Below, in pieces: positions 1 through 34,031 of a stretch of DNA of 34,031 nt (positions within the stretch are counted from its first letter, which is position 1; each line of letters opens with the position of its first letter). The position numbers and the translations under genes are program-made. The notes under the pieces were generated by a model. The model ran no database searches. It was given only the letters and a program-made list of their open reading frames with translations, and was not told the DNA's origin. This DNA comes from a virus. The stretch spans positions 1 to 34,031 of the IMG/VR virus record IMGVR_UViG_3300033148_009360. One strand, 5' to 3'.

Positions 1-287
1 CTCAAAACAGGCTTGCGGTATTTGGTGATCCAAACCAGATGGTATTTTAGATCATAGACGGTATGGCTCGATCGACGATAATTCTCCATACCGCAAGCTT
101 ACTGAAGTCTTCGCTTAAAGGCGAGGGTTTTTCTCCCATTCCCCGAATGGGACAATAAAAATCTCGAAAAATTGGTACGATGAAAGAAAATTAGCGGAGG
201 TGGAGCTTTGAAGCTGGGAAAAAATACTGTAAGTTTTACTGTGAGTCTAATCTTTGAAGAATAAAAAGATCGTATCGAGAAGGGTTG
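1..287. other. Left flank; no recognisable full gene
   Basis: No ORF of useful length is visible. Positions 11-21 and 88-98 form an 11-bp inverted repeat (GCTTGCGGTAT / ATACCGCAAGC) spanning 66 nt, and 134-152 form a 7-bp hairpin (TCCCATT / AATGGGA). A GGAGG at 196-200 precedes a TTG codon at 208. TGTAAG at 228 resembles the start of the right-end sites near 33910 read on the other strand. The phage-host junction probably lies between about 210 and 287, but no 5-bp target duplication matching the right flank was found, so the boundary is not fixed. Confidence 0.4.
208..264 (+). CDS. Very short ORF with strong ribosome binding site, possible truncated host gene start
   Basis: An 18-codon ORF starts at TTG 208 and ends at TAA 262-264. 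It is preceded by GGAGG at 196-200 with 7 nt spacing, an unusually good initiation signal for such a short frame. If the phage left end is at TGTAAG 228, only the first six or seven codons are host sequence and the rest is read into phage DNA, as expected for a host gene interrupted near its start. It may equally be a chance frame. No function is assigned. Confidence 0.2.
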   Translation: MKLGKNTVSFTVSLIFEE

Positions 288-485
288 TTACTCTCTGTTG
301 TTCTCAGTGTATGCCCAAACGGCCGCGACAACCCATCCAATAAAAGTCCACCCTGCTAATATATTCAGCATCCTGATTGCTGTGGCATGTTTATGTTTGC
401 GCCATGATGCCACGATTGATGGGATAAAATAAAGGAATACGATGAAAGGGATTATAATTAAAATCTGTCCATCTATCCCAAACAT
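288..485 (-). CDS. Superinfection immunity protein (T4 Imm-like small membrane protein)
   Basis: This 65-residue protein has two hydrophobic segments (about residues 7-25 and 41-60) around a short basic loop (SWRKHKHATAI). The pattern IPFIVFLYFIPSIVA followed by LNILAGWTFIGWVVA is characteristic, from memory, of the Imm_superinfect family named after T4 Imm, which blocks DNA entry by related phages at the inner membrane. On the coding strand a GGGGTGG Shine-Dalgarno sits a few bases before the ATG. It is the last of three leftward genes downstream of the repressor, so it is likely expressed in the lysogen and would protect the host from superinfection. The exclusion role here is inferred from family and position. 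Some members are chromosomal, so a host origin cannot be excluded. Confidence 0.75.
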   Translation of the reverse strand: MFGIDGQILIIIPFIVFLYFIPSIVASWRKHKHATAIRMLNILAGWTFIGWVVAAVWAYTENNRE

Positions 486-515
486 TTTCCACCCCTTTAA
501 AGATCCAAAACAGCG

Positions 516-872
516 TTAATTGTATTTTATCACGTAAACCAATGCCTTACCCTCCTTAAATGGAAGGATGCGGACTTCCCTATGCTTATGCCTTACCTCT
601 AGGGATAGGGTGATGGCTGTTTGCGCCCTGGTGGTAAGCAGCTTCTGTATGCGACCCACATCCTCAGGGATCAGGAGATCCCGGATATGGAGCCCTGATA
701 GCTCATCTGGCGTGAGGGGGCCCGCAAATTGAGGGCCTACCCAAACCCTATGTATCGTGCCCTCCCTACTCACCAGGGAGACGACCAGGTTGTCCCGGGA
801 CGCGATTACCTCCGGGAGCCACACGATTCTCGATTTTCGCAAAGCCCGGTATTTCAACCCGGGCTTTGTCAT
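516..872 (-). CDS. PAS-like small protein co-transcribed with the repressor
   Basis: The protein has 118 residues. Residues about 25-117 read like a compact PAS fold: a first strand (NLVVSLVSREG), a helix segment SGLHIRDLLIPEDVGRIQKL typical of the PAS F-helix region, then two strands ending in KALVYVIKY. No kinase, cyclase or DNA-binding domain is attached. Its ATG overlaps the repressor stop (ATGA at 869-872), so translation is coupled to the repressor. A free PAS domain made with a lysogeny repressor suggests a sensor or partner modulating repressor activity; this is inference. A 10-bp hairpin lies just inside its start (840-868). The PAS call comes from pattern recognition only and other alpha/beta folds are possible. 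Confidence 0.55.
   Translation of the reverse strand: MTKPGLKYRALRKSRIVWLPEVIASRDNLVVSLVSREGTIHRVWVGPQFAGPLTPDELSGLHIRDLLIPEDVGRIQKLLTTRAQTAITLSLEVRHKHREVRILPFKEGKALVYVIKYN
840..868 (-). promoter_or_regulatory. Hairpin at the start of the PAS-like gene
   Basis: A perfect 10-bp stem (CAAAGCCCGG at 840-849 with CCGGGCTTTG at 859-868) and 9-nt loop lie within the first ten codons of the leftward PAS-like gene, immediately after the repressor stop codon. There is no T-run after it on the minus strand, so it is not an ordinary intrinsic terminator. It could slow translation of the downstream genes or protect the repressor mRNA 3' end. Confidence 0.5.
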
Positions 873-1384
873 TTTCCGGCCGTCGCGGCGGTGGGTTGTG
901 ATTTGGCCTTGTCCTCGAGCTTTTCTTCTAAGATTGCCAATCTTTTTTCGTGATCCGCCAGCCGTCTTTCCGTTTCTAGCGCGTGATAAAACGATCGAAT
1001 GTTTGCGGCTAGAGATGAGGCATAATCAGTGTCTGATTTTAGTATTTTTGTCGTCATCAACATCAGTTGGGTGAATTCATAATCTTCCTTTGTATCCCCC
1101 TCCATATCAATAAAACCATTATCCCCGCTATCCTTAATATAGGGCTCCCCTTTTTTAAAAAACAACCATAAAGGGTTTACAGAATAATGTTCGATTATGC
1201 GAACAATTGGGATGTATGACGGGTTATGTCTATGGTTTTCGATATCACTTAAGTTTCCCTTTGATATCCCAATCTTTTTCGCGAACACATCCTGACTCTC
1301 ACCAGCGGAAAGCCTAATATAGGAGATTCTGCCGCCGATTTTAGATAAATTAAGTTCGGATATCTGTTGTTTTTTTCTTGACAA
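869..1384 (-). CDS. Lysogeny repressor, XRE-type helix-turn-helix
   Basis: The protein has 171 residues. Residues about 16-70 form an XRE/Cro-C1 helix-turn-helix (IGGRISYIRLSAGESQDVFA, then GISKGNLSDIENHRHNPSY) and residues 135-160 form a charged coiled coil (ETERRLADHEKRLAILEEKL) likely used for oligomerisation. It is the leftmost regulator, transcribed divergently from Ner and the transposase operon, as expected for a transposable-phage c repressor. No protease-like C-terminal domain is visible, so RecA-triggered cleavage is not predicted. The start is TTG at 1384; a stop lies six codons upstream and no ATG occurs in the first 80 codons. The -35 of the rightward early promoter overlaps this start codon, so the repressor could control both directions from one short region. 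Confidence 0.85.
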   Translation of the reverse strand: MSRKKQQISELNLSKIGGRISYIRLSAGESQDVFAKKIGISKGNLSDIENHRHNPSYIPIVRIIEHYSVNPLWLFFKKGEPYIKDSGDNGFIDMEGDTKEDYEFTQLMLMTTKILKSDTDYASSLAANIRSFYHALETERRLADHEKRLAILEEKLEDKAKSQPTAATAGK

Positions 1385-1406
1385 TGTTCGGAAAATAACC
1401 TATTAA
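1378..1406 (+). promoter_or_regulatory. Early rightward promoter (sigma70-like)
   Basis: TTGACA at 1378-1383 and TATTAA at 1401-1406 are separated by 17 nt, matching a sigma70 promoter with a perfect -35. It would start near 1413 and drive Ner, MuA and MuB. The -35 overlaps the first codons of the divergent repressor gene, so repressor binding here would block the lytic promoter. No clear palindromic operator was found in 1385-1455. Confidence 0.65.
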
Positions 1407-1455
1407 GTTTATCAATTACAAGAATCGAAATAGACAACTAAGGGAGAGGCTGCCA

Positions 1456-1671
1456 ATGCATCCGGCGTACATACAGGCGGAACTCAAAAGGCGGGGGATC
1501 ACGCAGAGATCTATCGCGGCAGAACTAGGGGTTACGGCCGTCGCCGTAACCCAGGTGATCCACAAGAGGTCTCGCTCAGAGCGTGTAATGGAGGCTATCT
1601 CAAAAAAAATCGGGATAGAGACAGCCGAGGTATTCCCAGAATTTTTCCCCCGGAAGAGGCCCGCAACTTAA
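1456..1671 (+). CDS. Ner-like DNA-binding regulator
   Basis: This 71-residue protein is almost entirely a helix-turn-helix: ELKRRGITQRSIAAELGV, then TAVAVTQVIHKRSRSERV. Mu Ner is a small repressor of early transcription made first in the lytic operon, and the size, order and divergent position opposite the c repressor match. GGGAG at 1441-1445 lies about 10 nt before the ATG. The C-terminal FPEFFPRKRP tail is common in phage Ner/Nlp-type proteins. It should bind the 1385-1455 region and damp both repressor and early transcription; the exact site is not identifiable. Confidence 0.8.
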   Translation: MHPAYIQAELKRRGITQRSIAAELGVTAVAVTQVIHKRSRSERVMEAISKKIGIETAEVFPEFFPRKRPAT

Positions 1672-1699
1672 TAAGTAAACCAATGAGCGTAAAAAATCA

Positions 1700-2203
1700 A
1701 TGTCTAAGCGATCGGAAAAATTAGACCCTCGCCAACTAAGCTTCGATTTTGACAAGAAAATCGAGGAATACACCTCCCTTAGATCCGAATTAATCAACCC
1801 TCCTGCAGCCCCCAAAAAAATCGAGAGCTGTGAGGAGGCTTGTATTGAGATCGCGGCCGCTATAAAGCGGGCGATCCGGGCCTCAGGGATGAGTCGAGAG
1901 GAGATGGTTGACGCCATCAATGAGTTCTTTGGCTGGTCCCCTGGGGGTCGAGGGAAGACATTGTCAATACATATGCTTAATCACTACCTGAGTAAGCCTG
2001 CCGCATATCCTATACCTACCTTTTACCTGTTTGCGATCCAACATATAACAGGCTCCTTGGAGCCCACCCGCGTCCTGGCAGAGGCCGAAGATGCCCGGAT
2101 TATCTCGGGAGACGAGGTGAGGCAAATGGCGTTGGGTAAGCTGGACGAGACGATCCTGGAAATGCAAAGGTTAAAGCGCGAGCTGAGGGGACGGAGGAGA
2201 TGA
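1700..2203 (+). CDS. Conserved early protein upstream of the transposase, function unknown
   Basis: The protein has 167 residues, soluble and charged. A helical segment (AIRASGMSREEMVDAINEFF, about residues 55-75) resembles a helix-turn-helix, followed by a conserved-looking LNHYLSKPAAYPIPTFYLFA segment and a basic C-terminus (LKRELRGRRR). Proteins of this kind sit between ner and the transposase in several Mu-like prophages of deltaproteobacteria, from memory, without known function. The stop overlaps the transposase ATG (ATGA at 2200-2203), indicating coupled expression. A role in transposition or early regulation is plausible only from position. Confidence 0.65.
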   Translation: MSKRSEKLDPRQLSFDFDKKIEEYTSLRSELINPPAAPKKIESCEEACIEIAAAIKRAIRASGMSREEMVDAINEFFGWSPGGRGKTLSIHMLNHYLSKPAAYPIPTFYLFAIQHITGSLEPTRVLAEAEDARIISGDEVRQMALGKLDETILEMQRLKRELRGRRR

Positions 2204-4419
2204 AAGAGCGTGCTGCGAGGATGGCCCAATTGTATGTGCCGTGGGTTACGGTGCGCTTAATTGCAGAGGTGTTAGGGGTTACGGAAAGAACAGCGCAAAG
2301 ATGGGCTAAAAAGGAAGGGTGGAAAGGGATAAAACTGAATAAACGCGGAGATACAGTCTATTTCTTTGAAACTCTCCCTCCAAACATCCAGAAGGCTCTG
2401 GCGGCTAAAGTGGATGTGTCTCCCGCGATAATTCCTGAGCTTGCCCCGGAGGCGGCCCTGGAGCCGGCTAAAAAGATTATAAACACTCCTACTATTAAAG
2501 GAATAGCAAATACCATGCCAGACTGGTCCCCCGAACGGGCGATCGGTCCGGACGTGATGCGTAATAAAAATGTTGAGAAGTGGGCCCGAATCGTCCAGGA
2601 GGCTCAGGCCGTGCCCCCTGGGTGGAAAAAGAGGGCCTGGATGGAAGCCGTGGCGGCGAAACACGGCACCACGTTTCAGACCGTTTACCGCCGCATCAAA
2701 CGCTACGAGGAAGCGGGCCTGGCAGGGCTCGTCCAGACCAAGCGCACCAAGGGGTCTCCCAAGGCCTGGGACGACCAGGCCCTGGACTGGTGGATCGGCC
2801 TGGTGCTCAAGCGGGAGCACCGCAAGATCGACCGTAGGGTCCTCTACGGGATCCTTTGCCAGGAGGCGGCTTCCCAGGGCTGGCGGATCGGCTCGTATGA
2901 ATCGGCCCTGTGGTGGCTCAAAAAAAAGGTGACTCCGCAGCTCCTGGCCCTCCAGCGCGGAGGCCTCCGTGCCCTTGACAACACCCTGCCGCCGGTGCTC
3001 AGGGACTACTCGGATCTCGAGCCTTTCGAGATCCTGGTGGGCGACCAACACAGGTTCGATTTTTGGGTCGTGGACGAGGAGACCGGCGAGGTGTTCCGGC
3101 CGGAGGGGTACTTCTGGCAGGACCTCCGGACCCGTCTGTTTTTCGGCGGGGCCCTTGACCGCAAGTATGACTCATATCTGATCGGCCTGGCCCTGCGCAT
3201 GGGGCTCATGGTGTACGGGGCATTTGGCTCCATCTACACCGACTGGGGTAAACCCGAGACCAGCCGCTACCTCATGGGCATCATGAGGGACATGCGGACC
3301 ATCGGGCTTGGAGTTGAGCGAGAGGTTGACGCCCCACTTGGGGCTGATGGAGACCCGGAGGAGATCAATCCCCTTGCCATCATTCCCGGGACCCACAAAA
3401 AGGCCATCGTCCGCAACGCCAAGGCCAAGATGATAGAGGGTACATTCAGTACGCTCGAGGGTATTCTCCGGAGCGAGTTCCGCGTGCCCGGGTACGTCAA
3501 GGACCTGGGCGGTCCGGCCGAGGAAAACGAGGTCGACCAGAAAGAGATCGAGCGCCTGGCCAAGGCGGGTAAGCTCCTGACGTTTTGGGAGTTCGCCAGA
3601 GTCGTAATGCGCGCGATGGATTATTACAACAATGAACGGCCCCACCGGGGTGTCCGGAAGGAGTGGAGGGGCCGGCCGAGGCCCAAGGCTCCCACCCCGA
3701 TGGACGCCCTCAGGAATTGCTACACCCGGGGCTGGCGGCCCGGGCCGGTCTCACAAGAGGCCATAGACCTCATCTTCCTGCCCTCCGCCCGGCGCACCGT
3801 AGACCGCGGCCGCATCACATTCGAGCGAGAGTACTACGAGCACGATGCCCTGGTTACCCTGAACGGCGAGAGGGTTGAGTGTCGCTATGACCCGCTCGAC
3901 CCGGGCTGGCTCCTGGTCTTCCGCGAAGGCCGCTATCTTTGCACGGCCCGTCCCGTGGAGTACAGCTCCATGAAGGACCGCGAGCTTGCCTCGCGCAAGA
4001 TCCATGAGAAGCGCAGGCGGCGCAAGGGCTTTATCCTTGAGTACAAGCGTTACACAAGCGCAATACCTGATTTCAGGCGGTTTTCCAAAGTGCCTGCCAT
4101 TGAGAAGGCCGCCGCCTTGGTGGGCAAGGAAAAGCGGCGGCGCCTTGAGGAGCGGAAAAAGCTTGCTGAACCCACAGCAGAGGAAATCCAGGCTGCAGTT
4201 GAGCGGATCGAGAACTACCGCCCCGCGCCGGTCCGGCCGATATTTGCGAGCAAGCGCGACCGGTACCAATGGATCCTGGAGCAAGAGGCCGCGGGGGCGC
4301 GATTAAGAGAAGAGGACCTGGCCTTCAGGGCCGACTTTGAGTCGTCCCTTGATGACGATACAAGGGAGTATTGGCAAGTCTACAAAGAGGGCTTGAGGAT
4401 ACAGGAGGCCGCAGGATGA
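2200..4419 (+). CDS. MuA-type DDE transposase
   Basis: The 739-residue protein carries out strand transfer for integration and replicative transposition. Residues about 1-70 are the Mu-type winged-helix enhancer-binding domain (EVLGVTERTAQRWAKKEGW). Residues about 110-240 hold the end-binding helices (KHGTTFQTVYRRIKRYEEAG). The catalytic core has D282 (ILVGDQHRFDF), D348 (SIYTDWGKPETS) and E413 (AKMIEGTFSTLEG), spaced like the Mu A triad, followed by DYYNNERPHRGV. A beta-barrel and a basic C-terminal tail that would contact the ATPase follow. Length is slightly above Mu A (663). The stop overlaps the start of the MuB homologue. The tandem sites at 33867-33910 are its likely right-end targets. 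No catalytic residue is missing, so it appears functional. Confidence 0.95.
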   Translation: MKERAARMAQLYVPWVTVRLIAEVLGVTERTAQRWAKKEGWKGIKLNKRGDTVYFFETLPPNIQKALAAKVDVSPAIIPELAPEAALEPAKKIINTPTIKGIANTMPDWSPERAIGPDVMRNKNVEKWARIVQEAQAVPPGWKKRAWMEAVAAKHGTTFQTVYRRIKRYEEAGLAGLVQTKRTKGSPKAWDDQALDWWIGLVLKREHRKIDRRVLYGILCQEAASQGWRIGSYESALWWLKKKVTPQLLALQRGGLRALDNTLPPVLRDYSDLEPFEILVGDQHRFDFWVVDEETGEVFRPEGYFWQDLRTRLFFGGALDRKYDSYLIGLALRMGLMVYGAFGSIYTDWGKPETSRYLMGIMRDMRTIGLGVEREVDAPLGADGDPEEINPLAIIPGTHKKAIVRNAKAKMIEGTFSTLEGILRSEFRVPGYVKDLGGPAEENEVDQKEIERLAKAGKLLTFWEFARVVMRAMDYYNNERPHRGVRKEWRGRPRPKAPTPMDALRNCYTRGWRPGPVSQEAIDLIFLPSARRTVDRGRITFEREYYEHDALVTLNGERVECRYDPLDPGWLLVFREGRYLCTARPVEYSSMKDRELASRKIHEKRRRRKGFILEYKRYTSAIPDFRRFSKVPAIEKAAALVGKEKRRRLEERKKLAEPTAEEIQAAVERIENYRPAPVRPIFASKRDRYQWILEQEAAGARLREEDLAFRADFESSLDDDTREYWQVYKEGLRIQEAAG

Positions 4420-5096
4420 AAGACGTGTTCATCTCCACCGGGAACTTCCAGAAGTTCGAGGCTGTTTTCAACGACTTGCGGGCCAACCGCTACGGGGTCG
4501 ATATGGCCGCGGCAATAGGCCGGGCAGGCCGCGGCAAGACAACCGCCTGTCAACGGCTGGCCACCCAGTATGCAGAGGCAATCTATGTCAGGCCGCTTGA
4601 CTTCGGCTCGCCCGTGGCGGTGCTGCGCGAAGTGGCCTTTGCGGTTGGTGGTGTGCGGCCCCGCGCCACGGCCGCCTGCTATGATGTCATGAAATCAGAG
4701 CTGTCGAACGGGGCCCGCGTCATTATTGTTGATGAAGCTGATCGCCTGGGCCTCAAGCATCTGAACGCCTTACGCGATGTATCGGATCACTTCACCGCCC
4801 CCGTAATCCTGGTGGGAGAAGAACCCCTGGCCCACAAGCTGCGCCAGGAGCGCAGGCTCTACTCACGCCTTCGCGACACTCTGACTTTCGGGCCCATCAC
4901 ACCGCCGGACGTGCTCTTCTTCTACCGCCGCGCCCTTAGACAGGCTCTCACGCCGGCCCAGTCCGCGAGGTTGGCTCGGCATGGCGAGGGAGATTTTCGG
5001 TTGGTCATAAAAGACGCCCTGAAAGCTGAGCGCATTATGACGGCCACAGGCCTCAAGGAAATCAACGATCGGGTAGTGGACGAGGTGTGTAAATGA
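4416..5096 (+). CDS. MuB-type AAA+ ATPase, target-DNA activator
   Basis: The protein has 226 residues from ATG 4416, chosen because AGGAGG at 4403-4408 is well spaced and the ATGA overlaps the transposase stop. Walker A is AIGRAGRGKTT (about residues 33-43) and Walker B is VIIVDEADRL (about 102-111), followed by a sensor-like VILVGEEPL. Mu B binds DNA with ATP, selects the target and stimulates MuA. The family is shared with transposon Tn7/IS21-type ATPases. The C-terminal helical part (GEGDFRLVIKDALKAE) is typical of MuB-like proteins. It is placed directly after its partner transposase. Confidence 0.92.
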   Translation: MKDVFISTGNFQKFEAVFNDLRANRYGVDMAAAIGRAGRGKTTACQRLATQYAEAIYVRPLDFGSPVAVLREVAFAVGGVRPRATAACYDVMKSELSNGARVIIVDEADRLGLKHLNALRDVSDHFTAPVILVGEEPLAHKLRQERRLYSRLRDTLTFGPITPPDVLFFYRRALRQALTPAQSARLARHGEGDFRLVIKDALKAERIMTATGLKEINDRVVDEVCK

Positions 5097-5554
5097 GCCG
5101 CACCGGCATGGCCCGGATGATACGCGAGGCGGCGGCCAGGCTTGGCACGTTCAGCGTGCGCGAGCTGGCCGATGCCATAGGGGTGCAGGCATACGGCGAT
5201 GTGCGCAAGGTACGGACGGCGCTTCAGGATTTCCGCCGCCGCGGCGAGATCCTGCATCCGGCCCGCGGTTGCTGGGAATACCGAGGGAGATCCGCGGCCC
5301 GCGGGAAGGTCAGGGCGAAGATATATCGGGCCATGCATACAAGCAGAATATTCTCTGTTAAGAGTATAACGCTCCTTACGGACGCGGATTGCAGTTACAT
5401 CCGCGCCGTCATCCGGGAGCTTATTGCATCCGGGGAGATAAGGGTTTCAGGAGCCCGCCACTTGTCATCGGGCGGGAAGAGACCTTTTTACTGCATCGCA
5501 AACCCTGACGATTTTTACCTCTCGCGTGTGAAGGGGGTAACGCGTGACGGATAA
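5093..5554 (+). CDS. Early protein with two predicted winged-helix domains
   Basis: The protein has 153 residues. Two segments look like winged helices: residues about 8-60 (LGTFSVRELADAIGVQAYGD, then VRTALQDFRRRGEI) and about 75-130 (SRIFSVKSITLLTDADCSYI, then RELIASGEIRV). It is likely a DNA-binding early regulator. The ATG overlaps the MuB stop (ATGA) and the 3' end overlaps the next gene by 11 nt. Similar wHTH proteins follow MuB in Mu-like phages. No specific function is recognised. Confidence 0.65.
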   Translation: MSRTGMARMIREAAARLGTFSVRELADAIGVQAYGDVRKVRTALQDFRRRGEILHPARGCWEYRGRSAARGKVRAKIYRAMHTSRIFSVKSITLLTDADCSYIRAVIRELIASGEIRVSGARHLSSGGKRPFYCIANPDDFYLSRVKGVTRDG

Positions 5555-5942
5555 ACGGCGACAGCGAAGAGGCCTCCTGGCGAAGGTGCATATCGCCAAG
5601 AAGGACCTCTGCATCCCTGACGAGGACTACCGGCTGATCCTGCGCCGGGAGTTCGGGGTCGCGTCATCCGCGGCCCTCAGCGACCGGGAACTCCAGGCCC
5701 TTGTCAGGTATTTCGAGGGCAAGGGCTGGGCGGCAAAGCCCGGCCCTGGCCGGGCCGACCAGCCGGCTGCCCTGCGCGAGCGGGCCCTGGAGCTCAAAGG
5801 GCAAATGGCAATGTCGGATCTGCGCTTTGCGCGCCTCTGCCGCAGTATTTGCGGTACGGACAGGCTCGAGTGGTGCAGTAATACGGGCCGCTTAAAGCGG
5901 CTCCTGGCGGTGCTCGGCAAGATAAGGAGGCAATCAGGATGA
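5544..5942 (+). CDS. GemA-like regulatory protein (Mu gp16, DUF1018)
   Basis: The protein has 132 residues starting at GTG 5544. The N-terminal pattern LLAKVHIAKKDLCIPDEDYR, followed by REFGVASSAALSDRELQALV and FEGKGW, is the signature of the GemA/gp16 family of Mu-like phages. Mu GemA (Mor-region protein) modulates host gene expression and DNA supercoiling during early lytic growth. The C-terminal segment with RLCRSICGTDRLEWC is also typical of the family. It is in the usual position after MuB within a tightly overlapping operon. Confidence 0.88.
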   Translation: MTDKRRQRRGLLAKVHIAKKDLCIPDEDYRLILRREFGVASSAALSDRELQALVRYFEGKGWAAKPGPGRADQPAALRERALELKGQMAMSDLRFARLCRSICGTDRLEWCSNTGRLKRLLAVLGKIRRQSG

Positions 5943-6370
5943 GCTACTCAAGTAAAGTTCTTGCGGTTCTTACGCGGCACGTGGGGCGGGAGAACGCCAT
6001 CGGCATGGGCGAGCTCTACGCGCGCGTATACGGCCGCCCCTGGCGGAACCGCATTAATGACACGCGGGAGCTCCGCCGTATCATCACGGAGCTCCGCTAC
6101 GACGGGGCCTTGATCGGAGAGACCCGGTCCCGCCAGGGGGGCGGTTATTATCTTGCCCGCTCCACCTCGGAGCTCGAGGAGTTCTTCTCCCGGCGGACCC
6201 GGGAAGCGATCAAGAAGCTCTACATGGTCTCCAGGATGAAGAAGATCGCCCTGCCCGAGATGCTCGGGCAACTGAGCCTGGAGCTCCAGGCCTGCCTGCC
6301 GTCCGCAGTCAGGCAGGCCTGCCTGCCGTCCGCAGTCAGGCAGGGAGGGGAGAAGGATGGAGCCGCGTGA
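5939..6370 (+). CDS. Winged-helix early protein with repeat-derived C-terminus
   Basis: The protein has 143 residues. Residues about 5-75 look like a winged helix (ENAIGMGELYARVYGRPW, then TRELRRIITELRYDGALIG, and the wing RQGGGYYLARS). Residues after about 115 are encoded by two head-to-tail copies of the palindromic repeat (ACLPSAVRQ twice), which extend the frame and add a non-family tail. It overlaps the previous gene by ATGA and the next by 14 nt. It is likely an early DNA-binding protein with no specific function recognised. The natural C-terminus without the repeats was probably near LELQ. Confidence 0.65.
   Translation: MSYSSKVLAVLTRHVGRENAIGMGELYARVYGRPWRNRINDTRELRRIITELRYDGALIGETRSRQGGGYYLARSTSELEEFFSRRTREAIKKLYMVSRMKKIALPEMLGQLSLELQACLPSAVRQACLPSAVRQGGEKDGAA
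6290..6344. repeat. Two head-to-tail copies of the GCCTGCCTG palindromic repeat
   Basis: Each copy has arms GCCTGCCTG and CAGGCAGGC around the 11-nt core CCGTCCGCAGT. Copies start at 6290 and 6317; the 27-nt period equals nine codons, so the host reading frame is preserved. The same unit recurs at 7865, 8239 and 8774, which points to a mobile or actively copied short repeat family. Confidence 0.9.
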
Positions 6371-6875
6371 ACAAGCCGAGGAGCTGTTAGAGGAGCTGGG
6401 GTTACTGCGCCGGGAGCTCGCAGATCTTGAAGCTCAAGCGGAATCCGAGCTTGCCGCGGTGCGCGAGAAATACGCGGCCATGCTGTATATCTATAAGACT
6501 GATATCTCTGAAAAAGAAAAGGCTCTTAAAGCCCTCATGAAGGCCTACGACCCGGACCTCTTTGGGGGGCGCGACAAGGTGTCTCTGCCCCACGGCCTGC
6601 TGCTCCGCTCGGAAGGCTACAAGGTCCGCATCCCCCGAAACGCCCTGGCCCGGATCGAGGCCCAAGGGTGGACCGAGGCGGTCAAGGTGGTTAAGAGCCT
6701 TGACCGCGACGTGGTTGCCAAGTGGCCCGATAGCCGCCTCGCGGTGATCGGGGCAGAGAGGAAAAGGGTGGTGTCGTATGACTACGAAGTGAAGGAATGT
6801 AACAAAAAATGCGACAAAATCCGGGAAGACTATGAGCAGACGCATAAGGATAGAGCGGGGTATAGAGATCGTTAA
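6357..6875 (+). CDS. Gam-like host-nuclease inhibitor
   Basis: The protein has 172 residues. It opens with a long coiled coil (residues about 5-65; LEAQAESELAAVREKYAAM, then KALKALMKAYDPDLFGGR) followed by VSLPHGLLLRSEGYKVRIPR and LDRDVVAKWPDSRLAVIGAE. This arrangement is that of Mu Gam, a Ku-like dimer that binds double-strand DNA ends and shields them from RecBCD. The usual position between GemA and the small early genes agrees. The C-terminus is extended by a charged tail (NKKCDKIREDYEQTHKDR) beyond the usual end. The start overlaps the repeat-extended upstream gene. Confidence 0.85.
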   Translation: MEPREQAEELLEELGLLRRELADLEAQAESELAAVREKYAAMLYIYKTDISEKEKALKALMKAYDPDLFGGRDKVSLPHGLLLRSEGYKVRIPRNALARIEAQGWTEAVKVVKSLDRDVVAKWPDSRLAVIGAERKRVVSYDYEVKECNKKCDKIREDYEQTHKDRAGYRDR

Positions 6876-7050
6876 TAGGAGGAAATGCTCCGAGTGCAGG
6901 TATTATGGGGCCTTTGTCCTGCATTACCGGGGCGCGGGCGAATGCCTGTGTGACGAAAGCAACCATTACCGGCATGTCCTCGGGGCCGGGCACCCGGCAT
7001 GCCGCCACTACTCGGGGAGGGAAGGTGCTCAGGAAATCAGCGCACTTTGA
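6832..7050 (+). CDS. Small Cys-rich protein, predicted zinc-binding
   Basis: The protein has 72 residues. CSECRYYG (from residue 19) pairs with later C, C and HPACRHY to make a likely zinc site. The ATG lies within the Gam gene (44-nt overlap) behind a GGGAAG element. Short CxxC phage proteins like this are frequent in the early region of Mu-like phages but have no assigned role. The first 17 residues overlap Gam and may not be translated if another start is used. Confidence 0.5.
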   Translation: MSRRIRIERGIEIVNRRKCSECRYYGAFVLHYRGAGECLCDESNHYRHVLGAGHPACRHYSGREGAQEISAL

Positions 7051-7336
7051 CCAACGATGGCGAGAGGAAATCGGCGGGACCCCCCCGTCAGCCGCCGAGT
7101 TGAACGCGATGATGTCGGAATGCGTACTCCTGCAGAAATACAGGGACGTAACCAGCAAGCGGGGGCGGGCCATGAAAATAATGGCCCTGTACTGGCACCC
7201 GGACAGAAAACTGGTCCTGAAGGTGGACCTTAAAACGCGAAAAATAGTGACGGTATATACGCGGTACACGAAGGAAAATGCGGAAAGGCCGATAAGGCAT
7301 GATGCTTACACCGCATTGATCGGGGGGATACCATGA
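7025..7336 (+). CDS. Conserved early protein of unknown function
   Basis: This 103-residue protein uses GTG 7025, chosen because GGGAGG lies just upstream and the longer frame runs inside the preceding Cys-rich gene. The C-terminal half (ALYWHPDRKLVLKVDLKTRK, then IVTVYTRYTKEN) is a strand-rich pattern that loosely resembles small BECR-type nuclease folds. That resemblance is weak. The N-terminal half is helical and charged. The stop overlaps the next start by 4 nt. Confidence 0.55.
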   Translation: MLRKSAHFDQRWREEIGGTPPSAAELNAMMSECVLLQKYRDVTSKRGRAMKIMALYWHPDRKLVLKVDLKTRKIVTVYTRYTKENAERPIRHDAYTALIGGIP

Positions 7337-7542
7337 AGTTGTACGAAGCGAGGGTGTGCGTGAATTGCGAAGAGATCTACACCGGCCAGGCTTGTCCCCG
7401 CTGCGGCGAGGACGGGTGGATGTTGAGCCGGTGGCTGCAGCCGATGATCTCTCCCCGGCGGCGGGAAGGGGAGGACATTGCTTGCCCCCAGGTACTGCCT
7501 ACCCGATGGGCAGGCAGGGAGGTGACGGGTGGATCAAGTTGA
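7333..7542 (+). CDS. Small zinc-ribbon protein with repeat near its 3' end
   Basis: The protein has 69 residues. CVNC (from residue 9) and CPRCG (from residue 21) make a zinc ribbon. The last 20 codons contain a GC-rich hairpin of the same general class as the other palindromic repeats (7495-7517), so the C-terminus is probably not ancestral. The ATG overlaps the upstream stop. No function is recognised. Confidence 0.5.
   Translation: MKLYEARVCVNCEEIYTGQACPRCGEDGWMLSRWLQPMISPRRREGEDIACPQVLPTRWAGREVTGGSS
7495..7517. repeat. Degenerate palindromic repeat
   Basis: CTGCCTACCC and GGGCAGGCAG pair around GAT with one mismatch. It resembles the GCCTGCCTG family but has a different core. It lies within the 3' end of the small zinc-ribbon gene. 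Confidence 0.65.
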
Positions 7543-8092
7543 TTGTGAGACATGGCTCGAGGCCAATACAATCAAATGCCCCCTCGGCCGCGTGAGCCTC
7601 AAGCAGTGCGAAGCCCTGCGCCGGCGGCCGCGGTACGAACCCGGCGGGGCCGGGCTTTACAGGCCCGAGGCCTGTGAGGGGTGCACGGTTTGGGAGGACA
7701 AGATGCCTGAACAGCTAAAGAGGTGCTCGAAATGCGGGGAAGAAAAACCTGTAAGCGAGTTCTATCGCGACGCGAGGGCGCGCGATGGCCTGAAATCCAG
7801 GTGTAAGGAATGTTACGATGCAGCGCGCCGGCCCGACGGTCAGGCCTGTCTGCCGGCCAGGCAGGCCTGCCTGCCGTCCGCAGTCAGGCAGGCGGGGAGG
7901 CGTAATCCCCCGCATGGGGAAGAAACGTCCCCTATGCGATGCTCCAAGTGCGGGCGCAGCCTGCACTGGGTCAATGACGACCAATCATACGTGGAGGGAC
8001 ACTACTCCACGCCGGATGGCGTCTACTGCATGGCCTGCTATGACGCCCAGGGCGGAGCCTTGTGGATGCGGGCCTTTGGTTTCGAAAAATGA
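7529..8092 (+). CDS. Multi-zinc-ribbon early protein with internal repeat linker
   Basis: The protein has 187 residues and three Cys clusters: residues about 17-52 (CPLGRVSLKQC, then CEGC), about 66-93 (CSKCGEEKPVSEFYRD and CKECYDA, a ribbon often attached to phage HNH proteins) and about 137-168 (CSKCGRSLHW, then CMAC). The second and third are separated by a repeat-encoded linker (ACLPARQACLPSAVRQ). GGAGG at 7690-7694 followed by an in-frame ATG around 7703 could start a shorter product. The protein may be a fusion of small ribbons, partly created by repeat insertion. The start GTG 7529 overlaps the previous gene. Confidence 0.5.
   Translation: MDQVDCETWLEANTIKCPLGRVSLKQCEALRRRPRYEPGGAGLYRPEACEGCTVWEDKMPEQLKRCSKCGEEKPVSEFYRDARARDGLKSRCKECYDAARRPDGQACLPARQACLPSAVRQAGRRNPPHGEETSPMRCSKCGRSLHWVNDDQSYVEGHYSTPDGVYCMACYDAQGGALWMRAFGFEK
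7844..7893. repeat. Variant plus canonical copy of the palindromic repeat
   Basis: A shorter variant (7844-7866, core CCGGC) is followed directly by a full canonical copy (7865-7893). Both sit in frame inside the multi-zinc-ribbon gene between two Cys clusters. Confidence 0.85.
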
Positions 8093-8343
8093 TGACCGAT
8101 TGGAAATTTTACGCCGACGAATTAATGAGCGAGGAGTGCTGGTGCGGCAGGGAGAAGAGGCGGCACTACTCATTCTGCTGGCGATGTTACAGGAAATTGC
8201 CGGCCGATCTACAGAAGGCCCTGTACCGGAAGATCCCCGCCTGCCTGCCGTCCGCAGTCAGGCAGGCCTGGCTGTCGGGCAGGGGCGAGGGATACGAAGA
8301 TGCTTATGAAGAGGCGGTAAAGTATCTGGAGACTGTCTCATGA
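8089..8343 (+). CDS. Small zinc-finger phage protein interrupted in frame by a repeat
   Basis: The protein has 84 residues from ATG 8089, which overlaps the upstream stop (ATGATGA context). CWCGREK and SFCWRCYRKLP form the zinc site; the C-terminus is GEGYEDAYEEAVKYLETV. Between RKI and the GEGYE segment the repeat encodes about 15 residues (ACLPSAVRQA and flanking). Related phage proteins, from memory, run directly from the LP helix to a GYExAY helix, so this looks like an in-frame insertion tolerated in a loop. The role is unknown. Confidence 0.6.
   Translation: MMTDWKFYADELMSEECWCGREKRRHYSFCWRCYRKLPADLQKALYRKIPACLPSAVRQAWLSGRGEGYEDAYEEAVKYLETVS
8239..8267. repeat. Single canonical palindromic repeat
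   Basis: Arms GCCTGCCTG and CAGGCAGGC surround the CCGTCCGCAGT core. It is inserted in frame within the small zinc-finger gene. Confidence 0.9.
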
Positions 8344-8912
8344 TGAAATGCCCTTACTGCTCAAAAGAATTTGACCCGCGTGAGGCCCAAGCCGAGGCCG
8401 AGTGGCGGGAGATCATCGCCCTGCTGCCGGCGTTCGGTCCCCACTCGCGGCTGGCCTTTGAGTATTGCGAAAAATTCGGGGTGACCCCGCTCCGGATCCG
8501 GACGAAGAAGCTGTTGCGGCTCCTCGGGGAAGTGGCGGCATTGTTCCGCGGTGAACGGTTTGCCTACAACCGTAAAGAGTACCGGATCAGCGGGGCGGGC
8601 ATCGCCGAGGCCCTGAAAACCGTTTGCAACAAGCATTTCGATCGGCCGCTCGAAAACCACAATTACCTGAAAAAGGTAATGATATCCATATCGGAGCGGG
8701 AGGCCAGGGAGCGGAGCATCCGGCAGGAGCGGGAGCTCCGCAAAAGGGAAGAGCTGCTCAGGGGCGGGATCCGGCCTGCCTGCCGTCCGCAGTCAGGCAG
8801 GCCTGACTGCGGACGGCAGGCAGGCGGGGAGGAGGGCGGGATATCGGCCGAGGAGTACAAGCGCCGGGCGGGGATCCGGAGCCTGGCCGAGATGGTGAGG
8901 GGAATGGAGTGA
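8340..8912 (+). CDS. Early protein with N-terminal zinc finger, function unknown
   Basis: The protein has 190 residues. It begins MMKCPYCSKEFDPREAQ, half of a zinc ribbon, followed by helical sequence (LLPAFGPHSRLAFEYCEKFG, then KKLLRLLGEVAALF) and a long coiled coil (residues about 115-145). Residues about 145-162 are encoded by the inverted repeat pair at 8774-8825. The tail ISAEEYKRRAGIRSLAEMV appears to be the genuine C-terminus resuming after the insertion. The ATG overlaps the preceding stop. Proteins of this type occur at the end of the early region in related prophages. A replication or regulatory role is only a guess. Confidence 0.6.
   Translation: MMKCPYCSKEFDPREAQAEAEWREIIALLPAFGPHSRLAFEYCEKFGVTPLRIRTKKLLRLLGEVAALFRGERFAYNRKEYRISGAGIAEALKTVCNKHFDRPLENHNYLKKVMISISEREARERSIRQERELRKREELLRGGIRPACRPQSGRPDCGRQAGGEEGGISAEEYKRRAGIRSLAEMVRGME
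8774..8825. repeat. Inverted pair of palindromic repeats, 24-bp perfect arms
   Basis: Arms 8774-8797 and 8802-8825 are exact reverse complements with the 4-nt spacer CAGG. One full repeat is followed by a nearly full copy in opposite orientation, inside a coding region and in frame. Confidence 0.92.
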
Positions 8913-9112
8913 GGGTAATCTGGAAAAAATGGGGTGGCTTCGGGATAGGTGTTTGGCGCGTTAATATCCATCTCGCTGGCACCAGATATCAACATGTATG
9001 GACGATAGCTTTGGGGCCGTTGTGTGTTTATATCCTCGAGGCAAACTTGACAGCAAAAAACCGCGCCAGGGGGGCGGGACATGTTCACGATTCCGTGAAC
9101 GAAGAGGCTTAA
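8909..9112 (+). CDS. Possible small early protein
   Basis: A 67-residue frame starts at GTG 8909 overlapping the previous stop. The middle (HVWTIALGPLCVYI) is hydrophobic, and the Trp/Gly-rich start (IWKKWGGFGIGVWR) resembles short phage proteins of unknown function. Its last 17 codons coincide with the branched terminator structure of the opposite strand, which makes the C-terminal sequence less trustworthy. It may be real but no homology is recognised. Confidence 0.4.
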   Translation: MRVIWKKWGGFGIGVWRVNIHLAGTRYQHVWTIALGPLCVYILEANLTAKNRARGAGHVHDSVNEEA

Positions 9113-9150
9113 AAAGTCTCTTTCAGTTCCCTCTTCTCTCCCTGGCGCGG
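9055..9150 (-). terminator. Branched leftward intrinsic terminator
   Basis: An 11-bp outer stem (9061-9071 with 9140-9150; CCGCGCCAGGG / CCCTGGCGCGG) encloses two further hairpins: 9083-9089 with 9094-9100 (GTTCACG / CGTGAAC, loop ATTC) and 9102-9109 with 9115-9122 (AAGAGGCT / AGTCTCTT). Read on the minus strand the outer stem is followed by six T residues (9060-9055), so it ends the leftward cassette whose last gene stops at 9189. The rightward side lacks a T-run. Confidence 0.7.
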
Positions 9151-9188
9151 TTGAGGTTAAATTTTTACAGCATGTTTTATGTTGGATT

Positions 9189-9653
9189 TCAAGTTTTTTT
9201 CAAGGATGCCTCACAAGCGCGGAGGATCCAGTCTCGAATCGATGTTTTTTCCTTGGCCGCCGCCTCTTTGATGGCGGCGTGAAGGGCGCCGGGCATGTCG
9301 CGGACGAGGAAGTCAACCTTCCCCTCCGCCTCTTTCTCTTTTTTTTCGTCCTCGTAAAGCTCAAGGAGCTTGCGGAGGTGCTCCTCCGCCCGGGGATCGT
9401 CGAATCCCCTCTCCACGTCGTCCAGGGCTTGCAGGTATGCCTGTCGCCCATCCTGGCGGATCAGGCGCGTTTTGGATATGGCCCTGCTGTACCTGACACC
9501 TCTTAACCCGGGGTTGCCGATGCCATACTCATTTTCCCCGATTTCCAGGGCCTCGGCCAGCCATTCGGCCAAGGCCTTGTCTTTAGTAATAATCCATGTG
9601 TGCCAGCGGTCGTTTTCCCATGCGGATGTTGTTTGCACAAAATACGTGGCCAT
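9189..9653 (-). CDS. Ribbon-helix-helix regulator in a leftward cassette
   Basis: The protein has 154 residues. The C-terminal 45 residues (VDFLVRDMPGALHAAIKEAA, then EKTSIRDWILRACEASL) match a ribbon-helix-helix DNA-binding unit of the Arc/CopG type. The N-terminal 70 residues (TYFVQTTSAWENDRWHTWII, and NEYGIGNPGLRGVRYSRAI) form a separate domain, joined by an acidic coiled coil. It is transcribed against the surrounding phage genes from the 9933-9961 promoter. A 22-bp palindrome overlapping the -10 is the obvious candidate autoregulatory operator. It could also govern the divergent 9997-10025 promoter and so separate early from late expression; this is inference. Confidence 0.65.
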   Translation of the reverse strand: MATYFVQTTSAWENDRWHTWIITKDKALAEWLAEALEIGENEYGIGNPGLRGVRYSRAISKTRLIRQDGRQAYLQALDDVERGFDDPRAEEHLRKLLELYEDEKKEKEAEGKVDFLVRDMPGALHAAIKEAAAKEKTSIRDWILRACEASLKKT

Positions 9654-9714
9654 TGTTTATACCTCCTTGTTTTTCGGGCGCCCCGGCGTTTTCCCGGGGC
9701 GCCAGGTTGAAGGG

Positions 9715-9897
9715 TTACCAGGCTTTAGTTTCTGCGAATTCCGGGTCCAGATCACAGTACCGGATCAGGAATTCCAAAGGTTCACAGGGGGCAAGCTCGC
9801 TGTGGACCTGCTCCCTGATCTCAGGGTCCATCAACTCGGCGATAGCATCTAATTGCTCTTGGTCTATACCGTGTTTTTTGAAGTGCTCTAACAACAT
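9715..9897 (-). CDS. Small conserved leftward protein
   Basis: The protein has 60 residues, acidic and helical, with HSELAPCEPLEFLIRYCDLD near the C-terminus. It is the first gene of the leftward cassette, preceded by GGAGAAAGGAGAG-type Shine-Dalgarno sequence on the minus strand, and lies 61 nt upstream of the RHH gene. Small proteins with an ELAPC-EFL-RY pattern occur in other Mu-like prophages, from memory, without known role. A pairing with the RHH regulator is suggested by co-transcription only. Confidence 0.6.
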   Translation of the reverse strand: MLLEHFKKHGIDQEQLDAIAELMDPEIREQVHSELAPCEPLEFLIRYCDLDPEFAETKAW

Positions 9898-9922
9898 TTT
9901 GTCTCTCCTTTCTCCGTTTGAT

Positions 9923-9961
9923 CTTGATTATAATGATAATCAAGGTAATCAAGAATGTCAA
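9923..9961 (-). promoter_or_regulatory. Leftward promoter with overlapping palindromic operator
   Basis: On the minus strand TTGACA (9961-9956) and TATCAT (9938-9933) are 17 nt apart. A 22-bp inverted repeat (CTTGATTAT / ATAATCAAG arms, 9923-9944) covers the -10. CTTGA half-sites also recur upstream on the minus strand. A GATC (9920-9923) abuts the palindrome. This layout suggests negative autoregulation by the RHH product. Confidence 0.75.
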
Positions 9962-9996
9962 GAAAAAAATGCACAAATAAAAAATTTTTTTGAGTG

Positions 9997-10025
9997 TTGA
10001 CTCTTGCATCTCGTTTTTTTAATAT
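9997..10025 (+). promoter_or_regulatory. Rightward promoter upstream of the late region
   Basis: TTGACT (9997-10002) and TAATAT (10020-10025) are spaced by 17 nt. The predicted start is near 10032. It is divergent from the leftward cassette promoter, with 35 nt between the two -35 elements, and is the only good rightward promoter seen ahead of the lysis and head genes. Confidence 0.65.
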
Positions 10026-10089
10026 AAACACAACATATTGCGCGGCTGATAAAGCCGCACACAACAGATAGATAACGGGCAATCAGGTT

Positions 10090-10145
10090 AAGACCCGTCC
10101 CCAATCGAGCGCTACTGTTACCCTCGATGGGGACGGGTCTTTTTT
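10090..10145 (+). terminator. Strong rightward intrinsic terminator in the late leader
   Basis: A 13-bp stem (10090-10102 with 10129-10141; AAGACCCGTCCCC / GGGGACGGGTCTT) is extended by a 6-bp inner stem (10104-10109 with 10123-10128; ATCGAG / CTCGAT) and is followed by T5 and GTTT. It lies about 60 nt after the predicted start of the 9997 promoter. It could end early transcripts, yield a short RNA of about 115 nt, or be the target of an antitermination mechanism controlling the late genes. Confidence 0.85.
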
Positions 10146-10162
10146 GTTTCCGGGGGCGGGAA

Positions 10163-10369
10163 ATGGTCGACCAATCACTCGTTGACCGCAGGTTTTGCCG
10201 CAGCCGCTGCTGCGCGTACCACAAGCCCAACACCGTTAACCGGGATTGGTGGTGCGGGACGATCTACGACCCGGATCCGGCCCGGAAAGGCCGGTGCCTG
10301 TGGGATAATCCGCCGTTACAACAGGAGAGATCAAGTGCAGATCAAATTCGTCAAACGCGGAGACCTTGA
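10163..10369 (+). CDS. Small Cys-rich protein at the head of the late operon
   Basis: The protein has 68 residues from ATG 10163, just after the terminator, behind GGGGGCGGG. CRSRCCAYHKPN, WWCGTIYDPDP and RCLWDNPP give a plausible zinc or disulfide pattern in a WCG context. The 3' end overlaps the next gene by 35 nt. No family is recognised. Confidence 0.45.
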   Translation: MVDQSLVDRRFCRSRCCAYHKPNTVNRDWWCGTIYDPDPARKGRCLWDNPPLQQERSSADQIRQTRRP

Positions 10370-10670
10370 GCCGTACTATGGATACGCGGTGCCCCGGACC
10401 CAGACGGCATACGTCCGGGAAGATTTGAGGGGGCAATTCAAGAGGTTCGTCGTCGCCCATGAGACCTATCACCTCCGGGACAAGGCCCGGGGGTACTGGC
10501 GGAGGGAGTTCCGGGCGACGTTTCTCCTGGACTGGAGGTTTTTTCCGGGGTTCGTGGCCGCCATCATCAAGAACCTCACGCCGGCCAGGCTGAAACTTAC
10601 CTGGCGGAGGATCCGGGGACATGCGCCGATCCCCAGATGCGTACAACGAGATATGCCATCACGTGCGTAA
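10335..10670 (+). CDS. HExxH metallopeptidase-like phage protein
   Basis: The 111-residue product uses GTG 10335, chosen for GGAGAG at 10324-10329. Residues about 34-45 read FVVAHETYHLRD, a HExxH zinc-peptidase motif, and a downstream RREFRAT could supply the third ligand (Glu). The layout resembles ImmA/IrrE-type (M78-like) domains. ImmA-type peptidases cleave phage or ICE repressors, but small HExxH proteins also occur near lysis genes. Here it lies between the late promoter and the endolysin, so either a repressor-cleaving or an envelope role is possible. The hydrophobic FFPGFVAAIIKNL segment could touch the membrane. Confidence 0.6.
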   Translation: MQIKFVKRGDLEPYYGYAVPRTQTAYVREDLRGQFKRFVVAHETYHLRDKARGYWRREFRATFLLDWRFFPGFVAAIIKNLTPARLKLTWRRIRGHAPIPRCVQRDMPSRA

Positions 10671-10818
10671 CGGGCTCCTCGTCATCCGGGCCCTGTGCAT
10701 GCAGGGGATGAGCGGCCGCATGGAGCCGGAGGAGGCCCTGCGGAAGATAGAGCACCGGGCCGCGGAGATGGGAGGCGCCCTGGAAAGGATTAGCGAGGGA
10801 TATGGACCAAAAGTTTAA
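10621..10818 (+). CDS. Small late protein of unknown function
   Basis: The protein has 65 residues, helical: NEICHHVRNGLLVIRALCMQ, then EEALRKIEHRAAEMGGALER. It overlaps both neighbours (49 and 17 nt). Short proteins with an ICHxVRN motif occur next to endolysins in related prophages, from memory. Role unknown. Confidence 0.5.
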   Translation: MRRSPDAYNEICHHVRNGLLVIRALCMQGMSGRMEPEEALRKIEHRAAEMGGALERISEGYGPKV

Positions 10819-11281
10819 GAAGGCCGTCGCCGAGGTCCTCAGGTTTGAAGGCGGTTATGTCAACGACCCTGACGATCCGGGCGGGGAGACCAAGTTCGGG
10901 ATCTCGAAACGCGCTTACCCGGACCTGGACATCAAGGCCCTGCGCATTGAGGAGGCGATCGAGATTTATAGGCGCGACTGGTGGGACCGGTACCGCTACG
11001 GCGAGATCCGGGACGATGATCTCGCCGCCAAGGTCATGAGCTGCTCGGTCAACCTGGGGCCGGCGAGGGCCCACAGGCTGCTGCAGCGGGCCAACAATTA
11101 CAGCGGAGGCGACTGGGTGGACGTTGACGGCATTATCGGCAGCCTCACCCTCGCGGCGGTAAACAACCACCCTTCGCCCGGGTGCCTGCTCGCCGCATTC
11201 AAACTGCTCGTGGTGGAGTATTACGCCGATAAAGCCGACCTGAAATACCTCAGGGGCCTCATCAGGCGAGCGGTAAAGTAA
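10802..11281 (+). CDS. Endolysin, glycoside hydrolase 108 family
   Basis: The protein has 159 residues. The N-terminal motif FEGGYVNDPDDPGGETKFGI carries the catalytic Glu (E16) of GH108 lysozymes, which hydrolyse peptidoglycan. The following IEIYRRDWWDRYRYGEI and a C-terminal peptidoglycan-binding_3-like domain (YSGGDWVDVDGIIGSLTLAA) complete the family architecture. There is no signal peptide, so export must rely on a holin; two candidate holin genes follow. Length is as expected for the family. Confidence 0.92.
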   Translation: MDQKFKKAVAEVLRFEGGYVNDPDDPGGETKFGISKRAYPDLDIKALRIEEAIEIYRRDWWDRYRYGEIRDDDLAAKVMSCSVNLGPARAHRLLQRANNYSGGDWVDVDGIIGSLTLAAVNNHPSPGCLLAAFKLLVVEYYADKADLKYLRGLIRRAVK

Positions 11282-11387
11282 GCAGACCGACGAGCAATTA
11301 GCGCCTGAAAGCCTTGACTTGCGGATTTTACGGCGGGCGAGAAGTTTAAATGCTCGCATAAAAATAAAAGCAGAAAGGGGAGAAGAA

Positions 11388-11615
11388 ATGGAATTCCTGC
11401 TTACGTTTTCGATTCTCGCAATCGGGGTGATGGCCATCCTGCAACCCCTGGGCTCCCCCCTGGTCCGCCTCCTGGCGGGCCCCCTCCTGGCGGCGGTCGC
11501 CCTTACCCTGGCGCGGCTGCCGGGGTGGAGCTGGATCATCGTCATGGGGGGCCTGGGGGTAGTCATCCTCGTGCTCATGGCCCAGGCCATCGGCACGTTG
11601 TTCAAGCGGGGGTAA
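11388..11615 (+). CDS. Small membrane protein, probable holin component
   Basis: The protein has 75 residues from ATG 11388, behind GGGGAGAAG. Three hydrophobic stretches are visible (about 3-22, 27-45 and 48-68), ending in the basic tail FKRG. Size, hydrophobicity and position directly after the endolysin point to a holin or holin accessory. The 106-nt gap before it holds no clear promoter. Confidence 0.6.
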   Translation: MEFLLTFSILAIGVMAILQPLGSPLVRLLAGPLLAAVALTLARLPGWSWIIVMGGLGVVILVLMAQAIGTLFKRG

Positions 11616-11617
11616 CA

Positions 11618-12049
11618 ATGGATCTCACGGGGCTCGGATCGGTGGCGGATTTTGCAAAGGCGGTCGTGGAGCGGGTTTTCCCTGCCAAAATGACGGATGC
11701 CGAGAAGGCGTCGGCACAGCTCACGCTCCAACAACTGCTCGAGCAGCGGGAGAGCGCGGTAATCGAGGCGCAGCGGGCCGTCATAGTGGCGGAGATGCGC
11801 CAGGGCGACGCTTTCACCAAGCGGGCGCGGCCTGCGATGGTCTACGCCGGGCTCTTCTTCATCTTCCTCGTGCATGTCGCGTTTCCGATCCTCACTTGGC
11901 TGACAAAGCAGACCCTGCCCGACCTGGCCCTGCCGGACCAGTTCTGGTGGGCCTGGGGGGGCGTTTGCAGCATCTGGGTGGTCGGGAGGAGCGCCGAGAA
12001 GAGGGGCGCGACCGGCAAGCTGGTGGGGATGGTAACGGGCAGCAAATGA
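11618..12049 (+). CDS. 3TM-type holin-family protein
   Basis: The protein has 143 residues. It starts with an amphipathic region and coiled helix (AEKASAQLTLQQLLEQRESA), followed by KRARPAMVYAGLFFIFLVHV and two more hydrophobic segments with PDQFWWAWGGVCSIWVVGRS, and ends KLVGMVTGSK. This RPxxxY...WWAWxG...GRSxEK arrangement matches the 3TM holin family of gene transfer agents and Mu-like phages. It forms inner-membrane pores that release the endolysin. It starts 3 nt after the upstream stop. Confidence 0.78.
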   Translation: MDLTGLGSVADFAKAVVERVFPAKMTDAEKASAQLTLQQLLEQRESAVIEAQRAVIVAEMRQGDAFTKRARPAMVYAGLFFIFLVHVAFPILTWLTKQTLPDLALPDQFWWAWGGVCSIWVVGRSAEKRGATGKLVGMVTGSK

Positions 12050-12390
12050 CAAGCGCCGGGACCCTTATGGACGCCAAGGCATGGATAGATATTGCGCAGT
12101 GGACGTTCAACGTGCTTATAGCAATCTGGGTGTACTTCTCCCGCCGCCAGGCCGCCACCAACAAGCGCGTTGATGATATCAATTCGCGTATCGAGGCGAC
12201 GGAAAAAGACGTGATTAGGGTGCGGGAAAAGCTAGACCAGCAGCCGAGCCAAAGACAGTTCGAGCTGCTGGGCCGCGACATCCGGTCCCTCACGAGCGAG
12301 CTGGGGGAAGTTAAGGGGCGGCTGGAGGGGATCAACCGTGTTGCGGACCTGATGAACGAATTCTTGATCAACCAGGGTGGAAAAAAATGA
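12046..12390 (+). CDS. DUF2730-like membrane-anchored coiled-coil protein (Mu gp25 position)
   Basis: The protein has 114 residues. One transmembrane helix (FNVLIAIWVYF, about residues 20-32) is followed by a long coiled coil (RVDDINSRIEATEKDVIRVR, and GEVKGRLEGINRVADLMNEF). Proteins of this form lie between the lysis genes and gp26/gp27 in Mu. It is possibly a lysis-associated spanin-like or accessory protein; not proven. Start and stop overlap neighbours by ATGA. Confidence 0.65.
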   Translation: MTSAGTLMDAKAWIDIAQWTFNVLIAIWVYFSRRQAATNKRVDDINSRIEATEKDVIRVREKLDQQPSQRQFELLGRDIRSLTSELGEVKGRLEGINRVADLMNEFLINQGGKK

Positions 12391-12695
12391 GCGGCTTCCA
12401 AAAACTACTGGATGCGGACAGGCGCCTGGTCATCCTCAGGGCCTTACAGGAAGATTCCGGCTATGACCTGAACGAGTATGTGCTCCAGTCCATACTGGAG
12501 GCATTGGGGCACACGGTGAGCCGTGACCGGTTGAGGGCTGATCTCGCCTGGCTGGAAGAGCAAGGGCTTATCAGCTTGAGTGACGTTGCCGGCGTCAAGG
12601 TGGCGAAGCTTACCTCGCGCGGATCCGATGTCGCTGCGGGCCGGACGACCGTGCCGGGTGTCAAGCGTCCCAGGCCGGGAGACGGAGGCCTGTAA
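12387..12695 (+). CDS. Mu gp26-like winged-helix protein
   Basis: The protein has 102 residues. DRRLVILRALQEDSGYDLNE, then DRLRADLAWLEEQGLISLSD and KVAKLTSRGSDVAAGR, make the compact winged helix seen in the VpaChn25_0724-type family located before the small terminase in Mu-like phages. It may be a packaging accessory or late regulator. ATGA overlap upstream and 1-nt overlap downstream place it in the packaging operon. Confidence 0.72.
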   Translation: MSGFQKLLDADRRLVILRALQEDSGYDLNEYVLQSILEALGHTVSRDRLRADLAWLEEQGLISLSDVAGVKVAKLTSRGSDVAAGRTTVPGVKRPRPGDGGL

Positions 12696-13231
12696 TGCCG
12701 CAGCGCTCGACCATAGAGAGGTTGCCTGATGACATCAGGCGAAAGCTGCAGGAACTGCTCCGCGATCCGCGCGTAACGCAGCTCGAGGCCACTCGGCGCA
12801 TCAACCGGATCCTGGAAGAAGAAGGCCGACCGGAGAGGATAAGCAAGAGCGCGGTCAACCGCTACGCTGTCAGGATGGAAGAAGTTGGTGCCAAGCTCCG
12901 CCAGTCCCGAGAGATCGCCAGCATGTGGATCGGCAGGTTGGGCGCGGCTCCCCAGGGCGAAGTGGGAAAGCTGCTCAACGAGATGATCCGAACACTGGCT
13001 TTCGAACTGACCCTCGACATGTCAGAGGGTTCCATAAATGCAGAGCCCAAGATGCTCAAGGATTTGGCAATCGCAATAGAGCGATTGGAGCGGGCCGCCA
13101 CGACAAACCTCAAGCGCGAGCAGGAGATCCGGGCAAAGGAGCGCGAGGCAGCCAAGAAGGACGCAGTAGACACCCTGGAAAAGATCGCGGACGAGAAGAC
13201 CATCCGCGAGTTCCGCAAGAGGTTCCTCTAG
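12695..13231 (+). CDS. Small terminase subunit (Mu gp27, DUF3486)
   Basis: The protein has 178 residues. The opening RSTIERLPDDIRRKLQELLR, the helix-turn-helix DPRVTQLEATRRINRILEEE and the later NEMIRTLAFELTL match Mu gp27 proteins, DNA-recognition subunits of the packaging motor. The C-terminal 60 residues form a charged coiled coil (TNLKREQEIRAKEREAAKKD). It precedes the large subunit directly, overlapping by one base. Confidence 0.88.
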   Translation: MPQRSTIERLPDDIRRKLQELLRDPRVTQLEATRRINRILEEEGRPERISKSAVNRYAVRMEEVGAKLRQSREIASMWIGRLGAAPQGEVGKLLNEMIRTLAFELTLDMSEGSINAEPKMLKDLAIAIERLERAATTNLKREQEIRAKEREAAKKDAVDTLEKIADEKTIREFRKRFL

Positions 13232-14622
13232 TGGGCAGGGCCAAGATAAAGCCAAAAAACCCTGATCGGCTTTTTTTGGAATACCAGGACGGCTGGATCG
13301 ACGACCGGAGCCGCCTGAAACTCATGGAAAAGTCGCGGCAGATAGGCATTTCGTGGGCCACGGCCTATTCAGCGGTCGAGCGGACCGCGGCCCGCGAGGC
13401 CCGCTACGATCAGTGGGTCTCCAGCCGCGATGAGCTTCAGGCAAAGCTGTTTATCGAGGATTGCAAGAAATTTGCGGCCATGCTTCAGGCGGGGGTCAAA
13501 GACCTGGGCCTCATGGTAATCGACGAGAAGACCCACACATCGGCCTATGTGCTTGAATTTGCGAACGGGAAACGCATCCACTCCATGAGCAGCAACCCCG
13601 ACGCCCAGGCGGGAAAGCGCGGGGGACGGGTGCTTGACGAGTTCGCGCTGCATCCCGACCCCAGGAAGCTGTGGGCAATCGCATATCCCGGCATTACATG
13701 GGGCGGAAGCATTGAGGCGGTCTCAACGCATCGCGGCAGCCACAACTACTTCAACCAATTGATCCGCGAGGTCCGCGAGCATGGCAACCCGAAGAAGATC
13801 AGCCTCCACCGGGTGACGCTCGAGGACGCCCTCGCCCAGGGCTTTCTCTGGAGGCTCCAGGAAACCCTGCCGGCCGACGATGAGCGGCAGGACATGGATG
13901 AGACCGAGTATTTTGACTTCATTCGTTCCGGCTGCCCTGACGAAGAGACATTCCAGCAGGAATACATGTGCAGGCCTGCTGACGATGATGTGGCGTTCCT
14001 GGAATACGACCTGATTGCTGCCTGCGAATACGGCGGCGGGGAGGGCTGGGAGATTGAGCTGGGCGACAAGGTGGAGGGGCGGTTCTACGGCGGCCTTGAT
14101 ATCGGCCGCACGCAGGACCTCACCGTGCTGTGGGTGCTGGAAGCGCTTGGAGACGTCCTTTATACCCGCAAGGTAATAGCTCTCAAGAATATGCCGAAAC
14201 CCGAGCAGGAAAAGGTGCTGTGGCCGTGGCTGGAGGTCATCGACCGCACCTGCATCGACTACACGGGCCTTGGCATAGGCTGGGGTGACGATGCAAAGGC
14301 AAGGTTCGGCGAATACCGCATCGAGACCGTGACATTCACCCCGCATGCAAAGGAGGCCCTGGCCTACCCCGTGCGGGGAAAGATGGAAGACCGTAAATTG
14401 CGGATTCCCTACGATCCGCACATCCGCTCGGATCTGCGCGCTGTGACAAAGCAGACCACCGCGGCGGGCAACATCCGGTTTACGGCCGAGCGGACGAAGG
14501 ACGGTCACGCGGACCGTTTTTGGGCCTTGGCCCTGGCTATTCACGCGGCATCCGAACCTGCGGGCCCCGTGGAATACGAGACCGTGCTGGAGCGCAGATT
14601 CGGAAATGCGCGAGGGTACTAG
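13231..14622 (+). CDS. Large terminase subunit (Mu gp28)
   Basis: The 463-residue protein is read from GTG 13231, which overlaps the upstream TAG. The ATPase domain has the Walker A-like KSRQIGISW (about residues 34-42) and Walker B RVLDEFAL (D136, E137). The C-terminal RNase H-like nuclease has GGLDIGRTQDLT (D290), IDYTGLG (D343) and GHADRFWALALA. It cuts and pumps phage DNA into the prohead, in Mu by headful packaging with flanking host DNA. Length is normal for the family and all motifs are intact. Confidence 0.93.
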   Translation: MGRAKIKPKNPDRLFLEYQDGWIDDRSRLKLMEKSRQIGISWATAYSAVERTAAREARYDQWVSSRDELQAKLFIEDCKKFAAMLQAGVKDLGLMVIDEKTHTSAYVLEFANGKRIHSMSSNPDAQAGKRGGRVLDEFALHPDPRKLWAIAYPGITWGGSIEAVSTHRGSHNYFNQLIREVREHGNPKKISLHRVTLEDALAQGFLWRLQETLPADDERQDMDETEYFDFIRSGCPDEETFQQEYMCRPADDDVAFLEYDLIAACEYGGGEGWEIELGDKVEGRFYGGLDIGRTQDLTVLWVLEALGDVLYTRKVIALKNMPKPEQEKVLWPWLEVIDRTCIDYTGLGIGWGDDAKARFGEYRIETVTFTPHAKEALAYPVRGKMEDRKLRIPYDPHIRSDLRAVTKQTTAAGNIRFTAERTKDGHADRFWALALAIHAASEPAGPVEYETVLERRFGNARGY

Positions 14623-14625
14623 ACC

Positions 14626-16188
14626 ATGATCCTTGATCAGTTCGGCAGGAAAATAAAGACGAGCACACGGCCCGAGCGGCGCGGGATCGCTGCAGTCTCC
14701 ATCCGGGATCGCTGGAGCGGATATCCGTCGGAGAGGCTCACGCCCGTGCGCCTGGCCCGGATATTCAAGGCCGCGGACCAGGGCGACGTATACTCCCAGG
14801 CCGAGCTCTTCGAGGAGATGGAAGAGAAGGACACGCATCTCTCCGCGGAGCTCCTGAAACGCAAGAACGCGGTAAACGCCCTGGACTTCGAGATCGTGCC
14901 CTACGAGGAGGGCCTCAAGGGCGCGCAGCGGCGGAGGGGGAAGAGCAGGCCTGATAAGGTCTGCGACTTCTGCCGCGACGTGATCTACTCCATGCCGACC
15001 TTCGAAGACTCGCTATTCGACCTCCTCGACGCCGTCGGCAAGGGGTTCGCGGCCCTGGAGATCATGTGGGACACGGACGGCGGCCGCGCCGTGGCGGCGG
15101 AGCTCAAGTGGATCCACCAGAAGAAGTTGATATTCACCGAGACCATGCACCCGCGGCTGGTAACCGATGGCCACCCCACGGGCGAAGTCATCCCGCCCTT
15201 CAAGCTTGTCTACCACCGCCACAAGGCCCGCAGCGGGTACGACACCCGGGCCGGGCTGCTGAGGGTGTGCGCATGGATGTATTTGTTTAAGAACTACTCC
15301 CTGAAGGACTGGGTGGCCTTCAGCGAGGTGTTCGGAATGCCTCTGCGCCTCGGCAAATACGACCCGGGCGCGAGCAAAGAAGACAAGGGCGCCCTGGTGG
15401 CGGCCATCCGCTCCCTGGGAAGCGATGCGGCCGGCATCATATCGAAAAGCACGGAGATCGAGTTTGTCCAAGCAGTAAAGGGCGCAAGCGGCGAGCTGAT
15501 TTACAAGACCTTGGCCGATTTCTGCAACCGCGAGATGTCCAAGGTGATAATCGGCTCCACACTCACGACCGACGTGGGAGACAAGGGGTCGTATGCGGCC
15601 AGCAGGACCCACAACGAGGTGAGGCTCGACCTGGTCAAGTCCGACGCCTGGTCCCTGGCCAACACCCTGCGCATGCAGCTCTTGCGCCCCCTGGTGGGCT
15701 TCAACTTCGGGTGGGACACCCCGGTCCCCTGGTTCCGGTTTCAGCTCCAGGAGCCCGAAGACCTCAAGCAATTGTCAGAGGTCTACAAGAACCTCGTGGA
15801 AATGGGGCAGCCCGTATCTGCCGAGCATGTGAGTGAGCGGTTCGGTGTGCCGCTCCCGGAGGAGGGCGAGACCATTATCACGCCCCAGGGGCGGGGGACG
15901 GCCGTGGCGATGAAGCGAATTACGGCAAAATCGGGCCTCACGCCGCGAGAAGAAGGCCCGGCCGATACATTAGAGGCGCTGGGGCGAAAAACGCTCTCAG
16001 CGGCCAAATTTGACGGCCTCATGGGGCCGGTGGAAGAGCTGCTCGGGTCCGTATCGTCCCTGGAAGAGTTCCGGGACCGGCTCCTGGATCTCTACGCCGA
16101 CATGGACGAGTCGGAGGTGGGAGACCTCATGCAGCGGGCCCTGACCCTCGCAGATCTATCGGGGAGGTTCGATGCCGCCGAGCGCTAA
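14626..16188 (+). CDS. Portal protein (Mu gp29, DUF935)
   Basis: The protein has 520 residues. Family features are the start LDQFGRKIK, LFEEMEEKDTHLSAELLKRK near residue 65, GKGFAALEIMWD, YLFKNYSLKDWVAFSEVFGM and STLTTDVGDKGSYAASRTHN. The dodecameric portal forms the DNA entry vertex and docks the terminase. Its 3' end overlaps the head morphogenesis gene by 17 nt, as is common in Mu-like phages. Confidence 0.93.
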   Translation: MILDQFGRKIKTSTRPERRGIAAVSIRDRWSGYPSERLTPVRLARIFKAADQGDVYSQAELFEEMEEKDTHLSAELLKRKNAVNALDFEIVPYEEGLKGAQRRRGKSRPDKVCDFCRDVIYSMPTFEDSLFDLLDAVGKGFAALEIMWDTDGGRAVAAELKWIHQKKLIFTETMHPRLVTDGHPTGEVIPPFKLVYHRHKARSGYDTRAGLLRVCAWMYLFKNYSLKDWVAFSEVFGMPLRLGKYDPGASKEDKGALVAAIRSLGSDAAGIISKSTEIEFVQAVKGASGELIYKTLADFCNREMSKVIIGSTLTTDVGDKGSYAASRTHNEVRLDLVKSDAWSLANTLRMQLLRPLVGFNFGWDTPVPWFRFQLQEPEDLKQLSEVYKNLVEMGQPVSAEHVSERFGVPLPEEGETIITPQGRGTAVAMKRITAKSGLTPREEGPADTLEALGRKTLSAAKFDGLMGPVEELLGSVSSLEEFRDRLLDLYADMDESEVGDLMQRALTLADLSGRFDAAER

Positions 16189-17413
16189 GTACATGGACCT
16201 GCCCTTTGACGAGGCGATCGAGTACTTCCGTCGGAAGGTCAACCTGCCGACCCGCAGTTGGCGGGACCTGTGGGAAGGCATGCATTCACGGGCCTTTGTG
16301 GTGGCGGGAGCGATGAAATCGGAACTGCTCGCGGACCTCTATGATGCTGTAAACAGGGGAATCAAAGAGGGCACGACCCTTGAGGCATTCCGCGAGGATT
16401 TCGACAAAGTCGTCCGGCGCCACGGCTGGAAGTACAAGGGCGGCAAGGGCTGGAGGACCGCGGTGATCTTCAACACGAACCTCTCGGTGGCCTATCACGC
16501 GGGCCACCACAAGCAGATGACCGACCCGGACGTACTCCGCGCTCGCCCCTACTGGCGGTACGTGGCGTCATCTTCGGCCGAGCCGCGCCCCGAGCACATG
16601 CGCTGGTACAACGTAGTGCTCCCGGCCGACGATCCCTGGTGGAAGACCCACTACCCGCTCAACGGCTGGGGCTGAAAATGCGGAGTGGTGAACCACTCCG
16701 CCCGTGAGGTGGAAAGGCTGAAAAAGCAGGGCGAGGACATCAGGGAGCAGGCCCCCGATGACGGCCATTACGAGTGGACCAACCCGGACACGGGCGAAGT
16801 CCTGCAAATACCCAACGGCATTGATCCCGGGTGGGCCTACAACCCGGGGGAGGCCGCGTGGGGGAGGAAGATTGCAAAAGACGCTATGGATGCCTGGCGC
16901 GCCCAAGGCGCCAAGGCATGGGAAAGGCTTACCCCGGGGAACTGGGAAACATACGGCAGACCGGCCAAAATCCCGGTCGATGTACCAAAAGCCAGCGTGG
17001 GGCCCGCATTGAACACGGTTTCTGCAGCGGTGCGGGCGGTCAAAAGGATGCTGGGCGGCGAAGAAAAGGTGTTTTCGTTCCACAGGGGCCCTTTTCGATA
17101 CGACGTGCTGGTAAACGCATCGAGCCTGGCCGAACACGTTGACCTTAACAGATCGGGGTTTTTGCCCTTTTTGCCCGAAGTCTTGCAAGATCCCTATGAG
17201 ATCTGGCTGAGCTTCGAGCGGCATAAGGGGACTGGCAAGGTTGTTTTGCGGCAACGGATTATCAAGGCAGTGCGTTTGGACAAAAATCGGGGCGTGCTTC
17301 TTGTGGCGCAGTCTAAAAATGGCGTCATGGAGGCATGGACGATGGTCCCGACTTCTGATTTCAAGTACTTGAACAGGCAGAGACGGGGCAAGCTGGTATG
17401 GGCACGGCAATAA
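16172..17413 (+). CDS. Mu gp30 (MuF) head morphogenesis protein with in-frame TGA, fused to a PBECR2-like domain; candidate selenoprotein
   Basis: Read as one frame the product has 413 residues, close to Mu gp30 (about 430). Residues 1-167 are the MuF domain (LPFDEAIEYFRRKVNLPTRS, and RHKQ-type helices) ending at NGWG. Codon 168 is TGA (16673-16675), exactly where this family normally has the first Cys of NGWGCxC; the next codons give KCGVV, so the second Cys is kept. The frame continues with Mu gp30-type sequence (IPNGIDPGWAYNPGEAAWG), then residues about 301-396 resemble the PBECR2 nuclease-like domain of polyvalent phage proteins (FLPEVLQDPYEIWLSFERH). A perfect hairpin follows the TGA. 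The most economical reading is Sec insertion; a recent nonsense mutation or sequencing error is the alternative. The product would act in the prohead and may be delivered with DNA. Confidence 0.75.
16673..16701 (+). promoter_or_regulatory. Candidate selenocysteine codon and SECIS-like hairpin
   Basis: The TGA at 16673-16675 is followed after 4 nt by a perfect 9-bp stem, 16680-16688 (GCGGAGTGG) with 16693-16701 (CCACTCCGC), and the tetraloop TGAA with G at loop position 2. Bacterial SECIS elements lie just 3' of the UGA within the reading frame and carry a G early in the loop. The 13-nt distance to the loop is slightly shorter than in E. coli fdhF, and no bulged U is seen. Confidence 0.6.
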
Positions 17414-17464
17414 AGATGGGGATCTCAGGCCCCGCAGCAACCCGGATCGCCCGGCTCCGGCATA

Positions 17465-17483
17465 CCTGCCTGCAGCAGGCAGG
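17465..17483. repeat. Short palindromic repeat, intergenic
   Basis: CCTGCCTGC and GCAGGCAGG flank a single A. It belongs to the same general repeat style as the early-gene copies but with no core. It lies in the 135-nt gap between the MuF-like gene and the virion morphogenesis gene. Confidence 0.8.
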
Positions 17484-17548
17484 GAGGCTGCGGCTCGTAC
17501 CGGAACCATCGTTTAAGAAATTTTAACAAAGATGGAGAGGAAAGTCAA

Positions 17549-18091
17549 GTGGCAGGGGCCGTTATAGACCTGGAGATGAAAGACAGGGAGATAAGGGAGG
17601 TCCTGGGGCGGATCCAGCGTCGCATGGACGACCTTGCCCCTGCCATGAGGATCCTCGGGAACATCGTCCGCACCTCGGTTATCCGCAACTTCGAGGCGGG
17701 CGGCAGGCCCCGCTGGAAACCCCTCTCCCCCGTGACCCTGGCGGGAAGAAAGGGCGGCAAGATCCTCATGCGGCAAGGGTTTGCCGGGGGGCTCGCGGGC
17801 AGCATAAACGTGCGTGCCGAGAAGGACCGCGCGATCGTGGGCACCAACAAGGCATATGCCGCCGTGCATCAATTCGGCGCGCGGAAAGGATCTTTCGGGA
17901 CGTTTACGTTCCGCGTCCGGGAACACATGAGGAAACTGGCAGGCAAGCACATAAAGGTCCGCGAACATACGCGCACCATGAGCCTGCCCTGGGGCGACAT
18001 CCCGGCCAGGCCCTACCTCATGGTCCAGGACGAGGACTGGGTGGAGATGAGGGAGGCCCTGCAAGAGTACATCACCGGAGGCAAGAGATGA
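17549..18091 (+). CDS. Virion morphogenesis protein (Mu gpG-like)
   Basis: The protein has 180 residues starting at GTG 17549 behind GGAGAGG. VRTSVIRNFEAGGRPRWKPL, then ILMRQGFAGGLAGSINVR and YAAVHQFGARKG are the hallmarks of the Mu G / phage_tail_S-like family, which acts in head-tail joining or tail attachment. RPYLMVQDEDWVEM closes the protein as usual. The stop overlaps the next ATG. Confidence 0.9.
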   Translation: MAGAVIDLEMKDREIREVLGRIQRRMDDLAPAMRILGNIVRTSVIRNFEAGGRPRWKPLSPVTLAGRKGGKILMRQGFAGGLAGSINVRAEKDRAIVGTNKAYAAVHQFGARKGSFGTFTFRVREHMRKLAGKHIKVREHTRTMSLPWGDIPARPYLMVQDEDWVEMREALQEYITGGKR

Positions 18092-19113
18092 GAATGTTTG
18101 CGAGTACATGTGCAGGCAAAGACATGGGCGGTAACCCGCCCGAGTGGTTTCAGGTGTTCCCGGCGGGGCGGGTCGAAATCCTGGACGACGATCCCGCGCT
18201 GATGGACGAGGAGGCGGCGCAAGCAGTGATCCGGCGTTTCAACGGCCTGGGGCACGACATGGTGATCGATTACGAGCACCAGACCCTGAGCGGCGAGCGG
18301 GCCCCTGCCGCCGGGTGGATCACGGAGCTCGAGTGGCGGGGCGACGAGGGGCTCTGGGCCCGGGCCCGGTGGACCGAGGACGCGGCCGGGTATCTCTCGC
18401 GGGGAGAGTACAGGTATTTCAGCCCGGTTTTCGTGGTCCGAAAGCCGGACCGCCGCATCATCGAGCTGTACAACGTTGCGCTGACCAACCAGCCGCGAAT
18501 GAAGAACCTCCGCGCGCTGGTTGCAAAACACCAACCCGAAAAGGGAGGAGAGGAGGAAGGAGAAATGCTCGAAAAGTTGAAGAAATTATTGAACTTAAAG
18601 GACGATGCCGGCGAAGACGAGGTCCTGGAGGCCGCAAAGGCCCTCAAGGCTAAGGCAGCCGACGGGCCGGCAAAGGACGCTCCAGCGGCCTGCAAAGAGG
18701 TGCTGGACGCCCTGGGGATCGAGGGGGAGCCTGACAAGCAGACGGTGGTCTCCAAGATCGAGGCCCTGAAGGCCCCGGCGGGCGTGGCCGAAAAGCTGAG
18801 CCTCGAGGTGGCGGAGCTCAAACGCACCATCGCCAAGATGAAGCAGGATGACCTGGTGGAGCGGGCCCTGAAGGAAGGCAAGATCTCGCCCGAGGAGCTG
18901 GAGGCCTGGGGCCGGGACCTGGCCGAGAAGAGCCCCGAGCAGTTTGAAAAGATCGTGCTCTCCCGCCCCGCCGGCAGCGTAATACCGGTGGAAGGGCTCA
19001 AGCCCAAAAAAGAAGACGATGACAAGACGGACGAGGTCCAACTCAGCATCAACAAGATGCTTGGGATCGACGAGGAGACCTGGAAGAAGTACGGCCCGCA
19101 GGCGGAAGCGTGA
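18088..19113 (+). CDS. Head maturation protease and scaffold (Mu gpI-like)
   Basis: The protein has 341 residues. The protease domain spans about residues 10-150 (PPEWFQVFPAGRVEIL, MVIDYEHQTLSGERAPAAGW, YFSPVFVV, LTNQPRMKNLRAL), matching the Mu I prohead protease. The rest is Glu/Lys/Ala-rich helical scaffold. Mu I cleaves scaffold and itself during prohead maturation. An in-frame ATG at 18565 with a strong ribosome site suggests a nested scaffold product as for Mu Z. The heptamer array starts directly after its TGA. Confidence 0.9.
   Translation: MRMFASTCAGKDMGGNPPEWFQVFPAGRVEILDDDPALMDEEAAQAVIRRFNGLGHDMVIDYEHQTLSGERAPAAGWITELEWRGDEGLWARARWTEDAAGYLSRGEYRYFSPVFVVRKPDRRIIELYNVALTNQPRMKNLRALVAKHQPEKGGEEEGEMLEKLKKLLNLKDDAGEDEVLEAAKALKAKAADGPAKDAPAACKEVLDALGIEGEPDKQTVVSKIEALKAPAGVAEKLSLEVAELKRTIAKMKQDDLVERALKEGKISPEELEAWGRDLAEKSPEQFEKIVLSRPAGSVIPVEGLKPKKEDDDKTDEVQLSINKMLGIDEETWKKYGPQAEA
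18565..19113 (+). CDS. Nested scaffold protein (Mu gpZ-like), internal start
   Basis: An in-frame ATG at 18565 is preceded by GGAGGAGAGGAGGAAGGAG-type sequence (18544-18562), the strongest ribosome site in the late region and oddly placed inside a gene. The 182-residue product is the charged, helical C-terminal part of the protease gene (MLEKLKKLLNLKDDAGEDEV onward). In Mu, gene Z is nested in I in the same way and encodes the scaffold. The product is inferred, not shown. Confidence 0.7.
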   Translation: MLEKLKKLLNLKDDAGEDEVLEAAKALKAKAADGPAKDAPAACKEVLDALGIEGEPDKQTVVSKIEALKAPAGVAEKLSLEVAELKRTIAKMKQDDLVERALKEGKISPEELEAWGRDLAEKSPEQFEKIVLSRPAGSVIPVEGLKPKKEDDDKTDEVQLSINKMLGIDEETWKKYGPQAEA

Positions 19114-19197
19114 AACGTGAGACGGGAGACGTAAAACGTGAGACGTAAAACGTGAGACGTAAAACGTGAGACGTAAAACGTAAAACGTAAAACGTAA
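19114..19197. repeat. Array of twelve 7-bp units
   Basis: Twelve tandem heptamers of the form (G/A)ACGT(A/G)A fill the gap between the protease gene and the cement protein gene, with a mostly alternating GACGTAA / AACGTGA pattern that becomes uniform AACGTAA at the end. It begins right after the stop codon and ends next to the ribosome site of the following gene. It is not CRISPR-like. Confidence 0.95.
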
Positions 19198-19211
19198 AAA
19201 GGAGGCGAAAG

Positions 19212-19616
19212 ATGGCACTTACCTCTGACAGGAAGACCCCCATGAGGGATGGAGAATCCATAGCGCTGGAGGTTGCGGCAAGCACAAAGATATACGCCGG
19301 CGGCATGGTGGCGGTGAACTCCTCGGGCTATGCCGTGCCGGCGGCGGACGCCGCGGGGCTTAAGGTAATGGGCCGGGTTGAGGAGTATGTGGACAACAGC
19401 GCAGGGGGCGATGGTGATAAAACCGTGATGGTGCGGCGGAAAAAGGCTTTCAGGTTTAAAAACTCCTCCAGCAACGCGGTAACCACCGCCCATATCGGCT
19501 CTGATATCTACGTGGAGGATGACGAGACCGTCTCCTCCAGCGGCGGCACCAACAATATCAAGGCGGGTAAATGCCTGGGCGTTGAGACAAGCGGCGTCTG
19601 GGTGGAAATCGCTTAG
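19212..19616 (+). CDS. Probable capsid decoration/cement protein (DUF2190-like)
   Basis: The protein has 134 residues, Gly/Ala/Val-rich, predicted beta structure: ALEVAASTKIYAGGMVAVNS, GYAVPAADAAGLKVMGRVEE, then HIGSDIYVEDDETVSS and AGKCLGVETSGVWVEI. This pattern is that of small capsid-stabilising proteins found just before major capsid genes. GGAGG at 19201-19205 gives a good ribosome site after the heptamer array. Confidence 0.75.
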   Translation: MALTSDRKTPMRDGESIALEVAASTKIYAGGMVAVNSSGYAVPAADAAGLKVMGRVEEYVDNSAGGDGDKTVMVRRKKAFRFKNSSSNAVTTAHIGSDIYVEDDETVSSSGGTNNIKAGKCLGVETSGVWVEIA

Positions 19617-19632
19617 GAAAGGAGGACGCAAG

Positions 19633-20511
19633 ATGATAATCAACCAAGCGGTACTCGAAGGAATATACATGTCCTTCTCAACCATTTTCCGGGAGGCCTT
19701 CGGCGCCGCCCCCAGCCAGTGGGAGACGGTCGCCATGCGCGCGCCGTCTGCCGGCCGTAGCGTGGATTACAAGTGGCTCGGCGATTTCCCCATGATGAAG
19801 GAATGGGTAGGTGAGCGCGCAATAAAGGATCTCAGTGCGTTCTCCTACGAGATAACCAACAAGAACTACGAGTCCACCATCGAGGTGGACCGGAACGACA
19901 TCCAGGACGACCAGATCGGCGTCTACTCCCCGATGGTCCAGGGCCTGGGCTCGGCCGCCAAGCAGCACCGGGACGTCCTCGTGTTCGGGCTGCTGAAGCA
20001 GGGCTTCTCGACCCCCTGCTACGACGGGCAATACTTCTTCGACACCGACCACCCGGTTGGCGGACAGAGCGTGAGCAACTTCGGCGGCGGATCGGGTACG
20101 CCGTGGTTCCTCCTGGACCTCTCCCGGCCCGTCAAGCCACTCATCCTCCAGGTGCGGCAGGAGCCGGAGTTCGTGGCGATGGACCGCCCCGACGATGAGC
20201 ACGCCTTCATGCGCCGCAAGTTCCGCTACGGCGTCGATGATCGAAAGAACGTTGGTTTCGGCTTCTGGCAGATGGCATACGCCAGCAAGGACACCCTCAA
20301 CTCTACCAATTACGCAGCCGCCAGGGCGGCCATGATGGAGTTCAAAAATGACGAGGGCGCGCCCCTTGGAATCATCCCCACGCACCTGGTGGTGCCTCCT
20401 ACGTTGGAGGAGGCAGGCAAGAAAATCGTCGAGACCGAGAACGACGCCGCGGGTGCTGGCAACCCGTGGTACGGCACGGCCAAGCTGCTAGTAGTGCCCT
20501 GGCTGGCGTAA
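19633..20511 (+). CDS. Major capsid protein (Mu gpT-like)
   Basis: The protein has 292 residues from ATG 19633, behind GGAGG. MSFSTIFREAFGAAPSQWET, then EWVGERAIKDLSAFSYEITN and NKNYESTIEVDRNDIQDDQI with FDTDHPV are characteristic of Mu T, an HK97-fold capsid subunit. It assembles the icosahedral head around the scaffold. The expected flanking genes I/Z and gp35-gp37 are present. Confidence 0.95.
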   Translation: MIINQAVLEGIYMSFSTIFREAFGAAPSQWETVAMRAPSAGRSVDYKWLGDFPMMKEWVGERAIKDLSAFSYEITNKNYESTIEVDRNDIQDDQIGVYSPMVQGLGSAAKQHRDVLVFGLLKQGFSTPCYDGQYFFDTDHPVGGQSVSNFGGGSGTPWFLLDLSRPVKPLILQVRQEPEFVAMDRPDDEHAFMRRKFRYGVDDRKNVGFGFWQMAYASKDTLNSTNYAAARAAMMEFKNDEGAPLGIIPTHLVVPPTLEEAGKKIVETENDAAGAGNPWYGTAKLLVVPWLA

Positions 20512-20565
20512 GGTAAGCGCGATAATCGAAATCACATTTACAAAAAAATCGACAAGGAGGAAAAC

Positions 20566-20748
20566 ATGAAAGTAAGAGTATCGTCCTTCCCCGCGAGGTT
20601 CCGCCGCGCAGGGATCGAGTTCTCGCGCGAGCCGAAAGAGATCGAGGTTGACGAGAAGACCGCGGAGATCCTCAAGGCCGAACCCATGCTCAGGGTCGAC
20701 GTGGTTGAAGAAGACGACCCCAAGGGGAAGAAGGGCAAAAAGGAATAA
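20566..20748 (+). CDS. Small head protein (Mu gp35-like)
   Basis: The protein has 60 residues. KVRVSSFPARFRRAGIEFSR, then EIEVDEKTAEILKAEPMLRV and an acidic/Lys-rich tail (KGKKGKKE) match the short proteins that follow the capsid gene in Mu-like phages. AAGGAGG lies before the ATG. Function uncertain. Confidence 0.75.
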   Translation: MKVRVSSFPARFRRAGIEFSREPKEIEVDEKTAEILKAEPMLRVDVVEEDDPKGKKGKKE

Positions 20749-20754
20749 CCTGAG

Positions 20755-21180
20755 ATGGCTTATTGCACCCTGGAAGACATCCTTACCCAGCTCGACGAAG
20801 ATACCCTCATCGAGCTGACCGACGATGCCGGGGCCGGCACGGTAAACGGGGCCGTGGTGGAGCGTGCCATCGCGGATGCGGACGCGGCAATCGACGCATA
20901 CTGCCAGGGACGTTACACCCTGCCCCTGTCTCCCGTGCCCCCCATGATCCGCCGCATCAGCGTGGACATGGCGATCTACCACCTCTACTCGCGCCGTGGG
21001 GACGCGGCGCCCGAGACCCGGCGTGACCGCCACAGGGACGCCGTCAGGTTCCTTCAGCGGGTCGCGGAGGGCCAGATCCGCCTGGGGGCGGAAAGCCCCG
21101 CAGCCAGGGACAGCGCCGCGAGCGTGGAGATCGACTCTAATACTAGAGTCTTCTCTCGCGAGCGAATGGAGGGCTACTGA
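20755..21180 (+). CDS. Head-tail connector protein (Mu gp36, DUF1320)
   Basis: The protein has 141 residues. YCTLEDILTQLDEDTLIELT, then AIADADAAIDAYCQGRYTLP and RRISVDMAIYHLYSRRG are signature segments of DUF1320 / gp6-like connectors. It attaches to the portal and prepares tail joining. It shares one base with the next gene's start. Confidence 0.92.
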   Translation: MAYCTLEDILTQLDEDTLIELTDDAGAGTVNGAVVERAIADADAAIDAYCQGRYTLPLSPVPPMIRRISVDMAIYHLYSRRGDAAPETRRDRHRDAVRFLQRVAEGQIRLGAESPAARDSAASVEIDSNTRVFSRERMEGY

Positions 21181-21629
21181 TGCCATACACCATAGAGCAG
21201 ATAGAGGCCGCGGTGATCCAGGCCCTCGAGCCCTTGAGGCAGTCCCTCGGCATCCGGGAGGTAAAGACCTACCAGGGCGAGATCGACAGCGAGGACGACC
21301 TCAAGTCTCTGGCGAGGCGGTTTCCCGCCATATACGTGATATACGGCGGGTCCCGCTACCCGGAGCAGGGCGTCGTTACCAGGGAGGTGATCGATATCCA
21401 CGTCATCGTCTGCGACCGCAACCTGCGGAGCGCTGATGCGGCCCGGCGCGGCGGGGCCGCGAATCCAGGCACTTACGCGATGCTCGCCGCCGTCCGCGAT
21501 CGGCTCCACGGGCAAAAGGCCGGGCTCGGCGGCCTGGTCTCGTTCCGGCTCCTCGAGGAGGCGCCGGTCTGGTACGGCCGCGGGGTGTCGATCATCGCCG
21601 CCCGGTACGAGACCGGGCAAAAACGATAG
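21180..21629 (+). CDS. Mu gp37-like protein (DUF1834), tail completion
   Basis: The protein has 149 residues. YTIEQIEAAVIQALEPLRQS, FPAIYVIYGGSR, then NPGTYAMLAAVRDRLHGQKA and VSIIAARYET match the DUF1834 family located between gp36 and the tail tube. It probably acts as a tail terminator/completion protein. Confidence 0.88.
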   Translation: MPYTIEQIEAAVIQALEPLRQSLGIREVKTYQGEIDSEDDLKSLARRFPAIYVIYGGSRYPEQGVVTREVIDIHVIVCDRNLRSADAARRGGAANPGTYAMLAAVRDRLHGQKAGLGGLVSFRLLEEAPVWYGRGVSIIAARYETGQKR

Positions 21630-21641
21630 GAGGAAGCAGTC

Positions 21642-22595
21642 ATGCCTCAAGCAGAAGGCGCACAAGGGCAAATATTGCTTGCCGAAGAGACAACGTACAA
21701 CCAGGACCCGAGCCCGCTCGACGCGGTGGTCCTCCCGTTCGCCAGAGAGACTCTCGGGATGAGGCGCAACCGCATCGAGCGGGAGACCATCACCAAGAAC
21801 CGCAACAAGCGCATGCCCAAGCGGGGCAAGCAGGACGTTACCGGAGACATAACGGTCGAGCTCAACAACCACGCTCACGCCTATCTCCTCAAACACCTGC
21901 TCGGCTCGGTGGCCACCGCGGGCTCATCGGCCCCTTACACCCACACCTTCAAGGTGGGGCCCCTCCCGGTGGGCCTGGTAATCGAGAAGGGGTTCACCGA
22001 CATCGGCGAGTACTTCAAGTACAACGGTTGCAAGGTGGCCCGCGCGGCGTTCGACTTCAGGGATGAGGGTATCATCGCACCCGTCTTTACGCTCCAGGGG
22101 AGCGGCAAAGAGACGGTGTCAGGCACCCCGATGGACGCTGACCCGGTCGAGCTCGCCGACGAGGTGTTCGACGGCTTCGAAGCGTCGATCGAGGAGGGGG
22201 GCGCGGAGATCGCCACGGTGACCGAGGTGAACTTCGAGGTCAACAACGACCTCGACCCCGGAGGTTACACCGTGGGGAGCCAGGGGATCAGGCATAAGCT
22301 CTCCGCCGGCTTCTGCGTCGTCACCGGCAACCTTACCGCCATGTTCGACTCGGTCGCCCTCTACAACAAGGCGGTCAACCACACGGAGAGCAGTCTCAAG
22401 ATCACTCTTACACGCGATACTGACAACAGCATCGAGTTCCTGATCCCCGAGCTGGTCTTCGACCCCGAGGCCCCGGTGATAGAAGGCCCCAGGGGGGTGC
22501 TCGTCCGGCTGCCGTTCATGGCCTACTACGACGATTCAGGCGAGCAGACGTCGATACAGGTAACCGTCAAGAACGACATGGCAACGATAGGGTGA
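21642..22595 (+). CDS. Major tail tube protein
   Basis: The protein has 317 residues. LLAEETTYNQDPSPLDAVVL, then RETITKNRNKRMPKRGKQDV with TGDITVELNN and later YKYNGCK-like strands fit the siphovirus tail tube (TTP) family found in B3/D3112-like phages. It forms the hexameric tube around the tape measure. No sheath gene follows, which shows the tail is non-contractile. Confidence 0.82.
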   Translation: MPQAEGAQGQILLAEETTYNQDPSPLDAVVLPFARETLGMRRNRIERETITKNRNKRMPKRGKQDVTGDITVELNNHAHAYLLKHLLGSVATAGSSAPYTHTFKVGPLPVGLVIEKGFTDIGEYFKYNGCKVARAAFDFRDEGIIAPVFTLQGSGKETVSGTPMDADPVELADEVFDGFEASIEEGGAEIATVTEVNFEVNNDLDPGGYTVGSQGIRHKLSAGFCVVTGNLTAMFDSVALYNKAVNHTESSLKITLTRDTDNSIEFLIPELVFDPEAPVIEGPRGVLVRLPFMAYYDDSGEQTSIQVTVKNDMATIG

Positions 22596-22599
22596 GGAG

Positions 22600-22977
22600 A
22601 TGAACGAATATTTTGAGCGGTTGAAGGATAAGGTGCGCCCGCTGACTTACAAAGAGGTGAGGGGCTTTTTGGACCAAGGGATAAGGTTTAATGCCCTCAC
22701 AGTCGAAAATGCGGATGATGCGCTCGTGAAAACTCTTGAAACCCAATTTACGCCCGAAGAAGTCGGGCGACTCCCATATCCCGAGGCCCTGAAGCTCTTC
22801 AGGGAGATCTTAAGGGCCACATTCGTAAGTGATTCCGACTTAAAAAACTCGTCGACGCCTGGCGGTGGTGGTCCGAAGGCGGACCAGAATACTGCCGGGC
22901 CTGCAGAAAACGGCACGAGCGCAGGGGCGGAAGGCTCGAATGTGAAAACTGCGTGGCCCGAGCCCCAAATATCTTGA
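22600..22977 (+). CDS. Tail assembly chaperone, unshifted product
   Basis: The protein has 125 residues: a helical chaperone domain to about residue 80 (KVRPLTYKEVRGFLDQGIRF, then FTPEEVGRLPYPEALKLFRE) followed by a low-complexity Gly/Pro/Ala tail. It is the lambda gpG equivalent, coating the tape measure during tail assembly. Codons 81-83 carry a slippery heptamer that would divert a fraction of ribosomes into the -1 frame. Confidence 0.8.
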   Translation: MNEYFERLKDKVRPLTYKEVRGFLDQGIRFNALTVENADDALVKTLETQFTPEEVGRLPYPEALKLFREILRATFVSDSDLKNSSTPGGGGPKADQNTAGPAENGTSAGAEGSNVKTAWPEPQIS

Positions 22978-23216
22978 GGCAGAATCGCGATGCCTGGAGG
23001 CTTTGGCTGTTGTCCAACACTCAATGGAGATGCGGCCCCGCCGGCATCCTTGGCCTTGATTATCCCGCCGCTTTCAGGATTGCCGAACTGCACGGGATCC
23101 CCGTGACGCCGCAATTGCATATACGGCTCATGGCCCTTGAGGCCGAAGCTTTAAAGGAGAAGAAGTCGAAAAACAGGGGAAGCAAGAACTCCGATGTTCC
23201 GGAAAAACGCCGTTGA
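22600..23216 (+). CDS. Tail assembly chaperone fusion made by -1 frameshift (gpGT-like)
   Basis: Slippage at 22842-22848 joins 83 residues of the chaperone to 122 residues of the -1 frame, about 205 residues in total. The transframe part contains CRAC and, 15 residues later, CENC, a likely zinc site, then RDAWRLWLLSNTQWRCGPAG and PAAFRIAELHGIPVTP typical of the second chaperone ORF (DUF1799-like). A stand-alone start at GTG 22953 is possible but would lose the Cys motif. The 3' end overlaps the tape measure start by 23 nt. Confidence 0.72.
22842..22848 (+). promoter_or_regulatory. -1 ribosomal frameshift heptamer A AAA AAC
   Basis: In the chaperone frame the codons are TTA AAA AAC, giving the X XXY YYZ pattern A AAA AAC. 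The -1 frame is open from here to 23216 and no stop intervenes. Lambda uses G GGA AAG at the same step (G/GT). No strong downstream pseudoknot was identified by eye. Confidence 0.75.
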
Positions 23217-26019
23217 AATCATCATAACCGCTAAAGACCTGACGGACCGCGCTTTCAAGAGTGTTTACTCCGGCCTGGAGGGCGTTAAAAAGCGGGTATT
23301 CAGCCTACAAGGGGCTGTTACAACCCTTGTGGGAGGGTACGGCGCGAAGAGGCTGGTCGAGAGCTTCTTCGACGTAGGGTTAAGCGCCGATAGGATGAGT
23401 CGCGGCCTGGCCGCGGCAACGGGATCCGTTGAGGCGGCGGCCCGGGCCGAGATGTTCCTGAGGCAGGAGTCGGAACGCCTGGGCCTCGTCTTTGAAGATC
23501 AGATCAAAGGCTATAAAGGCATCGCCGCCGCTGCACGGGGAACCGCCCTGGAAGGCGAAGACGTCCGGGAGATATACCTGGGTATCGTCGAAGCCTCGAC
23601 CGCGCTTCAGCTTTCGCAAGAAGAGACCAGGGGGGCGCTCAATGCGGTCACCCAGATGATCTCAAAGGGTAAGGTGCAGGCTGAAGAGCTGAGGGGGCAG
23701 CTTGGCGAGCGCCTGCCGGGGGCATTCCAGATAGCCGCCCGCGCGATGGGCGTGACCACCGCCCAACTCTCCGACATGCTCGATAAAGGGCAAATCATTT
23801 CGGAGGAATTCCTGCCCCGATTCGCAAAGCAGTTGAGAGATGAATTTGCGGACAAGGTGAAGGATGCCGCCAACAGCGCCCAGAGTCAGATCAACAGGCT
23901 CCAGAACACCTGGTTCGATCTTCGCAAAACAGTAATGGAATCAGGGGTGACAGACGCCTTTGCCGAGTCGATCAAAGAGTTAAACCAGGAGTTGAAAGAC
24001 TGGACAGGTAATAACCGCGAACTTATCAGACAGAAGGTCCCCGAGTATATTAAGGAAACAAGAGAGGCCCTGGAAGGGATTTGGGATATCATTAATTATG
24101 ATTCGGCCATTATCGAGTGGGGCATAGTTGGCCTTGCGTTTGGGGGCAAAAAAGGAGCGGTTTTAGTCGGCGGCATGGCTCACATGAAGGCATGGGCGGA
24201 AAATTTAGGAAAGGCCCTTGGTATGGCATCCGCCGGAGTTTTGGATTTTAAAGAAATCGCAACGGCCAATTTTAAGGAATTGGAAGCATTGGTCGAAAAA
24301 GGAGAGCTTCTTCTCCAAGGTCCTTATTATCGCGGAAAAATTCCCCCGCGCCCAAAAAACAACACGGGAAACGGTGAAACATTCAATTCTTCAGGGAGAG
24401 CAGGCGAAAAAAACTCAATAAAAAAACATTTAGAAGAAATAGCAAAAATCAGGGCGAAGGCCCTCCAAAAAATTAGAGAGCAGGAAGCAAAACTGATCTA
24501 TGAGCCTGCCCCTCCCCTGCTCGCATTTGAGGCCGAGGCGGACCTCAGGAAGATCCTGGAAGATAGGGCGAAAAAACACGCCGAAGAGGAAAAACGCCTC
24601 GCGGCCGAGCGGGCCCGGGCCTATCGCGAGATGTACCGCGACATGGGGGCGGAGGGCAAAAAATACTATGCCTACCAGGTGCAACTGCTCCAAAAGCAAA
24701 AGGAGCAGTACGTCAAGGTCACGGGCGACCAGGAGCTCGTGGCGGAATGGTTCTCTAAGAAGCTGAAAGAGCTCAACCGCGAAAACCTCCTCTCCTACGG
24801 CGGTTTTCTCGATGGCATCCGGGTGGGGCTCGATGACACGGCAGAGGACCTCCGCTCCTGGGCCGAGCTCGGGAAATCCCTGGTCGAGGACATGGCCTCG
24901 GGGTCCCGCAACGCCATAAGCGACATACTGTTTGACGGCCTGACCGGAGAGCTCAAAAGCCTCTCCGACTACTGGGACGCCACCTGGAAATCAATGGCCC
25001 GCAAAGCCACGGACTACGTGGCCGAGTTCGCCACCTCGGCCCTGGCGGGCCTGGCGAAGAAGTACGCGGGCCCGGCCATAAGCGGCGTGGCCTCGTGGGT
25101 CAAGGGCCTGTTCGCCCACGAAGGACGATGGGAGATCAAGGAGGACGAGGTCCCGATCATAGCACAACGGGGCGAGATGATCCTCCCCCGGGACGTGGCA
25201 GAGCCCCTGAGACGGATGCTCGAGAGGGGCAACATCCACGACATGCAAGAACTCGTGAGGGGCATGGCCGCGCCGGCGGGCGCCGGCGGCCTCGCGCTGC
25301 TTGGAAGGGGGCTTGGGATAGGCGAAGGCGTATCTCCCCTCGAGGCGGTCATCCTGGCCGCACAATCTGCCCTCGGTAACCCCCGAGGAACAGTGACCGG
25401 GCTGATCGAAAACGTGCTTGGAGAAGTAATCGGCTATAAGAGCGCCCCCGGCACCTGGGCGGACGATGTAGGCTCGATCATTGGCAGCATCCTCGGCACC
25501 ATGACCCTCGGCCCCGGTTTCGGAAGCACAACCGGATCAGTCCTCGGCGGGACCCTGGCCTATGGCCTGGCGGATCTTTTTAACGCCCGGGGGCCTTACG
25601 AGGCACTGATGGACGCCCTGGAGGATGCGGGCCTTGGTTGGAGCGGGTCGGCCCGCACAGCGCGGGATGTCGAAAAAGCCAGGGCATGGGATCCCTTTGA
25701 GAGCGTAAGTTACGGCGGCGGAGGCTGGGACGGTTGGGGCTTTTCCCCAGGGTACGAGAGCTTCCTGATCGGCACGGGGCCGAGGGGCCTCCCTCGCACG
25801 GGACTGTTCCTCGGCCACCGGGGCGAAATAGTGCTCAACCCGCGCGAGAGCGAGCTGTTGCGTCGCATGGCATCGGGGAGGGAGGCGGCGGCGACGAGGC
25901 CTATACATATTACCGTACAAGTCGGTAAGGAGGAGTTCGAGGCGTACATCGCTCAGGTAAGCGATGGTGTCCGGGTGCGAGCGGAGCGCCGACAGATGGG
26001 CGCTGGGAGGATCTACTAA
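23194..26019 (+). CDS. Tape measure protein
   Basis: The protein has 941 residues. The N-terminus (VEIIITAKDLTDRAFKSVYS, and AAATGSVEAAARAEMFLRQE) with MISKGKVQAEELRGQLGERL and the long helical middle are typical of lambda-type tape measures; hydrophobic Gly/Ala stretches follow (about residues 605-640 and 750-800), and the end contains RGEIVLNPRESELLRRM. It sets the tail length and helps DNA entry. At about 0.15 nm per residue it would give a tail of roughly 140 nm. The 24040-24480 part is distinctly AT-rich, suggesting segment exchange. Confidence 0.9.
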   Translation: MFRKNAVEIIITAKDLTDRAFKSVYSGLEGVKKRVFSLQGAVTTLVGGYGAKRLVESFFDVGLSADRMSRGLAAATGSVEAAARAEMFLRQESERLGLVFEDQIKGYKGIAAAARGTALEGEDVREIYLGIVEASTALQLSQEETRGALNAVTQMISKGKVQAEELRGQLGERLPGAFQIAARAMGVTTAQLSDMLDKGQIISEEFLPRFAKQLRDEFADKVKDAANSAQSQINRLQNTWFDLRKTVMESGVTDAFAESIKELNQELKDWTGNNRELIRQKVPEYIKETREALEGIWDIINYDSAIIEWGIVGLAFGGKKGAVLVGGMAHMKAWAENLGKALGMASAGVLDFKEIATANFKELEALVEKGELLLQGPYYRGKIPPRPKNNTGNGETFNSSGRAGEKNSIKKHLEEIAKIRAKALQKIREQEAKLIYEPAPPLLAFEAEADLRKILEDRAKKHAEEEKRLAAERARAYREMYRDMGAEGKKYYAYQVQLLQKQKEQYVKVTGDQELVAEWFSKKLKELNRENLLSYGGFLDGIRVGLDDTAEDLRSWAELGKSLVEDMASGSRNAISDILFDGLTGELKSLSDYWDATWKSMARKATDYVAEFATSALAGLAKKYAGPAISGVASWVKGLFAHEGRWEIKEDEVPIIAQRGEMILPRDVAEPLRRMLERGNIHDMQELVRGMAAPAGAGGLALLGRGLGIGEGVSPLEAVILAAQSALGNPRGTVTGLIENVLGEVIGYKSAPGTWADDVGSIIGSILGTMTLGPGFGSTTGSVLGGTLAYGLADLFNARGPYEALMDALEDAGLGWSGSARTARDVEKARAWDPFESVSYGGGGWDGWGFSPGYESFLIGTGPRGLPRTGLFLGHRGEIVLNPRESELLRRMASGREAAATRPIHITVQVGKEEFEAYIAQVSDGVRVRAERRQMGAGRIY

Positions 26020-26987
26020 TGCTCTTATGCGAGGTGACCATCAACTCTATCCTCCATCGTGTCTCTATGGAGGGGGCTGCATTGGAGTACTTCTGGGACC
26101 CGCTTATCATCTCTATCGATCCGCCACAGTACAAGATCGCTAATCCTTATGGCGGATATGTCCGCCCCGGATATGGGAGTATCTCCTTCTCGCCCGATCT
26201 TTTCGCTTCGAGTTGGCCCCCGCCCGCCCGTTGTGACGTGACCCTCTACTACGCGGATGGGGAGGAGACATCCAGAGAGACCCTGTTCTCGGGCGCGATG
26301 CACCTGAGGAGCATAACCAGAGAGGGGATAAGTTACGAGCTTTTCGGCCCCTCGTTCAGTGCCGAGGTGGCGGGAGGCACAGCATTCGACGATACGCTCG
26401 TTAACGTCACATCGTGGTTCTGCGACCCCTCAAGGCTCAACTTGTCGCTCGACTCAACATATGCCCGCTCTCCCAGCCCGGCGGTCAAATTTACCACCGC
26501 GCGGGATGAGCTTGCGATCAATCTGCTATCGAGACTTTGTGCTTTCTTTACTCATCTCTTCTACGTCCGCGGTTCCACCCTCTACCTGGTAGACATGTTC
26601 GCGGATGCCGGGAGCGAGACCTTGACCGAGTTTGATTTCTTCCCCTCGGAGTACGAGCTCAATGTCCCGGTGGGCATTGTTAAAAGCGCAAACCATGCGA
26701 GGACATCCATACATGTCTATGGCAATGAGCTGGCCCTCGGTGCGGAATACCACGACATGCAGGCAAACATTGAGGCGGCCCTGGATGATATATTAACAAT
26801 CGTCAACAGGCCGCGGTGCAGGTTGCGTATCCCTTTCAAGGGCGGCCTGCCGAATCCCGGCAAGAAGATATCCTGGTCCGACTCCTCTGTCGGGCAGGGT
26901 CTGAACGCATATATCAGGGCACGCACGATGAAATATGATTTCGTGGGAGGCGAAATAGTAGTCGAGGGTGAAGGGGTGTTGTCGTGA
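26019..26987 (+). CDS. Distal tail protein
   Basis: The protein has 322 residues, strand-rich: LLCEVTINSILHRVSMEGAA, YVRPGYGSISFSPDLFASSW, then LLSRLCAFFTHLFYVRGSTL and PSEYELNVPVGIVKSANHAR. It overlaps the tape measure stop. Position and composition fit a tail tip or hub protein of siphovirus-type Mu-like phages. No precise family is recognised. Confidence 0.65.
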   Translation: MLLCEVTINSILHRVSMEGAALEYFWDPLIISIDPPQYKIANPYGGYVRPGYGSISFSPDLFASSWPPPARCDVTLYYADGEETSRETLFSGAMHLRSITREGISYELFGPSFSAEVAGGTAFDDTLVNVTSWFCDPSRLNLSLDSTYARSPSPAVKFTTARDELAINLLSRLCAFFTHLFYVRGSTLYLVDMFADAGSETLTEFDFFPSEYELNVPVGIVKSANHARTSIHVYGNELALGAEYHDMQANIEAALDDILTIVNRPRCRLRIPFKGGLPNPGKKISWSDSSVGQGLNAYIRARTMKYDFVGGEIVVEGEGVLS

Positions 26988-27751
26988 AATGCATCTATCC
27001 TAACAATATAACGAGCATCACGGCCGATGAGGAGAATAGCAACTATCCCGCTGTAAACCTCCTCGACAAACATCCCAAGAAGGTATGGAAAGCCACGAGC
27101 AGGGACGCGACTGTCGAAGCCGTCGTGCAGGGCGGAGGGGCATGCGCCGTTATCGCGACGAACGCCGTGAGCGTCGAGCTTACCCTGTCCGCGGGGCAAA
27201 CCATCTCCTGGGACACGGGGATCGCCTGGGACACGGGGATCGCCTGGGACACCTCGGGCGATTCTGACGTAAGTAATACCAAGGTCCTCTCAGGCGATGC
27301 CGGCGGCTGCGCTTGGTTTGATTTCGTGGATCGCGAAGGCCCCTTTTCGGCCATCCTCGCCTTTACCGCGGCCGCGGGAGATGTTGTGCAAGCGGGGGTT
27401 GTCCGGATCGGCACATGTAATGAGTTCGAAGATCCGACGCCGGGGCTCAGGGAGGGGCTCAAGGACTACTCAATTGTCCGAGAACTCAACAACGGCGCGA
27501 CTTACATCCTCAAAAGAAATGTCGTTCGAACCTTCCAGGGCAGTCTTTTGGGAGGGCGGGACGATGAATTTTACAGGTTCATGCTTGCCGTCGCAAAAGA
27601 GGCTGGCCCCGAACCCCTGGCCTGGCGCCTGGTCCACGATGTCCCGGACCCGCAGTGGATCGTCTTTGCCAGGTTCGACGAAATGCCCGCAGGGGGACAT
27701 GACTTGCCTGATGACTGCATAATTGATTTCCATCTGCTCGAGGTGATTTGA
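26984..27751 (+). CDS. Tail tip protein with tandem insertion
   Basis: The protein has 255 residues. The start (KCIYPNNITSITADEENSNY, AVNLLDKHPKKVWKAT) resembles discoidin/galactose-binding-like tail proteins that follow the distal tail gene. Residues about 76-90 are three repeats of an 18-bp unit (WDTGIA). The end LPDDCIIDFHLLEV is compact. The ATG overlaps the upstream stop. Confidence 0.65.
   Translation: MKCIYPNNITSITADEENSNYPAVNLLDKHPKKVWKATSRDATVEAVVQGGGACAVIATNAVSVELTLSAGQTISWDTGIAWDTGIAWDTSGDSDVSNTKVLSGDAGGCAWFDFVDREGPFSAILAFTAAAGDVVQAGVVRIGTCNEFEDPTPGLREGLKDYSIVRELNNGATYILKRNVVRTFQGSLLGGRDDEFYRFMLAVAKEAGPEPLAWRLVHDVPDPQWIVFARFDEMPAGGHDLPDDCIIDFHLLEVI
27209..27252. repeat. In-frame 18-bp tandem repeat
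   Basis: The unit TGGGACACGGGGATCGCC occurs at 27209 and 27227, with a partial third copy from 27245. It encodes WDTGIA repeats and can change copy number without frameshift. Confidence 0.9.
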
Positions 27752-28329
27752 TGGTTACAGCATACAGGAAGACGGCGCGGACCGGGGGCGGCGCCAATGC
27801 CCTCGATGGGATCGATGGGAATGTGCTGAAGGACGGAGATTTTGCTTTCGTCTTCGATACCGGGGCGTTTTACGTCTATATTCTCGATGCCGACTCCGGA
27901 GCGCCCGAAGATGACCCGGATGTTATCGCTCCGGATGTAAACCCGGGCGATAAGCGCTGGGTACTGCAAGTAAGCTACTTGGCCACCGGCGTGGCGCGTG
28001 AGTGGACCGCGGCGCAGACCTATGATGCCCAAACGGTCTCAAGTGCAAGCAATCATGTCTCCTGGGACGTATCAGCCAAACCCCTCGCCAAGCTCGCAAT
28101 GACCGAGAACACCACTATTGACGCTCCGATAAACCAGAGCGACGGCGGGTGGTATGCATTGATCATCACCCACGACGGGTCAAGCACCGTGAGCTGGGCG
28201 AATGTCTTTAAGTTCGCAGGGGGAAACGCTCCGGCCCTGTCAAGCGCGAGCGGGGCCGTTGATATACTCACTTTCGAGAGCGACGGTGCAAACATGCGGT
28301 GTACCGGTTATGTTCTCGACGTAAAATAA
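27751..28329 (+). CDS. Tail fibre-associated protein
   Basis: The protein has 192 residues from ATG 27751, behind GAGGTG. It reads as two parts: residues 1-75 (NVLKDGDFAFVFDTGAFYVY, with NPGDKRWVLQ) typical of fibre or baseplate attachment segments, and a beta-rich remainder (ISTT-type strands, GWYALIITHDGSSTVSW, FKFAGGNAPAL) common in phage fibre tips. Specific role unknown. Confidence 0.6.
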   Translation: MVTAYRKTARTGGGANALDGIDGNVLKDGDFAFVFDTGAFYVYILDADSGAPEDDPDVIAPDVNPGDKRWVLQVSYLATGVAREWTAAQTYDAQTVSSASNHVSWDVSAKPLAKLAMTENTTIDAPINQSDGGWYALIITHDGSSTVSWANVFKFAGGNAPALSSASGAVDILTFESDGANMRCTGYVLDVK

Positions 28330-28338
28330 GAGGACATA

Positions 28339-29130
28339 ATGATTATTCTGCCCGCAGGAGCTTCAAAAAATTCGTGGACGGCCTGGGATGAGCAATCAGA
28401 ATTTACTCTTGATGTGGACCAGGATGGTGATGGCAACGGGGATACCTTTATCTGCTTCTTCGAGAACCCTACTACTGGAGGTGATGAAACCGGGCGTGGT
28501 GGCGGACTGAGTGGTAGTGATTTGGTATTAACACAAGCTGGTAACATAGCAGGAGCAACAGGCTCTCCACCGACAAGATACACAGATGGCAGTGATGACA
28601 GTTTTAATTTGACCACTAATTTTGCAAAAACATTATTTATCAACACTACGTGGACAATCATTGCAAAAGGGAGAGATGTCAAGCATGGAAGTGGAAGTAA
28701 CAACATAAGTAATATATGCCAATTCTATGGGAATTCAGCAGGGAATCGTCGTTGTGGAATTTCGATGGTCATTGACTCAAGTGAACCAAACCAGGTTTTA
28801 TCCACATGGGGCTACAACGCCATAGATGACACACAAGCTGCTACGGTAAAAACAACAGCAGCGGTCCCAACAACAGGAGACGTTTATTTTATCCACGAGT
28901 GGGATGGAACAACCAGGAGGATGGGTTTTTCTACCACAAAACCCACGTCTTGGGATGACATTCCGTCTTCCCAAAAAATAACTTTGAACATTGGAGGAAA
29001 TTATACTGACCCCGTTTCGTTTGATCAGTATGGAAGAAGGTTTTTTAATGATTATAACGGCGGTAATGCAATAGAAGGGTACTTTTACTATGTTATTGTT
29101 AGCAAAGTACCATTATTGTCAGGAACTTAA
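28339..29130 (+). CDS. Probable receptor-binding/fibre protein, AT-rich
   Basis: The protein has 263 residues, rich in Thr, Ser, Gly and Asn. TLDVDQDGDGNGDTFICFFE contains an Asp-rich calcium-type loop. The later part (TLFINTTWTIIAKGRDVKHG, VYFIHEWDGTTRRMGFST, EGYFYYVIVSKVPLL) suggests a concanavalin-like jelly roll. Codon use is clearly more AT-rich than its neighbours, indicating recent acquisition, as expected for a host-range determinant. Confidence 0.6.
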   Translation: MIILPAGASKNSWTAWDEQSEFTLDVDQDGDGNGDTFICFFENPTTGGDETGRGGGLSGSDLVLTQAGNIAGATGSPPTRYTDGSDDSFNLTTNFAKTLFINTTWTIIAKGRDVKHGSGSNNISNICQFYGNSAGNRRCGISMVIDSSEPNQVLSTWGYNAIDDTQAATVKTTAAVPTTGDVYFIHEWDGTTRRMGFSTTKPTSWDDIPSSQKITLNIGGNYTDPVSFDQYGRRFFNDYNGGNAIEGYFYYVIVSKVPLLSGT

Positions 29131-29144
29131 TAGGAGCCCAGGAA

Positions 29145-29183
29145 GATGCCTCAATGGATAAAGTTTAAGTTGATCGAGCCTTA
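29145..29183 (+). CDS. 12-codon mini-ORF with ribosome site
   Basis: ATG 29145 to TAA 29183 encodes MPQWIKFKLIEP, preceded by AGGAG (29132-29136) and GGAAG. It may be a remnant of a fibre gene or a leader. Its reality is doubtful. Confidence 0.25.
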
Positions 29184-29206
29184 ATGCGGCATGAGGAGGG
29201 CGAGCG

Positions 29207-29695
29207 ATGTGGAAATTACCTGATGGCCGGATTATCAAACACCCGCAGCCGATTGAGGCGGATGGCGTGCGCCATCCCCGGGACATATTCGTCCGCTGGT
29301 CGGACGAGGAGCTCGCAGGAATCGGTATAAGGCGTATAGTGGCAGACGAGTACGACCACGAGCATTATGTCGCGGTATCGCACAAAGACGTGGAGCGGGA
29401 AAACAAGGTGTGGCGCACATATAAGCTCGCGCCGCGCTATACTCTGGAGGAGCTCCGGACCCGCAAGGTCGAGCGAGTAAAGGTCCTTGCACGGTCACTG
29501 CTCGCCGAGACCGACTGGATGGTGATCAGGGAGGCGGATGACCCCGGCCGCCCCGTTCCTGCGGCGGTGAAGGTGTATCGCGATGCCATACGCAAAGCGT
29601 CTGACGCCCTTGAAGAGGAAATCAATAAGGCGGATTATGCGACTCTCAGCAAACTCGATGTTGTCAAAAGACTCGAAGCAATAAAGATCCAATGA
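29207..29695 (+). CDS. Fibre-region protein, possibly assembly chaperone
   Basis: The protein has 162 residues. The N-terminal half (WKLPDGRIIKHPQPIEADGV, then RHPRDIFVRWSDEELAGIGI) is followed by a basic helical half (RKVERVKVLARSLLAETDWM, VIREADDPGRPVPAAVKVYR). A DWMV/T..R.AD...P.P....YR pattern is common in phage tail fibre assembly proteins and pre-neck appendage chaperones. GGAGGG lies upstream. The stop overlaps the next short gene. Confidence 0.6.
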   Translation: MWKLPDGRIIKHPQPIEADGVRHPRDIFVRWSDEELAGIGIRRIVADEYDHEHYVAVSHKDVERENKVWRTYKLAPRYTLEELRTRKVERVKVLARSLLAETDWMVIREADDPGRPVPAAVKVYRDAIRKASDALEEEINKADYATLSKLDVVKRLEAIKIQ

Positions 29696-29865
29696 TCGAC
29701 GCGAGAAACAAGTTGAAACTATTCCAGGTGCCGACCAGGGGCAAGACTCCCGCTGAAGCACCTGTTGATTCCATCCTCAAGGCCTCTTTGACGGCCCGAG
29801 AAGTGGAGGTCGAGGTTCCGGAGCGCAATGATTGGCATTTCCGGACCATTGATGGGAGACCCTGA
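29692..29865 (+). CDS. 57-residue fibre-region protein
   Basis: This short gene starts at ATG 29692 (ATGA overlap with the upstream stop) and its TGA shares a base with the next ATG at 29865. The product begins MIDARNKLKLFQVPTRGKTP and ends NDWHFRTIDGRP. Overlaps on both sides argue that it is translated. No family is recognised. Confidence 0.55.
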   Translation: MIDARNKLKLFQVPTRGKTPAEAPVDSILKASLTAREVEVEVPERNDWHFRTIDGRP

Positions 29866-31310
29866 TGAATTTATCCGCGACCATTAGGGCGCAGACTGCC
29901 ACGACTAATGCGCCTTTTGCCATGCTTCGCTCGCTATCGTCGAGGGTAGCCGGGACAAGCCAAACATCCGTCTCATCGCTCGCGGCGCTCCGGCTTTTGG
30001 CCGCGGAAGTGGAAGTTGGGGCGCAGGAGGGGTCTGTTACCATCTCTAATTTGGCGGTCTCAACAGGCAAGGATTATGAGGTGGTGGCAGGACTTGATGA
30101 TGGGGTTAGGGCATACATTGACAGGAACTACCAATATTCCGATATCCCGTCCTTCCTGAAAGGCGCAACCTATATTCGGACGTCATTTGACGATCGGTAC
30201 AACGAGGATAGCGATTTTTTGCAATTCGACGTGGATCAGGCAACGACTGTTTATGTTGTCCATGACGATTTGACTCCCCTTCCGGGATGGATGTCGGGGT
30301 TCGAGGATACGGGTAAGGATTTGAGTATAATTTTCCCGGACATGAGTGTCTATTCAAAGGATTTTCCGGCAGGGCGAGTCGTTCTTGGCGGAAATGCCAC
30401 CGGATATCGGATGTATACTGTTGTTATTCCGGCTGCTGGAGGGGGACAATCCCAATCTTCAACTGCTCCGCTCGCGGTGCGGCGGGATCTGCAGGCAGGG
30501 GTCGCGAGCGCGGTGGAATCAGGCGAGGCGGGGCTCGCGGTGCGACGGGATCTAAATATATTAGCAGCTTCGATGACATCAACTTCCGCTATAATGCTTG
30601 CTGTTCAGGGCCTGATCAATTTGGCGGCTTCGATTATGGCGCGGACCAACATTTTACCCCCTCCCCTCGCTATCCGGCGGGATTTAACGGCCCAAGGGGC
30701 GGTTGGTACCCGGTCTTCCCAGCCCCCTTTATCGGTCCAAAGGGAGATGGTTGCGGCCCTGTTTGCAGGCAGCACTACAGGTAATCCTGATCTTGCCGTC
30801 AACAGGGCGCTATCGGCAGGCCTCACTTCTCAATGTGCCGCCTCAACCCCTGGGTTATCGGTTTTAAGAGAGCTGTTTACATCAATCGCTCCGACAATAT
30901 ACACCTCTACTGCCACCCTGGTTATCCAGGGGTTAATCAATTTTGCGGCCATGATTGCGGCTCAGGCGGCAACCTCGTCGCCTGAGCTTGATGTGGCCAG
31001 GCCAATGTCGGCCGATGTGCAAGGAGGAGTTGCCACTTCAACATCAACGCTTGCAGCCCTGCGCGATCTGCAGGCAGCGGTCACGAGCGCGGCGGAATCA
31101 GGCGAGGCGGTTTCGGAGGTTTTAAGGAGCCTTTCGGCCGGGATTGACGCCCGAAGCTTTGCTGCCGCAATTGCCCTTATAACGGGAGGGCTCGGGGTTA
31201 TCCTGGATCCGACCATTGAGTCGCTCACGCCCGCAAGGAGGATCGAGTCCCTGACGCCGGCGCGGACCATTGAATCGCTCACGCCCAGAAGGACGGTCGA
31301 GCAAATCTAG
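29865..31310 (+). CDS. Tandem-repeat adhesin with inserted beta domain
   Basis: The protein has 481 residues. About eleven repeats of 21-23 residues share the pattern L(A/S)V(R/Q)R.L.A......S; examples are PLAVRRDLQAGVASAVESGE and LAVNRALSAGLTSQCAASTP. They are interrupted by residues about 64-205, a beta domain (VRAYIDRNYQYSDIPSFLKG, LQFDVDQATTVYVVHDD, YSKDFPAGRVVLGGN) of a type found in secreted carbohydrate-associated proteins. The C-terminus has three ESLTPxR repeats. It is likely a fibre or receptor-binding protein. Confidence 0.6.
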   Translation: MNLSATIRAQTATTNAPFAMLRSLSSRVAGTSQTSVSSLAALRLLAAEVEVGAQEGSVTISNLAVSTGKDYEVVAGLDDGVRAYIDRNYQYSDIPSFLKGATYIRTSFDDRYNEDSDFLQFDVDQATTVYVVHDDLTPLPGWMSGFEDTGKDLSIIFPDMSVYSKDFPAGRVVLGGNATGYRMYTVVIPAAGGGQSQSSTAPLAVRRDLQAGVASAVESGEAGLAVRRDLNILAASMTSTSAIMLAVQGLINLAASIMARTNILPPPLAIRRDLTAQGAVGTRSSQPPLSVQREMVAALFAGSTTGNPDLAVNRALSAGLTSQCAASTPGLSVLRELFTSIAPTIYTSTATLVIQGLINFAAMIAAQAATSSPELDVARPMSADVQGGVATSTSTLAALRDLQAAVTSAAESGEAVSEVLRSLSAGIDARSFAAAIALITGGLGVILDPTIESLTPARRIESLTPARTIESLTPRRTVEQI

Positions 31311-31326
31311 CGAGGAGGAACGGATT

Positions 31327-32109
31327 ATGGGATCATTGTCTGCTTACCTGAAGAACAAACTCCTGGATCATGTGCTCGGAGTTGCGGCCTATACGCCGGC
31401 TTCGACCGTTTATATAGGGTTGTCGACTGCCGATCCGCAGGATGACGGATCCGGCCTGGCCGAGCCCTCGGGTAACGGTTATGGCCGAAAGGCGATTACG
31501 TTCGATGCCGCGGCGAGTCGGAAAGTCGAGAATGGCGCCGATGTGACTTTTTCCCAGGCCACGGGCCCCTGGGGCACCATCACCCATTATGCGATTTTTG
31601 ATGCCGCAACGGCCGGCAATATGCTGGCTTATGGCTCCCTTGCGGAGCCGAAGCAGATCGTGAACGGCAACACCGCATCCATTGCGGCGCAGGAGGTGGA
31701 CATTGAATTCCTGGGGGGCGATATCAGCGATTACCTTGCAAACGCCCTGTTGGACTTCGCTTTCAGGAACCAGGCGTATTCGCAGCCAACGATCTACGTG
31801 GCCCTTTGCACCGCGGCGGTCGGGGATAATGATACGGGCAGCACTATAACCGAGCCCTCGGGCAATGGGTATGCCCGCAAAGCCCATAGCTCGTGGTCTG
31901 CTGCCTCTGAAGGCGCGAGCAGCAACAGCGGGGCCATCACCTTTAACAACCCGACCGGATCCTGGGGGACTTGCACAGACGTTGCAGTATTGGATGCCGC
32001 AACGGCCGGCAACCTACTCTTTTATAGCGACGATATAGTGGACCAGGCCCCGGGTACCGGGGATACCGTGCAATTTGCGGACGGGGACCTGGATATAACA
32101 ATGAGTTGA
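31327..32109 (+). CDS. Tail fibre protein with duplicated domain
   Basis: The protein has 260 residues from ATG 31327, behind GAGGAGG. Two copies of the same fibre domain follow each other: residues 1-130 (SAYLKNKLLDHVLGVAAYTP, VYIGLSTADP, GYGRKAITFDAA, ATGPWGTITHYAIFDAATAG) and 131-260 (SDYLANALLDFAFRNQAY, IYVALCTAAV, GYARKAHSSWSA, PTGSWGTCTDVAVLDAATAG). Single-domain versions are small fibre proteins of siphophages. Confidence 0.75.
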   Translation: MGSLSAYLKNKLLDHVLGVAAYTPASTVYIGLSTADPQDDGSGLAEPSGNGYGRKAITFDAAASRKVENGADVTFSQATGPWGTITHYAIFDAATAGNMLAYGSLAEPKQIVNGNTASIAAQEVDIEFLGGDISDYLANALLDFAFRNQAYSQPTIYVALCTAAVGDNDTGSTITEPSGNGYARKAHSSWSAASEGASSNSGAITFNNPTGSWGTCTDVAVLDAATAGNLLFYSDDIVDQAPGTGDTVQFADGDLDITMS

Positions 32110-32119
32110 GGATCCGGAG

Positions 32120-32419
32120 ATGATTGAGGTCGTTTACAATGGGCATGACAATACCATCGACCTGCTGCTCAAGGCCGACGGAGAGCCCGTGGATCTCTCA
32201 TCCGTTACGCGTATGACCCTGAAGGCGGGAGATGTCATGGTCGATAGCGATACCAGCCCTGAGGCCTTTGACTGGGATACCGGGACAACTGGTAAGGTCA
32301 TTTTGTCACTCGGCGATCAGGGGCTTGCAGAGGGTGCCAGTAGAGCGCGGCTTACGGTCTATGATCCATACAACCCCGATGGGGTTGTATGGGGGGAGTT
32401 CAGGTTGCTTGTAAAATAA
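32120..32419 (+). CDS. Small fibre/baseplate protein
   Basis: The protein has 99 residues, strand-rich: EVVYNGHDNTIDLLLKADGE, then DLSSVTRMTLKAGDVMVDS and RARLTVYDPYNPDGVVWGEF. It resembles short BppU-like or fibre-associated proteins. It lies in the fibre cluster with good spacing. Function not established. Confidence 0.6.
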   Translation: MIEVVYNGHDNTIDLLLKADGEPVDLSSVTRMTLKAGDVMVDSDTSPEAFDWDTGTTGKVILSLGDQGLAEGASRARLTVYDPYNPDGVVWGEFRLLVK

Positions 32420-32426
32420 GAGGGGG

Positions 32427-32885
32427 ATGATGGTGAGAAGGTTGTTTATCGTCTTTGCGTTTTTAGTTTGTTTTGGCGCAGTTATCGCGGCGGGAGCGAT
32501 GCTCCCCGGCGACCTCCACTGGCACGTGGCACGCAAGGCCACGATCGCCTGGTCGCAGGACTACAAGCTCGAGGACGGCCGCTCCTTGCCCTCGGGCACC
32601 ATTAAATGGCTGGTCTATTTGCGTGATGCGGCGGGCAATGAGCGGCAGGTTACGAGCAAGCCGATTACAATGCCGAGATACACCCTCACCCTCCCTGGCG
32701 AGGGCTCGTATCTGGTAGGTGTGCAGAGCGTGAGGACCGCGACAGCCGACAAGTCCGACACTGCCGTGGTCGCCGCTGCGCCGATCGTCTGGTCATCCGA
32801 CCCGGCGGTTGTGGCTGGCCGTAGGCCCTTCGGCCTGCGGTTTTTCTCCCCTCCAGCCTCACCCACGGGCTTGAGGGTAAGGTAA
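32427..32885 (+). CDS. Secreted or membrane-anchored beta-sandwich protein
   Basis: The protein has 152 residues. The N-terminus (RRLFIVFAFLVCFGAVIAAG) is a signal peptide or anchor; the rest (WSQDYKLEDGRSLPSGTIKW, then LPGEGSYLVGVQSVRTATAD) resembles a fibronectin III-like sandwich. A virion protein would not need a signal peptide, so it may be a lysogenic-conversion or envelope protein (moron). AGAGGGGG at 32419-32426 precedes the ATG. Confidence 0.6.
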   Translation: MMVRRLFIVFAFLVCFGAVIAAGAMLPGDLHWHVARKATIAWSQDYKLEDGRSLPSGTIKWLVYLRDAAGNERQVTSKPITMPRYTLTLPGEGSYLVGVQSVRTATADKSDTAVVAAAPIVWSSDPAVVAGRRPFGLRFFSPPASPTGLRVR

Positions 32886-33023
32886 GGAGCAGGCAGGGAG
32901 GATGGCGGCCTCCCCACGACCCGATGCTGCCACATCGGATCACCCGATACCGGGCCTGCCCCTGCGGCCGCGCGGCCATTGGGGATTTACCAGACCCGGA
33001 TTGAGATGTCAAAGGGGAAGGAC

Positions 33024-33782
33024 ATGCGGAGTCCACTGCCATACATTGGCGGCAAGTCTAAACTTGCAAAGACAATAATCGAGATGGTCCCAGAGCACAA
33101 AACATATTGCGAGGTTTTTGCAGGCGCCGCTTGGGTCTTTTTCCGAAAAGATCCTTCGCGGTACGAGGTAATCAATGACCTCGACAGCGACCTTGTCACT
33201 TTCTATCGCGTCCTTCAAAACCACCTGGAGGAGTTTTTGAGGCAATTCCGCTGGATTCTCTCCTCCAGGGAATGGTTCGAGGATTGGAAACGACAGCAAG
33301 AGGCCGGAGGCTTTACGGATATCCAGCGCGCTGCGAGATACTATTATTTGCAGCGGCATAGTTTCGGCGGCAGGGTTCGGTCACGCACGTTTGGGACGGG
33401 CCCCATGCATCGTCCCCGTATCAACCTCCTCCGCCTCGAGGAGGAACTCTCGGAGGTCCACCTGCGCCTGGCTGGTGTCACCATCGAGCATCTGCCCTGG
33501 CAGGATTTCGTGAGGCGCTACGACCGCTCAGGGACCTTCTTCTATCTCGACCCGCCGTATTACAAGGCCCCTTATTATGCACACAACATGGATCTCAGCG
33601 ACTACAGGGAGATGGCGGATATCCTGGCCGGTCTCAAGGGTAAGTTTATATTGAGCATCAATGCTCATCCAGATATGGTCGAGATATTTAAGTGTTTTAA
33701 GTCCCGGAATGTCTCGCTGAAATATTCAATAAACAAGGGCGGTCTGAAGGAGGCGAGAGAGCTTCTGATTAGCAACTTTTAA
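33024..33782 (+). CDS. Dam-type DNA adenine methyltransferase (D12 class)
   Basis: The protein has 252 residues from ATG 33024, behind GGGGAAG. SPLPYIGGKSKLAKTIIEMV is the AdoMet-binding motif I, NDLDSDLVTFYRVLQ and RFSF-type segments follow, and DPPYYKAPYY (about residues 178-187) is the catalytic motif IV. GATC specificity is usual for this family but not certain. The 138-nt gap before it contains a small CCGATG / CATCGG hairpin. It lies at the right end like Mu mom and may protect phage DNA or alter regulatory sites. Confidence 0.88.
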   Translation: MRSPLPYIGGKSKLAKTIIEMVPEHKTYCEVFAGAAWVFFRKDPSRYEVINDLDSDLVTFYRVLQNHLEEFLRQFRWILSSREWFEDWKRQQEAGGFTDIQRAARYYYLQRHSFGGRVRSRTFGTGPMHRPRINLLRLEEELSEVHLRLAGVTIEHLPWQDFVRRYDRSGTFFYLDPPYYKAPYYAHNMDLSDYREMADILAGLKGKFILSINAHPDMVEIFKCFKSRNVSLKYSINKGGLKEARELLISNF

Positions 33783-34031
33783 CTGTAAAATTCACTGTAA
33801 GTCGCCCTGCCGGAAGGGGCTCGCCCGACCGGACAGGTTTTCTGTACCCTGCGGAAGGACACATTTTTTTGTCGCATTTTATCTTACATTTTGTCGCATT
33901 TTATCTTACAACCGACATAAGTATTTCACCTGAAAACCATTGCCTGCACCACCGGGAGAAGGGGCATGGGGATCTTTTCGGAAGTGACCTGTTGGGAGGC
34001 CTTCGTTATTTCATGGGGTTAGGGATGGGGG
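33783..34031. other. Right end region and host flank
   Basis: Between the methyltransferase and 33866 lies a GC-rich stretch with a GCCGG-type hairpin (33810-33835) and the motif ACTGTAAAATTCACTGTAAG, similar to the left-flank sequence at 226-245. After 33917 about 114 nt of probable host DNA contains no recognisable gene. Confidence 0.4.
33867..33917 (-). repeat. Tandem MuA-type end-binding sites and candidate right terminus
   Basis: Two perfect 22-bp units sit head to tail at 33867-33888 and 33889-33910 (each ends GTCGCATTTTATCTTACA), followed by ACCGACA. The right end of Mu has R2 and R1 sites in similar arrangement and with related TCGCATTTATCGTG sequence, a few bases from a CA terminus. 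The phage end is therefore probably at 33917, with 33918-33922 (TAAGT) as the expected 5-bp duplication. Confidence 0.65.

Follow-up and report, generated by a model that had tools for sequence, protein, structure and literature searches.

Does a TGA codon inside the minor head protein gene of a Mu-like phage end the protein, or is it read as selenocysteine (Sec)? The window, i.e. the whole stretch of DNA analysed here, is a 34,031-nucleotide viral record (IMGVR_UViG_3300033148_009360) with the gene content of a Mu-like phage. It encodes a MuA-type transposase and a MuB-like protein (2200-5096), as well as a terminase, portal, MuF, tail-completion or neck protein, head protease, major head protein and tape measure. 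The gene in question (16172-17413, plus strand, stop included) encodes the MuF or Mu gp30 minor head protein, with 413 amino acids if TGA is counted as Sec. The ATG start lies at 16172 and the single in-frame TGA at 16673-16675 (plus strand) is codon 168. The original prediction of a long open frame beyond this codon is confirmed, as 245 codons follow up to a TAA stop at 17411-17413. Gene prediction with the standard code cuts the protein at 167 amino acids.

The MuF gene and its phage

The gene was proposed to be a Mu gp30 homologue with an NGWGCxC motif, and domain searches as well as the cysteine found at this column in relatives agree. The Pfam domain Phage_Mu_F covers residues 56-172 (16337-16687, plus strand), ends in the NGWG-U-K-C motif (U for predicted Sec) and matches with 51.7 bits against a curated cut-off of 29.6. 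Ten other Sec members also exceed this cut-off. PHROG 220, described as 'minor head protein and DNA pilot', spans residues 3-412. The C-terminus carries a PBECR2 nuclease-like domain at residues 295-410 (17054-17401, plus strand; Pfam, 73.1 bits, cut-off 27.1), the translation of which requires read-through of the UGA. The portal protein gene (14626-16188, plus strand) lies directly upstream and overlaps the MuF start, which is the usual order in the head module of Mu-like phages. NCBIfam searches of the protein gave only an SPP1 gp7 match below threshold, and a sequence search against PDB gave no useful match. The AlphaFold model of the protein is confident (pLDDT 93), and a Foldseek comparison of the model with PDB returned no significant match.

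The record shows several additional features. By eye, the last open reading frame (32979-33782) looks like a gene for a Dam-type adenine methyltransferase. Copies of a dispersed palindrome (GGCCTGCCTGCCGTCCGCAGTCAGGCAGG with variants; 6262-6358, 7837-7906, 8238-8307 and 8773-8842) are inserted close to or within the termini of several early open reading frames, where they encode 'ACLPSAVRQ'-like peptides, and look REP/MITE-like. A 14-nt tandem repeat (AAACGTGAGACGTA; 19092-19203) lies between the head protease gene and the head gene that follows it. Near the right end of the record, a 22-nt repeat (TTTTGTCGCATTTTATCTTACA) is present in two perfect adjacent copies (33867-33910). Repeats at the ends of Mu-like phages can serve as sites for the transposase, and these copies might play this role here.

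TGA codons in the C-x-C motif

The codon aligned with TGA168 is TGC or TGT in most of 80 related viral loci, and an in-frame UGA aligned with cysteine in homologues is a hallmark of selenoproteins. When 63 relatives are aligned and TGA is treated as Cys, positions 168 and 170 do not vary, and neither do Arg139, His142, Trp157, Asn164, Gly165 and Gly167. Asp153 and His160 are nearly invariant in the MuF alignment. The same TGA is found at this column in three contigs from other samples that are 85-87% identical to the window (L001-L003), as well as in two loci placed elsewhere on the tree (L042 and L043, 49% identical). Chance or a read error as the source of the TGA was rejected, given that the three close contigs and dozens of more distant MuF genes share it.

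Two loci, L004 and L005, have TGC (Cys) at the codon-168 column and the same downstream hairpin sequence as L001. L004 nests within the TGA clade of the window. The TGC codons likely reflect reversion, i.e. a recent change from Sec to Cys that left a relic SECIS, with recombination as the alternative. Because both loci carry TGC with the same hairpin, Sec appears to be useful yet dispensable.

The recurrence of TGA was assessed by scanning 2.9 million viral contigs with the back-translated motif Pro-x-Asn-Gly-Trp-Gly. When TGA occupies the first Cys, MuF genes account for 22 of 23 matches (one interrupted by a contig end), and for 7 of 9 with the Gly-Tyr/Phe-Gly form of the motif. TGA at the second Cys, which in the window is the TGC codon of Cys170 (16679-16681, plus strand), yielded 14 MuF genes among 17 matches. 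Where both Cys codons are TGA, three of four matches are MuF and represent two distinct proteins. In total, TGA-form MuF genes at the two Cys codons were found in 46 viral contigs and 2 cellular genomes. The cellular scan covered genomes of about 85,000 species and produced 16 matches, of which two are MuF (L112 from Desulfobacteraceae and L121 from Nitrospirae) and 14 lie in unrelated frames. Samples of about 395 genomes from each of these two host phyla contained no additional TGA MuF, with the matches in G515 and G544 attributable to chance.

Controls in the same viral contigs yielded no MuF gene. TAA or TAG at the first Cys gave two chance matches and at the second Cys none at all, and TGA at the motif Trp gave four chance matches. 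The Trp control is the fairer one since TGG, like TGY, is a single base from TGA, whereas TGY to TAR requires two changes. The UGA is thus shared by several independent sequences, and the controls bear this out. The original prediction had suggested a search for homologues; those carrying TGA and those carrying Cys both exist in number, and the TGA recurs in independent assemblies. This supports the central claim of a phage head protein using selenocysteine in a Sec-x-Cys arrangement. The MuF tree requires 12 or more switches between Sec and Cys, and 7 or more of these fall on branches with good support.

Some members of the family deserve separate mention. L167/L169 and L168, from two unrelated MuF lineages, have the sequence TGA-AAG-TGA with both motif cysteines replaced by TGA, which predicts a Sec-x-Sec pair. 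In L092, residues 334-425 beyond the TGA show a weak match to an ADP-ribosyltransferase (21.1 bits, just below the cut-off of 22.3), suggesting that C-terminal modules differ among Sec MuF proteins. The MuF gene of the Thermus phage Riverbug was suspected to be split and was found to be intact.

Candidate SECIS hairpins

Bacterial SECIS elements are modelled with a loop of 3-9 nt, a G within the first two loop positions, a stem of 4-16 bp, a UGA-to-loop distance of 16-37 nt and a minimum free energy (MFE) of -7.5 kcal/mol or lower (PMC13188914). The hairpin UCCGCC-CGUGA-GGUGGA of the window (16697-16713, plus strand) falls within all of these limits, with 6 bp, -10.8 kcal/mol, a loop beginning 27 nt past the UGA and the G at loop position 2. 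The corresponding distance in CxU genes is 21 nt. Across 16 of 16 aligned relatives of the UxC, CxU and UxU types, 100% of the cells of the stem are paired, a percentage that is flattered by the structure having been proposed from these same 16 sequences; the compensatory changes are not affected. Two-sided changes occur at three of the six pairs. None of 500 shuffles scored as high, and slid controls are at most 49% paired. In L148, two C-G pairs became G-C and a G-U became A-U around an unchanged CGUGA loop, and in L100 and L112 another stem pair changed to G-C and U-A. The loops AGGUCA (L094) and AGGUA (L155) belong to the G-G/U type described by the bacterial model.

The model fits 34 of 37 distinct Sec genes versus 19 of the 57 homologues with Cys (Fisher p 7e-9). 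This value is optimistic given that the sequences are related, although the tree requires 12 or more switches between Sec and Cys. Redrawing synonymous codons leads to an expected fit of 50% for Sec genes and 36% for Cys genes; Sec genes lie above their own expectation and Cys genes do not. Three of the 37 Sec genes miss the limits. By eye, L158 and L161 carry GUGUCA-GGUC-UGACAC just under 16 nt from the UGA and are hence scored as failing. In tests on single sequences, the hairpin proved no rarer than is allowed by synonymous recoding (window p 0.15). Only the comparison between groups is persuasive. An Rfam search of 16500-16900 gave no relevant match.

The original prediction assigned the signal to a different structure, a perfect 9-bp hairpin starting 4 nt after the TGA. 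This hairpin does exist at 16680-16701 (plus strand; GCGGAGTGG-TGAA-CCACTCCGC), overlaps the one at 16697-16713, and the two are mutually exclusive. Of 200 dinucleotide shuffles of the 81-nt region containing it, only one folds as well (z -2.7). The importance attached to this hairpin did not hold up, since it is not conserved among TGA relatives whereas the overlapping hairpin is. The hairpin at 16697-16713 is likely the SECIS because it is fully paired with compensatory changes, while the 9-bp hairpin, with 75% of cells paired in relatives, does not rise above shuffles and is probably an alternative fold rather than the signal. The short UGA-to-loop distance noted early on as a weak point does apply to the 9-bp hairpin, whose loop lies 13 nt from the UGA against the 16-nt minimum (PMC13188914), and disappears for the conserved hairpin; the concern arose because the wrong hairpin had been picked. 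We consider it unlikely that Sec is inserted under the direction of the 9-bp hairpin, or that both hairpins form a switch, even though the 9-bp hairpin is the more stable fold of the window sequence and is kept in L001-L003, L090 and L112, given that it is broken in L097, L100, L139 and L148.

Decoding, function and relation to known systems

Hosts are identifiable for only two TGA-form MuF genes, L112 and L121, the window itself being a lone viral contig. The check for sel genes called for by the original prediction found SelA, SelB and tRNA-Sec in both. SelB scores 389.5 and 361.4 bits (cut-off 242.25), SelA 602.9 and 584.3 bits (cut-off 267.9), and the tRNA-Sec has the anticodon UCA in each genome. 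In the Nitrospirae genome, selB (28657-30510) is located on the same 72-kb contig as the TGA-MuF prophage, 18.5 kb from the TGA-bearing MuF gene (near 49045). The encoded SelB is full, with winged-helix domains, and its gene adjoins the RNase III (rnc) and ketoacyl-synthase (fabF) genes. About 2 kb from selB begins a run of HTH and AAA (MuB-like) genes, which is probably the left end of the prophage. Neither the window nor the loci of the Sec phages contain a tRNA-Sec gene, so these phages appear to rely on their hosts.

Other ways to account for the TGA fare poorly. Programmed read-through with an ordinary amino acid would yield a short MuF and, at a fixed ratio, a long MuF-nuclease fusion. 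The TGA of the window indeed falls between the MuF domain and the nuclease-like domain, and 3' hairpins can promote read-through. However, TGA codons sit exactly on the invariant cysteines, either one or both, and never on the motif Trp, nor are they ever replaced by TAA or TAG. Several TGA genes also lack a long C-terminal domain, with 63-95 codons after the TGA, and identifiable hosts encode Sec machinery, making ordinary read-through very improbable. Even less credible is a nonsense mutation, sequencing error or decay, in which case the TGA would really terminate the protein and the part beyond it would be a remnant or an independent gene beginning with the in-frame GTG at 16685. TGY does become TGA by a single base change, but the Trp codon is equally close and its control yields no MuF. 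The same TGA is shared with three relatives from other samples and many lineages, and the sequence beyond it is under purifying selection (dN 0.065-0.074 and dS 0.47 against L001-L003). A phage or host code in which TGA is always sense has nothing in its favor except the single TGA itself. TGA is the commonest true stop of the window, ending 16 of 33 genes, no other gene has an internal TGA and all other Cys codons are TGC or TGT. Reassignment across the whole code was thus rejected by stop usage, leaving it a negligible prospect.

We conclude that the gene very probably encodes a selenoprotein form of MuF/gp30, with the Sec machinery of the host reading UGA168 as Sec under the direction of the predicted SECIS at 16697-16713. 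Host SelA, SelB and tRNA-Sec would decode the codon and the hairpin would direct insertion, leading to NGWG-Sec-Lys-Cys where most relatives have NGWG-Cys-x-Cys. That Sec is actually inserted in the phage of the window is what we infer from the comparative sequence evidence.

To our knowledge, MuF proteins have no settled function. The U/C-x-C pair, perhaps together with the invariant His142, would form a redox-active selenenyl-sulfide or a metal site. A redox role carries about half of our expectation, a metal site somewhat less and other roles the small remainder. The redox reading is slightly favored because Sec may take either position or both. A mainly zinc-like ligand site with His142 is a possible but less probable reading, consistent with a C-x-C motif accompanied by an invariant His and the nearly invariant Asp153 and His160. 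It would be unusual for a structural metal site to carry Sec at one position, the other or both. MuF is thought to be injected with the DNA, and a selenenyl-sulfide might change state between cytoplasm, particle and new cell. We tentatively suggest, at slightly less than even confidence, a family of native phage virion proteins in which the C-x-C motif swaps Cys and Sec (UxC, CxU, UxU). Sec would have been gained and lost repeatedly along with Sec decoding by the host, and the motif would act as a redox switch that depends on selenium, either within the particle or in the injected pilot protein.

If correct, phage assembly or infection would be tied to the selenium status of the host and gene callers would be shown to cut short a core head gene. 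A MuF gene of the TGA form would likewise point to a host that decodes Sec. With CxC, UxC, CxU and UxU all occurring naturally, what the C-x-C motif does in MuF becomes open to direct tests. Phage, virus and capsid go unmentioned in two selenoproteome reviews (PMC13188914, PMC9312934) and in a selenoprotein-prediction paper, as does selenium in MuF papers (PMC5576092, PMC5512222). Among the open-licence papers searched, two captured poxvirus enzymes are the only viral selenoproteins named, in a recoding review (PMC8310308), and we found no phage selenoprotein. One may have been described earlier outside these papers. Phage head proteins containing selenium would likely be a new family.

Bacterial selenoproteins with an in-frame SECIS, such as E. 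coli FdhF (PMC13188914, PMC9312934), share with Sec MuF the Sec at a Cys position, the hairpin just 3' of the UGA within the reading frame, the abundant Cys homologues and SelA, SelB and tRNA-Sec in (identifiable) hosts. Sec MuF differs in being a phage head protein rather than a known cellular family, and may have Sec at either of two Cys positions or both. With Phage Mu gp30 (protein F) and SPP1 gp7 of the MuF family (PF04233, PHROG 220), the window protein has in common the domain, the gene order after the portal and the C-x-C motif, as well as the C-terminal PBECR domain found in Mu gp30 (PMC5512222). The predicted Sec at the first Cys sets it apart from both. In SPP1, one or two copies of gp7 accompany the portal (PMC5576092), and delivery into the cell has been suggested for MuF fusions (PMC5512222). 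Temperate phages also encode MuF polymorphic toxins, which likewise combine a MuF domain with a C-terminal enzyme-like domain, in an account that mentions neither cysteine nor selenium (PMC5576092). The glutathione peroxidases of the poxviruses molluscum contagiosum and fowlpox are also viral genes acquiring Sec through host machinery (PMC8310308). Those enzymes are captured host antioxidant proteins with a eukaryotic SECIS, whereas Sec MuF would be a morphogenesis gene native to the phage, with a SECIS of the bacterial type.
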